Source of the DNA: Paraurantiacibacter namhicola
GTDB taxonomy: Bacteria > Pseudomonadota > Alphaproteobacteria > Sphingomonadales > Sphingomonadaceae
Assembly (NCBI RefSeq): GCF_001687545.1
Contig: NZ_CP016545.1
Span: 1,287,001 to 1,351,000 of the forward strand
Length of the DNA: 64,000 nucleotides
Direction of reading: 5' to 3'
Under the pieces are notes generated by a model. The model made no database searches. It saw only the letters and a list, made by a program, of their open reading frames with translations, and had not been told where the DNA came from. A program made the translations under genes and the position numbers. Below are positions 1 through 64,000 of this stretch, piece after piece. The stretch's first letter is position 1. Every line of letters begins with the position of its first letter.

Positions 1-45
1 GTAGCTGCTCCACATCGGTTTCAAACGAAATCAGCGGAGTATCCC

Positions 46-1740
46 ATGCGCCTTGCCAAGCTAGCACTCGCCTGTTCCATCCCCGCGCTCGCCCTGGCGG
101 CGTGCGTGACTGCGCCTGCCGCCGAGGAAATGGCCGAGGCGCAGACCGACATGATGGCGGACGCGGGCTACGACCCGCAGGCGCAGCTGGCGAAGCTGGC
201 GGTGATCGAGATGGCGCCGGACACGTCCTATCTCACGGCGGAGGAAGTGCAGGTGGTGAACCTGCTGATCGATGCCAGCCGCTACATGTCCGAGATTTAC
301 CTGCGGCAGCGCGATCCGAACAATCCGCAGGTGCGCGAGGCGCTGGCGCGCAATCGCCGCGCGGACCAGCCGCTGCTGCTGCAATTGTTCGACCGCAATT
401 TCGGCAGCTGGGATTCGCTCGCCGAGCTGCATCCTTTCTGGGGCGCGGAGCCGATGCCGCTGGGCGCAGGCTTCTATCCCGCCGACATGACGCGCGAGGA
501 GCTGGACGGCTACATCGCCGCCAACCCCGCGCAGAAGGACGAACTGCTCAGCCCCTACACCGTGGTGCGGCGCGACGGGGACCGGCTGGTCGCCGTGCCT
601 TATTCGGTCGAGTACAAGGAGTGGCTGGAGCCTGCCGCGCAGAAGCTGGAGCAGGCCGCCGCCATCACCACCAATCCCAGCCTGAAGCGTTTCCTGACCC
701 TGCGTGCGGAGAGCTTCCGGACGGACGATTACTTCGAGAGCGAGATGGCGTGGATGGACCTGTCCGGCACGCCCATCGAAGTCGCGATCGGGCCGTACGA
801 GGTTTATACCGACCGGCTGATGGGCACGAAAACCGCGTTCGAAAGCTTCGTGACGCTGAAGGACCCGCAGGCCTCCGCCGCGCTGGCGAAATACAAGAAT
901 TACCTGCGCGACATGGAAGCGAACCTGCCGATCGAGGATCGCTACAAGAATTTCCAGCGCGGGTTCGAGAGCCCCATCGCCGTGGCGGACCAGATCCAGG
1001 GCGGCGGGGACAATGTGCCCGGCGTGCAGACCATCGCCTTCAACCTGCCCAATGACGAGCGGGTGCGCGAGGCGAAGGGCGCGAAGAAGGTGATCCTGGC
1101 CAATGTGCTTGGCGCGAAATACGATCGCATCCTGCAGCCCATGGCCGGCGTGGTGCTGAAGCCGCAGCAGGCGGGGCTGGTGCGCAAGTTCTACATGGAG
1201 AACTTCACGTTGTTCCACGAACTGTCCCACTCGCTGGGGCCGGGCACCATCATGGTGGCGGGCCGCGAGACGACAGTGAATGCCGAACTGCGCGACCAGT
1301 ATTCCGCGCTGGAGGAGAGCAAGGCGGACGTCATGGGGATCTGGAACATCCTCTACATGATGGAACGCGGCGAATTGCCCGCCAATGAGAAGCCGGAGCT
1401 GTTCGCCACTTATTTCACCGGCCTGTTCCGCTCCATGCGCTTCGGGATCGAGGCGGCGCACGGCAAAGGCGCGGCGGCGCAATATGGCTTCCTTCGGGAA
1501 GCGGGCGCGTTCACCTACGATGCGGCGGCGCAGCGTTACGTTATCGATAACGCCCGGATGGAAACCGCCATCGGCCAGCTGCTGACCATGGAACTGATGT
1601 TGCAGGCAACCGGCGATTACGAGGGCACGAAGGCCTTCTTCGCGCGCTATGCAGTGTTGGACCAGCCGGCGCTGGATGCCATCGCGCGGATGGACTCCAT
1701 CCCGGTCGACATCCTGCCGGTGTACCCGAAGAGCCTGTGA
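46..1740 (+). CDS. Peptidase M49 (dipeptidyl peptidase III)-like lipoprotein
   Basis: Predicted zinc metallopeptidase of 564 aa anchored to the envelope. The N-terminus is a lipoprotein signal with lipobox LAAC and lipidated Cys20. The zinc site is visible as HELSH (His391, Glu392, His395) followed about 30 residues later by EESKAD (423-428), which would supply the third ligand. This pattern and the flanking GPGT resemble the pentapeptide HExxH branch of the M49 family rather than the classic HExxGH enzymes. An SD-like GGAG lies just before the ATG. trhO starts one base after its stop. Family assignment is inference from motifs; substrate is unknown. Confidence 0.75.
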
Positions 1741-1741
1741 T

Positions 1742-2692
1742 ATGACCCTGTGCGTGGCGGCCCTATACCGCTTTGCCCGTTTCCCGGACCCGGCAGAACT
1801 GCGCGCGCCCCTGCTGGCCGTGTGCCGGGACAATGGCGTGCGCGGCACGCTGCTGCTGGCGGGCGAGGGCATCAACGGCACGATTGCAGGCACGGACGAA
1901 GGCATTGCGTCGGTGCTGGCACACGTCCGCACCTTGCCCGATTGCGCAGATATCGAGGTGAAGTACTCGCGCGCCGAGACCATGCCCTTCCACCGCATGA
2001 AGGTGCGGCTGAAGCGCGAACTCGTGACCATGGGCGCGGGCGAGCTGGACCCGGCCCGCAACGCCGGGACCTATGTCGATCCGCAGGACTGGAACGCGCT
2101 GATCTCCGATCCGGACACCATCGTGATCGACACGCGCAACGACTACGAGGTGGAAGTGGGTAGCTTCAGCGGCGCCATCGACCCGCAGACGCCCAGCTTC
2201 CGTGACTTTCCCGCTTGGTTTCGCGACCGGCGGGAGGAACTGCTGGGGCAGGGCAAGCAGCCCAAGGTGGCGATGTATTGCACCGGCGGCATCCGCTGCG
2301 AGAAGTCCACCGCCTTCCTGGCTAAGGAGGGTGTGGAGGAGGTCTTCCACCTGAAGGGCGGCATCCTGAAATACCTCGAGACCGTGCCGCGCGATGAAAG
2401 CCTGTGGGAAGGCGAATGCTTCGTCTTCGACAGCCGCGTGGCCGTGGGGCACGCCCTGGAGCAGGGCACGCATTCGCTGTGCCACGCCTGCCGCCGTCCG
2501 GTGAGCGCAGAGGGCCTCGCCTCGCCGCTTTACGAGGAAGGCGTCAGCTGCGCCGCCTGCCATGCCGAACGCACGGAGGAGCAGCGCGCCTCCTATCGCG
2601 AGCGCCACCGGCAGGAGCTGAAGGCGCAGGCGGAAGGCCGCGCGCATGTCGGTGCGGTGCTGCCGGACAAGGCGCAGGGCGAGGATGGCTGA
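1742..2692 (+). CDS. trhO: tRNA uridine(34) hydroxylase, rhodanese family (TrhO/YceA)
   Basis: Protein of 316 aa, chosen to start at the ATG one base after the upstream stop, since the longer in-frame extension overlaps the M49-like gene and has no family resemblance. The N-terminal ferredoxin-like domain (about 1-95, with [14 protein letters not shown]) is followed by a rhodanese domain (about 115-225) with active-site loop CTGGIRC, Cys180 and Cys186. The C-terminal tail has CxxC pairs (CHAC, CAAC) typical of the longer family members and possibly metal binding. Known family members hydroxylate U34 of tRNA at the cmo5U/mo5U step. It overlaps the next gene by 8 nt, suggesting translational coupling. 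Confidence 0.9.
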
Positions 2693-3323
2693 GCGCGTCC
2701 TCTACAGCTTCCGCCGCTGCCCCTACGCCATGCGCGCACGACTGGCGCTGGTGGCGAGCGGCACGGCCTGCGAGCTGCGCGAGGTGAAGCTGGCGGACAA
2801 GCCGCAGGCCATGCTGGACGCCTCGCCAAAGGGCACGGTCCCGGTGCTGGTGCTGGATGATGGCACGGTGATCGAGGAAAGCCGCGAGATCATGCACTGG
2901 GCGCTGGAGCATAGCGATCCGGAAGGCTGGCTGGACCGCCACAACGCGGCGCTGGTCGACCGCTGCGACGGCCCGTTCAAGCACGCGCTTGACCGCTATA
3001 AATACCCCAACCGCTACGACGACTGCGACCCCCTGCCGCACCGCGCAGAGGGGTTGGCGTTCCTGTCCGATCTCGACTTGCGAATTGCGGACCGGGGTGG
3101 CCAGCTATGCGGCCCGCAGCGCGGCCTCGCCGATGTGGCGATCTTTCCCTTCGTGCGCCAATTCGTCAATCACGACCGCGCATGGTTCGACGCGCAGGAC
3201 CTGCCGCATGTGCAGGATTGGCTCGCCGGTCACCTCGACAGTGCCCTTTTCAAAACAGTGATGCAGCGCGAAAAGCCATGGCAGCCGGGACAGGAGCCGG
3301 TTGCGCTGGCGCTCGGCGCCTAA
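2685..3323 (+). CDS. Glutathione S-transferase family protein
   Basis: Protein of 212 aa with an N-terminal thioredoxin-like GST domain: the [10 protein letters not shown] segment holds Cys12-Pro13-Tyr14, and the cis-proline/glutathione-binding segment [11 protein letters not shown] plus ES follows around residues 52-66. The remainder is an all-helical C-terminal domain. The CPY(A/C)xR pattern is that of glutaredoxin-2/omega-like GSTs, so it may be a thiol transferase. The ATG lies inside the end of trhO, so the two are probably co-transcribed. It converges on ilvE, with which its end overlaps by 4 nt. Substrate unknown. Confidence 0.85.
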
Positions 3324-4396
3324 CCCAGCCGCATCACCCAGCCGCGCGTGTCTTCCGCGGTGCCGCGCTGGATGCCGGTCAGCTTCTCGCGCAGCTTCGA
3401 TGTCAGCTGGCCGGGGCCGCCGCTGCCGATGGTGAATTCGCCGTCATGGCCCGCGACCTTGCCGACCGGGGTGACAACCGCAGCCGTGCCGCAGGCGAAG
3501 GTCTCGAGCAGCTTCCCGCTCGCCGCATCTTCGCGCCACTGGTCCAGCGTGTACATCTCCTCGACCACGTCCAGGCCCTCCTCGCGGGCGAGGTCGATGA
3601 TGGAATCGCGGGTGATGCCGGGCAGGATCGTGCCGGTCAGCGGCGGGGTCAGGATGCGCCCGTCATCGAATACGAAGAACAGGTTCATGCCGCCCAGTTC
3701 CTCGATATAGCGGTGCTCTGCTGCGTCCAGGAACAGGACCTGGTCATGCCCGCGATCGAAGGCTTCGCGCGTGGGCACCAGGCTGGCGGCGTAATTGCCG
3801 CCGCATTTCGCCGCGCCCGTGCCGCCGGGGGCTGCCCGGGTGTAGTCTGACACCCAGATGCTGACGGCCGGCGCGCCGGACTTGAAGTAATTGCCCGCCG
3901 GGCTGGCGATCAGGATGAACTTGTATTCCTTCGCCGGCCGCACACCCAGGAAGGCCTCGGTCGCGATCATGAAGGGACGCAGGTACAGGCTGCCGCCCTC
4001 GACCGTAGGGAACCAGTCCTTATCTGCATCGACCAGCGCTTCCAGCGCGGCGACGAAGGCATCTTCCGGCAGGTTCGGCATGGCGAGCCGGTCCGCGCTG
4101 CGGTTGAAGCGCGCGGCGTTCTCGCGCGGGCGGAACAGCGCCATCGTGCCGTCTTCCAGCCTGTAGGCCTTCAGCCCTTCGAAAATTTCCTGCGCGTAAT
4201 GCAGCACGGAGGCCGCAGGATCGAGCGTCAGCGGGCCGCGCGGGGCGAGCTGAGCATTGTGCCACTCCTTGTCCTCCGACCAGTCGATGGTGACCATGTG
4301 ATCGGTGAACAGCGTCCCGAAACCGGGATTGGCAATCGCCTCGGCGCGCGTTTTACCGGGGACAGGGGCGGGATGGGAAATACGTTCGAACTGCAT
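3320..4396 (-). CDS. ilvE: Branched-chain amino acid aminotransferase
   Basis: PLP-dependent fold-type IV transaminase of 358 aa that interconverts Leu, Ile, Val and their 2-oxo acids. The start at MQFERISHPA fits the family length; the upstream in-frame extension looks non-coding. The PLP lysine is in KCGGNYAAS (Lys197), and the family segments HYAQEIFEGLKAYR, SLYLRPF and ACGTAAVVTPVG are all present. It belongs to the type II (mitochondrial-like) BCAT group. The long upstream spacer carries hairpins and a tiny ORF on the same strand that could influence expression. Confidence 0.95.
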   Translation of the reverse strand: MQFERISHPAPVPGKTRAEAIANPGFGTLFTDHMVTIDWSEDKEWHNAQLAPRGPLTLDPAASVLHYAQEIFEGLKAYRLEDGTMALFRPRENAARFNRSADRLAMPNLPEDAFVAALEALVDADKDWFPTVEGGSLYLRPFMIATEAFLGVRPAKEYKFILIASPAGNYFKSGAPAVSIWVSDYTRAAPGGTGAAKCGGNYAASLVPTREAFDRGHDQVLFLDAAEHRYIEELGGMNLFFVFDDGRILTPPLTGTILPGITRDSIIDLAREEGLDVVEEMYTLDQWREDAASGKLLETFACGTAAVVTPVGKVAGHDGEFTIGSGGPGQLTSKLREKLTGIQRGTAEDTRGWVMRLG

Positions 4397-4525
4397 GGCA
4401 GCGCGGTTAGGATATGGCGGGCGCGGGGGCAAGATGTGGTGCGTTCGGTATCTTTGAAATGGGCAAAGCGCTGGTGGCAGGAGACCCCAGCCTGCACTGG
4501 GGCGCACGGCATTTCATGCCGTACG

Positions 4526-4612
4526 AAATGAGAAGGCCAGCTTCGCCCGTCGGGAGGCTGGCCCCAAAGCCAGAAAATGAGAAGGCCAGCTTCGCCCGTC
4601 GGGAAGCTGGCC
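4526..4612 (-). repeat. Two 38-nt direct repeats, each a terminator-like hairpin
   Basis: Copies at 4526-4563 and 4575-4612 differ at one base. Read on the minus strand each gives a GC-rich stem (GGCCAGC.. with a CCCGACGGGC-containing loop) followed by TTCTCATTT(T), so each resembles an intrinsic terminator. They lie downstream of the tiny ORF at 4669-4725 and upstream of ilvE. Confidence 0.7.
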
Positions 4613-4668
4613 TTCGCATGGTCAGCGGTCGTGAGAACCGCTCACAGAGCCTTACTCGGCGAAGAAAG

Positions 4669-4725
4669 TTACCGAATATGCTCCGCGTGGATCGTCACCG
4701 ACCTCGCTACTGAACCATGAGACAT
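4669..4725 (-). CDS. Candidate 18-aa peptide behind a maximal Shine-Dalgarno
   Basis: The minus strand reads AAAGGAGGTGATCCG directly before ATG (spacing 7 nt from AGGAGG) and then an 18-codon frame, MSHGSVARSVTIHAEHIR, ending in TAA. The SD complements the last 14-15 nt of 16S rRNA, far longer than any other ribosome site in this window. After the stop come two mutually exclusive hairpins (GTGAG/CTCAC within, and AGCGGT/ACCGCT around them) and then the tandem terminators. I do not recognise the peptide. It may be a leader peptide, a small protein gene, or an RNA element that engages ribosomes. Confidence 0.45.
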   Translation of the reverse strand: MSHGSVARSVTIHAEHIR

Positions 4726-4726
4726 C

Positions 4727-4742
4727 GGATCACCTCCTTTCG
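4727..4742 (-). promoter_or_regulatory. Full-length Shine-Dalgarno / anti-SD complement
   Basis: On the plus strand this reads GGATCACCTCCTTTC, identical to the usual 3' end of 16S rRNA; on the minus strand it is therefore a complete SD placed correctly for the ATG at 4725. Only this short stretch matches, so it is not an rRNA remnant. Confidence 0.65.
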
Positions 4743-5144
4743 CGCTTGAAAGCCAACACCCTGCCGTTTCACCGGGGGCGGAAACCTGCGTGCGTCGCCA
4801 GTTTCGAGATGCAATGTGAGTCGGATTTCAGGTGAAAACAAGGCTTGTAAAAACTTTATTCCCCGCGATTATGTTTGCCTTTCGCGACCACCTCCGTGGT
4901 CGCATCCTCCCGGCTATTCCCTACGATCGCTTCGCTCACTGCGGGGCCGGTGCGGGCGCGCGGTCGCGCTTGCGGTCGATTTTATCGACCGATGCCGGCC
5001 AAGCCGCTGTTGCGATGTGCTAGTCCGGTCCGCGCCCGGCGGACCGCAAGGGCGACCGCCCGCCCGCAGGTGGCCCGCAGCGAAGCGGAGGGAACAGCAC
5101 CGAGGACGAACCCGCGGATGCGGGTTCATGAGTCAAACAACTCC

Positions 5145-5699
5145 CTACCGACAATCCTCGATGATCCGCGTCACTTCGGGCCATGCGGGGACGTAAAGCG
5201 GCGCCATGCCTTCCACTTCCACCGCAAATCGTCCGCGGGAGTAGGCCATGGCGTCTAGCAGATTGTCCGATGCGGCCAGGCTGGTGGCGACAAAGCTGCT
5301 GCCGGTGCCGCCGGGGCGGGCGGTCAGCATGCGGTCCTGCGTTTCGGTGCGCAGCCGCATCATCACCGGGGCGCTGGCCGCGCCGTCGCGAACCAGGATC
5401 ACGCTCCGATCCGCCAGCCGGCACTGCATGGCGAACAGCGCGCCGCCGCTGGTGCCCTGTCCGAAGAAGGCTGCCGTACCGCCATCGATGGCGGCATAGC
5501 GCCAGGCACCGGGCGTGACCGGCGCGTCCATCCAGTTGTCATACGTGGGCGTGATCACCTGCGGCGGCGCGGGGGCTGGCGTCGGCGTTGGCGTAGGCGT
5601 GCTGACGGGCGCGGTGTCTTCCTCCGCCTGCGGGACGCATGCCGCCACGGCGATGGCGGATGCGATGGCAAGAGCGGCAGGCAAGCGTTTGAAATTCAT
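5145..5699 (-). CDS. Exported lipoprotein of unknown function
   Basis: Protein of 184 aa. The start MNFKRLPAAL was chosen because it gives a clean lipoprotein signal peptide with lipobox VAAC (Cys21); the longer frame begins 19 codons earlier without a signal. A Pro/Thr-rich tether (alternating TP and AP, about residues 30-46) precedes a globular domain of about 130 residues with conserved-looking Cys in MQCRLADRS and a C-terminal DCR. It is transcribed divergently from tlyA, with 89 nt between the starts. I do not recognise the domain. Confidence 0.75.
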   Translation of the reverse strand: MNFKRLPAALAIASAIAVAACVPQAEEDTAPVSTPTPTPTPAPAPPQVITPTYDNWMDAPVTPGAWRYAAIDGGTAAFFGQGTSGGALFAMQCRLADRSVILVRDGAASAPVMMRLRTETQDRMLTARPGGTGSSFVATSLAASDNLLDAMAYSRGRFAVEVEGMAPLYVPAWPEVTRIIEDCR

Positions 5700-5788
5700 G
5701 GATGGGGTCCGTCGCATTTTCAGTCTGGGGGCAATCTTGGGGCAATTCGGTTTCATCGGGCTTCGGCGCAGGCTATGCGCGCATTCCC

Positions 5789-6535
5789 ATGGCCAAGCAA
5801 CGGATAGACCAGCTACTCGTTTCCCGCGGACTAGCGGAAAGCCGCACCCGCGCGCAGTCGCTGGTGATGGCGGGGCTGGTGTTCCACGGCACGAAGAAGG
5901 TGGACAAGCCCGGCACGCAGGTGCCCGAGGATGCGGAGATCGTGCTGAAGGGGCGGGACCACCCCTGGGTGAGCCGCGGCGGCATCAAGCTGGCCCATGC
6001 GATCGAGCATTTCGCGCTGGACCCGGCCGGCGTGATCGCGATGGATATCGGCAGTTCCACCGGCGGTTTCACCGATGTGCTGCTGAGCAAGGGCGCGGCC
6101 CATGTGTTCTGCGTTGACAGCGGCACGAACCAGCTGGCCTGGAAGCTGCGGCAGGACGACCGCGTCACGGTGCTGGAGCAGCTGTCCGCCCGCCTGCTGA
6201 CGGCCGAGCATATCGACCGGCCCTGCGACTGGGTGGTGTGCGATGCCAGCTTCATCTCGCTGGCCAAGGTGCTGGACGTACCGCTGCGCCTTGCAGCGCC
6301 GGAGTGCCGGCTGGTGGCGCTGATCAAGCCGCAATTCGAAGTGGCGCGCGAGGAGGTGGGCAAGAACGGCGTGGTCCGCGATCCGGCGCTGCATGAGCGT
6401 GTGTGCGGGGAGGTTCGCAGCTGGCTGGAAGGCGAGGGCTGGGCGGTGGATGGTATCGCCCAGAGCCCCATCACCGGGCCCGAAGGCAATGTCGAATTCC
6501 TGATCTCGGCGTCCCGAAACGGTATGGGCGGTTGA
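5789..6535 (+). CDS. tlyA: TlyA-family rRNA (cytidine-2'-O)-methyltransferase
   Basis: Protein of 248 aa. The N-terminal S4 RNA-binding domain (MAKQRIDQLLVSRGLAESRT, about 1-60) is joined to an FtsJ/RrmJ-like methyltransferase domain with SAM motif MDIGSSTGGFTD (about residues 88-99), VCDASFISL and the LIKPQFE catalytic lysine region. Characterised TlyA proteins 2'-O-methylate 16S and/or 23S rRNA and influence capreomycin sensitivity; some bacterial homologues are called haemolysins. The start at MAKQ is preferred because the upstream in-frame extension lies in the divergent promoter region. Confidence 0.92.
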   Translation: MAKQRIDQLLVSRGLAESRTRAQSLVMAGLVFHGTKKVDKPGTQVPEDAEIVLKGRDHPWVSRGGIKLAHAIEHFALDPAGVIAMDIGSSTGGFTDVLLSKGAAHVFCVDSGTNQLAWKLRQDDRVTVLEQLSARLLTAEHIDRPCDWVVCDASFISLAKVLDVPLRLAAPECRLVALIKPQFEVAREEVGKNGVVRDPALHERVCGEVRSWLEGEGWAVDGIAQSPITGPEGNVEFLISASRNGMGG

Positions 6536-6620
6536 TGGCCCGGGCGGCCACATTGCATCCTCGCACCGTGCCTGCCTATAGCCGGGACCTCGATTCGCGC
6601 CGCCACCAGCCGGAGTAGAC

Positions 6621-7172
6621 ATGAACCGCCTCGCCAGCCCCGCACAGCTGAGGGCCAGCTTCTTTCGCTGGGCCCTGTTCCTCGTGCCGCTGGTGATGCT
6701 GCTGGGCTTCCTGTCCGGCCAGTTCGGAGGCGATGCGGGCAGCGCATGGTTCCAGGCGCTCGAAAAGCCCGCCATCTTCCCGCCGCCCATGTGGTTCGGC
6801 ATCGTGTGGAGCGTGCTTTACCTGCTGATGGGCCTCAGCTTCGCGCTGGTCTGTTCGGCCTGGGGCGCACGCTGGCGCGGCCCGGCGATCATCGCCTTCA
6901 TCGTGCAGCTGGCCGTCAACCTCGCCTGGACGCCGATATTCTTCGGCGCGCATGAGATCGGCACGGCCTTCTGGGTGATCGTGGTGCTGGACGTGCTGGT
7001 GCTGCTGACCATCTGGCTGGTCTGGAAGGTGCGCCGCCTGGCGGCTTACCTGCTGCTGCCCTACCTCGCGTGGATCCTGTTCGCCACGCTGCTGAACTGG
7101 CAATTCTGGCAGATGAACCCGGATGCAAGCGCGCTGGAGCCGGACAATTCGGTGCAACGGATCGAGTTGTAA
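6621..7172 (+). CDS. tspO: TspO/MBR family membrane protein
   Basis: Integral membrane protein of 183 aa with five hydrophobic segments. The family pattern is clear: WFQALEKPAIFPPPMWFGIVW after TM1, NLAWTPIFFG in the middle and a C-terminal TM ending in LLNWQFWQMNPD. TspO proteins bind tetrapyrroles and regulate porphyrin or stress responses in photosynthetic alphaproteobacteria. The N-terminus is slightly longer than typical. It follows tlyA by 85 nt in the same direction. Confidence 0.9.
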   Translation: MNRLASPAQLRASFFRWALFLVPLVMLLGFLSGQFGGDAGSAWFQALEKPAIFPPPMWFGIVWSVLYLLMGLSFALVCSAWGARWRGPAIIAFIVQLAVNLAWTPIFFGAHEIGTAFWVIVVLDVLVLLTIWLVWKVRRLAAYLLLPYLAWILFATLLNWQFWQMNPDASALEPDNSVQRIEL

Positions 7173-7201
7173 TTCGCGCGGGCAGAGGCCACATAGCGAC
7201 C

Positions 7202-7453
7202 ATGCAGAGCCAGAATCCCATCATCGCCGACTTCGTCAAACTCGCCAACAGCGCAGCGGGCACTTTTGCCGGCATGACGCGCGAGGCGCGCGACAATGCG
7301 CGCGAGAAGATGAAGGAAACCATGGGCGGTTTCGACTTCGTCAGCCGCGAGGAATTCGACGCGGTGAAGGACATGGCGGCCCACGCCCGCGAGCAGGTGG
7401 ACGTGCTGGAAGCCAAGATCGCTGCGCTCGAAGCGAAGCTGGCGGGCAAGTAA
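7202..7453 (+). CDS. ubiK: Accessory factor UbiK family protein (BMFP)
   Basis: Small protein of 83 aa starting MQSQNPIIADF; the upstream in-frame extension overlaps tspO and is not family-like. It has an amphipathic N-terminal half, the family core SREEFDAVKDMAAHAREQ, and a C-terminal coiled coil EAKIAALEAKLAGK. UbiK-type proteins support aerobic ubiquinone synthesis and bind membranes. Length matches the family. Confidence 0.85.
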   Translation: MQSQNPIIADFVKLANSAAGTFAGMTREARDNAREKMKETMGGFDFVSREEFDAVKDMAAHAREQVDVLEAKIAALEAKLAGK

Positions 7454-7492
7454 CCCTCCCAAATATCACCGTACTGGCGTAGCGTCCGCGCG

Positions 7493-8089
7493 ATGCACTT
7501 GCGCGCGCCTGCCATACTGATTGCCGCCCGCCCGCACGGCGAAACGGCCGTGATCGCGCGGCTGCTTACCGAAGCGGAAGGCGTGGTCGCGGCCTATGTC
7601 GCAGGCGGGCGCGGGCGCCAGCTTCGCCCGGTGGTGATCCCCGGCAACGTCGTGGATGCGGACATTCGTTCCAAATCCGACACGCAGCTGCCCTTTGCGC
7701 GGATCGAGCTCGTTGAAAGCCGCGGCCCTTTCCTGACGGAGCCACTGCCTGCCGCCGCCATCGGCTGGGCCTGCGCGCTGACGACTGCCGCCCTGCCGGA
7801 GCGGCAGGAGTTTCCCGCGCTGCACGACGCCTTGGGCGCGCTGCTCACCGCTATATGCCATGCCCCCTCCGCCCGCGGCTGGGTGGGCGCGCTGCTGGCC
7901 TATGAAATCTTGCTGCTGCGAGAGCTTGGCTATGGCGAGGGCGTGAAACCCGCAGGAGAGCTGCCACAACTGCTGGAAGCGATGGACCGGCTCGCCGTCC
8001 CGCTGGACCGATACCTGCTTGCCGAGCGCCGCGCAGACATTATGGCCGCGCGCCAGAGATTGCGGCAATTGCTCGGGCGGATCGCCTGA
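7493..8089 (+). CDS. recO: DNA repair protein RecO
   Basis: Protein of 198 aa for RecFOR-dependent loading of RecA on SSB-coated DNA. It has the N-terminal OB-fold ([32 protein letters not shown]) and a helical C-terminal region with FEALLAYE-like [16 protein letters not shown]. It is about 40 aa shorter than the E. coli protein and lacks the C-terminal zinc cysteines, which is common in sphingomonads. It starts 40 nt after ubiK. Confidence 0.9.
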
Positions 8090-8094
8090 GCAGC

Positions 8095-8197
8095 CGTCAT
8101 TGCGAGCGGCGAAGCCGCGCGGCAATCCATCGTCGACCGTCAGGGACTCGATCCTCCGGTGATGGATCGCCGCGGCGCTACGCGCCTCGCGATGACG
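8095..8197. repeat. Inverted-repeat element (CGTCATTGCGAGCG type)
   Basis: The recO-leuB spacer is almost entirely one palindromic element. The left arm at 8095-8130 starts CGTCATTGCGAG and the right arm at 8161-8197 ends CTCGCGATGACG, with related ATGGAT/ATCCAT inner ends. Short elements of this pattern are dispersed in many sphingomonad genomes. It has no coding capacity and could serve as a terminator for recO. Confidence 0.75.
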
Positions 8198-8214
8198 AAA
8201 TTTGGAGTTCGGGA

Positions 8215-9273
8215 ATGAAGATCGCACTTCTGGCAGGGGACGGCATCGGGCCGGAGATCATGGAAGAAGCGGTGCGAGTGCTCGATGCGCTGCGCCTGCC
8301 GCAGGTCACCTTCTGGCGCGGCGATGTGGGCGGGGCGGCGTACAGGCGCCACGGCCACCCGCTGCCCGAAGAAACGCTTAAGATGTGCCGCGCGGCCGAC
8401 GCCGTGCTGTTCGGCGCGGTGGGCGATCCCGAATGCGACAATCTGGAACGGCACCTGCGGCCCGAACAGGCCATCCTGGGCCTGCGCAGCGAGCTCGGCC
8501 TATTTGCAAACCTGCGCCCCGCCGCCGCCATGCCGGGGCTGGAGGACCTGTCCGCCCTGCGCCCGGAAATCGCCCGCGCCATCGACCTGCTGATCGTGCG
8601 GGAGCTGAACGGCGATGTCTATTTTGGCGAAAAGGGCACGCGCACCACGCCCGGTGGCCAGCGCGAAGGCTATGACGTGATGGCCTATAGCGAAAGCGAG
8701 GTCCGCCGCATCGCCCACACCGCCTTCCGCGCGGCGCAGGGCCGCAAGGGTCGGCTGTGCAGCGTGGATAAGGCCAATGTGCTGGAAACCAGCCAGCTCT
8801 GGCGCGATGTGGTGGTGGAAGTCTCCGCCGAATATCCTGACGTCGCGCTCAGCCACATGTATGTCGACAATGCCGCCATGCAGCTGGTGCGAAACCCCGG
8901 CCAGTTCGACGTGATGGTGACCGGAAACCTGTTCGGCGACATCTTGTCCGACCAGGCCAGCATGTGCGTCGGCTCCATCGGCCTGCTCGCCAGCGCCAGC
9001 CTGGGCGAGCAGCAGACCGAGTTCGGTACGAAGGGCCTGTTCGAGCCGATCCATGGCAGCGCGCCCGATATCGCCGGGCAGGGCGCCGCCAACCCCATGG
9101 CCATGATCCTGTCGGCTGCCATGATGCTGCGCCACAGCTTCGGGCGCGAGGAGGACGCCGCGCGCGTCGAAGCGGCCGTGGCGCAGGCGCTGGCGGACGG
9201 CGTGAAAGGCGCGGACCTTGGCGGGACGGCCGGGACAAAGGACATCGGGATTGCCGTTGCGGAGCGGCTCTGA
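8215..9273 (+). CDS. leuB: 3-isopropylmalate dehydrogenase
   Basis: NAD-dependent beta-decarboxylating dehydrogenase of 352 aa, third step of leucine synthesis. Visible features are the N-terminal [16 protein letters not shown], the substrate loop [13 protein letters not shown] (arginine-rich), the tyrosine-containing [13 protein letters not shown], the Asp cluster of [13 protein letters not shown], and the NAD-binding [21 protein letters not shown]. Length is standard. Isocitrate and tartrate dehydrogenase paralogues are excluded by the LRSELG pattern. Confidence 0.96.
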
Positions 9274-9338
9274 CAGCTCGCCGGGAGACGGCCCCAGCGT
9301 AACCTTTCCTTGATATTTACCATATATCGCGCAAGCCC

Positions 9339-10481
9339 ATGGACATGACGCAGGGCACGCTAGAGCACGCGGCGGACGCAGCGGTACAACCGCTCGAACT
9401 CGCCATCATCCTTCCCACGCTGAACGAGAAGGGCAATATCGCCCCGATGGTCACGCGGCTGGAGGAGGCGCTTGGCCCTACCGGCTGGGAAGCCGTTTTC
9501 GTGGATGACAACTCATCGGACGGTACGGCAGAGGCGGCGCGCGAGATCGGGCGCACCGATCCGCGCATCCGCGTGATCCAGCGCATCGGCCGCCGCGGCC
9601 TGGCCAGCGCTGCGATCGAGGGAATGTGCGCCACAGCCGCGCCCTTCGTTGCCGTGATGGATGCCGACCACCAGCACGATCCTGCGCTGCTGCCCGACAT
9701 GCTCGCATCGCTGAAGGCGGGCGAGGCGGATCTCGCCTATGCCAGCCGCTTTGCGGAAGGCGGCAATGCCGATGGCCTGTCCAGCAAGGGGCGGGAAAAG
9801 GGCAGCCGCGTGGCCAATGCCATGGCCCGCAAGCTGACCGGCACGGAACTTACCGATGCCATGTCCGGCTATTTCATGCTGCGCACGGACCGGCTGCGCA
9901 AACAGGCCGATAACCTTTCGGGTATAGGCTTCAAGATCATGCTCGATATCCTGGCGACGGCAAGCCCGCGCCTGACCGTGAAGGAATTCCCGTTGAAATT
10001 TGCCGAGCGCCTGGAAGGCGAAAGCAAGCTGGACCACGGCGTGGTCCTCGATTTCCTGGCCGGGCTGGTGGAACGCTATGTCGGGCGCTGGGTGCCCACG
10101 CGCTTCGTCCTGTTCGGGCTGGTCGGCGGGCTGGGCGTCTTCGTCCACATGGCCGTGCTGGCCGTGCTGTTCTGGCCGCAGACCATCGCCTTCGGCTGGG
10201 CGCAGGCCGTGGCCACCATGGTGGCGATGACTTTCAACTTCTGGCTCAACAACCTGCTGACGTACCGGGACAAGAAACTGTCCGGCGCAGACGGCGTGTT
10301 CTGGGGCTGGCTGAAATTCTGCGGTGCCTGCAGCGTGGGTGCATTCGCCAATGTCGCGGTCGCCACCGTGCTGAACGACCAGGGCGTGATCTGGTGGGCC
10401 GCCGCCCTCGTCGGCGTCGCCATTGCCTCGGTCTGGAATTACGCCCTGTCGAGCAAGTTCGTGTGGGGCCGGTTCAGGTAA
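9339..10481 (+). CDS. GT2 polyprenyl/dolichol-phosphate sugar synthase fused to GtrA domain
   Basis: Protein of 380 aa. Residues about 20-245 form a DPM1-type GT2 domain: [22 protein letters not shown] (nucleotide-sugar site) and the metal motif DADHQHDP (Asp108, Asp110). Residues about 255-375 form a GtrA/DPMS-like bundle of four TM segments ([20 protein letters not shown]..). Such enzymes load mannose or glucose onto undecaprenyl phosphate. The start may be at either of two close Met codons (9339 or 9345). It converges on a PMT-family gene, which could use its lipid-linked sugar. Confidence 0.88.
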
Positions 10482-10508
10482 TCCTCTTCGGAACGGGGAG
10501 GAATTACC
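10478..10508. terminator. Bidirectional hairpin spanning both stop codons
   Basis: GGTAATCCTC at 10478-10487 pairs with GAGGAATTACC at 10498-10508 with one bulge. The stem includes the stop codons of the converging GT2 and PMT genes, so the pair ends in a shared hairpin. No long T-run follows on either strand. Confidence 0.55.
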
Positions 10509-11778
10509 GCCAGCTCTCCAGCCAGGCGTAGTCCAGGAAGCTCATCGGGCCTTCCAGCGGGGCGGCGGTGAGGATGGGGAAGTAATAGGCCATCACCAGC
10601 CCGCTCGCCACCAGCGTGCCATAGGCCGTCTTGCGCCAGCCGGCATTGCGCAGCTCCGCCAGCGCCAGCGCCAGTGCTGCCAGCAGGAAGCAGCTGGGCA
10701 CGAAATAATGGTAATAGAACTGCGTCGATTTCGCGGCCACGATCCAGAACCCGATGCTGACCGCGTAGAGGATGAAAATTCCCAGCGCGTCCATTCGCCG
10801 CTGCGTGAACCCGGCCCAGGCGCACCATGCCAGCGCGGGCAGCCCCAGCAGCATGGTCAGCGGATTGCCCAGCAGCAATATGCCGCGCTGCGCGCCGTCC
10901 GCTTCCTCGTAAAGATACCAGATCGCTCGCCAGTTGCCGACCCATTCGTACCAGACGGACTGGTAAGTGTGGCCGGGCAGGGTCTGCGTCTGCAAATCCA
11001 TCATGCGGGACTGGTATGCGATCACCTCGCCCCAGGGCAGCGATGACAGCGTGTACTGCGTCAACGGCCAGAAGCTGAGGAAATAGACCAGCAGCGGCAG
11101 CGCGCCCAGCCACACGCCCGCCTCCAGCAGGGTCATGCCCGGCACCGGCGCAGCGCGCCTTGCGGTCAGGAACTGCGCGCCGCTTTCCCGCAGCCGCACG
11201 GCCAGGAAGGCCAGGCCCGGCATGATGGCGATCGGCACGGCGTTCCACTTGCTGGCCATGGCCGCGCCCAGCGCAGCGCCTGCGATGGCAAGCCGCCAGC
11301 GGCCCGTTTCCGGCTGGCGCATGGCGGCGGCGCATTGCCACAGGGCGACCATCAGGAAGGCCACCATGAACACGTCCAGCATGGCGATGCGCGAATGGAC
11401 CAGCAGCGGGAAGCCGGTGGCCAGCAGGATGCCCGTGGCAAAGCTGGCGAAACGGCCGATGGCCGCAAACCACATGGCGCGCATGCCGGCATAGATCGCC
11501 AGCGTGCCGAACAGCAGCGGCATGATCCGCCAGCCCAGCGCATTGTCGCCGAACAGGATCACGCCCAGCGCCAGCAGCTGCTTGGCCAGCAGCGGGTGCT
11601 CCTCGTTCACAGGGCGGAACATCTCCACCATCTCGCGCACGGCGGGGATGTAATGCACCTCGTCGAAATACAGCGCGCTGGGGATGGTCAGGCGCACGCT
11701 TGCCAGCGCCAGGAAGATCAGCGCCACGCCTGCATGCCACCAGACCGGGTCACGCCGGTATTCGCTCACCTGTTCCAT
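10504..11778 (-). CDS. PMT/ArnT-like phospholipid-dependent mannosyltransferase (GT39-type)
   Basis: Polytopic protein of 424 aa with about ten TM segments. The first periplasmic loop has FDEVHYIP (Asp39-Glu40), the catalytic signature of PMT enzymes, then EEHPLLAKQLLALG, the conserved EHPPxxK-like segment. Enzymes of this group transfer mannose from a polyprenyl phosphate to Ser/Thr of exported proteins, or other sugars to lipids. The opposed DPM-like gene would supply the donor. The acceptor is unknown; an ArnT-like role on lipid A is less likely because FDEVHY-EEHP is closer to PMT. Confidence 0.85.
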   Translation of the reverse strand: MEQVSEYRRDPVWWHAGVALIFLALASVRLTIPSALYFDEVHYIPAVREMVEMFRPVNEEHPLLAKQLLALGVILFGDNALGWRIMPLLFGTLAIYAGMRAMWFAAIGRFASFATGILLATGFPLLVHSRIAMLDVFMVAFLMVALWQCAAAMRQPETGRWRLAIAGAALGAAMASKWNAVPIAIMPGLAFLAVRLRESGAQFLTARRAAPVPGMTLLEAGVWLGALPLLVYFLSFWPLTQYTLSSLPWGEVIAYQSRMMDLQTQTLPGHTYQSVWYEWVGNWRAIWYLYEEADGAQRGILLLGNPLTMLLGLPALAWCAWAGFTQRRMDALGIFILYAVSIGFWIVAAKSTQFYYHYFVPSCFLLAALALALAELRNAGWRKTAYGTLVASGLVMAYYFPILTAAPLEGPMSFLDYAWLESWR

Positions 11779-11810
11779 AGGCGGTGGCGATAATGCGCGT
11801 GGGGGTGGCG

Positions 11811-11881
11811 GGCAAGCCTCTCTATCGCAGGCACAATTGCGCGCCTGCTTGCCGCGTGGCGACGGGCAGCTTACAGCCCGT
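11811..11881 (+). promoter_or_regulatory. Structured metZ leader, two hairpins
   Basis: GGCAAG (11811) and GCAGGC (11827) pair with the contiguous GCCTGCTTGCC (11843-11853). A second hairpin, ACGGGC/GCCCGT (11862-11867 and 11876-11881), abuts the metZ ATG and leaves no free SD. I could not fit a SAM-II, SAM-V or SAM/SAH riboswitch consensus. Confidence 0.35.
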
Positions 11882-11885
11882 GCCC

Positions 11886-13106
11886 ATGAAGAAAACCACC
11901 GGCATGGATCGCTCCGTCACCAAGGGTTGGCGCAAGGCCACGCAGGCCGTGCGCGCAGGCACGTGGCGCAGCGAACATGGCGAGACGAGCGAGGCGCTGT
12001 TCCTCACCAGCGGCTATACTTACGAGGATGCCGCCACCCCCGCCGCGCGCTTTGCGGGCGAGGATGCGGGCATGACCTATTCGCGCCTGCAGAACCCCAC
12101 CGTGGCCATGCTGGAAGAACGCATCGCAATGCTGGAAGGCGCAGAGGCCTGCCGCGTGCAGGCAAGCGGCATGGCGGCGATGACCACCGCGCTGCTGTGC
12201 CAGCTTCAGGCAGGCGACCATGTGGTGGCCGCGCGCGCCGCCTTCGGATCCTGCCGCTGGCTGGTCGATAACCTCCTGCCGAAATTCGGTATCGAGACGA
12301 CCGTGATCGACAGCGCGGACAATGATGCCTGGGACAAGGCCGTGCGGCCCGAAACCAAGGTGTTCTTCTTCGAAAGCCCGGCCAATCCGACGCTGGACCT
12401 GGTGGATATGGAATTCGTCTGCGGCATGGCGAAGGAGGCGGGCATCACCACTGTGGTGGACAATGCCTTCTGCTCGCCCGCCCTGCAGCGCCCGATGGAA
12501 TTCGGCGCAGACGTGGTCGCCTATTCCGCCACCAAGCTGATGGAAGGGCAGGGCCGCGTGCTCGCCGGCGCCGTGTGCGGCAGCGAGGAATGGATCAATG
12601 AGGTGCTGCTGCCTTTCCAGCGCAACACCGGGCCCAATCTTGCGCCCTTCAATGCCTGGGTGGTCCTGAAGGGCCTCGAAACGCTGGACCTTCGCGCCCG
12701 GCGGCAGAGCGAGAATGCGCTGGCGCTGGGACAGAGCATGGAAGACCGGATCATCCGGGCGGGCGGCACGATGCTGCATCCCGGCCTGCCCAGCCACCCG
12801 CAATATGCGCTGGCGCAGAAGCAGATGGACGCCTGCGGGCCGATTTTCAGCTTCATCCTCCCCGGCGGGCGCGAACAGGCTCATGCCGTCCTGGATGCGC
12901 TGGAGCTGGTCGATATCTCCAACAATATCGGCGATGCGAAGTCACTGATGTGCCACCCCGCCAGCACCACCCACGCCAATATGGGCGAGGAAGAGCGCGC
13001 AAAGATGGGCGTGCACGAGGGCATGCTGCGCATCAATGTGGGCCTAGAAGACGCACGCGACGTGATCGCGGACATGGACCAGGCGCTGGGCGCCGCCGGT
13101 CTCTAA
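11886..13106 (+). CDS. metZ: O-succinylhomoserine sulfhydrylase
   Basis: Cys/Met-metabolism PLP enzyme of 406 aa that makes homocysteine from O-succinylhomoserine and sulfide. It has TYSRLQNPT, the phosphate-binding ASGMAAMTTALL, FFESPANPTLDLVD and the PLP lysine in YSATKLMEGQGR (Lys217). The start at MKKTTGMDRS is chosen because the longer frame runs through the structured leader. Cystathionine gamma-synthase and O-acetylhomoserine enzymes share the fold, but the sequence pattern is that of alphaproteobacterial MetZ. It diverges from the PMT gene. Confidence 0.92.
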   Translation: MKKTTGMDRSVTKGWRKATQAVRAGTWRSEHGETSEALFLTSGYTYEDAATPAARFAGEDAGMTYSRLQNPTVAMLEERIAMLEGAEACRVQASGMAAMTTALLCQLQAGDHVVAARAAFGSCRWLVDNLLPKFGIETTVIDSADNDAWDKAVRPETKVFFFESPANPTLDLVDMEFVCGMAKEAGITTVVDNAFCSPALQRPMEFGADVVAYSATKLMEGQGRVLAGAVCGSEEWINEVLLPFQRNTGPNLAPFNAWVVLKGLETLDLRARRQSENALALGQSMEDRIIRAGGTMLHPGLPSHPQYALAQKQMDACGPIFSFILPGGREQAHAVLDALELVDISNNIGDAKSLMCHPASTTHANMGEEERAKMGVHEGMLRINVGLEDARDVIADMDQALGAAGL

Positions 13107-13109
13107 CTT

Positions 13110-13451
13110 CTAACGATTGTAGCGATCGCCATAGGGTTCGCAGGCCAGCCCGTCATTGTCCCGGTCGAGACCTGCGCGATAACCTGGATCACCTCGGCGG
13201 AGAGGGGCTTTTCCCGCCACCCGAACAGCATCGCAATTGCGGTAATAGACACTGCCGTCCGATCTGCGGGCAGGTGCCGCCAGGATCTGCCTGCTGCGGC
13301 GCGATCCGTGGCAGTGATATTCGCCCGTCTTGCGGTTCTTGTGGCAGCCCTCCTTGTTAACGCCACCGGGATGGGCATCGACGGGCTGGGCAGAGGCGAC
13401 GATGGCCAGCAGGCTGCCGGCCACACAGAAAGAAAGACCCCCTATTTTCAA
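13110..13451 (-). CDS. Small exported protein with C-terminal excalibur domain
   Basis: Protein of 113 aa with a signal peptide (hydrophobic stretch ending SAQPVDA) and a His/Cys-rich segment, HPGGVNKEGCHKN..YHCHG, as in YHYH-type proteins. The C-terminal excalibur domain reads YYRNCDAVR and ends in the calcium-loop signature DRDNDGLACE. It begins with TTG; no better start is visible and no clear SD precedes it. It ends 4 nt from metZ, tail to tail. Likely a periplasmic or extracellular calcium-binding protein. Confidence 0.8.
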   Translation of the reverse strand: MKIGGLSFCVAGSLLAIVASAQPVDAHPGGVNKEGCHKNRKTGEYHCHGSRRSRQILAAPARRSDGSVYYRNCDAVRVAGKAPLRRGDPGYRAGLDRDNDGLACEPYGDRYNR

Positions 13452-13479
13452 CTGCCCGCCTGCGTCGCTGCCCAGTCCA

Positions 13480-14382
13480 TTACAGCGAACTGATCAGTTC
13501 CGGCTGGCCGAACCCGGCGAGCGAGGCATTCGAATTCTCGAACCAGTTCTGCCAGAAATTCTTGAGCGTATAGAGCTGGGCTGCATCGCGCGTGGCCGCC
13601 GCGTCGGAATCCGGTGGCAACAGGCCCGCACCCATCACATAGACTTTCGCACCGCCAAAGTCGCCCAGCTGCCGCCGATCGACCGCCTTCTGCAACTCCG
13701 CACCGACATCAAAATCGCGGATGGACTTGTCGGCATAGAAACTGGTGGTGGAGGAATGTTCCAGCATGTCGGACACTACAAGGACAGTTTTATCCCTAGC
13801 TTGCGACACTAGGACCGCTTCGGAGAGCGCTGTCAGGCTGCCAAGGATCTCCGAGCTGGCGAAACTGCCGCCATCGGTACTGACAAGCGCGCGCATTTCC
13901 GCATCCGTCCGGGCCGCCAGCTTGCCGGGCATCTGCGCCAGGCAGGTTTCCAACTGGGCCAGTTTCCGCGCGTTAAGGTCGTTGCGTTTGCTTTCGTCCA
14001 CCGGCCCCTGCGCTTCGCCGGTAAAGTTGACAGTGGCAAAATTGCTGGCCGTATTGGCAGAAAAGGAGGCGACGGTGATTTTCGCCGAGCCGCCCGCGAG
14101 ATATTCGGCAACCTTGCGGCTGAGCGATTCTACCAGAGCGGACGGCATCGGTGTCGTCTGGTCGATAATCACGAATAGTTCGCGTTCCACACCGGGAACG
14201 GGGAGGTCTGTGCCGAATGCGGCCTGTTGGTAACAGTCCTCGAACGGTCCGCTTCCTGCAATTGCGATATCCTGCGTGCTTGCGGCACTGCCGTCCGACG
14301 CGTCACCGCTGCCCGGGCCGGTGCCACAAGCGACAAGCGCGAAGGCTGCCAGGGTCACGATTGCAATGTGCTGACGGATCAT
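13480..14382 (-). CDS. Lipoprotein with von Willebrand A-like fold
   Basis: Protein of 300 aa with lipobox LVAC (Cys19), a Gly/Ser/Asp-rich spacer, then a vWA-like domain. Strand 1 is LFVIIDQTTPMPSAL (Asp74, with Thr/Ser replacing the DxSxS MIDAS spacing), and a central strand with acidic residue is TVLVVSDMLEHS. Its ATG overlaps the stop of the upstream membrane-protein gene (TCAT on the plus strand at 14379-14382), so the two are translationally coupled. The vWA call is from the fold pattern; function unknown. Confidence 0.75.
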   Translation of the reverse strand: MIRQHIAIVTLAAFALVACGTGPGSGDASDGSAASTQDIAIAGSGPFEDCYQQAAFGTDLPVPGVERELFVIIDQTTPMPSALVESLSRKVAEYLAGGSAKITVASFSANTASNFATVNFTGEAQGPVDESKRNDLNARKLAQLETCLAQMPGKLAARTDAEMRALVSTDGGSFASSEILGSLTALSEAVLVSQARDKTVLVVSDMLEHSSTTSFYADKSIRDFDVGAELQKAVDRRQLGDFGGAKVYVMGAGLLPPDSDAAATRDAAQLYTLKNFWQNWFENSNASLAGFGQPELISSL

Positions 14383-15701
14383 TGCAGCACTCCTTCGTTG
14401 TCCTGACCGTCATCTTTCCTGCGCGGTGGCAGGTCACTGTCCGCTTCCGGGGGCGTGTGCCCGCTTCCATTCATGATGTGACGGGATTTGCGGATCTCGG
14501 CGCGTTTTTCCGACCGCCTGACCTTGGCCTCCAAAACTTCTTCGGGGTGGTGCAAATCGCACACTCCGCGGTCGCGTTCTTCTTTTACGAATTCATAGAA
14601 GTCTCGGTCCCAATTGATTGACCCGGGATATCGCCGCTCCATCATTGCATGAAGGTTAGCCAACCGACTGTCCGCGATCGACATGCGCTTCGCGATCGGG
14701 CGGTAATAGCTTTCGTAATCCGGCATACCGCCGGTCATGCGGTAGGCGGTATCGCTTTCCCGCCCTGCAAATCCATACTTGTACCCCAGGCCCATGCCCA
14801 CGAACTGCGTGACAACGAAGATCGTGGCCAGGATCCAGAAGCTGGAGAGGGCCGCGTATTCGCGCGCCAAGGCCTGATTTTCTGTTTCCGTACCGGCCAA
14901 AGCCAGCGGCTCTGAATGTAGGGTCTCGATACGAAGTATTGTCGAAAGTACGGCGATGGCGAGGATGAAGACCGTGGCAATTACCAGCCATGAATAGCTG
15001 CCGGTGTCGCCGGGATTGCTGGCCACCCGATTGGCGCATTGGACGTGGCCCGGCTGGTCGTCGTCTTCCGATTGGTCCTGATTCAAGGAAATGATCTGCG
15101 TGGTGAAGCGGCGGTCTTGGTTGCGCTTGCCACGTTCATTGAGGCCGAATGCTTGAAATTGCTGGAAGCAACTCCGCAACAGGCGAGTGCGATACAGCTG
15201 GTGGCCGGCCGCATGCATCGTCCACACCAGCACGGCCGAAAGCACGGTGACGATCGCAAAGGTCAGTAGCTGGCGGGTGTTCTCGCTACCTTCCAGCGCC
15301 ATCCATGTACTGAGCAGGTAAGAAAAGCCCAGCCCTTCAAGCACGACGAGGAAAATCAGCAGCGCGATCATCAGCCCGGGCAGGGGCTTGCGGCCATTGT
15401 CATAACACTTGCGCATGTACTCTGCGTGGTTCTCGAATTCGTCGGGCGACAGGCCGGTCAGGTGGCGGGCATAATCGTGACACAGGCGCGTTTCGGAATT
15501 GAGCCATTTGCCATGCTCGGTTTCCGAATAATCGCGGGAATAGCGTGACAGCTTGCCGATGAATGGCACGCGGTACGAAAAGTCCGTTCGCGCAAAGGTG
15601 GGCTGGCGGAACAGCCACATCACGAAAAGCACGCCCAGCACGGCCGCCACGATCAAGGTTCCCGTAGCCGACGACAGGAATTGCAGGAAATCACTGAACA
15701 T
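14379..15701 (-). CDS. Multi-spanning membrane protein coupled to the vWA lipoprotein
   Basis: Protein of 440 aa, start at MFSDFLQFL behind an AAGGGGGCG ribosome site; a longer frame exists but lacks one. There are about five TM segments: residues 10-30, one starting LPGLMIALLIFLVVLEG, one starting LLTFAIVTVLSAVLVW, one starting WLVIATVFILAIAVL and one starting FWILATIFVVTQFVG. A soluble block rich in Cys, His and charge lies between the first two, and a long charged tail is presumably cytoplasmic (KVRRSEKRAEIRKSRH). I recognise no family. With the lipoprotein it would form an envelope-spanning pair. Confidence 0.75.
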   Translation of the reverse strand: MFSDFLQFLSSATGTLIVAAVLGVLFVMWLFRQPTFARTDFSYRVPFIGKLSRYSRDYSETEHGKWLNSETRLCHDYARHLTGLSPDEFENHAEYMRKCYDNGRKPLPGLMIALLIFLVVLEGLGFSYLLSTWMALEGSENTRQLLTFAIVTVLSAVLVWTMHAAGHQLYRTRLLRSCFQQFQAFGLNERGKRNQDRRFTTQIISLNQDQSEDDDQPGHVQCANRVASNPGDTGSYSWLVIATVFILAIAVLSTILRIETLHSEPLALAGTETENQALAREYAALSSFWILATIFVVTQFVGMGLGYKYGFAGRESDTAYRMTGGMPDYESYYRPIAKRMSIADSRLANLHAMMERRYPGSINWDRDFYEFVKEERDRGVCDLHHPEEVLEAKVRRSEKRAEIRKSRHIMNGSGHTPPEADSDLPPRRKDDGQDNEGVLQ

Positions 15702-15761
15702 ATACGCCCCCTTGGCAGACCCAAGACCCCAAACATTCATAATAAGATTGTGTGCTGCATG

Positions 15762-15784
15762 AGAGTCAATGGCCAATTGACTCT
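15762..15784. promoter_or_regulatory. Perfect 9-bp inverted repeat upstream of the membrane-protein operon
   Basis: AGAGTCAAT and ATTGACTCT flank the 5-nt spacer GGCCA, about 60 nt upstream of the membrane-protein start and in the divergent spacer before apaG. No T-run follows, so an operator is more likely than a terminator. Confidence 0.45.
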
Positions 15785-15909
15785 TGGCAATGCCTAGGAA
15801 TGGCACAATTGCGCCGATCGCTTTCCCGCCGCGGCCGCCGCAGCATACCAATAGTGGAAATCAGGCAGGTTAAGCTTGCCGTCAGCCTTCCTGCGATTAC
15901 CTTTGCCCC

Positions 15910-16323
15910 ATGGCCAATATCTTCGATCACCTGTTCCAGCACACCGCCATCACCGACGGGGTGGCCGTGCGCGTCGCGGTCAACTTCATGCCGGAACAAT
16001 CGCAGGTCGATGCCGGCCGCTGGTTCTGGGTCTATCACATCCGGATAGAGAACCGCCGCCACGACGCGATCCAGCTGCAGCGCCGCCACTGGCGCATCAC
16101 CGATGCCCGCGGCGCGGTGAACCTGGTGGATGGCGAGGGCGTTGTGGGCGAGACGCCGCTGCTGCAGCCGGGCGACACGCATGATTACGTCAGCGGCTGC
16201 CCGCTCTCCACGCCGCATGGCAGCATGGAAGGCTTCTACACCTTCACGGACGATAACGGCGATCCGCTGGAGGTGCGCATCCCCTTCTTCCCGCTCGCCG
16301 CCCCGGCGGAAGAGACGCGCTGA
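15910..16323 (+). CDS. apaG: ApaG domain protein
   Basis: Protein of 137 aa made of one fibronectin III-like ApaG/F-box-associated domain: VAVRVAVNFMPEQSQ, WVYHIRIENR, the HWRITDA strand, VVGETPLLQPG and the C-terminal GSMEGFYTF. ApaG has been linked to Co/Mg homeostasis and Ap4A metabolism in enterobacteria, but its biochemistry is unsettled. Length is standard. It is followed by the DUF2868 gene after 36 nt. Confidence 0.92.
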   Translation: MANIFDHLFQHTAITDGVAVRVAVNFMPEQSQVDAGRWFWVYHIRIENRRHDAIQLQRRHWRITDARGAVNLVDGEGVVGETPLLQPGDTHDYVSGCPLSTPHGSMEGFYTFTDDNGDPLEVRIPFFPLAAPAEETR

Positions 16324-16359
16324 TTGGACACCTCGCGCAGGGTGGGGCATTGACCCTCC

Positions 16360-17844
16360 ATGCGTGAAGACGATGCCCGCCGCCTGCTCCTCGTCCGTGC
16401 GGTCGAGACCGAGGACCGGGCGCAGCAGCTGCTGACTGCGGAAGATCGCGCGCAGGCGGAGGATTACGCCCGCCGTACGGACACCGGACCCGAAAGCTAC
16501 CTTGCCCGCCGCGCGGAATTTGCCGCAACCCGGCTCGCGACGCGCCACCCGCATGTCGATACGATCCTGAAGGCGCGCCACTGGCCGCGCTGGCTCAGCT
16601 TCGCCATCCCCATCGCCGCGCTGGTGCTGGGCGTGCTGAGCAATGAGCTGGGGATCGACAAGCGGCTGGACCTGCTGGCCTTCCCGCTGGTGGGAGTCTT
16701 TGCGTGGAACCTGGCCGTTTACGCCGTGCTGCTGGTGCAGCCGCTGTGGCGGCGCGCCTCGAAACGCAGCGGCGGCGAATGGTGGCGCAGGCCGCTTGCT
16801 CGCTTGTCAGAATTCGGGCGCGACCAGGCGGAACGCGGCACGCCGATGGCCCGCGCCACGGGCCGTTTCGCCACCCGCTGGCTGCAGGTGAGCGCGCCCG
16901 TCAACGGCGCCCGCGCGGCCCGGACCATGCACCTTGCCGCCGCGCTGTTCGCCGCCGGGATCATCGCCGGCATTTTCGTGCGCGCGCTGGCCATCGAATA
17001 TCGCGCCGGGTGGGAAAGCACCTTCCTGCAAGCCGAAGACGTCCACTCGCTGCTCGGCTTGCTGCTGGGGCCCGCCAGCGCGCTGGGCAATATCCCGCTG
17101 CCGGACGTGGCGGGGTACGAGGCGCTCAGGTGGACCGGGGCGGACACGGGTGGCGCCAATGCCGGGCCGTGGATCGCGCTCTACGCCATTTCCGCGCTGG
17201 TGTTCATCATCCTGCCGCGCCTCGCACTCGCCGGGTGGGAGCAGGCGCGGGTGTGGCGCCGCGCGCGCCGCATTGCCGTGCCGGGGCGGGAGGATTTCTA
17301 CATCCGCCGCCTGCTGCGCGCCCGCGATGGCACGGGCGGCGCGGTGCGCGTCACGCCCTATGCCTATACGCTGGAGGAGCCGCGCAAGGCCGCGCTCACC
17401 ATCCTGCTGCGCAGCGTGCTGGGCGACCGCGCCCGCATCCATTTCGACCCGGTCGTGCCATACGGGCAGGAAGAGCAATGGCTCGCCGATCACGCGCTGG
17501 CGGGTGACGACGATTACCACATCGCGCTCTACACCCTCTCCGCCACGCCGGAGGACGAGAACCACGGCACCTTCGCCGCCGGATTACGCCAGAAATACGC
17601 CGGGATCGGCCACGGCACGATGGCCAGCGCATTGGTCGATTCCGGCCCCTTCCGCAGCCATTTCGCCGGACAGGCGGGGCTGGCCGAACGCGTGGGCGAG
17701 CGCCTGCGCGCATGGCAGGCGGTGATGGACCGCGCCGCCGTTCCGCTCGTCAACCTCGACCTCGACCATGTGGAGGAACGCCGCGACGGGGAGAAGATGG
17801 AAGCAACGCTGGTCCGCTCCGCCGCGCTGGAGGGGCTCGCATGA
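16360..17844 (+). CDS. DUF2868-family membrane protein
   Basis: Protein of 494 aa. Residues 1-70 are an Arg/Glu-rich soluble region. Two hydrophobic hairpins follow (WLSFAIPIAALVLGVLSNELG with LLAFPLVGVFAWNLAVYAVLL, then MHLAAALFAAGIIAGIFVRAL), and a TM ALYAISALVFIILPRLALAG precedes a C-terminal soluble domain (VTPYAYTLEEPRK..). The TGA overlaps the ATG of the next gene in ATGA. DUF2868 genes are commonly paired with the DUF3482 GTPase, as here, suggesting a membrane complex of unknown role. Confidence 0.8.
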   Translation: MREDDARRLLLVRAVETEDRAQQLLTAEDRAQAEDYARRTDTGPESYLARRAEFAATRLATRHPHVDTILKARHWPRWLSFAIPIAALVLGVLSNELGIDKRLDLLAFPLVGVFAWNLAVYAVLLVQPLWRRASKRSGGEWWRRPLARLSEFGRDQAERGTPMARATGRFATRWLQVSAPVNGARAARTMHLAAALFAAGIIAGIFVRALAIEYRAGWESTFLQAEDVHSLLGLLLGPASALGNIPLPDVAGYEALRWTGADTGGANAGPWIALYAISALVFIILPRLALAGWEQARVWRRARRIAVPGREDFYIRRLLRARDGTGGAVRVTPYAYTLEEPRKAALTILLRSVLGDRARIHFDPVVPYGQEEQWLADHALAGDDDYHIALYTLSATPEDENHGTFAAGLRQKYAGIGHGTMASALVDSGPFRSHFAGQAGLAERVGERLRAWQAVMDRAAVPLVNLDLDHVEERRDGEKMEATLVRSAALEGLA

Positions 17845-19322
17845 CCGAAGCCGTCATCCCCGGGACAAGCGCGCTGGAGTTGGCGGAAGCGGCGGGCACG
17901 ACCGTCAACCTCAGCCTCGTTTCCCACACCAATGCGGGCAAGACCACGCTGACCCGCACCATGCTGGGCCGCGACGTGGGCGAGGTGCGCGATGCGGCGC
18001 ATGTCACCGAAATCGCCACCGGATACGTGCTGGTGCAGGAGGGCGGCGACACGCTGATGCTGTGGGACACGCCCGGCTTCGGCGATACGACGCGCCTGCT
18101 CACACGCCTGCGTAATGCCGGCAATCCCATCGGCTGGCTGCTGACGCAGGTGTGGGACCGGTGGAAGGAACGCCCGCTCTGGTCCAGCCAGCAGGCGGTG
18201 AAGAACGCGCGCGATAATGCGGACGTGCTGCTCTACCTCGTCAACGCGTCGGAGGATCCAGCGGCGGCCGGCTATGTCGCGCAGGAGATGGAAGTCCTCA
18301 GCTGGATCGGCAAGCCGGTGCTGCTGCTGCTCAACCAGATGGGCCCGCCACGCGCCGATACGGGCGGCGAGCGTGAGAAATGGCTCGCGCACCTCGATGT
18401 TGTGGACGTGGTGAAGGGCGCGCTGCCACTCGACGCCTTTGCCCGCTGCTGGGTGCAGGAAGGCGCGCTGCTGCGCGAGGTGGAGCCGCTGCTGCCCGCG
18501 GACAAGCAACCCGCGATGGGGCGGCTGTCCGCTCGCTGGCACGACCTCAACCGTGCGCGCTTCGACCAGAGCATGGCGGTGCTCGCCCGCCAGCTCACCG
18601 CCACGCTGCAGGACCGCGAAAGCGTGCGCGACGGCACCTGGCGCGACCGCACGCTGAACGCCTTCAAGTCCGGCAAGGGAGAAGACCGCGAAGTACGCGC
18701 CGCCATGGGCGCCCTGTCCGAACGGCTGGCCGAGCGCACGCGCGAAAGCACCAGCGAACTCATCCGCCTGCATGGGCTGGAGGGCGAGGCAACACGCAAG
18801 GTGCTGGAGCGGCTGGGGCGCGACTATTCCTATTCCGAACCCACGCCCGAAGGCTTCTCCGCCATGCTGGGCGGGCTGGCCTCGGGCGCAGTCGGCGGGC
18901 TCGCGGCGGACCTCGCGGCAGGCGGACTGACGCTGGGCGGCGGCATGATCGTGGGCGCGGTGCTGGGCGCGCTGGGCGCAGGCGGCCTGGCCAAAGGAAT
19001 CAACATGGCGAAGGGCGAGGACGGCAGCGCCGTGCGCTGGTCGCCCGAATTCTTCCAGGGCTTCGTCGGCGCGGCCCTGCTGCGATACCTGGCCGTCGCG
19101 CACTTCGGCCGCGGCCGCGGCGCATGGGAGGAGGGCGAACACCCCGACTTTTGGCACGGTGTGGTCGAGGAGGCGGTTGCCGCGCATGAGGGCGAGGTGG
19201 CGGCGCTCTACAAGGCCGGACGCGGCGAGGGCGGCGCGGAAGTGGAGAGCGAGCTGGCCGCGCTGCTGGAGCGGATCGGGCTGGACGTGCTGGGGCGGTT
19301 GTATCCGGGAGCGGGGATGTGA
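17841..19322 (+). CDS. Era-like GTPase with DUF3482 domain
   Basis: Protein of 493 aa, start chosen at the ATGA overlap. The GTPase domain shows P-loop SHTNAGKTT (28-36), switch II DTPG (76-79), and a degenerate G4 LLNQMG in place of NKxD. A helical region follows, then a strikingly Gly/Ala-rich segment (about 335-385, a glycine-zipper membrane insertion candidate) and a C-terminal tail. The N-terminal nucleotide site looks intact. Together with the DUF2868 partner it probably remodels or associates with the inner membrane. Confidence 0.82.
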   Translation: MTEAVIPGTSALELAEAAGTTVNLSLVSHTNAGKTTLTRTMLGRDVGEVRDAAHVTEIATGYVLVQEGGDTLMLWDTPGFGDTTRLLTRLRNAGNPIGWLLTQVWDRWKERPLWSSQQAVKNARDNADVLLYLVNASEDPAAAGYVAQEMEVLSWIGKPVLLLLNQMGPPRADTGGEREKWLAHLDVVDVVKGALPLDAFARCWVQEGALLREVEPLLPADKQPAMGRLSARWHDLNRARFDQSMAVLARQLTATLQDRESVRDGTWRDRTLNAFKSGKGEDREVRAAMGALSERLAERTRESTSELIRLHGLEGEATRKVLERLGRDYSYSEPTPEGFSAMLGGLASGAVGGLAADLAAGGLTLGGGMIVGAVLGALGAGGLAKGINMAKGEDGSAVRWSPEFFQGFVGAALLRYLAVAHFGRGRGAWEEGEHPDFWHGVVEEAVAAHEGEVAALYKAGRGEGGAEVESELAALLERIGLDVLGRLYPGAGM

Positions 19323-19428
19323 GGCCAATTAGTATACTGTCCCCGGAACTCTCCCCGGAACTCCTCGTCGCAGGCGCTGTGATGGTAAGTAGGTTCTGCG
19401 AAGAAAGGAATTAAGCTGAGAAGATAAA

Positions 19429-19659
19429 ATGAGAGATAAGCATCGCTTTCTGACCTTCATTCGCGTGCTTCTGACAACCGGCTGCCTCCTGAGCGTAATG
19501 ATGTTCTTGTTTCTCTGGGGATGGTCAGCGTCATTAGCTGACCTTTTCCGCGCCTTGTTTTCGCAGCGAGGGCTCTGGCACACCGCGGTCATCTTTGCTC
19601 CGCCGCTTCTGACGGGCGCATTTATTCTCTGGGAGCGGAGTGCGGCAAACGCTCGTTAG
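19429..19659 (+). CDS. Small two-TM protein of unknown function
   Basis: Protein of 76 aa with two hydrophobic segments (FIRVLLTTGCLLSVMMFLFL and TAVIFAPPLLTGAFIL) separated by a short loop. Base composition is visibly lower in G+C than its neighbours. The upstream spacer holds a duplicated CCCCGGAACTC motif after ATACTGT. It is a plausible gene, but no family is recognised. Confidence 0.5.
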   Translation: MRDKHRFLTFIRVLLTTGCLLSVMMFLFLWGWSASLADLFRALFSQRGLWHTAVIFAPPLLTGAFILWERSAANAR

Positions 19660-19695
19660 CTACGCGATATCCTCCGCACGCCCCGCTCCGCCCAT

Positions 19696-20199
19696 TCACC
19701 CCAGATCCGGAAAATCCCTCACGCAGCGCGACGTGACCTGCTCCGCCGCTGACGTGTCAATCGCGAAGCCTTCGCGCAATTCCTGCGGCCATGCATCAAG
19801 GTCGATCATCGTCTCCGCGCTGAGGCCGTCCAGGTGCGCCACGCATACGCGCCGCGTGATGTCGCCGTCCAAGCGGCCCCGGTACAGGGCAATCGCCCCC
19901 AGCAGGCCGGCGCGAGACATCCAGTAGAAATTCTCCACGAACTGGCTCTTCGGGCGCTTCTGCGGATCGCGGAATTCCGCATCCATGCCCGCCAGCAGCG
20001 CCTCGCACCCGGCGAGCCTGGCCTGGTCATCCAGCGCCGGGTCCTTGCCCAGCGTCCCGCACATGGTGTCGGGCTGCATCCAGTACATGGCCTGCTGCTC
20101 CTGCTCCTTGGTGTAGGTCACCTGCGCAGAAGCGTGCGTGGGAAGTGCGGTTGCCACGATGGCGGCCGCGGCGATGAGAGTCGTGATGCGAGTGGTCAT
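19696..20199 (-). CDS. Exported protein of unknown function
   Basis: Protein of 167 aa with an N-terminal signal peptide (MTTRITTLIAAAAIVATALP, cleavage near ASA-QV). The mature part has four Cys, which could form two disulfides (MCGTLG, AGCEALL, RRVCVAH, TSRCVRD). The start at MTTRI is preferred over an upstream Met because it directly gives a signal peptide. It is divergent from the His-rich exported gene at 20495. No family recognised. Confidence 0.75.
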   Translation of the reverse strand: MTTRITTLIAAAAIVATALPTHASAQVTYTKEQEQQAMYWMQPDTMCGTLGKDPALDDQARLAGCEALLAGMDAEFRDPQKRPKSQFVENFYWMSRAGLLGAIALYRGRLDGDITRRVCVAHLDGLSAETMIDLDAWPQELREGFAIDTSAAEQVTSRCVRDFPDLG

Positions 20200-20494
20200 G
20201 CCGGGAATGTTAGCGGCGCGCGCGCCCGTGGCCAGTGACAAACACCGTCATCCATTTTCCGTGCGGTTCGGCTTGGACCCCGTCTCCAAAGCGCAGGACG
20301 GGCTTGCATATCGCGCCTCGCGCACCGGATGGGCGAATAGAGCGGCCAACTCGCAGCGCTGGCGCGATGAGAAATCCGTCGCATCGGTTAACCATCAGAA
20401 TTCAGGCGTGACATTTCCATCGGCCCCAAACTGTGCAAGTCTCACGACTCGGAGCGGACAGACCCGTCCATTCACCAGTGCAAGGAGGAACGCG

Positions 20495-21277
20495 ATGAGG
20501 ACTTATATCAAATACGCCTTGCTGGCAGCGGCAACCGCTACGGCCGGACAGCCAGCGCTGGCCGAAAAGGCCGATCAGCTCGTCGATATAAACGGATCCT
20601 ATGGCCGCGACGCGGAGAGTGCCCTGCAGGCGCGCGGGTTCCAGCATACCTCCACGCACAAGCAATCCAATGGCTATGTCTACAGCTATTGGTGGGACGC
20701 ATCCGATCGTAGCTGCGTGACGGTCGAGACGTACGACGGACGTGTGCAAACCATCACCGATGCCGGCGATGGAGATTGCGGCCACCACCGGGTCAGTGGC
20801 GGAGAGGTCCTTGGCGCGGTGGCGGGAGCAGCGCTGATCGGCGTTTTAGCGACCCACAAATCCCATCACCATGACGATGACAAGCACCACGAGGACCGGA
20901 AGGCGGAGCAGGATTACGAACGCGGCTATACCGACGGCCTGCACAACGCATCCTATCACAATTACGACCGCTCGGATGCGTATTCCAGCGGTTACCAGGC
21001 CGGTGTGGACGAGCGGAATGCAAACCTTTCACATCATCATAACCGTGGCGGCTATGCCAGTGTGGCCCGGATCGACGACCTGCGGGACGCGCGCGCTGCC
21101 GGCGGCATGACGGAACTGGAGGCGCGCGGCTTCCGCCAGGTGGACAATTTTACATCGGGCGACACGCGCTATTCCATCCAGTACAACAGCGCCACGCGCC
21201 AGTGCGTGCAGGTTACGATCGCGGACGGGCGGTTCTACGATATCCGCGATATCGGCAGCAATCCGAAGTGCCGCTAG
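20495..21277 (+). CDS. Exported protein with duplicated domain and His-rich spacer
   Basis: Protein of 260 aa with a strong SD (AAGGAGG at 20482) and a signal peptide ending ALA. Two copies of a domain of about 55 aa are visible: [33 protein letters not shown] near the N-terminus and [34 protein letters not shown] at the C-terminus. Between them is a short hydrophobic segment and a His/Asp-rich stretch ([14 protein letters not shown]) that may bind metal. Function unknown. It is followed at 10 nt by a lipoprotein gene. Confidence 0.75.
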
Positions 21278-21287
21278 GTCGGGCGAG

Positions 21288-22007
21288 ATGAGCATCAGGC
21301 CCTTTCAACTGGCGCTTCTAGCCGGGACGGCAGCAGTCATGCTGCCGTCCTGTTCGCAAGAGACGGACGAAGCAGCCGTCACCGCCGAGCCGTCTGCGGT
21401 CGCGGCGGCGAGCAGTGCGCCCATTCCCGCAAGCCTCAGCCCGTTCGGCGACGGATATCCCGAAGCGGGCGATCCGTGCCGGCGGCTGGGCGAGAGCGAT
21501 GCCACGCGCAATTATCTCGATGACAGCGCAATCTTGGCGGGTTGCCCTGACTCGGCAAGCGCGGCCGCACTTGGCGGAAACGTGATCGACACCGTCGATG
21601 GCGTGACCATCGTATCCATCCCGACGGGGGATGCGAATGCGGGCATGGGCGAAAACGGCCCGGCTGCAGCGGCAGGCGGTGGCGATGCCCTGGTTCCGGG
21701 CACGGATTATAACGCGACGGCCCAGGTGCGCTGCGGTATGGGCGGCAAATCGCCGAGCATGCAGTGCCTGGCCGGTGTCCGCCGCAACTGGGCGGATGAC
21801 GGCTCCAGCATGGTGGAGGTCACCAGGCCCGACGGGACGAAACGCGCGATCTTCTATCAGGGCGCGGAACCGTTTAGCGCCGACAGTGCGCAGGCCGATG
21901 GCTCAGCCGGGTGGGATTTCGAGACGAAGCGCGATGGTGACACCGTGACGATCATGTTCGGGCCGGAAACCTATGTCATCCCCGATGCGCTGCCGATGGG
22001 CGGTTGA
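21288..22007 (+). CDS. Lipoprotein of unknown function
   Basis: Protein of 239 aa with lipobox LPSC near residue 22 and an Ala/Ser-rich tether. A globular domain carries Cys in DPCRRL, AGCPDS, VRCGMGG and MQCLAG, and a C-terminal beta-rich part [17 protein letters not shown]. It probably sits in one operon with the preceding His-rich exported gene. No family recognised. Confidence 0.72.
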
Positions 22008-22117
22008 GGTAGCCTCGATGGCGGGCTTTCCGTGCGGGTCCGCCATCGCCCTCTGACGATCCGTGCCATACCGCCGTCTTGCCTCGCGTGCTGCATCGCA
22101 ATAGAGCGGGCCGCGAT

Positions 22118-22924
22118 ATGAAGCGCACACATCTGCCCCTCAACGCCCTGCGCGTGTTCGATGCCGCTGCCCGGCACCTCAGCTTCACCCGCGCGGCGGA
22201 CGAGCTGGCGGTGACGCCCGCCGCCGTGGGCCAGCAGATCCGCGCGCTGGAGGATGTGCTCGGCGTCGTCCTGTTCCGCCGCACGCCCAAGGGACTGGAG
22301 CTGACCGACGAGGCGGAGGCCGGGCTGGACCCCTTGCGCGAAGGCTTCCTGCGGTTCGAGGAAAGTGTGCAGGGCATGCAGGCGGGCCAGTCGAGTAGCA
22401 GCTACACCATCGCCGCGCCGCGCGAATTCTATGCCCAGTGGCTCGCGCCGCGGCTGGCGAAGTTCAGGGCCGAGAACCCCGACGCCCGCTTCCAGCTGGT
22501 CGATGGCGAGGAGGTAGACTTCACCGAGGCGAACCTCGACTGCGCCGTGCGGCTGGTCGATGGTCCGGGCGACCTGGAGGGCGTGCAACTCGCCCCCGCG
22601 CGCCGCGTGGTGGTGGTTGCCGCCAAGGCCGTGCCGGAGGTGGAGAATGTGTGGATCGCCTGGCCCGGCGCGCCGCTGCCGGACGGGGCGGAGGTCGTCA
22701 CCACGGTCAACAATGGCGGGCAGGCGCTCGCCAGCGCGATGGCGGGGATGGGCAAGGCCATGCTGCCGCACCTCCTGTGCGAGGAAGCGATCGGGCAGGG
22801 CCGGCTGAAGGTGCTGGAAGGCCCGGACGAGGGGCGCCGCAGCTACTGGCTGATCGCCCCGCGCCCGCAATGGCGCCAGAAGAAGGTGAAGGCGCTGGTG
22901 GAATTCCTCGCCCCCGGGGAATGA
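22118..22924 (+). CDS. LysR-family transcriptional regulator (GcvA-like)
   Basis: Protein of 268 aa. The N-terminal winged HTH reads LNALRVFDAAARHLSFTRAADELAVTPAAVGQQIRALED, the GcvA/AmpR-type variant, followed by a periplasmic-binding-like effector domain (SYTIAAPREFYAQWLAPRL..). It is somewhat shorter than the 290-300 aa norm. ATG at 22118 was chosen because the HTH begins at once. It overlaps the acetyltransferase gene by 4 nt (ATGA), so it may control or be co-expressed with that enzyme. Effector unknown. Confidence 0.88.
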   Translation: MKRTHLPLNALRVFDAAARHLSFTRAADELAVTPAAVGQQIRALEDVLGVVLFRRTPKGLELTDEAEAGLDPLREGFLRFEESVQGMQAGQSSSSYTIAAPREFYAQWLAPRLAKFRAENPDARFQLVDGEEVDFTEANLDCAVRLVDGPGDLEGVQLAPARRVVVVAAKAVPEVENVWIAWPGAPLPDGAEVVTTVNNGGQALASAMAGMGKAMLPHLLCEEAIGQGRLKVLEGPDEGRRSYWLIAPRPQWRQKKVKALVEFLAPGE

Positions 22925-23475
22925 AACACCAGGTCACCACGCTGACGACAGAGCGCTTCAGCCTGCGGCCCATCCGGGCGGAGGACACGGCTGCCCTTTA
23001 CCCCACGTTCCGCGACGAGGCGCAGATGCGCTACTGGTCGCGCGGGCCGTTTGCGAGCGAGGCGGAGCTGGACGGATGGCTGCGCGATCCCACGTGGGAC
23101 GGGCACTGCTGGATCGCCGAGGAAACAGGCGGCAACGGACAGGCCATCGCCCGGCTTGTCGCGATACCGGACATGGATGGGGTGATGGAGACGGGCTACC
23201 TCGTCGCCAAACACCGGCAGGGCGAGGGCATCGCCCGCGAATGCATGACTGCGCTGTTGGATCACCTGTTCGCGCCAAAGGCAGAGGGCAACGGTGGCGG
23301 TTATGGCCTGCGCCGCGTCTGGGCCGATACGGACCCGGAAAACGCTCCCTCCAACGCCCTGCTGGTATGCCTCGGCTTCATGCGGGAAGGGCGGCTGCGG
23401 AGCCAGTGGGAGACCCATATCGGCGTGCGCGACAGTCTCGTGTGGGGGCTGCTGCGGGAGGAGTGGAACGGGTGA
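22921..23475 (+). CDS. GNAT-family N-acetyltransferase (RimJ/RimL type)
   Basis: Protein of 184 aa with the RimJ/RimL layout: TLTTERFSLRPIRAEDTAAL at the N-terminus, METGYLVAKHRQGEGIARECMTALLDHLF as the acetyl-CoA loop (Q/RxxGxG/A-like RQGEGIA), and DPENAPSNALLVCLGFMREG. Substrate is unknown. It is co-transcribed with the LysR gene. Confidence 0.88.
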   Translation: MKHQVTTLTTERFSLRPIRAEDTAALYPTFRDEAQMRYWSRGPFASEAELDGWLRDPTWDGHCWIAEETGGNGQAIARLVAIPDMDGVMETGYLVAKHRQGEGIARECMTALLDHLFAPKAEGNGGGYGLRRVWADTDPENAPSNALLVCLGFMREGRLRSQWETHIGVRDSLVWGLLREEWNG

Positions 23476-23492
23476 CGGCGGCGCGCCGTGTC

Positions 23493-23614
23493 TCGCCCAC
23501 CCCGCTGCGACTAGCTTCACTGCGTTCAGCAAGTCTCGCAAACCCCTCCCGCATGCGGGAGGGGAAGCAGAGCTTGGCGAACCGCAGGTGAGCCTAGCGG
23601 CGCCGGGTGGGCGA
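23493..23614. repeat. Nested palindromic repeat element (REP/MITE-like)
   Basis: Outer arms TCGCCCACCC (23493-23502) and GGGTGGGCGA (23605-23614) enclose a perfect 22-bp palindrome at 23543-23564 with half-site CCCCTCCCGCA. The element fills the spacer between the acetyltransferase gene and the converging HTH gene. No coding potential. Confidence 0.7.
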
Positions 23615-23622
23615 AGCAGGGC

Positions 23623-24282
23623 CTACGCTTCCCCGTCTTCTCCGTCCCCGAACTCCTCCCGCACCGCCTCCTCCTGCTCCAGCGTCTCCAGCAGCGAGCG
23701 GCCTTCGCGTTCGCGGCGGGCGAGGGTGTCGATCTTGCGCTCGATACCCTGCAGGATCGCGTCCTCCTCGGCGAGCGAGGTCTTGCGCTTTTCGGCCAGC
23801 ACCTCGGCGCGGATGCGCTCGTAAACGGGGTGTCCGGGGCGCAGCACGCGCGCATCCCCGCCATAGCGCTCGCCCCGGCGGGCGCGCAGGAAGAACATCA
23901 CCAGCGCATCGTTATGGCGGATTTCGGTGCCCAGCACCTTGCCCGAGGAGACGACCATCCGCTCCTCACCCGCAATCGCGCGGGCGAGCGCCCCGTCCTC
24001 CAGCCGCTGCACCCCGCGATCGACCGCCGCGTCCCAGGCAGCAGAGAATTCCTCCGCCCCCGGCCGCGCGCGCAGCTTGTACAGCGCCTCCAGCGAAGCC
24101 CCGATATGCGCGGCCGCCTGCTTGACGATGCCGGTGGCGGCAAGATGCGCGATGAAGGCGCGCTGGCGATCGGCCGTAATGGAATTGCGCCGCGGCGCCT
24201 TGTGCGGGACAGGCGCGAAGGAGAGCAGCGGATCGTCCGGATCGGGCCCGGCTTCGAGTGCGCCGGTGTCGCGCACCGCCAT
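23623..24282 (-). CDS. HTH protein, possibly terminase-small-subunit-like
   Basis: Protein of 219 aa from MAVRDTGAL; an in-frame extension to 24513 exists, so the start is uncertain. Residues about 35-80 (ITADRQRAFIAHLAATGIVK followed by QAAAHIGASLEALYKLR) form a helix-turn-helix of the kind found in phage terminase small subunits and related chromosomal proteins. The C-terminal third is a Glu/Arg-rich coiled coil (AEKRKTSLAEEDAILQGIE..). No other phage gene is nearby. Function unknown. Confidence 0.65.
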   Translation of the reverse strand: MAVRDTGALEAGPDPDDPLLSFAPVPHKAPRRNSITADRQRAFIAHLAATGIVKQAAAHIGASLEALYKLRARPGAEEFSAAWDAAVDRGVQRLEDGALARAIAGEERMVVSSGKVLGTEIRHNDALVMFFLRARRGERYGGDARVLRPGHPVYERIRAEVLAEKRKTSLAEEDAILQGIERKIDTLARREREGRSLLETLEQEEAVREEFGDGEDGEA

Positions 24283-24621
24283 GTAGGACGTCGCCTGCCT
24301 GGGCGTAGCGCGCGTGTTGACGATGGTGGAGGCCCCCGTCTGCCGGTGGCACTCCGCTTGCCCCTCGGACGAAGCCTTATCGCGTGGAGCCGAGGCCGGA
24401 CGCGAAGCGCACCGGTCCTCGGCAGACAAACCAAAATATTGATCGGAGCCACCATCAGATGCGGGCTGGTCCGGTGACCGGGCGGCGGAGCGGGAAGGGC
24501 GCGAGTAGGACATGCCTGCGGAGTTGGAGGGGGTTGGGGGGTGTAGGAAAGGGAAAGCTTTTAAAACCTCCTAGACCTCAAACCCATTGCAGCGATCTGC
24601 CCGACTAGCTAGCCATGAAGA
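24283..24621. other. Divergent spacer at the left edge of the ATPase cassette
   Basis: About 340 nt upstream of both the HTH gene and the ATPase gene. It may encode an N-terminal extension of the HTH protein (open to 24513). From about 24520 the base composition drops (GGAAAGCTTTTAAAACC), marking the junction with the AT-richer cassette. No clear promoter or attachment site. Confidence 0.4.
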
Positions 24622-25974
24622 ATGATCACCAGGATTGAAATTGACGGCTTCAAGAGCTTCCAAGACTTTAGTCTCAACTTTCGCCCATTCTCAGCTGTGG
24701 TCGGCCCCAATGCGAGTGGGAAGTCCAACCTGTTTGATGCTTTGAAATTTATTTCCTTGCTCGCGCAAACGGATGTGCACTCAGCAATGCAATCAATGCG
24801 TGGCGAGCCCGAGGAGCTCTTTCGAGTTACACCAGTCCGCGAGCACACGGACATGAAATTCGCAGTCGAAGTGCTTCTGCCAAAGTATGGGCTCGACCCA
24901 TTTGGTGCTCGGTTTGAGGTAAATGCGCAACGTCTACGCTACGAATTGGCTTTGACGATGCGCTTTGACTCCGAGCAAATGCCCATTGGGATCGTCGTCG
25001 CTTCTGAGTCTTGTCGTCACATTGCGAAGAAAGATGATCGACTCTCCTTCATCAACAAATCGCTAATTTCCTATTCCTCTAGAAGAAATCCATTCATGGA
25101 AATGTCTAGAGAAGGCAAAGTGCCGATAATCCAGATTCGGCAAGATGGCCCTACAGAGACCGGCGCATCGAAACGTGGCCGTCCTCTAAAGCTCGCTGCA
25201 GGAGAGGCTACACGAACGGCCCTTTCGACCATCAATACGGCTGAATTTCCTCACCTTTTCGCTTTAAGAGAGACTTTGTCCGAAATTGGCTTTCTTGAGA
25301 TTAATCCGTCTGAAGCGCGGAAGGCTAATGACCGATTTGAAGAGAAGAAGCTCCGGTCTGATGCATCAAATCTTGCTTCTGTACTGGCGCATTTGAAAGA
25401 AGAGACTGGAACTCCTGCGCGTCCCGAAGGGGCAGTCGCTGATATTTCGATTGATCTTTCTTCTCTCATAAATTCGGTAAAGAGAGTTAAGGTTCATTCT
25501 GGGAGTAATGTTCGTGAGTATTCGTTTTCCATCGAGACCGAAGACGGTCTCGACTTCAGCTCGCGTTTGATCTCTGATGGAACACTGAGGTTACTCGCTT
25601 TGCTCACGATACTTGACGATCCGTCACGAAGAGGGATTTTATGTTTCGAAGAGCCAGAGAACGGCGTTCACGAGGGACGAATCGATGATTTAATCGAAAT
25701 TCTGAGAGAATCGACTCAAGATTGGAGTCTCGAAGAAAGTCCCTTTCAGATAATTATTAATACACATTCGCCAGCGGTACTAAACTCTCTCCACGAAAAG
25801 GAAATAATCGCAGCTGATTTGATTTCGACAGTAGATCCTGAGGCGGGTTGCTCGGTTCATCGTACGCGAATGCGTGTTGGAGTTGACGACGACGCACTCG
25901 ACTTAGAGCCCGGCGCAATACTGACTAGAGCGGAAATTTCCCGTCTGCTTAGGAAACGCCAAGGACAAGCCTAG
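24622..25974 (+). CDS. SMC/OLD-like AAA ATPase of a two-gene cassette
   Basis: Protein of 450 aa with an ABC-type ATPase head. Visible are FKSFQDFSLNF, Walker A GPNASGKSN (28-36), a signature-like LISDGTLRLL (317-324), Walker B ILCFEEPENG (339-348) with catalytic Glu, and the H-switch INTHSP (379-384). Between Walker A and the signature are about 280 residues with no long coiled coil, as in AAA_21/AAA_15 proteins. No nuclease domain is fused. It is markedly lower in G+C than the surroundings, and the partner ORF starts directly at its stop codon. Inferred: anti-phage or plasmid defence ATPase. Confidence 0.85.
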   Translation: MITRIEIDGFKSFQDFSLNFRPFSAVVGPNASGKSNLFDALKFISLLAQTDVHSAMQSMRGEPEELFRVTPVREHTDMKFAVEVLLPKYGLDPFGARFEVNAQRLRYELALTMRFDSEQMPIGIVVASESCRHIAKKDDRLSFINKSLISYSSRRNPFMEMSREGKVPIIQIRQDGPTETGASKRGRPLKLAAGEATRTALSTINTAEFPHLFALRETLSEIGFLEINPSEARKANDRFEEKKLRSDASNLASVLAHLKEETGTPARPEGAVADISIDLSSLINSVKRVKVHSGSNVREYSFSIETEDGLDFSSRLISDGTLRLLALLTILDDPSRRGILCFEEPENGVHEGRIDDLIEILRESTQDWSLEESPFQIIINTHSPAVLNSLHEKEIIAADLISTVDPEAGCSVHRTRMRVGVDDDALDLEPGAILTRAEISRLLRKRQGQA

Positions 25975-26628
25975 ATGTTTATCTCATGGGCTTCAATTTA
26001 CGAGGGCTCTACTGACGAGTCCTACTTCGGCGCATTGCTGCCCCGTGTTTTGAATGATTTAATCCTTAGCAATGCGAACCGGACTGTCGATGTAGCGGAT
26101 TTTCCCGCCATGAGATTTGGAAAGTCAGGCAAGCATATAGACGAGATTGCGGAGGAAATCTGTGATGGAATGGAGGCGTTTGACCTCCTTTTTTCCCACG
26201 CCGATACAGGTGGGAGGTCTCTCGAGCGGACTGCCATCGCGAGGTCGATGGCGTATGCACAGGCAGCGCACGCACGATGCGGTTATGACGTGATGGCGTG
26301 TTTTCCAATATTGCCGAGAAAGGAAATGGAGGCATGGGCGCTTACTGATGGGCATGCTGTTTGCAGGTCGCTTGGCTTCCGCGGGAACCCTTCAGAGCTT
26401 AACTTGCCATCGACCGCTAGGCAGGCTGAAAGGTTGTCGGATCCCAAGGAGATTCTTCGCCTTGCTATTGGCGAGGTTAAGCGCAGAGTGAGGCCATCTG
26501 ATGCTGCGAGGCTGCTGACGTCGATTGCGCAAACGCAAAGCATTGAAAGGCTGCGTCTTTGTGCTTCTTACGCTTCGTTCGAACGATCTCTGAGCGAGCA
26601 TTTAGAGGAGAAGGGATACTACAGGTAG
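25975..26628 (+). CDS. TOPRIM/DUF4276-like partner of the ATPase
   Basis: Protein of 217 aa. IYEGSTDESYFGALLPRVL gives an early Glu-Gly (10-11) like the first acidic residue of TOPRIM/DUF4276 proteins, LLFSHADTGG (72-80) occupies the DxD position as HAD, and LPRKEMEAWALTDGHA (113-128) matches the EMEAW signature that I associate with DUF4276. ATG follows the upstream TAG without spacer. The pairing mirrors known ATPase plus TOPRIM nuclease defence pairs (PARIS, OLD types), but the subfamily is uncertain and nuclease activity is inference. Confidence 0.65.
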   Translation: MFISWASIYEGSTDESYFGALLPRVLNDLILSNANRTVDVADFPAMRFGKSGKHIDEIAEEICDGMEAFDLLFSHADTGGRSLERTAIARSMAYAQAAHARCGYDVMACFPILPRKEMEAWALTDGHAVCRSLGFRGNPSELNLPSTARQAERLSDPKEILRLAIGEVKRRVRPSDAARLLTSIAQTQSIERLRLCASYASFERSLSEHLEEKGYYR

Positions 26629-26792
26629 CATGCCCTTGACCCCACCCCCAAACCCCACTAAGTGCGCGCCATCCGTTGCGGGGGTCTCCCCTCGCTCCGG
26701 GTAGATAGAGCTGAACATTGCCGGTGATGTCCCGGGGCCTTCGTCTTGTAACGCAAGGCCCTTGTCTATTGGGCTCCAGGCCATGTGGAGGT

Positions 26793-26972
26793 CCCAGCTT
26801 CTGCTGGGATGACGCGTGGAAGGGCCGGGGCAGCCGTCAGAGTAACCCGGTATTCGTGCCGGGTGGAGCGTTTCAGTTTGGTCCCGTCATTCCAGCGCAT
26901 GCTGGAATCTCGTGCCGCTCGCATCGCGCTTGCGGAGACAGATACCGGCTTTCGCCGGGATGACGACCAGGC
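26793..26972. repeat. Dispersed repeat, CCAGCTTnnGCTGGGATGACG type
   Basis: GTCCCAGCTTCTGCTGGGATGACG begins the element. GTCATTCCAGCGCATGCTGG and CGGCTTTCGCCGGGATGACG follow in opposite and same orientation. Each unit is a short hairpin plus GATGAC. Typical intergenic repeats of alphaproteobacteria. Confidence 0.65.
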
Positions 26973-27029
26973 AAACACTCCATCCGGTATCGTGATGCCA
27001 TCATTGGTGAAGGGCTTTTGTCCTCCTCT

Positions 27030-27102
27030 CGCTCACCCTGAGCCTGCCTGAAGGGTACTGTTGGCCTCGTGCCAGCATGCTTCGACAGGCTCAGCATGAG
27101 CG
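27030..27102. repeat. Inverted repeat, CGCTCACCCTGAGCCTG type
   Basis: CGCTCACCCTGAGCCTG at 27030-27046 and the reversed CAGGCTCAGCATGAGCG at 27086-27102 form a stem with two mismatches. The CTTCGACAGGCTCAG motif is common in sphingomonad spacers. Confidence 0.65.
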
Positions 27103-27154
27103 GTGTGGTTGGATGACAGGCCTTCCGCCGCAAACGGTGAAGAGAAAGAAGTCT

Positions 27155-27526
27155 ATGCCGACGATCAACCAGCTGGTCCGCAAGGGCCGCGTTCCGCAGA
27201 AGGCCAAGAGCAAGGTCCCTGCGATGGAACAGAACCCGCAAAAGCGCGGTGTCTGCACCCGTGTCTATACGACCACCCCGAAGAAGCCGAACTCCGCATT
27301 GCGCAAGGTTGCCAAGGTGCGCCTGACCAATGGCCGCGAAGTCATCAGCTACATCCCGGGTGAAGGTCACAACCTGCAGGAACACTCCGTGGTGCTGATC
27401 CGCGGCGGCCGTGTGCGCGACCTTCCGGGTGTGCGTTACCACGTGCTGCGCGGCGTGCTCGACACGCAGGGCGTGAAGGACCGCAGGCAGTCCCGTTCGA
27501 AGTACGGCGCCAAGCGGCCCAAATAA
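27155..27526 (+). CDS. rpsL: 30S ribosomal protein S12
   Basis: Protein of 123 aa, first gene of the str cluster. The start [10 protein letters not shown] matches the family. [12 protein letters not shown] (Lys43-Lys44 region) is canonical, but the second decoding-site loop reads [14 protein letters not shown] with Arg88 where E. coli has Lys (position 87 of the mature chain). Located at the A-site decoding centre of the 30S subunit. Confidence 0.97.
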
Positions 27527-27567
27527 TGGGTGCGCCCTCGGCGTCCGCCGAGGGCTACGGCACCGGC

Positions 27568-27723
27568 CCGCTCCCCCACCCGACCACCCAAGGCATCGTC
27601 CGCAAGGATGGTCGGGTGGGGAAGCGAGCCGGAGCCAGCAAGGTTTAACCGCGGAGCCGGCCCACTCCCCCACCCGGACGCCCTTACGAGGGGATCCTTT
27701 GGGTGGCCGGGTGGGGGAGTGGG
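27568..27723. repeat. Two palindromic elements with CTCCCCCACCCG arms between rpsL and rpsG
   Basis: Element 1: CTCCCCCACCCGACCA (27571) pairs with GGTCGGGTGGGGAAG (27610). Element 2: CCCACTCCCCCACCCGG (27661) pairs exactly with CCGGGTGGGGGAGTGGG (27707-27723). They separate two genes that are usually tightly coupled. They could form strong RNA stems within the str transcript. Confidence 0.7.
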
Positions 27724-27779
27724 CTGGAGCCGCAAGCCCCGACGGAGGTCGGGGCGCTACTCCGAAGGAGTTTAGTAGA

Positions 27780-28250
27780 ATGTCACGTCGTCGTCGCCCA
27801 GAGAAGCGCGAAATCCTGCCCGATCCCAAGTTCGGGGATGTGGTGCTGTCCAAGTTCATGAACAATTTGATGTATGACGGGAAGAAGTCGACCGCCGAAC
27901 GTATCGTTTACGGTGCGCTCGACACGGTCGAGGCGAAGGCCAAGGCCGATCCCGTGCAGATGTTCCACGATGCGCTGCAGAACATTGCACCGCAGGTGGA
28001 AGTGCGCAGCCGCCGCGTTGGTGGTGCCACGTACCAGGTGCCGGTCGAGGTTCGCCCCGAGCGTGCCCAGGCCCTGGCCATCCGCTGGCTGATCGGTGCG
28101 GCCCGCGGCCGTGCGGAAACGACCATGTCGGCCCGTCTCTCGGGCGAGCTGATGGATGCGGCCAACAATCGCGGCAATGCCGTGAAGAAGCGCGAAGACA
28201 CGCACCGCATGGCGGACGCGAACCGCGCCTTCTCGCACTATCGCTGGTAG
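27780..28250 (+). CDS. rpsG: 30S ribosomal protein S7
   Basis: Protein of 156 aa, the short (non-extended) form. [20 protein letters not shown] opens it and [14 protein letters not shown] is the rRNA-binding hairpin. It nucleates assembly of the 30S head and is a translational repressor of the str operon in E. coli. It lies 253 nt after rpsL, an unusually long gap filled by palindromes. Confidence 0.97.
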
Positions 28251-28283
28251 GATTGGCATGAAGGCCTAGAATGTCCGGACCGG

Positions 28284-28305
28284 GTGCAGGGGAGGCGTCC
28301 TGCAC
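28284..28305 (+). promoter_or_regulatory. Hairpin in the rpsG-fusA spacer
   Basis: GTGCAGG (28284-28290) pairs with CCTGCAC (28299-28305). The spacer before fusA is 177 nt and shows no T-run after the stem, so this is more likely a processing or regulatory stem than a terminator. Confidence 0.35.
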
Positions 28306-28427
28306 GTTATTGGCAACACGTCCGTCCTCCGTTGCCACCGGTTCGTCTTTCCCGGCCTTCAAGCTGTCACATCACTGACTATATGGGGCGAGAGATTGCT
28401 CGACCCCCGAACCGCAAGGAATTGATT

Positions 28428-30560
<2,133 letters not shown>

Positions 30561-30652
30561 GGACTGGCGAGCGTTTAGGGGCGGCGCCTGATTCCGCAGG
30601 GCCGTCCTCTCCAGCGGAAAATCAATTCTGATAGACAGAGGTTATTTGAAAA

Positions 30653-31828
30653 ATGGCTAAGGAAAAATTCGAGCGGAACAAGCCGCACTGCAACATCGGC
30701 ACCATCGGTCACGTTGACCATGGCAAGACGACGCTGACGGCCGCGATTACGAAGTGCCAGGGTTCGGCCGTGGACTTCGCCAACATCGACAAGGCTCCGG
30801 AAGAGCGCGAGCGTGGCATCACCATCTCGACCGCTCACGTGGAATACGAAACCGACGCTCGCCACTATGCGCACGTCGATTGCCCGGGCCACGCCGACTA
30901 CGTGAAGAACATGATCACCGGTGCTGCCCAGATGGACGGCGCTATCCTGGTCGTGAACGCCGCTGACGGCCCCATGCCGCAGACGCGCGAGCACATCCTG
31001 CTCGCTCGCCAGGTCGGCGTGCCGGCCCTGGTCGTGTACCTGAACAAGGTCGACCAGGTCGACGACGAGGAAATCCTCGAGCTGGTCGAACTGGAAGTGC
31101 GTGAACTGCTCTCCAGCTACGACTTCGACGGTGACAACATTCCGATCGTCAAGGGTTCCGCCCTGGCCGCTCTGGAAGGCCGCGATCCGGAAATCGGCGA
31201 AAACTCCATCAAGGAACTGATGGATGCTGTCGACAACCACATCCCGCAGCCCGAGCGTCCGGTTGACCAGAACTTCCTGATGCCGATCGAAGACGTGTTC
31301 TCGATCTCTGGCCGTGGTACGGTTGTGACCGGTCGCATCGAAACCGGCGTCGTGAACGTCGGTGACGAAGTCGAAATCGTCGGCATCAAGGACACTTCCA
31401 AGACCACCGTTACCGGTGTGGAAATGTTCCGCAAGCTGCTCGATCGCGGTGAAGCAGGCGACAACATCGGCGCCCTGATCCGCGGCGTGGGCCGTGAAGA
31501 AGTCGAGCGTGGCCAGGTTCTGGCCAAGCCGGGTTCGGTTACGCCGCACACCGACTTCAGCGCCGAAGTCTACGTCCTGTCCAAGGACGAAGGCGGCCGT
31601 CACACGCCGTTCTTCGCCAACTACCGTCCGCAGTTCTACTTCCGCACGACCGACGTGACGGGCGAAGTGGTCCTGCCGGAAGGCACCGAAATGGTGATGC
31701 CGGGCGACAACGTGACGATCGACGTCAAGCTGATCGCACCGATCGCCATGGACGAAGGTCTGCGCTTCGCAATCCGCGAAGGCGGCCGCACCGTCGGCTC
31801 CGGCGTTGTGTCGAAGATCTCCAAGTAA
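30653..31828 (+). CDS. tuf: Elongation factor Tu
   Basis: Delivers aminoacyl-tRNA to the ribosome; 391 aa. P-loop [21 protein letters not shown], and domains II-III complete. After TLTAAIT the helix-A end and switch I loop read [18 protein letters not shown], about five residues shorter than in E. coli EF-Tu and other homologues I can recall. A strong terminator follows. No second tuf copy is in the window. Confidence 0.97.
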
Positions 31829-31857
31829 TCTTCGCACGGTTCGCCGTGAAAAGCTTC

Positions 31858-31898
31858 GGGCCCGCTCCTCGCAAAGAGGGGCGGGCCCTTCGCATTTT
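31858..31898 (+). terminator. Intrinsic terminator after tuf
   Basis: GGGCCCGCTCCTC (31858-31870) pairs with GAGGGGCGGGCCC (31876-31888) with one G-U, followed by TTCGCATTTT. It separates the str operon from the S10 operon. Confidence 0.8.
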
Positions 31899-31973
31899 AT
31901 GGAGGCTGGCCACACTTACGCACGGCTCACCGCATGAAATCGGCCGGTTCTTCGGATTGGCAGTTTTCGGGGG

Positions 31974-32002
31974 TTGTCACATGCAGGGATGCCCCGTATA
32001 GG
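31974..32002 (+). promoter_or_regulatory. Candidate S10-operon promoter
   Basis: TTGTCA (31974-31979) and TATAGG (31997-32002) are separated by exactly 17 nt, close to the sigma-70 consensus. The site lies between the tuf terminator and rpsJ. Confidence 0.5.
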
Positions 32003-32014
32003 CCCGCCAACGAA

Positions 32015-32100
32015 ACGGAGATTCGTCTCTGTTGCAACGAATTTGGTGAAGGCCGCCCGTTCCGGGAAACCGGGCAAAGCGGGGCGGGCCTTTCTTTTTT
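32015..32100 (+). promoter_or_regulatory. S10 leader: UUCG hairpin and terminator-like hairpin
   Basis: ACGGAGA-TTCG-TCTCTGT (32015-32032) is a stem with a UUCG tetraloop. A GC-rich stem from GGCCGCCCG (32051) to GGGGCGGGCC (32081-32090) follows, with TTTCTTTTTT directly after it. A terminator downstream of the promoter and upstream of rpsJ implies attenuation or a short leader RNA. In E. coli the S10 leader is bound by L4; this leader has a different architecture. Confidence 0.5.
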
Positions 32101-32147
32101 TGCGGGTTGTAAAAGGCTCGCTTGGCTCTTTCGCATCGGTGTAGGAA

Positions 32148-32459
32148 ATGGAAGCTCAGAATATCCGCATTCGCCTCAAGGCGTTCGATCATCGCGTTCT
32201 CGACCAGGCAACTGGCGAAATTGCGGAGACCGCCCGCCGGACGGGTGCTCTTATTCGTGGCCCCATTCCCCTTCCGACGCGCATCGAGAAGTTCACCGTG
32301 AACCGCGGCCCGCACATCGACAAGAAGTCGCGCGAGCAGTTCGAGGTGCGCACCTACAAGCGGCTGCTCGATATCGTGCAGCCTAACGCCCAGACCGTGG
32401 ACGCGCTGATGAAGCTCGACCTGGCAGCTGGCGTGAACGTCGAGATCAAGTTGGCTTGA
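32148..32459 (+). CDS. rpsJ: 30S ribosomal protein S10
   Basis: Protein of 103 aa, the same length as E. coli S10. [15 protein letters not shown] and [20 protein letters not shown] are intact (NusE function included). First gene of the S10 operon. A 185-nt spacer then precedes rplC. Confidence 0.97.
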
Positions 32460-32644
32460 TTTCGGCGCGGGCCTGAAGGCTCGCGAACAAGGGATACCTC
32501 CGGTCCATCGGCCGGGCAGCGTCCCCCGTCTCGCCTCTCCCGCAAGGGGTGGCACTTTATCAGCCCGGACGGGGCGACGCATGACAATCGGGCTGGCAAG
32601 CACTCGGGGATGGTCCTCGCGTGCCTCTGTAAGGAGATTGGATC

Positions 32645-33505
32645 ATGCGCACTGGCGTGATCGCGAAAAAAGTCGGGATGACCCGCCTGTTCCAGGAAGA
32701 TGGCCGGCACGTGCCCGTCACCGTCCTGGCGCTTGAAGGTTGTCAGGTGACTGCCCACCGTACCCAGGATCGTGACGGCTACGTCGCCCTGCAGGTCGGT
32801 TCCGGCGAAGCGAAACACAAGAATGTCAACAAGCCGCAGCGCGAAGCTTTCGCGAAGGCTGAGGTTGGCCTGAAGCAGAAGGTCGCGGAATTCCGCCTCG
32901 AAGACGAGGAAGCCCTGCTTCCCGTCGGCGCCACGATCACTGCTGACCACTTCATCGCCGGCCAGATGGTCGACGTGACCGGCCACACGCAGGGCAAGGG
33001 CTTTGCCGGCGCCATGAAGCGTTGGGGCTTCGGCGGTCTGCGCGCCACGCACGGCGTGTCCGTCAGCCACCGTTCGCACGGCTCGACCGGTAACCGCCAG
33101 GATCCGGGCAAGGTCTTCAAGAACAAGAAGATGGCCGGCCACATGGGCGACCGTCAGCGCACCCAGCAGAACCTGGAAATCGTCCGCACGGACGCCGATC
33201 GCGGCTTGCTGTTCGTCAAGGGTTCGGTCCCTGGCTCCAAGAACAGCTGGATGATCGTGAAGGATGCGGTGAAGGTTCCGCTTCCCGAAGGTGTCCCTTT
33301 CCCCGGTGCGATGCGTCGCAACGCCGATGAAACCGCATCCGAAGATGCGACGCCCGGCCTGGTCGAAAGCGCCGCCGAGCACGAAGTGAACCCCGAAGTC
33401 TCCGCCGAGCAGCAGCAGAAGCTTGCTACCGAGCAGGACGCCGGTGTCGGCACCTCCAGCGGTACCCCCGCTGCTGATGCCAATGACAAGAACGAGGAAG
33501 GCTGA
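32645..33505 (+). CDS. rplC: 50S ribosomal protein L3 with acidic C-terminal extension
   Basis: Protein of 286 aa versus about 209 in E. coli. The core is standard ([16 protein letters not shown], and [20 protein letters not shown] at the peptidyl-transferase tip). From about residue 220 an extra tail of about 65 residues is Glu/Asp/Ala/Gln-rich ([18 protein letters not shown].. ending NDKNEEG), probably disordered. Confidence 0.97.
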
Positions 33506-33510
33506 TCGCC

Positions 33511-34134
33511 ATGAAGGTGAAGGTCCAGAAACTAGACGGCAAGGCGTCCGGCGACATCGAACTGAACGATGCCATCTTTGGTGTCGAGCCGCGCGCAGAC
33601 ATCCTGCACCGCGTTGTGACGTGGCAGCTGGAAAACCGCCGCGCCACGGCGCGTCCGACGCGTGAGCGTTCGGACGTCAACCGCACCGGCAAGAAGCACG
33701 GGCCCCAGAAGGGTTCGGGCGGCGCTCGCCACGGTGACCGCGGCGCTCCGATCTTTATCGGCGGCGGTAAGGCTCACGGTGCCCGCAAGCGTGACTTCGA
33801 GCAGCAGCTCAACAAGAAGATCCGTGCACTCGGCCTGAAGATGGCCCTGTCCAGCAAGGCGAAGGACGGTCTCGTGGTCGTCGACAGCCTGGAGCTGAAG
33901 GACGCCAAGACGAAGGCCCTCAAGGGTCAGTTCGAAAAGGCTGGCCTCAGCGGCAAGGTCCTCGTGATCGACGGCGAAGACGTGGCAGACGGCTTCCGCA
34001 AGGCATCCGCCAACCTGCCGGGCGTCAACGTCCTGCCGGCCATGGGCGCCAACGTCTACGACATCCTGAAGCATGACACGCTGGTCCTGACCAAGGCCGC
34101 TGTCGAAAAACTGGAGGCGCGTTTCAATGGCTAA
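33511..34134 (+). CDS. rplD: 50S ribosomal protein L4
   Basis: Protein of 207 aa. The long loop that lines the exit tunnel is clear ([30 protein letters not shown] region). In E. coli L4 represses its own operon through the leader. It overlaps rplW by 8 nt. Confidence 0.97.
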
Positions 34135-34435
34135 GAAGCAGGAAGTGGACGCGCGCCACTACGACGTGGTTCTGGCACCGCACATCACCGAGAAGTCGAC
34201 GCTGCTCTCCGAGCATAACGCAGTCGTCTTCAAGGTGTCCGGCGATGCCACGAAGCCCGCGATCAAGGAAGCGGTCGAAGCCATCTTCGATGTGAACGTC
34301 ACCGGCGTGAACACCGTTGTCGTGAAGGGCAAGACCAAGCGCTGGCGGGGCAAGCCCTACAAGCGCACTGACATGAAAAAGGCGATCGTGACGCTGGCCG
34401 AAGGCCAGTCCATCGACGTCACCAGCGGTATCTGA
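34127..34435 (+). CDS. rplW: 50S ribosomal protein L23
   Basis: Protein of 102 aa at the tunnel exit, docking site for SRP and trigger factor. [21 protein letters not shown] and the loop [15 protein letters not shown] are typical. Start overlaps the rplD end. Confidence 0.97.
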
Positions 34436-34448
34436 GGCGGCTAGAACA

Positions 34449-35285
34449 ATGGCACTCAAGAACTACAAACCGACAAGTCCCGCCCGTCGCGGCCTTGTCC
34501 TGGTCGACAAGACCGGTCTCTGGAAAGGGAAGCCGGAAAAGTCTCTGACCGAGGGCAAGCGCAAGACCGGTGGTCGCAACAACAAGGGCCACGTGACTTC
34601 GCGCGGCATCGGCGGCGGTCACAAGCAGAAGTACCGCTATGTCGACTTCAAGCGTCGCAAGTGGGACGTGGAAGGCACCGTGGAGCGGATCGAATACGAT
34701 CCCAACCGCACCGCTTTTATCGCACTCGTCAAGTATGACGACGGCGAGATCGCCTACATCCTGGCTCCGCAGCGTGTTGCCGAAGGCGACAAGGTCGTGG
34801 CCGGCGAGAAGGTCGACGTGAAGCCGGGCAATGCGATGCTGCTCAGCCAGATGCCGGTCGGCACCATCTGCCACAATGTGGAGATGAAGCCGGGCAAGGG
34901 TGGCCAGATCGCCCGTTCGGCAGGCACTTACGTGCAGCTGGTCGGTCGCGATCGCGGCATGGTCATCGTCCGCCTGAACAGCGGTGAACAGCGCTACATC
35001 CGTGGCGAATGCATGGGTACGGTTGGCGCGGTCTCGAACCCCGACAACCAGAACCAGAACTTCGGCAAGGCAGGCCGCACCCGCTGGAAGGGGCGCAAGC
35101 CCCTGACGCGCGGCGTGGCCAAGAACCCGGTCGACCACCCGCACGGTGGTGGTGAAGGCCGCACCAGCGGTGGCCGTCATCCGGTTACCCCGTGGGGCAA
35201 GCCGACCAAGGGCGCCCGCACCCGCAAGAACAAGCAGACGGACAAGATGATCATCCGTTCGCGCCACGCGAAGAAGAAGAGGTAA
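34449..35285 (+). CDS. rplB: 50S ribosomal protein L2
   Basis: Protein of 278 aa. [15 protein letters not shown] opens it, and the conserved C-terminal peptidyl-transferase segment [18 protein letters not shown] is intact. Seven nt precede rpsS. Confidence 0.97.
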
Positions 35286-35291
35286 GACACG

Positions 35292-35567
35292 ATGGCACGT
35301 TCCGTCTGGAAAGGTCCTTTCGTCGAGCTCAGCCTTCTGAAGAAGGCGCAGGAGCAGCAGGAAGCCAACAATTCGAAGCCGATCAAGACCTGGTCGCGCC
35401 GCTCGACCATCCTGCCCGATTTCGTCGGCCTGACGTTCAACGTCTACAATGGCCACAAATTCGTGCCGGTTTCGGTCAACGAGGAAATGGTCGGTCACAA
35501 GCTCGGTGAATTCGCGCCCACGCGCAGCTTCCCGGGTCACGCTGCCGACAAGAAGGGTAAGCGCTGA
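35292..35567 (+). CDS. rpsS: 30S ribosomal protein S19
   Basis: Protein of 91 aa with [19 protein letters not shown] and the conserved [13 protein letters not shown]. Stop and the next start share a base (TGATG). Confidence 0.97.
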
Positions 35568-35944
35568 TGAGCAAGCAGAAAGCTCCCCGCCGCGTCGCCG
35601 ATAACGAGGCTCTGGCCGTAGGCACCACGATCCGTGGTTCCGCGCAGAAGCTGAACCTCGTTGCCGCGCTGATCCGCGGCCGCAAGGTGGAAGAGGCGAT
35701 GAACATCCTCTCCTTCTCCAAGCGGGCGATGGCCAAGGACGCGCAGAAGGTGCTCGCATCCGCGATCGCCAATGCGGAAAACAACCACGACCTGGATGTG
35801 GACGCGCTCGTCGTGGCCGAAGCCAGTGTCGGCAAGTCGATCACCATGAAGCGGTTCGCCACGCGCGGCCGCGGCAAGTCCACGCGCATCCTGAAGCCGT
35901 TCAGCCGGCTGCGGATCGTCGTGCGCGAGCAGGAAGAGGCGTAA
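35567..35944 (+). CDS. rplV: 50S ribosomal protein L22
   Basis: Protein of 125 aa, slightly longer than E. coli at the N-terminus. The exit-tunnel beta-hairpin is [20 protein letters not shown]. Translationally coupled to rpsS. Confidence 0.96.
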
Positions 35945-35945
35945 G

Positions 35946-36641
35946 ATGGGCCAGAAGAGCAATCCGATCGGTCTGCGCCTGCAGATCAACCGCACCTGGG
36001 ACAGCCGCTGGTACGCCGAAGGGCGCGACTATGCGCAGCTGCTCAAGGAAGACATCGAGATCCGCAAGTTCATCATCAAGTCGCTGCCGCAGGCCGCGAT
36101 TTCCAAGGTGGTGATCGAGCGTCCGGCCAAGCTGTGCCGCGTCTCCATCTATGCTGCACGCCCTGGCGTGATCATCGGCAAGAAGGGCGCCGACATCGAG
36201 AAGCTGCGCTCCAAGCTGTCGCAGATGACCAGCAGCGAAGTGAAGCTGAACATCGTCGAGATCCGCAAGCCGGAAATCGACGCCAAGCTCGTCGCCCAGG
36301 GTATCGCCGACCAGCTGATCCGCCGCGTGGCTTTCCGCCGTGCGATGAAGCGCGCCATGCAGTCTGCCCTGCGTCTGGGTGCCGAAGGCATCAAGATCGT
36401 TTGCGGCGGCCGTCTCGGCGGTGCCGAAATCGCCCGTGTCGAACAGTATCGCGAAGGCCGCGTGCCGCTTCACACCCTGCGTGCCAACATCGATTATGCC
36501 GAAGCCGAGGCGCTGACCGCCTATGGCATCATCGGCATCAAGGTGTGGGTCTTCAAGGGTGAGATCCTCGGCCACGACCCGACCGCGCAGGACCGTCTGA
36601 TGATGGAATCGCAGACCTCCGGCGTGCGCCCGGCTCGCTGA
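35946..36641 (+). CDS. rpsC: 30S ribosomal protein S3
   Basis: Protein of 231 aa. KH domain with [15 protein letters not shown], then the S3 C-terminal domain ([13 protein letters not shown]..). Begins 1 nt after rplV. Confidence 0.97.
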
Positions 36642-36662
36642 TTGCAGGATTAGGAAAGAACC

Positions 36663-37094
36663 ATGCTGCAACCGAAGAAAACCAAGTACCGCAAGGCGTT
36701 CAAGGGCAAGATCCATGGAACGGCCAAGGGCGGCACGGACCTGAATTTCGGGTCCTACGGCCTCAAGGCTCTCGAGCCGGAGCGTATCACTGCGCGCCAG
36801 ATCGAAGCGGCTCGCCGTGCCATCACCCGCCACATCCGGCGCCAGGGTCGTCTCTGGATCCGCGTGTTCCCGGACGTGCCCGTGTCCAAGAAACCGGCCG
36901 AAGTCCGTCAGGGTAAGGGCAAGGGTTCCGTTGAATTCTGGGCCGCCCGCGTGAAGCCGGGTCGGATCCTGTTCGAACTGGACGGCGTTCCGGGTCCGCT
37001 GGCTGCCGAAGCATTCAGCCGCGCGGCCATGAAACTGCCGATCAAGACCAAGGTCGTGGCACGCCTCGGCGACACGAGCCACCTGGAGGGCTGA
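36663..37094 (+). CDS. rplP: 50S ribosomal protein L16
   Basis: Protein of 143 aa. [20 protein letters not shown] and the conserved [20 protein letters not shown] lie near the A-site finger and A-tRNA elbow. Begins 21 nt after rpsC. Confidence 0.97.
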
Positions 37095-37096
37095 CG

Positions 37097-37300
37097 ATGA
37101 GCAAGATCGAAGACCTGCGGACCAAGTCCGACGACCAGCTGTCCGAACAGCTGACCGAATTGAAGCGCGAGCAGTTCAACCTGCGTTTCCAGGCGGCCAC
37201 CAACCAGCTCGAGGGTCCGTCCCGCGTGAAGGAAGTGCGTCGCCAGATCGCCCGCATCAAGACGCTGCAGACCGAGCGTGCTGCGGCGGAAAAGGCCTGA
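37097..37300 (+). CDS. rpmC: 50S ribosomal protein L29
   Basis: Protein of 67 aa: two-helix hairpin with [17 protein letters not shown] as the family signature. Two nt after rplP. Confidence 0.95.
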
Positions 37301-37310
37301 GGAGCAGACA

Positions 37311-37607
37311 ATGCCCAAACGTATCCTGACCGGGACTGTCACCTCCGACAAGACCGACAAGACTGTCACCGTGCTGGTGGAGCGCAAGGTCAAGCACCCG
37401 CTCTACGGCAAGATCATTCGCCGTTCGAAGAAGTACCATGCCCATGACGAGGCAAATGAGTACGTGATCGGCGACGAGGTCCGCATCGAGGAAACCAAGC
37501 CGGTTTCCAAGACCAAGACCTGGAAGGTGATCGATCGGGTCAAGGCAAGCCGTGGCGAAGAGGTCGAAGCCGATCTCGAAGTCGAAGCAGCCACCCCCGG
37601 TAACTGA
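37311..37607 (+). CDS. rpsQ: 30S ribosomal protein S17
   Basis: Protein of 98 aa from [10 protein letters not shown]; the upstream in-frame Met overlaps rpmC and is not used. OB-fold with [20 protein letters not shown]. The C-terminus has an extra acidic tail ([17 protein letters not shown]). Last gene of the S10 block. Confidence 0.96.
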
Positions 37608-37625
37608 ACGAATTGACGTAGGAAC

Positions 37626-37656
37626 TGCCGGGCCCCGCTTCGTGGGCGTCCCGGCA
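37626..37656 (+). promoter_or_regulatory. Hairpin at the S10-spc boundary
   Basis: TGCCGGG and CCCGGCA flank a 17-nt loop in the 72-nt spacer between rpsQ and rplN. No T-run follows. It may be a processing site or attenuator between the two operon blocks. Confidence 0.45.
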
Positions 37657-37679
37657 AGCCAAGAGAAGGAAACGGATCA

Positions 37680-38048
37680 ATGATCCAGATGCAATCCAAT
37701 CTCGACGTCGCGGACAACAGCGGCGCAAAGCGCGTCCAGTGCATCAAGGTACTGGGCGGCTCCAAGCGCCGCACCGCGTCCGTCGGCGACGTGATCGTGG
37801 TTTCCGTGAAGGAAGCCCAGCCGCGCGCTCGCGTGAAGAAGGGCGACGTTCACCGTGCCGTGATCGTGCGCACCCGCAAGGACGTCCGTCGCCCCGACGG
37901 CAGCGTGATCCGCTTCGACGGCAATGCCGCGGTGCTGGTCAACAAGACCGAAGAGCCGATCGGCACGCGTATCTTCGGCCCGGTCGTGCGTGAACTGCGC
38001 GGCAAGGGCTTCATGAAGATCATCTCGCTCGCTCCGGAGGTGCTGTAA
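37680..38048 (+). CDS. rplN: 50S ribosomal protein L14
   Basis: Protein of 122 aa. [20 protein letters not shown] and the C-terminal [20 protein letters not shown] are typical. Stop overlaps the rplX start (TAATG). Confidence 0.97.
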
Positions 38049-38368
38049 TGGCCCACGCAAAGATCAAGAAGGGTGACGAAGTCGTAGTCCTGTCCGGCAA
38101 GGACAAGGGCCGCACCGGCACCGTGACCAAGGTCATGCCGAAGGAAGGCAAGGTCGTGGTCGACGGTATCAATGTCGCCGCCCGCCACCGCAAGCCGACG
38201 CAGGAAAACCCGCAGGGCGGTATCGAGCGCAAGCCCGCGCCGATGGCGCTGGGCAAGGTTGCGATTGCCGATCCCAAGGACGGCAAGCCGACCCGCGTTC
38301 GTTTCGAGCTGAAGGACGGCAAGTTCGTCCGCGTGGCCGTGAAATCCGGGGAGACCATCGATGGCTGA
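38048..38368 (+). CDS. rplX: 50S ribosomal protein L24
   Basis: Protein of 106 aa with KOW motif [20 protein letters not shown] and [18 protein letters not shown]. Overlaps rplE by 8 nt. Confidence 0.97.
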
Positions 38369-38942
38369 TTATACGCCTCGCCTGAAGAAGAAGTACGAGG
38401 ACGAGATCGTCAAGGCGATGACCGAGAAGTTCGGTTACGCCAACCGTCTTGAAGTCCCCAAGCTGGACAAGGTCACGCTCAACATGGGTGTGGGTGAAGC
38501 CAGCCAGGATAAGAAGAAGGTCCAGACGGCTGCCGACGAAATGGAAAAGATTGCTGGCCAGAAGCCGGTGATCACCAAGGCCAAGAAGTCGATCGCCCAG
38601 TTCAAGCTGCGCGAAGGCATGCCGATCGGGTGCAAGGTTACCATGCGCCGCGACCGGATGTTCGAATTCATGGACCGCCTGGTCACCATCGCAATGCCGC
38701 GCATCCGCGACTTCCGGGGCCTCAACCCCAAGTCGTTCGATGGCAATGGCAATTACGCGATGGGCCTGAAGGAGCAGATCATCTTCCCAGAGATCAGCTA
38801 CGACCAGATCGACACCGTGCGTGGCATGGACATCATCGTCACCACAACCGCAAAGACCGACGAAGAAGCGCGCGAATTGCTGCGCCTGTTCGGTTTCCCG
38901 TTCCCGGCTGATGAAGCCGCTGAAGAGAAAGAAGCCGCGTAA
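38361..38942 (+). CDS. rplE: 50S ribosomal protein L5
   Basis: Protein of 193 aa, binds 5S r[21 protein letters not shown] and MRIRDFRGL-like [20 protein letters not shown] are present. A short acidic C-terminal tail ([10 protein letters not shown]) is extra. Confidence 0.97.
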
Positions 38943-38966
38943 GCGGCGCAGGAGAGCTTAAGTCCA

Positions 38967-39272
38967 ATGGCGAAACTGAGTTCCATAAACAAGAACGAGA
39001 AGCGTAAGGCTCTCGTCAAGAAGTATGCGGCCAAGTACGCGAAGCTGAAGGCTATCGCGGACGACAAGTCGCTCGACGACACGGAGCGCCTGATGGCGCG
39101 CCTGAAGATGGCGGAACTGCCGCGCAATGCGAATCCCACGCGCGTGCGCAACCGCTGCACCACCACCGGCCGCCCGCGCGGCTATTATCGCAAGTTCGGC
39201 GTGAACCGTATCGAACTGCGGAACCTCGGCAACAAGGGCCTGATCCCAGGCCTGACCAAGTCGAGCTGGTGA
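38967..39272 (+). CDS. rpsN: 30S ribosomal protein S14 (zinc-free form)
   Basis: Protein of 101 aa, the long C-minus form: it has a single Cys ([12 protein letters not shown]) and no CxxC pairs, so it does not need zinc. Confidence 0.96.
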
Positions 39273-39283
39273 GGTAATACGAG

Positions 39284-39679
39284 ATGGCAATGACCGATCC
39301 CCTGGGTGATATGCTCACCCGCATCCGCAACGGCCAGCAGGCGAAGAAGGATTCCGTCCTCTCGCCCGCCAGCAAGCTGCGTGCGAACGTCCTCGAAGTG
39401 CTCCAGCGCGAAGGCTACATCCGTGGCTTCAGCGAAGACGCTTCCGGCCGGCACCCCGCGCTGCGGATCGAACTGAAGTATTTCGAAGGCGAACCGGCTA
39501 TCAAGCACGTCGCCCGCGTCTCTAAGCCGGGCCGCCGCGTCTATTCGGGTTCCAAGGAACTGCCGAGTGTGCGCAACGGCCTTGGCATCTCCATCGTCTC
39601 GACGCCGCGCGGCGTGCTCTCGGATGCCGAAGCACGCACCGAAAACGTCGGCGGCGAAGTGCTGGCGGAGGTATTCTGA
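39284..39679 (+). CDS. rpsH: 30S ribosomal protein S8
   Basis: Protein of 131 aa. [20 protein letters not shown] at the start and the C-terminal [20 protein letters not shown]. In E. coli S8 represses the spc operon. TGATG overlap with rplF. Confidence 0.97.
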
Positions 39680-40212
39680 TGAGCCGCATCGGCAAACAGC
39701 CGGTGGCGATCCCCAGCGGGGTCACCGCCAATATCGATAACGGCACGCTCAGCGTGAAGGGCCCGAAGGGCACGCTCAGCCTGGGCCTGTCCGACCTCAT
39801 CGACTACAAGGTCGAAGAGGGCGAGATCCTGGTGAAGCCGGCAAACGACAGCAAGCAGGCGCGCTCCTACTGGGGCATGCAGCGCACGCTGGTGTCGAAT
39901 CTGGTCGAAGGCGTCACGGAAGGGTTTTCCAAGACGCTGGAAATCTCGGGCGTCGGTTACCGTGCACAGTCGCAGGGCAAGACCCTGAAGCTGCAGCTCG
40001 GCTACAGCCACGATGTCGACATCGCCATCCCGGAAGGCCTGGAGGTGAAGACCCCGGACCAGACCACCGTGATCATTTCCGGCATGGACAAGCAGGCCGT
40101 TGGCCAGCTCGCCGCCGAAATCCGCCGCTGGCGCAAGCCCGAGCCCTACAAGGGCAAGGGCATCAAGTACCAGGGCGAATACGTCTTCCGCAAGGAAGGG
40201 AAGAAGAAGTAA
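39679..40212 (+). CDS. rplF: 50S ribosomal protein L6
   Basis: Protein of 177 aa. [15 protein letters not shown] and the C-terminal [20 protein letters not shown] are diagnostic. Confidence 0.97.
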
Positions 40213-40213
40213 G

Positions 40214-40558
40214 ATGGCCAAGCTTTCCCTTTTCGAACGCCGCCGTCGCCGCGTCCGCACTGCGCTTCGCAAGCGGTCCGGCAACAAGCCGCGTCTCTCC
40301 GTTCACCGCACGGGCCAGCACATCTATGCGCAGGTCATCGACGATGTCGAAGGCCGCACGGTTGCTGCTGCCAACACGCTGGGTGTCAAAGCCTCCGGCG
40401 CGAATATCGATGCTGCCGTCAAGGTGGGCAAGGATATCGCTGCCGCTGCCAAGAAGGCCGGCGTGACGACTGTCGTGTTCGACCGCGGCGGATACCTGTT
40501 CCATGGCCGCGTGAAAGCGCTGGCCGATGCCGCCCGTGAAGGCGGGCTGGAGTTCTGA
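40214..40558 (+). CDS. rplR: 50S ribosomal protein L18
   Basis: Protein of 114 aa from [15 protein letters not shown]; the longer frame overlaps rpl[21 protein letters not shown] and [20 protein letters not shown] are typical 5S-binding features. Confidence 0.97.
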
Positions 40559-40560
40559 TC

Positions 40561-41496
40561 ATGGCTGACGACAAGAAGACCGAAAACGCCGAAGCCGAAA
40601 CCAAGGCGGCAGAAGCTACCGAAGCAAAGGCAACCGAAGCGAAGGCAACGGAAGCCAAGGCCGACGAAGCGAAGCCGGTCGAGATCGACCAGCCTGCTTC
40701 CGCCGAGACCGATCACGGCGTGAAGGAAGAGCCGGTCATCGCCAGCGAAGGCTCCACGCCGACGCCGACGACCGCCAGCACCGAAGCTGCGGACAACCAG
40801 TCTGCTGCTGCGGGTGATCCTGCCCAGCCGCGTACGCGTGAAAACGCCCGCGGTGGACGCGATGGCGGCCGTGGCGGCCGTGACAATCGCGGTGGTGGTG
40901 GCCGTGGCCGTGGTGGCCGCGACGATCGCCGTGGTGGCCGTGGCCGCAACGATGACGATGGCGAAGAGCTGATCGAGAAGCTGGTTCACATCAACCGTGT
41001 CTCCAAGACGGTGAAGGGCGGTAAGCGCTTCGGTTTCGCAGCCCTCGTGGTTGTCGGTGACGGCCAGGGCCGGGTCGGCTTCGGCCACGGCAAGGCCCGC
41101 GAAGTGCCGGAAGCCATCAACAAGGCGACCGCCGCTGCCAAGAAGAAGATGGTCCGCGTTCCGCTGAAGGAAGGCCGCACGCTTCACCACGACGGCAACG
41201 GCCGTTTCGGTGCCGGCAAGGTGACCATCCGCACCGCACCTCCGGGGACCGGCATCATCGCCGGTGGTCCGATGCGTGCCGTGTTCGAGAGCCTGGGTGT
41301 TTCCGATGTGGTGACCAAGTCGGTCGGCACGTCCAACCCCTACAACATGATCCGCGCCACGTTCGAAGCGCTGACCGACCAGACTTCGCCGAAGTCGGTC
41401 GCCCAGCGTCGCGGCAAGAAGGTCGCAGACCTTCTGGGTCGCGGTGGTGCCAGCGAAGCCGAGGCAGCCGCCGACGCTGCAGCGGTCACGGAGTAA
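40561..41496 (+). CDS. rpsE: 30S ribosomal protein S5 with long RGG-rich N-terminal extension
   Basis: Protein of 311 aa versus 167 in E. coli. The S5 core begins near residue 137 ([20 protein letters not shown]) and is complete. Residues 1-90 are Ala/Glu/Lys/Thr-rich with [15 protein letters not shown]-type repeats; residues 96-130 are packed with RGG and GRGG ([18 protein letters not shown]). The extension is in frame, has the same codon bias as the core, and follows rplR by 2 nt. Confidence 0.96.
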
Positions 41497-41501
41497 GCGA
41501 C

Positions 41502-41681
41502 ATGGCGAAGATCAAGATCAAGCAGATCGGCAGCCCGATCCGCCGCCCCAAGGACCAGCGCAAGACGCTGATCGGCCTTGGCCTGAACAAGATGCATAAG
41601 GTGGTGGAACTGGAAGACACCCCCGAAGTGCGCGGTGCGATCCGCAAGCTGCCGCACATGGTGCAGGTGGTCGAAGACTAA
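41502..41681 (+). CDS. rpmD: 50S ribosomal protein L30
   Basis: Protein of 59 aa read directly: [20 protein letters not shown], then [19 protein letters not shown] and an end at VQVVED. All hallmarks of bacterial L30 are present. It starts 5 nt after rpsE and is the last gene before the spc block is interrupted. Confidence 0.96.
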
Positions 41682-41707
41682 GTCTTCATCCGCCAGAACA
41701 ATAGGGA

Positions 41708-41742
41708 GGGCCTGCCGGGTGACCGGTGGGCCCTTCTTTTTT
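41708..41742 (+). terminator. Terminator after rpmD
   Basis: GGGCC-tg-CCGG-gtga-CCGG-tg-GGCCC (41708-41733) followed by TTCTTTTTT. It ends the first part of the spc block and lies 5 nt before the end of the antisense glycosyltransferase gene. Confidence 0.75.
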
Positions 41743-41746
41743 GCGC

Positions 41747-43027
41747 TCAGATCCCGGCATCCTGCAGGAATTGCGCCATCCGGCCCCGATAGGCGCCGAA
41801 AGTGTAGCGCCCGGCAGCGGCCTGCGCGTTGCTCCGCCAATGGGCGAGCCGATCGCGGTCGGAAATGGCGGCCTGCATGGCGTCGACCAGGAGATCGGTA
41901 TCCGGGCGTTGCAGCATGATGCCAGTGTCCGGTGTTACGGCATGGGCTGCGCGGTCGCTCTGGATCAGTGCCATTCCGCTCACCAGGGCCTCGTACAACA
42001 CGATGCCGCCGCCTTCGAAATAGGTCGGGAACAGCAGCACGTCGTGCTGCGCCATGATCTCGGGGATCTGGTTGCGGGGGAGGGAGCCTGTGAAGTGCAC
42101 ACGCTCACGGTATGAGGCGAGCATGCGCTCCGGCACCCCCATAGCGCCCACCACCGTCAGGCTGGCTTCGTTGGCGGGCAGGCGGGCAATGGCTTCGAGT
42201 ACGTGATGGATGCCCTTTCGCGGGATGCCGAGGCCGACGAACAGGAAACGGACCGGCGCTCCTTTCGGTGCGGGTGAGGGCGTGGGGAGGGCCGCGAAAT
42301 GCGCCGCATCGAAGCCGTATTCCAGCACGCGAGTCTTTGCGGCCACAGCCGGCCCTTCGAACTCTGCCAGCGTTTCCTTCGCAAACTCGCAGCCTACCAG
42401 GATGTGATCGGCCAGCTCGTGCTCGGCAACGGCGCGGTCTATCTCGCGGTCGCTGGCCTGCTTGCCGGGATTGAGGAACCAGTCGCCATAGCTGGTTTCA
42501 AGCATGGCCATATCGCGATTGTAGGCGCGGGGGTCGCCGATAGTGCGGTCCAGGATTGCAGTGCGTCCTGCCTGCTTGCCCAAGGCGAATGCGACGTCGG
42601 CGCTGTTGTTGTATCCCCAGAGCGCGAATTGCCGGTCGGAGTGGATGTCGTCGGCGAGCCTGCCTTGCCAATGTCCATTACCCCAATGGTCGATCCGCTC
42701 GGCGAGGCGCGCCAGGCCGAGCCGTGCGGTCAGGCGCTCCACCCATTCGGTCTTCCCGCCCACGCGCAGTTGGTCATCATCTAATTTACCGGCCAGTCCG
42801 GCCGCATCGAACCGGCGGAATTCTGCCGCAAACGTCCTTCCAAGAGCGCCAGGAAGACCTTCCAACACATAAGGCCATTGTCCGGGCTGCCGCAGGATGG
42901 ATGTCGCGTAAAAGGCCAGCCGATCCAGCTCGTGCAGGGCACGCGCCGTTTGCCAGCTGTGCTGTGTGCCGGGGTGGAAGACTGCTATTGCCTGCTTCGC
43001 CACGCTGGTTTCCCGCTCCCCGGCCAT
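41747..43027 (-). CDS. GT4-family glycosyltransferase inside the spc operon
   Basis: Protein of 426 aa on the strand opposite the ribosomal genes. The C-terminal GT-B half is clear: VRFLFVGLGIPRKGIHHVLE, LTVVGAMGVPERML, VHFTGSLPRNQIPEIMAQHD and FPTYFEGGGIVLYEALVSG (the EX7E-type site). The N-terminal half has HPGTQHSWQTARAL. Base composition is similar to the surroundings, so a recent import is not obvious. A role in surface polysaccharide or glycolipid synthesis is inferred from the family only. Confidence 0.85.
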   Translation of the reverse strand: MAGERETSVAKQAIAVFHPGTQHSWQTARALHELDRLAFYATSILRQPGQWPYVLEGLPGALGRTFAAEFRRFDAAGLAGKLDDDQLRVGGKTEWVERLTARLGLARLAERIDHWGNGHWQGRLADDIHSDRQFALWGYNNSADVAFALGKQAGRTAILDRTIGDPRAYNRDMAMLETSYGDWFLNPGKQASDREIDRAVAEHELADHILVGCEFAKETLAEFEGPAVAAKTRVLEYGFDAAHFAALPTPSPAPKGAPVRFLFVGLGIPRKGIHHVLEAIARLPANEASLTVVGAMGVPERMLASYRERVHFTGSLPRNQIPEIMAQHDVLLFPTYFEGGGIVLYEALVSGMALIQSDRAAHAVTPDTGIMLQRPDTDLLVDAMQAAISDRDRLAHWRSNAQAAAGRYTFGAYRGRMAQFLQDAGI

Positions 43028-43162
43028 CGGCTACGATCCAGTCGCCGCTCAGTAGGGCCGTATCACGCGAACTCGCAGCAAAGAAGGGGGTGACAAGTGC
43101 GCCCCGCGCGGCTATCGGGCCCGCTTCCCAACAGCGCGAACAAAAGCGAAAGCGAGTGCATT

Positions 43163-43711
43163 ATGACTATCAAGCTGAACGAACTTCGTGACAACCCCGG
43201 TGCCCGCAAGGACCGCATCCGCGTCGGCCGCGGTATCGGTTCCGGCAAGGGCAAGACCGCTGGCCGTGGCCAGAAGGGCCAGAAGAGCCGCTCCGGCGTT
43301 GCCATCAAGGGTTTCGAAGGCGGCCAGATGCCGCTGCACATGCGCCTGCCGAAGCGCGGCTTCAACAACCCGTTCGGCAAGGACTATGCCGAAGTGAACA
43401 TCGGCATGGTGCAGAAGTTCATCGACGCCAAGAAGCTCGACGGCAAGAAGACCATCGACCACGAAGCGCTGAAGGCTGCCGGCCTCGCACGCGGTGGTAA
43501 GGATGGCGTCCGCCTGCTGGGCAAGGGCGAACTGAAGGCTAAGGCCAAGTTCGTGGTTGCCGGTGCCAGCAAGGGCGCCATTGAAGCAGTCGAAAAGGCC
43601 GGCGGTTCCGTGGAAGTGATCGCCAAGGGCCAGCCCGAGCACGAAAAGAAGGCTGCACGGGCCGAAACCAACAAGGCCGCACGGGCCAAGAAGGCCGAAA
43701 AGGCCGGTTGA
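43163..43711 (+). CDS. rplO: 50S ribosomal protein L15
   Basis: Protein of 182 aa from [40 protein letters not shown] and [18 protein letters not shown] are intact. A Lys/Ala-rich C-terminal tail ([19 protein letters not shown]) is extra compared with E. coli. Separated from rpmD by the antisense glycosyltransferase, so it needs its own promoter in 43028-43162. Confidence 0.97.
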
Positions 43712-43724
43712 TCGGGAAAAATTG

Positions 43725-43752
43725 GGCGCAGGGTTCGACAATGACCCTGCGC
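43725..43752 (+). promoter_or_regulatory. Perfect hairpin between rplO and secY
   Basis: GGCGCAGGGT (43725-43734) pairs fully with ACCCTGCGCC (43743-43752) around an 8-nt loop. Only TT follows, so partial termination or mRNA processing is more likely than full termination. Confidence 0.5.
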
Positions 43753-43813
43753 CTTCCTATCTGTATCGCCTGAGCCGGGAGGGACCGGCCCAACGTCAGG
43801 ATATCCGGTTACC

Positions 43814-45178
43814 ATGGCTTCACGTGCCGACAACTTCGCCAGCAATCTGAGCCTTGCCAATTTCAGCAAGGCGACAGAACTGCGCCAGCGCATCTGGTTC
43901 ACCATCGGGGCGCTCGTCGTCTTCCGTTTCCTCAGCTTCGTCCCGCTGCCCGGTGTGAACCCGGCCGCGCTGGACCAGCTGTATGACCAGACCCGCGGCG
44001 GCATCCTCGACCTGTTCAACACGTTCTCCGGCGGCAGCCTGGAGCGTATGAGCCTGATCGCGCTGGGCGTGATGCCCTACATCACCGCCTCCATCGTGAT
44101 CCAGCTGGCCTCCTCGCTCCACCCGGCGCTGATGGCGCTGAAGAAGGAAGGCGAGGCCGGCCGCAAGAAGCTGAACCAGTACACCCGCTACGGCACGGTC
44201 TTCCTGTGCGCGATCCAGGGCTATTTCCTGGCGACGGGCCTTGAATCCTACGCCGCGCAGAGCGGTCTGGCCGCCGTGGTCGACCCCGGTTTCCTGTTCC
44301 GTATCGTGGCCGTCATCAGCCTGATCGGCGGCACCATGTTCCTGCTGTGGCTGGGTGAGCAGATCACCAGCCGCGGCATCGGTAACGGCGTCTCTCTGAT
44401 CATCATGGCGGGCATCGTCGCCCAGTTCCCGACCTTTACCGTCAACCTGTTTGAAGGTGGTCGTGAAGGCTCCATTTCCGCTGGCCTGATCGTGGGCCTG
44501 GTGGTGATGATCATCCTGCTGATCCTGTTCATCTGCTTCATGGAGCGCGCCCAGCGGCGCCTGCTGATCCAGTATCCCAAGCGCGCCAACCAGCGCGGGA
44601 TGATGCAGGCGGACCGCAGCCACCTGCCGCTGAAGCTGAACACGGCCGGCGTTATCCCGCCGATCTTCGCCAGCTCGCTGCTGCTGTTGCCGCTGACGAT
44701 CACGCAGTTCGCCGGTAATTCTATCGATTCCGAAAGCACCGGCGGCGGCATCATCGATACGCTGAACATCTACCTGCAGCACGGGCAGCCGATCTACATG
44801 CTGCTGTATGCGGCGCTGATCATCTTCTTCTGCTTCTTCTACACCGCGGTTGTCTTCAACCCGGAAGACACGGCGGAGAACCTGAAGAAGAACGGCGGCT
44901 TCATCCCCGGCATCCGTCCTGGCAAGCGGACTTCCGATTACCTCGACTATGTGCTGACGCGCGTGACGGTGATCGGCGCAGCTTACCTGACCGTGGTCTG
45001 CGTGGTTCCGGAATGGGCCATAGCACAGACCGGCCTTCCGCTGTTCCTGGGCGGGACCAGCCTGCTGATCGTCGTGAACGTCACCGTGGATACGATCAGC
45101 CAGATCCAGTCCCACTTGCTGGCGCACCAGTATGGCGACCTCATCAAAAAAGCTAAGTTGAAGGGTCGTCTGCGCTAG
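43814..45178 (+). CDS. secY: Preprotein translocase subunit SecY
   Basis: Channel subunit of SecYEG; 454 aa with ten TM segments. FNTFSGGSLERMSLIALGVMP, the plug region, GEQITSRGIGNGVSL in loop C4-C5 and FNPEDTAENLKKNGGFIPGI are family signatures. Begins 102 nt after rplO. Confidence 0.97.
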   Translation: MASRADNFASNLSLANFSKATELRQRIWFTIGALVVFRFLSFVPLPGVNPAALDQLYDQTRGGILDLFNTFSGGSLERMSLIALGVMPYITASIVIQLASSLHPALMALKKEGEAGRKKLNQYTRYGTVFLCAIQGYFLATGLESYAAQSGLAAVVDPGFLFRIVAVISLIGGTMFLLWLGEQITSRGIGNGVSLIIMAGIVAQFPTFTVNLFEGGREGSISAGLIVGLVVMIILLILFICFMERAQRRLLIQYPKRANQRGMMQADRSHLPLKLNTAGVIPPIFASSLLLLPLTITQFAGNSIDSESTGGGIIDTLNIYLQHGQPIYMLLYAALIIFFCFFYTAVVFNPEDTAENLKKNGGFIPGIRPGKRTSDYLDYVLTRVTVIGAAYLTVVCVVPEWAIAQTGLPLFLGGTSLLIVVNVTVDTISQIQSHLLAHQYGDLIKKAKLKGRLR

Positions 45179-45208
45179 GGCAGAAACAGGCGTGAAGGGG
45201 ATTCGCTT

Positions 45209-45856
45209 GTGAATATCATCCTGTTGGGCCCTCCGGGCGCAGGCAAGGGGACGCAGTCCCACCTGCTGGAAGAGCATCATGGCATGCGCCAGCTTTCCAC
45301 CGGGGACATGCTGCGCGCTGCCGTGAAGGCGCAGACGCCTGTCGGCATCCGGGCCAAGAAGGTGATGGATGCAGGCGAGCTGGTCTCGGACGAGATCGTG
45401 TCCGCCCTGATCGATGCCGAGCTGACCGCCATGGGCGATGCTGTGGGCGCCATCTTCGACGGCTATCCCCGCACCGCCGCGCAGGCCGAACAGCTCGACG
45501 GGATCCTGGGCCAGCACGGGCGCCAGCTCGACCATGTGATCGAACTCCATGTCGACGAAGACGCTCTGGTCGAGCGTATCTGCGGCCGCTTCACCTGTGC
45601 CGAGTGCGGCGAAGGCTATCACGACGAATTCAAGCAGCCCGAGACCGAGGGCAAGTGCGACAAGTGCGGCAGCACCGAATTCAAGCGCCGGCCCGACGAT
45701 AACGAGGAAACCGTCCGCAAGCGGATGGAGGAATATCGCGCCAAGACCGCGCCGATCCTTCCGCTGTATGAAGAACGCGGCATCGTGACGCGCGTGGACG
45801 GCATGGCCCCGATCGACGATGTCACCACCAGCATCGAGAAAGTCCTTCGCGGCTGA
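45209..45856 (+). CDS. adk: Adenylate kinase (zinc-lid form)
   Basis: ATP:AMP phosphotransferase of 215 aa with GTG start. P-loop GPPGAGKGTQ, AMP site QLSTGDMLRAAV and FDGYPRTAAQAEQL. The LID carries a Cys4 zinc site (CAEC and CDKC), unlike the Cys-free lid of E. coli. Follows secY by 30 nt. Confidence 0.96.
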   Translation: MNIILLGPPGAGKGTQSHLLEEHHGMRQLSTGDMLRAAVKAQTPVGIRAKKVMDAGELVSDEIVSALIDAELTAMGDAVGAIFDGYPRTAAQAEQLDGILGQHGRQLDHVIELHVDEDALVERICGRFTCAECGEGYHDEFKQPETEGKCDKCGSTEFKRRPDDNEETVRKRMEEYRAKTAPILPLYEERGIVTRVDGMAPIDDVTTSIEKVLRG

Positions 45857-45913
45857 TGGTTCGCGGCAGGCCCCTGCCGCGTTTCCAGACAAACCTTACC
45901 GGAAACTGCGCCG

Positions 45914-46993
45914 ATGTTCGGTAGCTGGCGCCTGCTGCTGGCGATGGAAGTGGTCGTCTTCCACCTGCTGCATGTGAACCTGATCGGCATGTATGCCGTG
46001 TTCGCATTCTTCGCCCTGTCGGGCTTCCTGATGACCGCCATCATGCAGCGGACCTACGGCTATTCCGCAGCCGGCGTGGGGCGCTTCGCCCTCAATCGCG
46101 CGGTCAGGCTTTACCCGGGAAACCTGTTCGCCATCGCTGTCATGCTGGCGGTCATGCTCTGGTTCGGGCCCGGGGTCGACGACGGTATCGGTGACCGGAT
46201 CGGCATTCCGGGAGACGTGGCGGCCTGGGCGCGCAATCTCACCATGGTCTATCCCGCGATGCTGCCCTCGCAGCTGGACCCGAAGCTGGTTCCCCAGACG
46301 TGGGCGCTGACGGTGGAGCTGTTCTATTACGCCCTCATCGCGCTGGGCCTGTCGCGCACGCCGCTGCGCTGCTGGCTGTGGCTGGCGGCGGGCCTCGCCT
46401 ACCTCGCTTATGGGTTTGTCGCCGATTTCGGCGAGACGCGCGCCTACAGCGCCATTCCGGCCGGCTCCGTGCCCTTCGCGCTGGGAGCGCTGGCGTGGCA
46501 TTACCGCGAAAGGCTCGTGACAGCTCAGCATGCCGTGCGGCGGTGCCTTGGCCTGGTGGCCCTTCGCTACGGCGTGTGGTTTGCCGCAGTGGCGGCCTTT
46601 TCCGCGCTGACCATGGACTGGCGGATGGTCGCCATCGGGAATGTGCTGAACGCCGCCATCGCCGCGCTGCTGGCTGCGCAGCTGTTTGCCTTGCGTCCGG
46701 CGGGCAGGGCCGCATGGCTCGACAAGCTGCTGGGCGATTTCAGCTATCCGGTCTACCTGCTGCACTGGGCCGCGATGCTGGTGGCCGGCGCCCTGGTCTT
46801 CGGACAGGCGAGCAGCGGGATGGACGCGCGCGGTGTGCAGACCTTCCTCGTCACGCTTCCGGTCCTCGCGGCCTTTTGCGCGGTCCTCGTTTTCGCTATC
46901 GACAGGCCCCTGGAGGCATGGCGCGACCGCATACGCAGCGCGGCTGCCGCACGGGTGGCCGATGGCGAGGCAATCGCCGCGCGCGTGCCCTGA
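45914..46993 (+). CDS. Acyltransferase family 3 (OafA/YrhL-like) membrane protein
   Basis: Protein of 359 aa with about ten TM segments. WRLLLAMEVVVFHLLHVN carries the catalytic His of acyltransferase-3, followed by FFALSGFLMTAIMQ and RFALNRAVRLYPG (the R..R/E motif). The typical first residues LD.LRG.A are partly missing (starts MFGSWRLLLA), so the N-terminus is short by a few residues. Acceptor unknown; surface glycan or lipid acylation is likely. It interrupts the usual adk-rpsM junction. Confidence 0.85.
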   Translation: MFGSWRLLLAMEVVVFHLLHVNLIGMYAVFAFFALSGFLMTAIMQRTYGYSAAGVGRFALNRAVRLYPGNLFAIAVMLAVMLWFGPGVDDGIGDRIGIPGDVAAWARNLTMVYPAMLPSQLDPKLVPQTWALTVELFYYALIALGLSRTPLRCWLWLAAGLAYLAYGFVADFGETRAYSAIPAGSVPFALGALAWHYRERLVTAQHAVRRCLGLVALRYGVWFAAVAAFSALTMDWRMVAIGNVLNAAIAALLAAQLFALRPAGRAAWLDKLLGDFSYPVYLLHWAAMLVAGALVFGQASSGMDARGVQTFLVTLPVLAAFCAVLVFAIDRPLEAWRDRIRSAAAARVADGEAIAARVP

Positions 46994-47014
46994 AGGACCG
47001 ACCGGAGGACTGCC

Positions 47015-47566
47015 GTGAAGACACTTGCGACCGCACTGGCCCTGATGGCCGCATCGACCCTGCCCGCCGCCACCGCACAGGCCGAAGTGCTGCAGGCGAG
47101 CGAGCGCGGCTTCGTGACGCAGGCCGAAGTGACCATACAGGCCGGCCCCGATGCCGTGTGGGGCGCGCTGGTGCAGCCTGCCCGCTGGTGGAACCCGCAG
47201 CACAGCTGGTCGCTCGACGGGGCGAACTTCCGCATGGATCCGCGCGCGGGCGGCTGCTTCTGCGAGACCATGCCCGGTGGCGGCTCTGTCGAGCACATGC
47301 GGGTCATCCAGGCCGTGCCGGGCCGAATGCTGCGAATGTCGGGCGCGCTCGGCCCGCTGCAGCCGGAAGCCTATCACGGCACGCTCTCCATCGTGCTGGA
47401 GGAAGCGCGGGAAGGGGAGACGCTTGTGACTTGGACTTACGTGGTGGGCGGATACGGGCGTTACCCGCTGGGACAGCTCGCCGGGCCGGTCGATTCCGTG
47501 CAATCGGAACAGCTCGGAAGACTGGCCAGCCTGCTCGAAACCGGCTCGCCGGACATGGGCGAATAA
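47015..47566 (+). CDS. Exported SRPBCC/START-like protein
   Basis: Protein of 183 aa with GTG start and SD GGAGGA at 47003. Signal peptide MKTLATALALMAASTLPAAT ending near AQA. The mature part is one SRPBCC fold: FVTQAEVTIQAGPDAVWGAL, WWNPQHSW, GGGSVEHMRVIQAVPGRMLR and a C-terminal helix. An exported member of this normally cytosolic fold is uncommon. Follows the acyltransferase by 21 nt; role unknown. Confidence 0.8.
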   Translation: MKTLATALALMAASTLPAATAQAEVLQASERGFVTQAEVTIQAGPDAVWGALVQPARWWNPQHSWSLDGANFRMDPRAGGCFCETMPGGGSVEHMRVIQAVPGRMLRMSGALGPLQPEAYHGTLSIVLEEAREGETLVTWTYVVGGYGRYPLGQLAGPVDSVQSEQLGRLASLLETGSPDMGE

Positions 47567-47666
47567 GCCCACCCTTTGACGCCGGGCCGGCAAGCCCCTA
47601 TATCGTCCCAGACGGCCAAGGGGCCGGAGAGGCAGGCGGCGATTGCTCGCATGTCCCTTTGCGCGG

Positions 47667-47760
47667 TTGACGCAGGGTGAGAATCGCCCTAAGCGCCCGT
47701 TCATTCGACACGTGTTGGACAGTCCGGCAGGCGAGCCATGTGCGCGCCATCCGGACTTTT
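47667..47760 (+). promoter_or_regulatory. Candidate rpsM promoter and leader hairpin
   Basis: TTGACG (47667) with 17-nt spacing to TAAGCG is a weak promoter candidate. Downstream, AGTCCGG (47721) pairs with CCGGACT (47751-47757) and then TTTT, which resembles an attenuator. rpsM begins at 47858. The rest of the 291-nt spacer shows no coding pattern. Confidence 0.4.
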
Positions 47761-47857
47761 CGCGTTACGGCGCAGGCAGGTATCGGATGAAAGCGTTGAG
47801 ATAGGGGGCGGGCCCGTCATGGTAACCTGCCTTTCCCTGTGGAGCATGGAGAATTAA

Positions 47858-48226
47858 GTGGCTCGTATTGCCGGGGTAAACATCCCCACCAACAAGCGTG
47901 TAATCATCGCGCTTACCTACATTCACGGAATCGGTCGCACGACTGCCGTGGAAATCGCCGACAAGCTGGGCATCGATCACACCGCGCGTGTGCAGGACCT
48001 GACGGACGAAGAAGTCCTGCGGATCCGTGAAACCATCGATTCCGATTACCAGGTCGAAGGTGACCTGCGTCGCGATACCGCAATGAACATCAAGCGCCTG
48101 ATGGACCTGGCCTGCTATCGCGGCCTGCGTCACCGTAAGGGCCTGCCCGTTCGCGGCCAGCGCACGCACACCAATGCCCGTACCCGCAAGGGCAAGGCAA
48201 AGCCGATCGCCGGCAAGAAGAAGTAA
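47858..48226 (+). CDS. rpsM: 30S ribosomal protein S13
   Basis: Protein of 122 aa with GTG start. [20 protein letters not shown] and the C-terminal [20 protein letters not shown]. First gene of the alpha block. Confidence 0.96.
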
Positions 48227-48284
48227 GCGAGGAGCCTAGCCCTTACGCTTTTCCCTTCTTTCGAGACACGAGGAAACACAGACA

Positions 48285-48674
48285 ATGGCACGCGAACCAG
48301 GCCGGGTACGGCGCCGCGACAAGAAGAACATCAGCAGTGGCGTCGCGCACGTCAATGCCAGCTTCAACAACACGATGATCACCATCACCGATGCCCAGGG
48401 CAATGCGATCAGCTGGTCCAGCGCCGGCATGATGGGCTTCAAGGGCAGCCGCAAGTCCACTCCGTATGCCGCCCAGGTGGCTGCGGACGACGCCGGCAAG
48501 AAGGCCGCCGAACACGGCGTGCGTACCCTGGAAGTCGAGATCAAGGGCCCGGGCAGCGGCCGCGAAAGCGCGCTGCGGGCTCTCCAGGCGGTGGGTTTCA
48601 CCATCACCAGCATTCGCGACGTCACGCCGATCCCGCACAATGGTGTGCGGCCGTCCAAGCGTCGTCGCGTCTGA
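48285..48674 (+). CDS. rpsK: 30S ribosomal protein S11
   Basis: Protein of 129 aa. [20 protein letters not shown] and [15 protein letters not shown] at the C-terminus are diagnostic. Confidence 0.97.
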
Positions 48675-48688
48675 TCCGAACCTGCCGA

Positions 48689-48715
48689 GCGGGGCCGCAG
48701 GATCCACGGCCCCGC
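48689..48715 (+). promoter_or_regulatory. Perfect hairpin between rpsK and rpoA
   Basis: GCGGGGCCG (48689-48697) pairs with CGGCCCCGC (48707-48715). No T-run follows. Confidence 0.45.
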
Positions 48716-48792
48716 ACCAGCAATTCGCATCGGCCGCGGCGCTCCCTGCGCCCGCGGCCTTTGCCATAGTTACAACACCTTAGGGGATATCC

Positions 48793-49848
48793 ATGTCCGT
48801 CAATATGAAGAACTGGCAGGAACTGAAAAAGCCCACCCAGCTGGATGTGAAGGAAGGCGCCGATAAGAAGCGGAAAGCCACTTTCATCGCCGAACCTCTC
48901 GAGCGCGGCTACGGCCTGACGCTCGGCAATGCGCTGCGCCGCGTGCTGCTCTCCTCGCTGCAGGGCGCCGCTATCACCTCGATCAAGATCGAGAACGTGC
49001 TGCACGAATTCTCCAGCCTTGCCGGCGTGCGTGAAGACGTCACCGACATCGTGCTGAACGTGAAGCAGATCGCGCTGAAGATGGAAGGCGAAGGCCCCAA
49101 GCGCCTGCAGCTTTCCGCCACCGGCCCGGGCGAAGTGAAGGCTGGCGACATCGCTGTGACTGGCGACATCGAAGTGCTGAACAAGGACCTCGTCCTGTGC
49201 CACCTCGATGACGGCGCCACGCTGAACATGGAACTGACCGCAGACACCGGCAAGGGCTATGCTCCTGCCGTGCAGAACCGCCCGGCCGACGCGCCGATCG
49301 GCCTGATCCCGGTCGACAGCCTGTATTCGCCGATCCGCCAGGTCAGCTACAAGGTCGACAATGCCCGCGTCGGGCAGGAACTCGACTACGACAAGCTGAA
49401 CCTGACCATCGAGACGGACGGCACGGTCACCCCGGAAGATGCCATCGCGTATGCGGCGCGCATCCTGCAGGACCAGCTGACCCTGTTCGTCCACTTCGAA
49501 GATGGCATCCCGCAGCCGCAGGCCGCCATGATCGGCATGGCAGCAGAGCCGCAGGAATCGGACGCCAACCAGCTCAACCGCTACCTCCTCAAGAAGGTGG
49601 ACGAGCTGGAACTGTCCGTGCGTTCGGCCAACTGCCTGAAGAACGACAACATCATCTACATCGGCGACCTGGTCCAGAAAACCGAAGCAGAAATGCTGCG
49701 GACGCCGAACTTCGGCCGCAAGTCCTTGAACGAAATCAAGGAAGTGCTGTCCAGCATGGGCCTGCGCCTGGGCATGGACATCCCTGGCTGGCCGCCGGAG
49801 AACATTGAAGAAATGGCCAAGAAGCTCGAACAGGAACTTCTCGGCTGA
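48793..49848 (+). CDS. rpoA: RNA polymerase subunit alpha
   Basis: Protein of 351 aa. N-terminal dimerisation domain with [20 protein letters not shown], linker, then alpha-CTD with [20 protein letters not shown] and [12 protein letters not shown] for UP-element and activator contacts. About 20 residues longer than E. coli, partly at the N-terminus. Confidence 0.97.
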
Positions 49849-49858
49849 CCGGGTAACG

Positions 49859-49895
49859 GCGGCGCACCCTCCTGCATCGCAGGAAAGCGCCGCCA
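49859..49895 (+). promoter_or_regulatory. Hairpin between rpoA and rplQ
   Basis: GGCGGCGC (49859-49866) pairs with GCGCCGCC (49888-49895), with a nested TCCTG/CAGGA stem inside. No T-run. Confidence 0.45.
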
Positions 49896-49942
49896 GCTAC
49901 GGGCTACCTCGCACGGGCCCATAACGAACGAAGGATAGTATA

Positions 49943-50362
49943 ATGCGTCATAAGATTTCCGGCCGTAAGCTTTCGCGCAAGAGCGGCCACCGCAAGGCCC
50001 TGTTCCGCAACATGGCTGCCGCGCTGATCAAGCACGAGCAGATCCTGACCACCACGGCCAAGGCCAAGGAACTGCGCCCCTACGTCGAAAAGCTGATCAC
50101 GCTGGCCAAGCGTGGCGGCCTCTCCAACCGCCGCCTGGCGGCTGCCCGCATCCTGGATGCTGCGCAGGAGAAGAAGCTGTTCGAGGTTCTGGCCGAGCGG
50201 TACAAGGATCGTGACGGCGGCTATACCCGCGTCATCAAGGCCGGCTTCCGCGAAAGCGACGCTGCCCCCATCGCCATCATCGAACTCGTCGACCGTGACG
50301 AAGATGCCAAGGGCCAGGACAGCGGACCGGTGATGTCGGAAGACGAATACGAAGACGCGTAA
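49943..50362 (+). CDS. rplQ: 50S ribosomal protein L17
   Basis: Protein of 139 aa. [20 protein letters not shown] opens it; [13 protein letters not shown] ends the core. An acidic tail ([18 protein letters not shown]) is extra. Last gene of the ribosomal supercluster. Confidence 0.97.
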
Positions 50363-50405
50363 GCTTTTCTCCGGAACGCAAGTCCGGCCCAGATCGGACT
50401 TTGAA

Positions 50406-50446
50406 AAGGCGGTTGCAGTGGTTACACCTGCAACCGCCTTTTTCCT
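50406..50446 (+). terminator. Intrinsic terminator after rplQ
   Basis: AAGGCGGTTGCAG (50406-50418) pairs fully with CTGCAACCGCCTT (50428-50440), followed by TTTCC. Strong terminator of the supercluster; it lies 15 nt before the next ATG. Confidence 0.88.
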
Positions 50447-50461
50447 TTTCCGGAGACTTTC

Positions 50462-52612
50462 ATGCGTTCTGCATCCATCGCCCTTATCGGAGCTGCCGCC
50501 ATCGCAATTTCCGCCCCCATGACTGCGGCTGCGCAGGATATTGCCGCTCCCGAATATCCCGAGACTTACCAGCAGGACCTGGTGGAGGAGATCTTCGGGC
50601 AGCAGATCGCCGATCCCTATCGCTGGCTGGAGGACGATGTTCGCAACAATCCCGAAGTCGCGAATTGGGTCGAAGCGCAGAATACCGTCACCGACGCATA
50701 CCTCGAACAGCTGCCGGCCCGCGCGTGGTTCGCCGAGCGGATTGGCGAGCTCTACAATTACGAGCGTTTCTCCACGCCGGTGGAGAAGGGCGGACGCTAT
50801 TTCTACACCCGCAACACCGGCCTGCAGAACCAGAGCCCGCTATATTACCGCGAAGGCCTGGACGGCGAGCAGAAGCTGCTGCTGGACCCCAACGCCTGGG
50901 CCGATGACGGCGCGACGGCGCTGGGCGGCTGGGTGCCCAGTCCGGATGGCACGAAGCTGCTTTATTCGGTGCAGGACGGCGGCACGGACTGGCGGATCAT
51001 CCGCGTGATGGACATCGACACCGGCGAACAGATCGGTGACGAGATTCGCTGGGCGAAGTTCACCGGCCTGAGCTGGGTGGGCGAGGACGGCTTCCTCTAC
51101 TCCCGCTTCCCCGAGCCGGAGGAGGGCGAGGACTTCCAGGCGCTGAATTACAACCAGGCCCTGTTCTACCACAAGCTCGGCACGCCGCAGAGCGATGACG
51201 TGCAGGTCTATGCCACGCCGGACGAGCCCGAGGCGGGCCATTCCGCTGGCGTTACCAGCGATGGCCGCTGGGCGGTCATCTACAGCTCCAAGGGCACGGA
51301 TTCGCGCTACGAAATCCACCTGGTGGACCTGGATGCGCGCGACACCAGGGGCTGGGAAGTCATGCCGCTGGTGGAAGGCTTCGACCACGCCTGGGGCGTG
51401 ATCGATTCCATCGGGGACAAACTGTGGGTCTCCACCAACAAGGACGCGCCGCTTTACCGGGTAATGACGGTGGACCTGTCCGGCGATGAGCCGGTCTGGG
51501 CCGAGATCGTGCCGGAGCAGGAGCAGACGCTGGCCGGCGCGAGCATGATCGGTGACCGGCTTGTCCTGTCTTACCTGCAGGACGCCAGCAGCGTCGCGCG
51601 CGTCTTCACCTTCGAGGGCAATGAACGCGCACCGATCGAACTGGCAGGGCTGGGCACGGTCGGCGGTTTCCGGGGCGATCCGGGCAAGAGCGAGACGTTC
51701 TACAGCTTCTCCAGCTACAACCGCCCGACAACCATTTACCGCATGGACATGGCGACCGGCGAGACCAGCATCTTCGCCGCGCCGGACCTGCAGTTCGACC
51801 CGGACGATTTCGCAGTCGAGCAGCGTTTCTACAATTCCAAGGACGGGACGCGGGTCCCAATGTTCATTGTACGCCGCAAGGATGTGGCGGAAAGCGGCGC
51901 TGCCGCCCCGACGCTGCTTTACGGTTATGGCGGCTTCGACATCTCGCTCACCCCCGGTTTCAGCCCCAGCCGCATGGCCTGGGTGGAAGCGGGCGGTGCC
52001 TATGTGGTCGCCAACATCCGCGGCGGCGGTGAATACGGCAAGGCCTGGCACGATGGTGGCCGGCTCGACAACAAGCAGAACGTGTTCGACGATTTCATCG
52101 CGGCGGGCGAGTTCCTGATTGCCGAGGGCATCACGCCGCAGGACGGCCTCGCCATCCAGGGCGGCTCCAACGGCGGCCTTCTGGTCGGCGCGGTCGCCAA
52201 CCAGCGTCCGGACCTGTTCGCGGCGGGCAATGCGGCCGTGGGCGTGATGGACATGCTGCGTTTCGATCGCTTCACTGCGGGCCGGTACTGGGTGGACGAT
52301 TACGGCTACCCTTCCAAGGAAGACGATTTCGCGGTGCTGCGCGCCTATTCGCCGTATCACAACATCGCCGCCAATACGGCTTATCCGGCACTGCTGGTGA
52401 CGACGGCGGATACGGATGACCGCGTGGTGCCTGGTCATAGCTTCAAGTATACCGCTGCCCTGCAAGCGGCGAATTTGGGGCCGAGGCCGCAGCTCATCCG
52501 CATCGAGACGCGGGCCGGCCATGGCAGCGGCAAGCCGACCGACAAGGCGATCGAGGAAGCGGCCGATGTGCTGGGCTTCCTGGCCTATTGGACCAAGCTT
52601 TCTCCGGAATAA
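50462..52612 (+). CDS. Prolyl oligopeptidase family serine peptidase (S9A), exported
   Basis: Protein of 716 aa with a signal peptide (MRSASIALIGAAAIAISAP.. ending AAA-QD). A beta-propeller (about 80-430) precedes an alpha/beta-hydrolase domain with nucleophile GGSNGG (Ser569), Asp in ADTDDRVVP and His in RAGHGSG. It cleaves peptides after proline, probably in the periplasm. Monocistronic between two terminators. Confidence 0.93.
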   Translation: MRSASIALIGAAAIAISAPMTAAAQDIAAPEYPETYQQDLVEEIFGQQIADPYRWLEDDVRNNPEVANWVEAQNTVTDAYLEQLPARAWFAERIGELYNYERFSTPVEKGGRYFYTRNTGLQNQSPLYYREGLDGEQKLLLDPNAWADDGATALGGWVPSPDGTKLLYSVQDGGTDWRIIRVMDIDTGEQIGDEIRWAKFTGLSWVGEDGFLYSRFPEPEEGEDFQALNYNQALFYHKLGTPQSDDVQVYATPDEPEAGHSAGVTSDGRWAVIYSSKGTDSRYEIHLVDLDARDTRGWEVMPLVEGFDHAWGVIDSIGDKLWVSTNKDAPLYRVMTVDLSGDEPVWAEIVPEQEQTLAGASMIGDRLVLSYLQDASSVARVFTFEGNERAPIELAGLGTVGGFRGDPGKSETFYSFSSYNRPTTIYRMDMATGETSIFAAPDLQFDPDDFAVEQRFYNSKDGTRVPMFIVRRKDVAESGAAAPTLLYGYGGFDISLTPGFSPSRMAWVEAGGAYVVANIRGGGEYGKAWHDGGRLDNKQNVFDDFIAAGEFLIAEGITPQDGLAIQGGSNGGLLVGAVANQRPDLFAAGNAAVGVMDMLRFDRFTAGRYWVDDYGYPSKEDDFAVLRAYSPYHNIAANTAYPALLVTTADTDDRVVPGHSFKYTAALQAANLGPRPQLIRIETRAGHGSGKPTDKAIEEAADVLGFLAYWTKLSPE

Positions 52613-52620
52613 GGCGATAC

Positions 52621-52664
52621 GGCGGCGTTCAGGAAAAGGTGTCTATTCCTGAACGCCGCCTTTC
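52621..52664 (+). terminator. Intrinsic terminator after the prolyl oligopeptidase gene
   Basis: GGCGGCGTTCAGGA (52621-52634) pairs fully with TCCTGAACGCCGCC (52647-52660), then TTTC. Confidence 0.8.
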
Positions 52665-52749
52665 ACGCAAATTCAGGCTGATCTCACACGCGGGTCTCTA
52701 GACCGGTTCTCACCAAGGGGCATTGCCCCGACTACAAGAGGACTGAGAC

Positions 52750-53331
52750 ATGAAGACCATTACCAAAGGCCTGGCCAAGGGCTTGACTGCCACCGTCGCC
52801 GCAGGTGCGATGGCAATGGCCTCCGCAACGCCGGCCGCGGCTCGCGATCACCGCGACAATGACGGCATCAGCGCAGGCGAGATCATTGCCGGGGCGCTGA
52901 TCATCGGCGGCATTGCAGCCGTCGTCTCCTCCAGCCGCGACCGCGACCGCGATTATCGTTACGATGATCGCCGCTACCGGGACCGCGACTACCGCTATGA
53001 CGACCGGCGTGGTTACCGCCACCGCGGCTATCGCGACAATCCGCGCCGTGCCGTTGAGAAATGCGTCCGCGCCGCCGAGCGCACCGCTAACCGCTACAGC
53101 TATGGTGGCCGCGCCGATGTGATCGACATCCGCGACGTCGACCGGAAGCGTGACGGCTATCGGATCAAGGGGCGCATCGCCGTCCAGACCGGCTACCGCG
53201 ACGGCAGGTATCGCGACTATCGCGGATATCGCAATAACGATCGCGGCTATGACACGGGCAAGTTCACCTGCCGCATCGAGCGCGGCCGGGTGGTGGATGT
53301 CGACTTCAAGGGCATCCGCGGCCTGCGCTAA
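52750..53331 (+). CDS. Arg/Tyr/Asp-rich exported protein, paralogue 1
   Basis: Protein of 193 aa. Signal peptide to about residue 31 (ASATPAAA), then a glycine-zipper-like hydrophobic segment SAGEIIAGALIIGGIAAVVS (41-60), a low-complexity RDRDRDYRYDDRRYRDRDYR stretch, and a C-terminal domain of about 90 aa with a Cys pair (VEKCVRAAE, FTCRIERGRVVDVDFKG). The same layout occurs in the next gene. Function unknown; an envelope protein is inferred. Confidence 0.78.
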   Translation: MKTITKGLAKGLTATVAAGAMAMASATPAAARDHRDNDGISAGEIIAGALIIGGIAAVVSSSRDRDRDYRYDDRRYRDRDYRYDDRRGYRHRGYRDNPRRAVEKCVRAAERTANRYSYGGRADVIDIRDVDRKRDGYRIKGRIAVQTGYRDGRYRDYRGYRNNDRGYDTGKFTCRIERGRVVDVDFKGIRGLR

Positions 53332-53424
53332 GCAGCAGCGTCAAGCAACAAATGGGCGGTTCAGGCTTATGCAAGCCTGGGCCGCCTAGCCGTTCTGGCA
53401 TACATTCCATCCCCGGGGGTCCCG

Positions 53425-54303
53425 ATGGCTTTTACCAATTCTCGCATTTCTGCCCTGGTCGCTTCGGCCGCCGCACTGTCGCTCGTGGCCAGTCCGGCCG
53501 CCGCCGTGGACCTGCCGCGCAGCACCTCTGCCAAGGTGAGCGAGTATGTTCCGAGTGCTTCGGAGGATATTTCAGAGCATCGCCGCTATCGCCGCCATCG
53601 CCATCGCGGCGGTGTGAGCGCGGGCGACGTGCTGACCGGTATCCTGATTTTGGGCGGTATCGCTGTCATCGCCAACAGCGCGAAGGGTGAGCGGCACCGC
53701 GACGACGACCGCCGCTATGACGACCGCCGCTATGATCCGCGGTACGAGCCCCGCGACTACGATGACCGGCGCGATTACGACCGCCGCGGCAATCTGGACG
53801 GGCTGGAGCGCGCCGCCAACATGTGCGCCGATGCAGCCGAGAACCGCGGCCTGCGCGTCGATACGGTGGACGAGGCCAGTCGCGGCGCGGCAGGCTGGTC
53901 CATCGCTGGCGATCTGCGCGGCGGTGGCCGCTGGACCTGTCGGATCGACAATTCCGGCCGCGTCACCGATGTCGGCGCTGGCGGGGACGTGTCTTATGAG
54001 CCGCAGGAGGACCGGCAGGATGACTGGGGCGGACAGGGTGACAATTATGTCCGCGCTGCACCCGCACGCGCGCCGGGCTCGGCGCCGCGCCAGGACGACC
54101 GGCAGTATGGCGACGATGTCTACGCCTCTGCCCGCGCCAACCGCAGTGCAGGCGGATACATGCCGCAGCCGCAGGGCCAGCCAGGCTATGCGCCGCGCAG
54201 CGAGCCGGCACAGGCACCAGCACCTGCGCCTTCAACGCGGGATGGCAATGATGGCCGCTACCAGACCGGGTCGGTCGGTGATTTCGAGCAGGATGGCTAT
54301 TGA
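53425..54303 (+). CDS. Arg/Tyr/Asp-rich exported protein, paralogue 2
   Basis: Protein of 292 aa with the layout of its upstream neighbour: signal peptide, SAGDVLTGILILGGIAVIAN (65-84), a DDRRYDDRRYDPRYEPRDYD stretch, and a Cys-pair domain (ANMCADAAE, WTCRIDNSGRVTDVG). It adds a Pro/Gln-rich C-terminal tail of about 95 aa. Its stop overlaps the end of the convergent UPF0126 gene by 7 nt. Function unknown. Confidence 0.78.
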   Translation: MAFTNSRISALVASAAALSLVASPAAAVDLPRSTSAKVSEYVPSASEDISEHRRYRRHRHRGGVSAGDVLTGILILGGIAVIANSAKGERHRDDDRRYDDRRYDPRYEPRDYDDRRDYDRRGNLDGLERAANMCADAAENRGLRVDTVDEASRGAAGWSIAGDLRGGGRWTCRIDNSGRVTDVGAGGDVSYEPQEDRQDDWGGQGDNYVRAAPARAPGSAPRQDDRQYGDDVYASARANRSAGGYMPQPQGQPGYAPRSEPAQAPAPAPSTRDGNDGRYQTGSVGDFEQDGY

Positions 54304-54920
54304 TTGCGTGAATAGGGCGGCAGCACCAGGCTCCACCTGATTGCCGCCCAGCGCAGCGCCAGCCCCGCCGCTGTCGCGCCGATCCATACAGGGACGCGCG
54401 GCCAGTCGAAATACAGGCCGATGGCGCAGCCGCTGGCCGATACGAAGGCCGCGGTCACATACATTTCCGGCCGCATCAGGATGCTGGGGCGGCCGGCAAT
54501 CACGTCCCGGATCACGCCGCCCACAGTGCCGGTGATGACACCCATCAGGACCGCCGGAACGGGCGCGATACCATAGGCGATGGCCTTTGCGGTTCCCAGC
54601 ACGGCATAGGCCGTCAGGCCCACGGCGTCGGTGTAATCGAGCACCTTGCGCTCCCACCAGCGGGTGGGCGTAAACCACACCAGCAGCGCCACGATCAGGC
54701 AGACGGGCGCGATCCATGGGTCGCGGGCCCAGAATGCCGGGATGCCGATCAGCAGATCGCGCACCGTGCCGCCACCCACGCCCGTGACCAGTGCGAAGAA
54801 GGCCATGGTGACGAAGGTCTGCTTCTCACGCGCGGCGACAAGCGCGCCGGACAGGGCAAACACAGCCACGCCGAGCAGGTCGAACGCGCCAAGCAGAGGA
54901 GTTGGGATCAGCTCAGGCAT
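54297..54920 (-). CDS. UPF0126 / TRIC-like cation channel family protein
   Basis: Membrane protein of 207 aa with seven TM segments in two inverted-looking repeats: LLGVAVFALSGALVAAREKQ..GGGTVRDLLIG and DAVGLTAYAVLGTAKAIAYG..VGGVIRDVIAGRP. The doubled GGxxRD motif is diagnostic. Bacterial TRIC-type proteins conduct monovalent cations. Confidence 0.9.
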   Translation of the reverse strand: MPELIPTPLLGAFDLLGVAVFALSGALVAAREKQTFVTMAFFALVTGVGGGTVRDLLIGIPAFWARDPWIAPVCLIVALLVWFTPTRWWERKVLDYTDAVGLTAYAVLGTAKAIAYGIAPVPAVLMGVITGTVGGVIRDVIAGRPSILMRPEMYVTAAFVSASGCAIGLYFDWPRVPVWIGATAAGLALRWAAIRWSLVLPPYSRNQ

Positions 54921-54978
54921 GATTTGCGCGCGCTAGGCGCTCGGGCGCGCGCGAGCAATGATAAAGGGGGGGGCAGCC

Positions 54979-55407
54979 CTAATCGCGGGCAAACAGCCTT
55001 TCCGGGTCGGCCATGGCCTTGATCTCCACGGCATTGCCGCTGGGATCGCGAAAGAACATCGTCGCCTGTTCGCCGGCCTGACCTTCGAAGCGGATGTGGG
55101 GTTCGATCTCGAACGTCACGCCCGCACCGCGCAGCCGCTCTGCCAGCTCGCGCCAATCCTGCATCGCCAGCACAAGTCCGAAATGCGGCACCGGCACGTC
55201 ATGGCCGTCCACCTCGTTATGCGCGCCTGCAACCTTGGCCACGGCGGCCGGTGCCTGGTGCGCCACGATCTGGTGGCCGTAGAAGTCGAAATCGCACCAG
55301 TCCTCGCTGCTGCGCCCCTCCGTGCAGCCCATGACGCCGCCCCAGAACTCCCGCGCAGCTGCGAGGTCATGTACGGGGAAGGCGAGGTGGAACGGGGGCA
55401 GGTTCAT
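54979..55407 (-). CDS. VOC-family protein (glyoxalase-like)
   Basis: Protein of 142 aa, start [10 protein letters not shown] chosen because the long in-frame extension upstream belongs to the neighbouring gene's shadow. It has two beta-alpha-beta-beta-beta modules: [20 protein letters not shown] (metal His8) and [20 protein letters not shown], and ends with [15 protein letters not shown] carrying the conserved Glu. Substrate unknown. It overlaps the upstream membrane-protein gene by 4 nt. Confidence 0.87.
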
Positions 55408-56216
55408 GGTGCGGGTTTCCTGATGAGGCCGAGCGCGAGCCCAAAGCCGAGGATCGATGCTCCGCCATAGCCTATCAGCGGGCTGGGATATGCGGCCATC
55501 GCAGCCATGGCGACAAAGCCGAACAGGGATCCGGCAAGGGCAAAGCGGGCGGCGCGCTCCAGCGGCGCAGCGAAGAGCATAAGCAGGAAGGACGCGAGCA
55601 GGGCGAGGGCCAGCGCCAGGGCCGCCCACGGGTTCGCGGCGAAGGCCTCCACCACCACGCGCTCCACGAATGGCAAGGCCGGCAGCTTGCCGCGCACGAC
55701 CATCACAAGCGTCGCAAAAAAGCCGAGAATGGCGGTCAGGCCGACGCGCCAGTCCTTGGTTACATGGTGCAGGCCGACCGCCGCCAAGGTGAGTGCGAAA
55801 CCTGCGCCCGCGTCGGGCTGCAGCATGGCGGCAAAAATGGCGGTAAGCAGGATCGGCGCGGCCAGATTGTTCTCGCGCGCAGCCAGTACGGCCAGCGCGG
55901 GGATGGCGAACAGGCCGGTATTCAGCGAAACCGGCCCCAGCGGCAGCCATCGCGACACAGGCACGCCGCTGGAGGAATTGAGCGTTGGCCCGGTCAGCAG
56001 CGGCAGGAACATCAGCGCCAGCAAAACGGCTGTGGCAATTCGCTGGATCCGGATGTTTGGAGGAACGCGGCCAAATGCCGCCCACAACAGCGCGACTGCG
56101 AAGACGGCGAGGTTGAACGGCGCAAAATGCTCCGGTGCACCGCCAAGCCACATCCAACCCGCGCCCGCCAGCACCGGCAGGGCCAGTGCGGCTAGGGCGG
56201 GCAGGCGCGCTTTCAC
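55404..56216 (-). CDS. Polytopic membrane protein with SEDS-like segments
   Basis: Protein of 270 aa from GTG at 56216, the first start after the lpdA stop. It has about eight TM segments. [20 protein letters not shown] and [18 protein letters not shown] recall the SRWIPLG and LQPDLGTA motifs of FtsW/RodA polymerases, but the protein is only about two thirds of their length. It lies 20 nt downstream of lpdA and overlaps the VOC gene. SEDS relation is inference; function unknown. Confidence 0.65.
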
Positions 56217-56236
56217 CCCCGGCTTCGACCCCGTCG

Positions 56237-57655
56237 TCAGACGTGGATCGCCTTGCCTTGCACGGCCATTGCGGCTTCCTTCATGGCTTCCGCATGGGTC
56301 GGGTGGGCATGGCAGGTGTAAGCGATGTCCTCGCTCGTCGCGCCGAATTCCATGGCGATGCCTGCTTCGGCGATCATCGTGCCCGCCACGCTGGCGATGC
56401 ACCACACGCCCAGCACGCGGTCGCTCTCCGCCTCGGCGATGACCTTCACGAAGCCGTCGGGCTCGTGATTGGTCTTGGCGCGGCTGTTGGCCATCATCGG
56501 GAACTTGCCGACCTTCACGGCCTTCTTGTCGCCGCCCATCTTCTCGATGGCCTCTTCTGTCGTCAGGCCCACGCCGGCAATTTCCGGCCAGGTGTAGACA
56601 ACGGAGGGGATGATATCGTGATTCACGATGCCAGTTTGCCCGGCGATGTTTTCCGCCACGGCAATACCTTCATCCTCCGCCTTGTGCGCCAGCATGGGGC
56701 CGGGCACCACGTCCCCGATGGCCCAGACGCCGTCCACGGCAGTGCGGAACTCGTGATCCGTCTCGATCTGGCCACGCTTGTTGGTTTCCAGTCCGATGGC
56801 ATCGAGGCCGAGCCCGTCAGTATTGGGACGGCGGCCGATGGACACCAGCACGCAGTCCACCTCGATCGTCTCCGCATCGCCGCCAGCGGAGGGTTCCATG
56901 GTCAGCGTGGCCTTCTTGCCCTTCACGGCTACGCCGGTGACCTTGGTCGAAAGCTTGAATTCGATGCCCTGCTTCTTGAAGATCTTGCGGGCTTCCTTGC
57001 GGATATCGCCGTCCATGCCGGGCAGGATTTCGTCGAGGAATTCGACGCAGGTGACCTTCGCGCCAAGGCGGCGCCACACGCTGCCCAGCTCCAGGCCGAT
57101 AACGCCGCCGCCGATCACCACCATGTGCTGCGGCACCTTAGCCAGTTCCAGCGCGCCGGTTGAATCGACCACGATCCCGCCATCGTTGTCCACATCGACA
57201 CCCGGCAGCGGGGTGACGCTGGAGCCGGTGGCGATGACCACGTCCTTCGCGGTGTAGCTCTTGTCGCCAACCTTCACGGTGTGCGCGTCGGTGAAGGTGC
57301 CATAGCCCTTCAGCCAATCCACCTTGTTCTTCTTGAACAGGAATTCGATCCCGCCCGTCAGGCCCTTCACCGCATCGCGGCGCTGGCCGTGCATCTTTTC
57401 CAGGTTCAGCTTCGGCTTCACCTCGATACCCATGTCGGCCATCGTGCCGTTGGTGGCGGCATCGAAATACTCGCTGGCATGCAGCAGCGCCTTGGACGGG
57501 ATGCACCCGACGTTGAGGCAGGTCCCGCCCAGCGTCTCGCGGCCTTCCACGCAGGCGACCTTCAGGCCCAGCTGCGCTGCGCGGATCGCCGCGACATAAC
57601 CGCCGGGACCGGCACCGATGACAAGGACGTCGTAATCGTAATTGGGGTCAGCCAT
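56237..57655 (-). CDS. lpdA: Dihydrolipoyl dehydrogenase (E3)
   Basis: FAD disulfide oxidoreductase of 472 aa that reoxidises the lipoyl arm of 2-oxoacid dehydrogenase complexes. FAD motif [19 protein letters not shown], redox pair [13 protein letters not shown] (Cys46, Cys51), NAD motif [15 protein letters not shown] and C-terminal acid-base HAHPTHAE. It overlaps the upstream methyltransferase by 8 nt, and the odh genes are in the same operon. Confidence 0.96.
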
Positions 57656-58370
57656 GGAGACCTTCTTGCTTCGCGCCCGTGGGCGATTTCGAGGTGGAAC
57701 CTATATAGGTTGCGATCAGCGATTTTGGCAGGAGCGCCACGCGCTCTGCGGAAATTTCGGCTTCGGGAAACAGGAAGCGCATCTGCCCCTTCGTCAGCAG
57801 GCGCGCGCTGTCGACGAAGCGATAGGCCTCGCCCACGTCCTTCGCCTTGCCAGCGGTGGCCAGCTTCATGTGGCGCATCAGCCCGGCGCGCATGGGGCGC
57901 GGCAGCCAGTGGTTCATCGGGAAGGACCAGAAGTGCGGCTCCACCGGGAACCAGAAATTCGGCGTCTGCACGTAATAGGACACGCCGACACGGCGCGCCT
58001 CTGAGGCAAAGGCTTCCATCTCGCGCCACAGGCCGACATGTTCGATCACCGAATTGGAATGGGTGAAATCGAAGCTCTTGTCTGCATGGTCCAGGTCGCA
58101 GGCATTGCCGATCGCCCAGTCGAACAGGCCTTTCGGAGCGCCCGGATCGGGGACGATTTCGCTCTCGTGCAGGTTCTGCAGCGTGATCGACACGCCCAGC
58201 TCCGTCAGGAAATCATAGCCGACGCGCTTCCAGTATTCTGTCCGGCCGCCCAGGTCGAGGATGCGCAGCGCCTCCCCATGCCGCGGCGCGCGCGCCAGGG
58301 CATCGCGCAGCTTCACGTCCCGCGCATTGCGGAAACGGGTCGACAGGCTCGTCTTCAGGCTGCTGTTCAT
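57648..58370 (-). CDS. Class I SAM-dependent methyltransferase
   Basis: Protein of 240 aa. SAM motif I is ILDLGGRTEYWKRVG, with acidic motif ACDLDHADKSFD and TPNFWFPVEPH after the core sheet (methyltransferase type 11-like). Substrate unknown. It sits between odhB and lpdA and overlaps lpdA, so it is in the 2-oxoglutarate dehydrogenase operon. Confidence 0.82.
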   Translation of the reverse strand: MNSSLKTSLSTRFRNARDVKLRDALARAPRHGEALRILDLGGRTEYWKRVGYDFLTELGVSITLQNLHESEIVPDPGAPKGLFDWAIGNACDLDHADKSFDFTHSNSVIEHVGLWREMEAFASEARRVGVSYYVQTPNFWFPVEPHFWSFPMNHWLPRPMRAGLMRHMKLATAGKAKDVGEAYRFVDSARLLTKGQMRFLFPEAEISAERVALLPKSLIATYIGSTSKSPTGAKQEGLHG

Positions 58371-58386
58371 TACGATGCAGGCCCTA

Positions 58387-59658
<1,272 letters not shown>

Positions 59659-59671
59659 GAGGTGGTCGTCC

Positions 59672-62509
59672 TTATTTCGATTTCTTTTTCGGGGTCACGT
59701 GCGCCGTGGCGCCGGTGTTGGCGAGGTCAAGTGCGATGCTGACCAGGCTTTCCTGCTGCGCCTGGTGGCGGCTGGCGAGGCCGGTTGCGGGCGATGCCGC
59801 ATCCTCGCGCCCGGCGTAGCGGGGGCGCATGCCGTCATGGCCGGCCTCGGTCAGGGCATGCTCGATGCGTTCCTGCACGAAGAACCATGCGCCGTTATTG
59901 CGCGGCTCTTCCTGGCACCAGTACACTTCCTTCAGGTTCGGCATGCGCGCCATGCGCTTGGCCAGCGGTTCGCCCGGGAAGGGATAGATCTGTTCGATGC
60001 GGACGATGGAGATGTCCTCGATCCCCTCGGCATCGCGCTTCTCCATCAGGTCGTAGGCGACCTTGCCGCTGCACAGCACCAGCCGGCGCACGTCCTTGTC
60101 GGGAATGTCCTTCTTGTCGGACAGGATGCGCTTGAACTGGCTCTCGCCCTGGAAGGATTCCGCATCGCTCTTGGCCTGCGGATGGCGCAGCAGGCTCTTG
60201 GGCGTCATGATGACCAGCGGCTTGCGGAACGGGCGCAGCATCTGGCGGCGCAGAACGTGGAAGTAATTCGCCGGGCTGGTGATGTTGCAGACCTGGATAT
60301 TGTCGTTCGCGCACAGCTGCAGGAAGCGTTCGAGGCGGGCGCTGGAATGTTCCGGACCCTGGCCCTCGTACCCGTGCGGCAGCAGCAGGACGAGGCCATT
60401 GGCGCGCAGCCACTTCACCTCGCCAGACGCGATGAACTGGTCGATCATGATTTGCGCGCCGTTCACGAAATCGCCGAACTGCGCTTCCCACAGCACCAGC
60501 GTTTTCGGGTCTGCCAGCGCGAAGCCGTATTCGAAGCCAAGCACGCCGTATTCGGACAGTGGGCTATCATACACCTCGAACTTGCCGTGGGGCAGGGTGG
60601 TGAGCGGGATGTATTTGCGCTCGTCCTTCTGGTCGACCCAGATGGCGTGGCGCTGGCTGAAGGTGCCGCGGCCTGAATCCTGGCCGGACAGGCGCACGCC
60701 GTACCCTTCCGTCACAAGGCTGCCATAGGCGAGCGCTTCGGCCGTGGCCCAGTCGAAGCCTTCACCGCTGTCAAACATCTTGCGCTTGGCATCGAGCACG
60801 CGGCCCAGCGTCTTGTGGATCGTCAGATCGTCCGGGACGGTGGTCAGCGTGCGGCCCAGGCTGTCGAACAGCTTGGCGGAAATGGCGCTGTCGACATTGC
60901 GGCGCGCGGATTCCGGGTCGGCCGGCTTGTGCAGCCCGCTCCACCGTCCGGCGAACCAGTCGGCCTCGTTCGGTTTATAGCTCTTGGCCGCCTCGAATTC
61001 GCCCGCCAGCTGGTCGTCGAATTCCTTGCGCCAGTCGGCTGCGTCGCTTTCGCCCACCACCTTCTCGTCCTTCAGGCGGGCGGAGTAGATCTCGCTCACC
61101 TTGGGATGCTTGCGGATGGCATCATACATCAGCGGCTGGGTGAACTTGGGCTCGTCGCCCTCGTTATGGCCGAAGCGGCGATAGCACCACATGTCGATCA
61201 CGATGTCGCGCTTGAAGGTCTGGCGGTATTCCACGGCCAGCTTGCAGGCAAAGGTGACCGCTTCCGGATCGTCGCCGTTGACGTGCAGGATCGGAGCCTG
61301 CACGCCCTTGGCCACATCGGACGGATAGGGGCTGGAGCGGGCGAATTTCGGGCTGGTGGTGAAGCCGATCTGGTTGTTGATCACGAAGTGGATGCAACCG
61401 CCGGTGTTGTACCCGCGCACGCCGGAGAAGCCGAGGCATTCCCACACGATGCCCTGGCCGGCGAAGGCGGCGTCGCCGTGGATCAGCACGGGCAGCACTT
61501 CGGCATGCTTGGCCAGGTCTTCGCGGATGGCCTGCTGGGCGCGGGTCTTGCCCAGCACCACGGGGTTCACTGCCTCCAGGTGGCTGGGATTGGGGACCAG
61601 CGACATGTGCACGCTGATACCGTCGAAATCGCGGTCCGTGCTGGTGCCGAGGTGGTATTTTACATCGCCCGATCCGCCCACGTCGTCCGGATTGGCCGTG
61701 CCGCCGGAAAATTCGTGGAAGATGACCTTGTACGGCTTGGCCATCACATTTGCGAGGACGTTCAGGCGGCCGCGGTGGGCCATGCCGTAGATGATCTCGC
61801 GCACGCCGGATGCGCCGCCATACTTGATGACCGCTTCCAGCGCCGGAATCATGCTTTCGCCGCCATCGAGGCCGAAGCGCTTGGTGCCAACGTATTTCTT
61901 GCCGAGGAAGCTCTCGAAGCCTTCGCCGCGGATCACGGCCTGCAGGATGGCCCGCTTGCCTTCCGGCGTGAACTGGATGGTGTCTTCAGGGCTTTCGAAT
62001 TTGTCCTGCAGGAAGCGCCGCTCTTCCGTGTCGGCGATGTGCATGTATTCCAGGCCGACATTGCCGCAATAGGTGGCGCGCAGGAAGGCATAGAGCTTGC
62101 CCACGGTGACCCATTCGAAGCCGAATACGCCGCCGACATAGACCTCGCGGTCTTCCTGCCCATCGAAGCCGTGCCAGGCCAGCGTCAGGTCTTCCGGCTC
62201 CTCGCGGTGGGACAGGCCCAGCGGGTCGAGATCCGCCGCAAGATGCCCGCGCACGCGGTACAGCCGAACCAGCAGCATGGCGCGGATGGAATCGCCCGCC
62301 GCCTGCTCCAGCGCCGCGCTGTCCATGACCTTGCCCGCCTTGGCCGCCGCTTCGGTAACCGCGACCAGCATGTCAGTCGGGTCCATCGCGCCTGCCAGCT
62401 CGCCGTCCGCATCGGACAGCGGCCAGCGCGGGTTGGCCCAGCTCGGCCCCGGCTGCGGCCCGTCCTGGCCAGGCAGTTCGGGAAGGAAATCTTGCGCTTC
62501 GTTACCCAT
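59672..62509 (-). CDS. odhA: 2-oxoglutarate dehydrogenase E1
   Basis: Thiamine-diphosphate decarboxylase of 945 aa. ATG at 62509 is preferred over TTG/GTG a few codons upstream because GGTGGAG sits at SD distance. E. coli SucA-type landmarks are visible: [46 protein letters not shown], and the C-terminal [20 protein letters not shown]. Catalyses the first, rate-limiting step of the complex; also known as sucA. Confidence 0.96.
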
Positions 62510-62536
62510 CGCGGGCTCCACCAATGTCAGGGAGGC

Positions 62537-63427
62537 TTACGCCAGCTCTTTCAACAGAGCGTCCAGCGTGGTGCCAAGTTCCGAAGGACTTTGCGCCACG
62601 CGGATACCGGCGTCTTCCATCGCCGCGATCTTGTCGTCCGCGCCGCCCTGGCCGCCGGACACGATGGCGCCGGCGTGGCCCATGCGGCGGCCCGGAGGTG
62701 CCGTGCGGCCGGCGATGAAGCCGACCATGGGCTTGCGGCGACCGGCAGCGGCCTGTTCCTTGATGAAGGCTGCGGCCTCTTCTTCCGCGCTGCCGCCGAT
62801 TTCGCCGATCATGATGATGGACTTGGTTTCGTCATCGGACAGGAACAGGTCCAGCACGTCGATGAAGTTGGTGCCGTTCACCGGATCGCCGCCGATACCG
62901 ACGGCCGTCGTCTGGCCCAGGCCGACATTGGTGGTCTGGTGCACCGCCTCGTATGTCAGCGTGCCGGAGCGGCTGACCACGCCCACGCTTCCCTTCTGGA
63001 AGATGGAGCCGGGCATGATGCCGATCTTGCACTCGCCGGGCGTCAGCACGCCGGGGCAGTTGGGGCCGATCAGGCGCGACTTGCTGCCTTCCAGCGCGGC
63101 CTTCACGCGCACCATGTCCAGCACCGGGATGCCTTCGGTGATGGCCACGATCAGTTCCACTTCTGCGTCGATCGCCTCGCAGATCGCGTCGGCGGCGAAG
63201 GGCGGCGGCACGTAAATGACCGACGCTGTCGCGCCGGTTTCCGCCTTCGCCTCGCGCACGGTGTTGAAGTTGGGCAGGCCGATATGCGTGGTGCCGCCTT
63301 TGCCGGGTGTGACGCCTGCAACCATTTGCGTGCCGTAATCCAGCGCCTGCTGCGTATGGAACGTGCCGGTATCGCCCGTCATCCCCTGGGTGATGACCTT
63401 GGTGTTCTTGTCGACGAGGATGCTCAA
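62537..63427 (-). CDS. sucD: Succinyl-CoA synthetase subunit alpha
   Basis: Protein of 296 aa. [20 protein letters not shown], CoA-binding [14 protein letters not shown], and the phosphohistidine loop [20 protein letters not shown]. The beta subunit gene (sucC) is not in the window; upstream lies an exported protein instead. Begins the odh operon or is read together with it. Confidence 0.96.
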
Positions 63428-63469
63428 TGGATTACTCCCGATGGCGCACGGCGGGTGCGCATGTTCTTG

Positions 63470-64000
63470 TCAGTCTTCGGTGATGATGGCTTCAGGCGCG
63501 ACCTCGGACGGGCCCTTTGCCTTGATGGTGAAGCGGGCATTGGGCGTGTCGCGGTCGCCGCTGGGTTCCATGCGCACGATGTAGTCGGACTGGTCCCAGA
63601 TATAAGCGAAGCCGTCCTGTCCGTTCGGCATGCCGATCTCGCCAGCCAGGCCCTGCGCCAGGCCGTTATAAGCGCCGGTGTTCTCCAACCGCGCCAGAAC
63701 GACGCAGTTCTTGGCCTTCAGGTCTTCGCGCTCGAACACGAGGTAGGCGTCGTTGCCGCGCGTTTCGTAAGCATTGTAGAGGCGCGCACCGCCACGGCCG
63801 CGGCCGCGCTGGCGCACCTGGTGCCAGCCGTGGCCCTTCAGCGCATCCTTGTCGATCCACGTCGGGCTGGTGATGTCCTTGCAGGTCTTGATCGCTTCCG
63901 CGACGTCTTCGGCGCTGGCCGGTTTCATCTGTGCGGATGCGGGCGCGGACAGGGTGGCTGCCACGGCTGCGAGGGCGGAAAAGGCGAGTGTATTCTTCAT
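63470..64000 (-). CDS. Exported protein of unknown function upstream of sucD
   Basis: Protein of 176 aa whose ATG lies exactly at the right edge of the window, so upstream signals are not visible. Signal peptide MKNTLAFSALAAVAATLSAP ending ASA. The mature part contains TCKDITSPTWIDKDALKGHG, an Arg/Gly-rich RQRGRGRGGAR and ENTGAYNGLAQGLAGEIGMP. No family recognised. It is 42 nt upstream of sucD and probably co-transcribed. Confidence 0.75.
   Translation of the reverse strand: MKNTLAFSALAAVAATLSAPASAQMKPASAEDVAEAIKTCKDITSPTWIDKDALKGHGWHQVRQRGRGRGGARLYNAYETRGNDAYLVFEREDLKAKNCVVLARLENTGAYNGLAQGLAGEIGMPNGQDGFAYIWDQSDYIVRMEPSGDRDTPNARFTIKAKGPSEVAPEAIITED

Follow-up and report, generated by a model that had tools for sequence, protein, structure and literature searches.

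A low-G+C gene pair upstream of rpsL

The window analyzed here is a stretch of 64,000 nucleotides from Paraurantiacibacter namhicola (contig NZ_CP016545.1, positions 1,287,001 to 1,351,000), and it contains two intact open reading frames on the forward strand, which follow each other directly at positions 24622-25974 and 25975-26628. The upstream gene encodes an ABC/OLD/PtuA-like ATPase of 450 amino acids (HEC-01A, here P0001) and the downstream gene a protein of 217 amino acids (HEC-01B, P0002), a distant relative of DUF4276 and putative nuclease with a TOPRIM-like fold. An earlier note, made from the sequence alone, had described a second gene of this length without spacer, and this is correct: the stop codon TAG of the ATPase gene (25972-25974) is immediately followed by the ATG at 25975. 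A fused nuclease is lacking, as the note had also stated, and the ATPase and its partner are encoded by separate reading frames. The G+C content is 0.48 for the ATPase gene and 0.53 for the partner gene in comparison to about 0.60-0.70 in the flanks (1-kb windows), which agrees with the lower G+C described before; the composition of the pair is foreign. In five homologous pairs the pN values of both genes (0.07-0.40) are well below the saturated pS values (0.78-0.87) and, therefore, P0001 and P0002 are genuine genes under constraint.

The pair is preceded by a divergently oriented gene for a protein similar to the small terminase subunit (TerS; 23623-24513, reverse strand), which was assigned by a match to PHROG phrog_4044 (E 9.8e-18) and has no Pfam match at an E-value of 0.01. 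On the other side follow the probable promoter of the str operon (TTGACC-N17-TAAGTG, 26636-26664, forward strand) and the conserved core gene rpsL (27158-27526, forward strand). The earlier note had also placed the pair next to repeat elements. A pattern of about 21 nucleotides indeed occurs with up to three mismatches at three places between 26794 and 26965 (0.56 expected; three places were reached by two of 100 shuffles), but all three fall into the leader of rpsL, on the far side of the probable str promoter. The pair is not bounded by these repeats, and because of this location we rejected them as borders of the cassette.

Sequence and predicted structure of the two proteins

P0001 is recognized by PADLOC as HEC-01A (PDLC04184, 494 bits, residues 1-447 of 450) and by Pfam as AAA_21 (E 7e-29). 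The best NCBIfam match links the protein to the MADS system, as it is MAD3, but with 151 bits it is well short of the equivalog cutoff of 420 bits. All ATPase motifs named in the earlier note are present, and most of their residues are invariant in an alignment of 24 sequences, which includes the one from the window and leaves out L030 due to a stop in the translation. In the Walker A motif GPNASGKS (residues 28-35, 24703-24726) G28, N30, A31, G33, K34 and S35 are invariant and P29 nearly so, and in the ABC signature SDGTLR (318-323, 25573-25590) this applies to S318, D319, G320, T321 and R323. The Walker B region LCFEEPEN (340-347, 25639-25662) is invariant except for F342, which is nearly so, and the H-switch THS with H382 (381-383, 25762-25770) is invariant; all four motifs are read from the forward strand. 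A structural model of P0001 with moderate confidence (pLDDT 75.8) is closest to structures of PtuA, the ATPase known from Septu and retrons (Foldseek E 9.5e-13).

P0002 is matched by the PADLOC model for HEC-01B (PDLC04209, 208 bits, residues 1-213 of 217), and its match to DUF4276 (PF14103) in Pfam reaches 18.5 bits, which is below the curated cutoff of 30.2. When the relatives were scanned singly, 22 of 23 matched DUF4276 with an E-value of 0.05 or lower (2.1e-7 at best), and it was the only family to recur, so that the second protein does not fall into an unrelated family, a possibility raised beforehand. Judged by these profile matches, P0002 is a distant relative of DUF4276 and not a member. 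The profile search proposed in the earlier note thus returned AAA_21 for the ATPase and a sub-threshold DUF4276 for the partner.

TOPRIM domains have an N-terminal motif with a conserved glutamate and a DxD motif. The glutamate motif is present in P0002 as E10-G11-x-x-D14 (26002-26016), with E10, G11 and D14 invariant in 23 aligned sequences including the one from the window; L030 (stop) as well as L043 and L040 (frame problem; cut at the contig end) were excluded from this alignment. The canonical DxD is absent, and its place is taken by H75-x-D77 in the HxDxGGR motif (75-81, 26197-26217), in which H75, D77, G79, G80 and R81 are invariant. Two further motifs on the same forward strand are PxxExEAW (114-121, 26314-26337), with invariant P114, E119 and W121 and nearly invariant E117 and A120, and DPK (156-158, 26440-26448), with invariant P157 and K158 and nearly invariant D156. 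Key residues of the three motifs listed in the earlier note (E-G, HAD and EMEAW) are conserved in the family. Its designation of the protein as TOPRIM/DUF4276-like holds as far as the relatives point to DUF4276, but P0002 itself scores below the cutoff and carries HxD and not DxD.

In the AlphaFold2 model of P0002, which has high confidence (pLDDT 92.9), strands and helices alternate; E10 follows strand 1, D77 a central strand and E117/E119 one further on. Foldseek returned no match at an E-value of 0.001; the C-terminal (TOPRIM) region of an OLD nuclease was at rank 2 with a probability of 0.90 and a weak E-value of 0.043. A second structural comparison found four OLD entries with Z-scores of 5.1-5.8 over 168-174 residues, and both MID domains of AGO proteins (6.4-7.4) and PH0156 (7.6) scored higher, all of them below 8 and in a range where unrelated folds are common. 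As AGO MID domains and PH0156 outscore the OLD entries, the fold can only be called TOPRIM-like: the model hints weakly at such a domain, but a TOPRIM assignment is not proven. Searches of PDB sequences with P0002 and with a profile of its relatives gave no match, and an hhalign comparison with one OLD TOPRIM domain, in which EGxxD was placed opposite FEGESD, covered only 15 columns at a probability of 1.9%, which has no statistical weight. A literature search retrieved no papers on DUF4276 and none on MAD3 or MAD4.

HEC-01 as a compact cassette

On the basis of both PADLOC matches the pair is a member of the catalogued candidate defence family HEC-01. The earlier note had considered an under-described defence module; a defence role is probable in view of the HEC-01 family, but the pair is already catalogued as HEC-01 in PADLOC. 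HEC denotes Hma-embedded candidate and goes back to a preprint (Payne et al., 2024), as cited in passages of two later papers (PMC12988326, PMC12111858). In the portion of PMC12111858 available to us, HEC genes are called confirmed for phage resistance, with details given only for HEC-04.

P0002 was matched in nine of 397 Sphingomonadaceae genomes, and seven including that of the window remained after removal of two chance matches. These two (G280 and G311) were rejected as HEC-01B relatives, as they are short matches within long reading frames with no ATPase; the profile matches in G468 and G886 are partial and weak. With seven of 397 genomes and a low G+C content, the pair is neither core nor native in its composition, a case that the earlier note had named as speaking against its reading. 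A scan of genome contigs, which partly repeats genomes of this survey, yielded 28 loci, mostly alphaproteobacterial, with one in Vicinamibacterales and a weak one in Streptomyces. The survey of co-occurrence that had been suggested revealed the partner ATPase in 26 of the 28 loci, with only partial matches in L030 and L045; where it was missed, in two loci, a contig end is no more than about 105 bases away. A one-base overlap joins the two genes in 22 of these 26 loci, and in 23 of the 24 loci that allowed a measurement on both sides the pair is lower in G+C than either flank, L030 being the exception. The HEC-01 pair moves as a compact two-gene cassette. Carriage by plasmids or phages was rejected as an explanation, with a single record for plasmids (a 4.6-Mb Shinella replicon) and none for phages. 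The pair from the window adds a solitary member to HEC-01 and illustrates the wide travel of this subfamily as a unit of 2 kb.

Proposed mechanism and comparison to known systems

In the HEC-01 models both proteins are matched over nearly their whole length and the order of the adjacent genes, ATPase followed by partner, is the same, but the pair in the window stands alone between the TerS-like gene and rpsL. The PARIS system also combines an ABC ATPase (AriA) with a separate TOPRIM-type effector (AriB), and according to an excerpt of one report AriA sequesters AriB, which is a tRNase (PMC12409363). In contrast to PARIS, P0002 matches only HEC-01B models in PADLOC at E-values up to 1 and not AriB, and P0001 reaches 102 bits with the AriA model versus 494 bits with HEC-01A. 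The PtuAB proteins of Septu and retron systems share the ATPase fold, whereas Pfam shows no HNH family for P0002 at E-values up to 1. OLD and Gabija have in common with the pair an OLD-type ATPase, and the C-terminal region of OLD is among the best folds for P0002; here, however, ATPase and effector are separate reading frames and HxD replaces DxD. WonAB of V. cholerae likewise consists of two genes for a sensor ATPase and a small nuclease, but WonB is a PD-(D/E)xK enzyme, and P0002 is set apart from it by this published description only (PMC12137116, in part). As stated in the same excerpt, both the ATPase and the nuclease of WonAB are required, simple sequestration was ruled out, and toxicity needed the ATPase (PMC12137116).

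PARIS and WonAB are working precedents for such a mechanism with an ATPase and an effector. We consider it likely, with a probability of about 0.7, that the pair is a putative two-gene anti-phage cassette of the HEC-01 family in which an ATPase gates a TOPRIM-like nuclease and which acts by abortive defence. P0001, as an ATPase of the OLD/PtuA type, would most likely sense the infection and would hold P0002 inactive until a phage trigger appears. Once released or activated, P0002 as a metal-dependent TOPRIM-like nuclease would cleave nucleic acid, and the infected cell would abort the infection. The nuclease activity of P0002, its gating by the ATPase, nucleic acid as target and the abortive outcome are what we infer here.

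The same two genes could also form a module resembling toxin-antitoxin systems in the style of AbiE/type IV, with P0002 as a free toxin that P0001 does nothing but neutralize, and which would serve the maintenance of the cassette. The Pfam description of AAA_21 as a putative AbiEii toxin of a type IV system, the tight overlap of the genes and their nearly constant pairing fit this idea, which we nevertheless regard as improbable, since the catalytic motifs of P0001 are intact and under strong constraint and the analogous WonAB, in the passages cited above (PMC12137116), is not a case of simple sequestration and needed its ATPase for toxicity; none of our results favors a toxin-antitoxin module over an effector gated by the ATPase. 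We hold it to be equally improbable that the ATPase itself is the effector and P0002 a Rossmann-like partner without nuclease activity, which binds nucleotides or nucleic acid ends in the manner of MID domains or modifies NTPs. Such a partner would be in line with the higher structural scores of AGO MID domains and PH0156 and with HxD in place of DxD, but the invariant acidic residues and the lysine look catalytic, the family match is DUF4276, itself a domain of unknown function, and all Z-scores stay in the range under 8 that unrelated folds often reach.

A swap slot between the TerS-like gene and the str promoter

The putative ATPase-gated cassette occupies an interval whose content changes between genomes. 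The 2.1 kb between the TerS-like gene and the promoter contain only the two cassette genes and, therefore, no integrase lies between them. In five relatives, which were picked for their TerS match, other genes are located in the same interval, and homology to the window sets in again near the end of the P0002 gene, at window positions 26627-26635 in four of them and at 26691 in one. We compared 66 loci upstream of rpsL, which are not a random sample as they comprise 60 loci from among the closest rpsL matches (some near contig ends were skipped), the five loci matched by TerS and the window. A TerS-like gene is present upstream of rpsL in 33 of the 66, with weak assignments in L092 and L145, and in 27 of 60 if only the loci chosen through rpsL are counted. 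The hexamer TTGACC, which in the window is separated by seven bases from the stop codon of P0002, was found in 31 of the 33 loci with this gene and in 20 of the 33 without it, and probably serves the str promoter as its -35 box. The right border of the slot is sharp. DNA of low G+C content, defined as a minimum below 0.50 in 600 bp within 3.5 kb upstream of rpsL, occurs in 22 of 33 loci with a TerS-like gene versus 3 of 32 without (L125 was too short and was omitted).

For the cargo we scanned 29 of 43 listed reading frames with Pfam and 20 with PADLOC; the list leaves out frames shorter than 120 amino acids or above 0.605 G+C and thus contains no cargo of native composition. Matches include a type II N6/N4 methyltransferase in L086 (scanned; that of L087 is 87% alike), C5 methyltransferases with a partner in L094 and L119, the latter partner being of the Eco29kI type, OLD in L089, PD-Lambda-5_A in L098, a CBASS cyclase in L113, the TIR protein ThsB of Thoeris in L121, a helicase with DUF2290 in L126, DRT6 in L144 and a RES domain in L099, as well as weaker matches to an ATPase and to DUF4062/PDC-S60 in L104 and L141. 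The slots of relatives also carry genes that are unassigned or not related to defence. A clear match to defence or restriction-modification was obtained for 11 of the 33 slots including the window, a descriptive count without a PADLOC control set, and HEC-01 itself was found only in the window among the surveyed slots. The cleanest swap is seen in the congeners L094 and L098: about 2 kb of DNA unmatched by blastn (E 1e-5) encode the methyltransferase and its partner in one and PD-Lambda-5 in the other, and the flanking sequences to the left and to the right show 89-94% identity. The interval between the TerS-like gene and the str promoter in the window is a swap slot for exchangeable defence genes, and we infer that the cassette was exchanged into it via the conserved sequences on either side.

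The TerS family marks further slots beyond the one at rpsL. Among 20 loci of TerS paralogues, which are all matches listed for five genomes, the minimum G+C in 600 bp is below 0.50 in 13 versus none of 19 controls about 30 kb away; a further control (L179, G+C 0.10) was taken as a run of N and dropped, and the controls would be 1 of 20 with it counted in. Four of these loci (L153, L156, L163, L167) have common flanking DNA around unrelated cargo of low G+C content; the flank past the cargo reads by eye as UvrA in the first three, and L167 shares the opposite flank. In five others (L148, L155, L159, L162, L164) the TerS gene is common and the cargo lies on its other side.

The tail of the slot TerS and the resident gene transfer agent

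The only TerL match in the genome belongs to a cluster similar to that of the Rhodobacter capsulatus gene transfer agent (RcGTA). The cluster (L190) contains TerS, TerL, portal, prohead protease, capsid, tail tube, DUF2460, BR0599 and Rcc01698 and, by this gene content, is a resident RcGTA-like gene transfer agent (GTA); its TerS was assigned by a sub-threshold match to Sf6_terminase, likeness to an HTH domain and its position before TerL. Residues 238-283 of the slot TerS, which has 296 residues, form its C-terminal tail (23665-23802, reverse strand); 24 of these 46 positions (52%) are identical in the C-terminus of the TerS from the resident GTA. In the GTA of R. capsulatus, the available part of one study describes that the C-terminal helix of TerS binds TerL and that this TerS is without a specific DNA-binding domain (PMC6854486).

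We compared the tails with GTA TerS proteins across genomes. TerL was searched in 35 genomes, six of which had none at an E-value of 1e-60 and one (G018) only a part; the GTA TerS was chosen by motif in 25 of 28 genomes and by hand in three. In 26 genomes the slot tail scored a mean of 49.8 with the GTA TerS of its own genome versus 33.3 with the others (permutation p 5e-5, the floor of the test), and the own GTA ranked first in 10 of 26; among the 15 whose C-terminus is complete, it did so in 9. The remainder of the slot TerS displayed no such effect (70.0 versus 69.4, p 0.36). A tail profile built only from the 28 GTA TerS C-termini detected the tail (E <1e-3) in 16 of 52 members of the TerS family, among them 12 of 33 located before rpsL and four of five from the other-side slot; the other 21 proteins before rpsL are without a detectable tail, and several are truncated. 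For the 13 tail-bearing slot proteins with a GTA TerS in the genome, the own one was the best of 28 in 11 cases and second in two (p 2e-5, again the floor), and three tail-bearing proteins from two genomes without GTA TerS matched best to a genome of the same genus. In five of the 13 the tail segment of another slot outscored the own GTA tail, with one additional tie, although these segments include upstream residues found only in slot proteins. If the split between slot and GTA TerS predates the genera, independent descent would not produce a tail match to the own genome, whereas docking to one TerL or repeated conversion of the tail would explain it. The genome-specific match suggests a continuing contact of the slot TerS with the packaging machinery.

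Possible targeting of GTA packaging to defence slots

By the current view, packaging of host DNA by GTAs is random, and discrete start sites of packaging have not been found according to passages of two papers (PMC6854486, PMC7947584). As a tentative idea, which we think is rather unlikely to be correct, the accessory slot TerS of these Sphingomonadaceae might steer the packaging of the resident GTA to defence slots. It would have a DNA-binding domain of its own and a TerL-docking tail in common with the resident GTA TerS, and would in this way guide the packaging motor, otherwise regarded as acting randomly, to its slot. HEC-01 and other defence cassettes would as a result be packed and delivered with preference, and recombination via the TerS gene on one flank and the str operon on the other would swap them in with no need for an integrase.

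We see about even odds that the slot TerS is instead a passive relic or a decoy which blocks the packaging of phages or GTAs in a PICI-like manner, with the cargo moving by ordinary transformation or transduction and recombination in the flanks. The patchy presence of the tail before rpsL and the truncated proteins fit this picture. For a relic, on the other hand, the dN/dS values of the slot TerS (0.30-0.47 in five comparisons) speak of constraint and argue against this part of the explanation, and the genome-specific tail match, which suggests a persisting packaging contact, also argues against a passive role, but a decoy would need such a contact as well.

The slot bears on the question of how defence genes in chromosomes are transferred in the absence of mobile elements, to which an excerpt of recent work gives a partial answer with lateral transduction through phages and PICIs (PMC12829572). 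TerS-dependent packaging and mobile defence cargo are common to the PICI case and to targeting by a slot TerS, but the slot in the window has no integrase between TerS and rpsL and the tail of its TerS is GTA-like. The term gene transfer agent is absent from the main text of PMC12829572, and among the matches listed for open-access PMC text no paper ties GTA TerS to defence slots. Thus, the pair itself is of the known HEC-01 kind and a probable defence cassette, and what is new is the setting, an exchangeable immune slot beside a TerS-like gene with a tail that tracks the resident GTA. The presence of such a paralogue beside exchangeable immune genes makes targeted transfer by a GTA directly testable and, if the idea is true, the several slots per genome would constitute an exchange network for immune genes run by the GTA. 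A search of 34 HEC-01 loci with the TerS profile revealed a TerS-like gene in two distinct ones, L012 (identical to L035) and L014, where it is located one gene away from the HEC-01 pair.

Terminase-like genes and swap slots

The terminase small subunit (TerS)-like gene of the window (23623-24513, minus strand) has a C-terminal tail similar to that of the TerS in the resident RcGTA-like gene transfer agent (GTA) cluster (G000:C1:262500-282400). The TerS of the GTA cluster retains an HTH-like region. In many relatives, homologues of the window gene mark slots with low-G+C cargo.

A further weak TerS-like match in the genome of the window, at G000:C1:1376433-1376630, lies within a 479-aa open frame and is possibly another slot.

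A second swap slot, at L153, L156, L163 and L167, carries in each case a TerS-like gene and unrelated low-G+C cargo; its far flank was read by eye as uvrA in L153, L156 and L163, and the opposite flank is held in common between these three loci and L167. At an additional TerS-marked slot (L148, L155, L159, L162 and L164) the cargo sits across the TerS gene, on the other side, and that of L155 resembles a C5-methyltransferase set, as judged by eye from the sequence.

Slot cargo is low in G+C and of no clear family at L112, L115, L124, L146, L096 and L100, with a weak HATPase match at L096 and DUF234 at L100, and these genes are candidates for undescribed defence genes.

HEC-01 loci in other genomes

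The order of the HEC-01 pair (ABC-type ATPase and DUF4276-relative partner), a gene of ~290 aa and a TerS-like gene is identical at L012 and L014, which belong to two genera. At L030, from an uncultured Rhodopila, the ATPase match is partial and the partner contains a stop inside the translation in the frame chosen here, which may reflect a decayed copy, an assembly error or a wrong start.

Repeats in the rpsL leader

Three copies of a ~21-nt repeat are located in the rpsL leader (26794-26965; chance expectation 0.56); they are unrelated to the border of the cassette formed by the HEC-01 pair.
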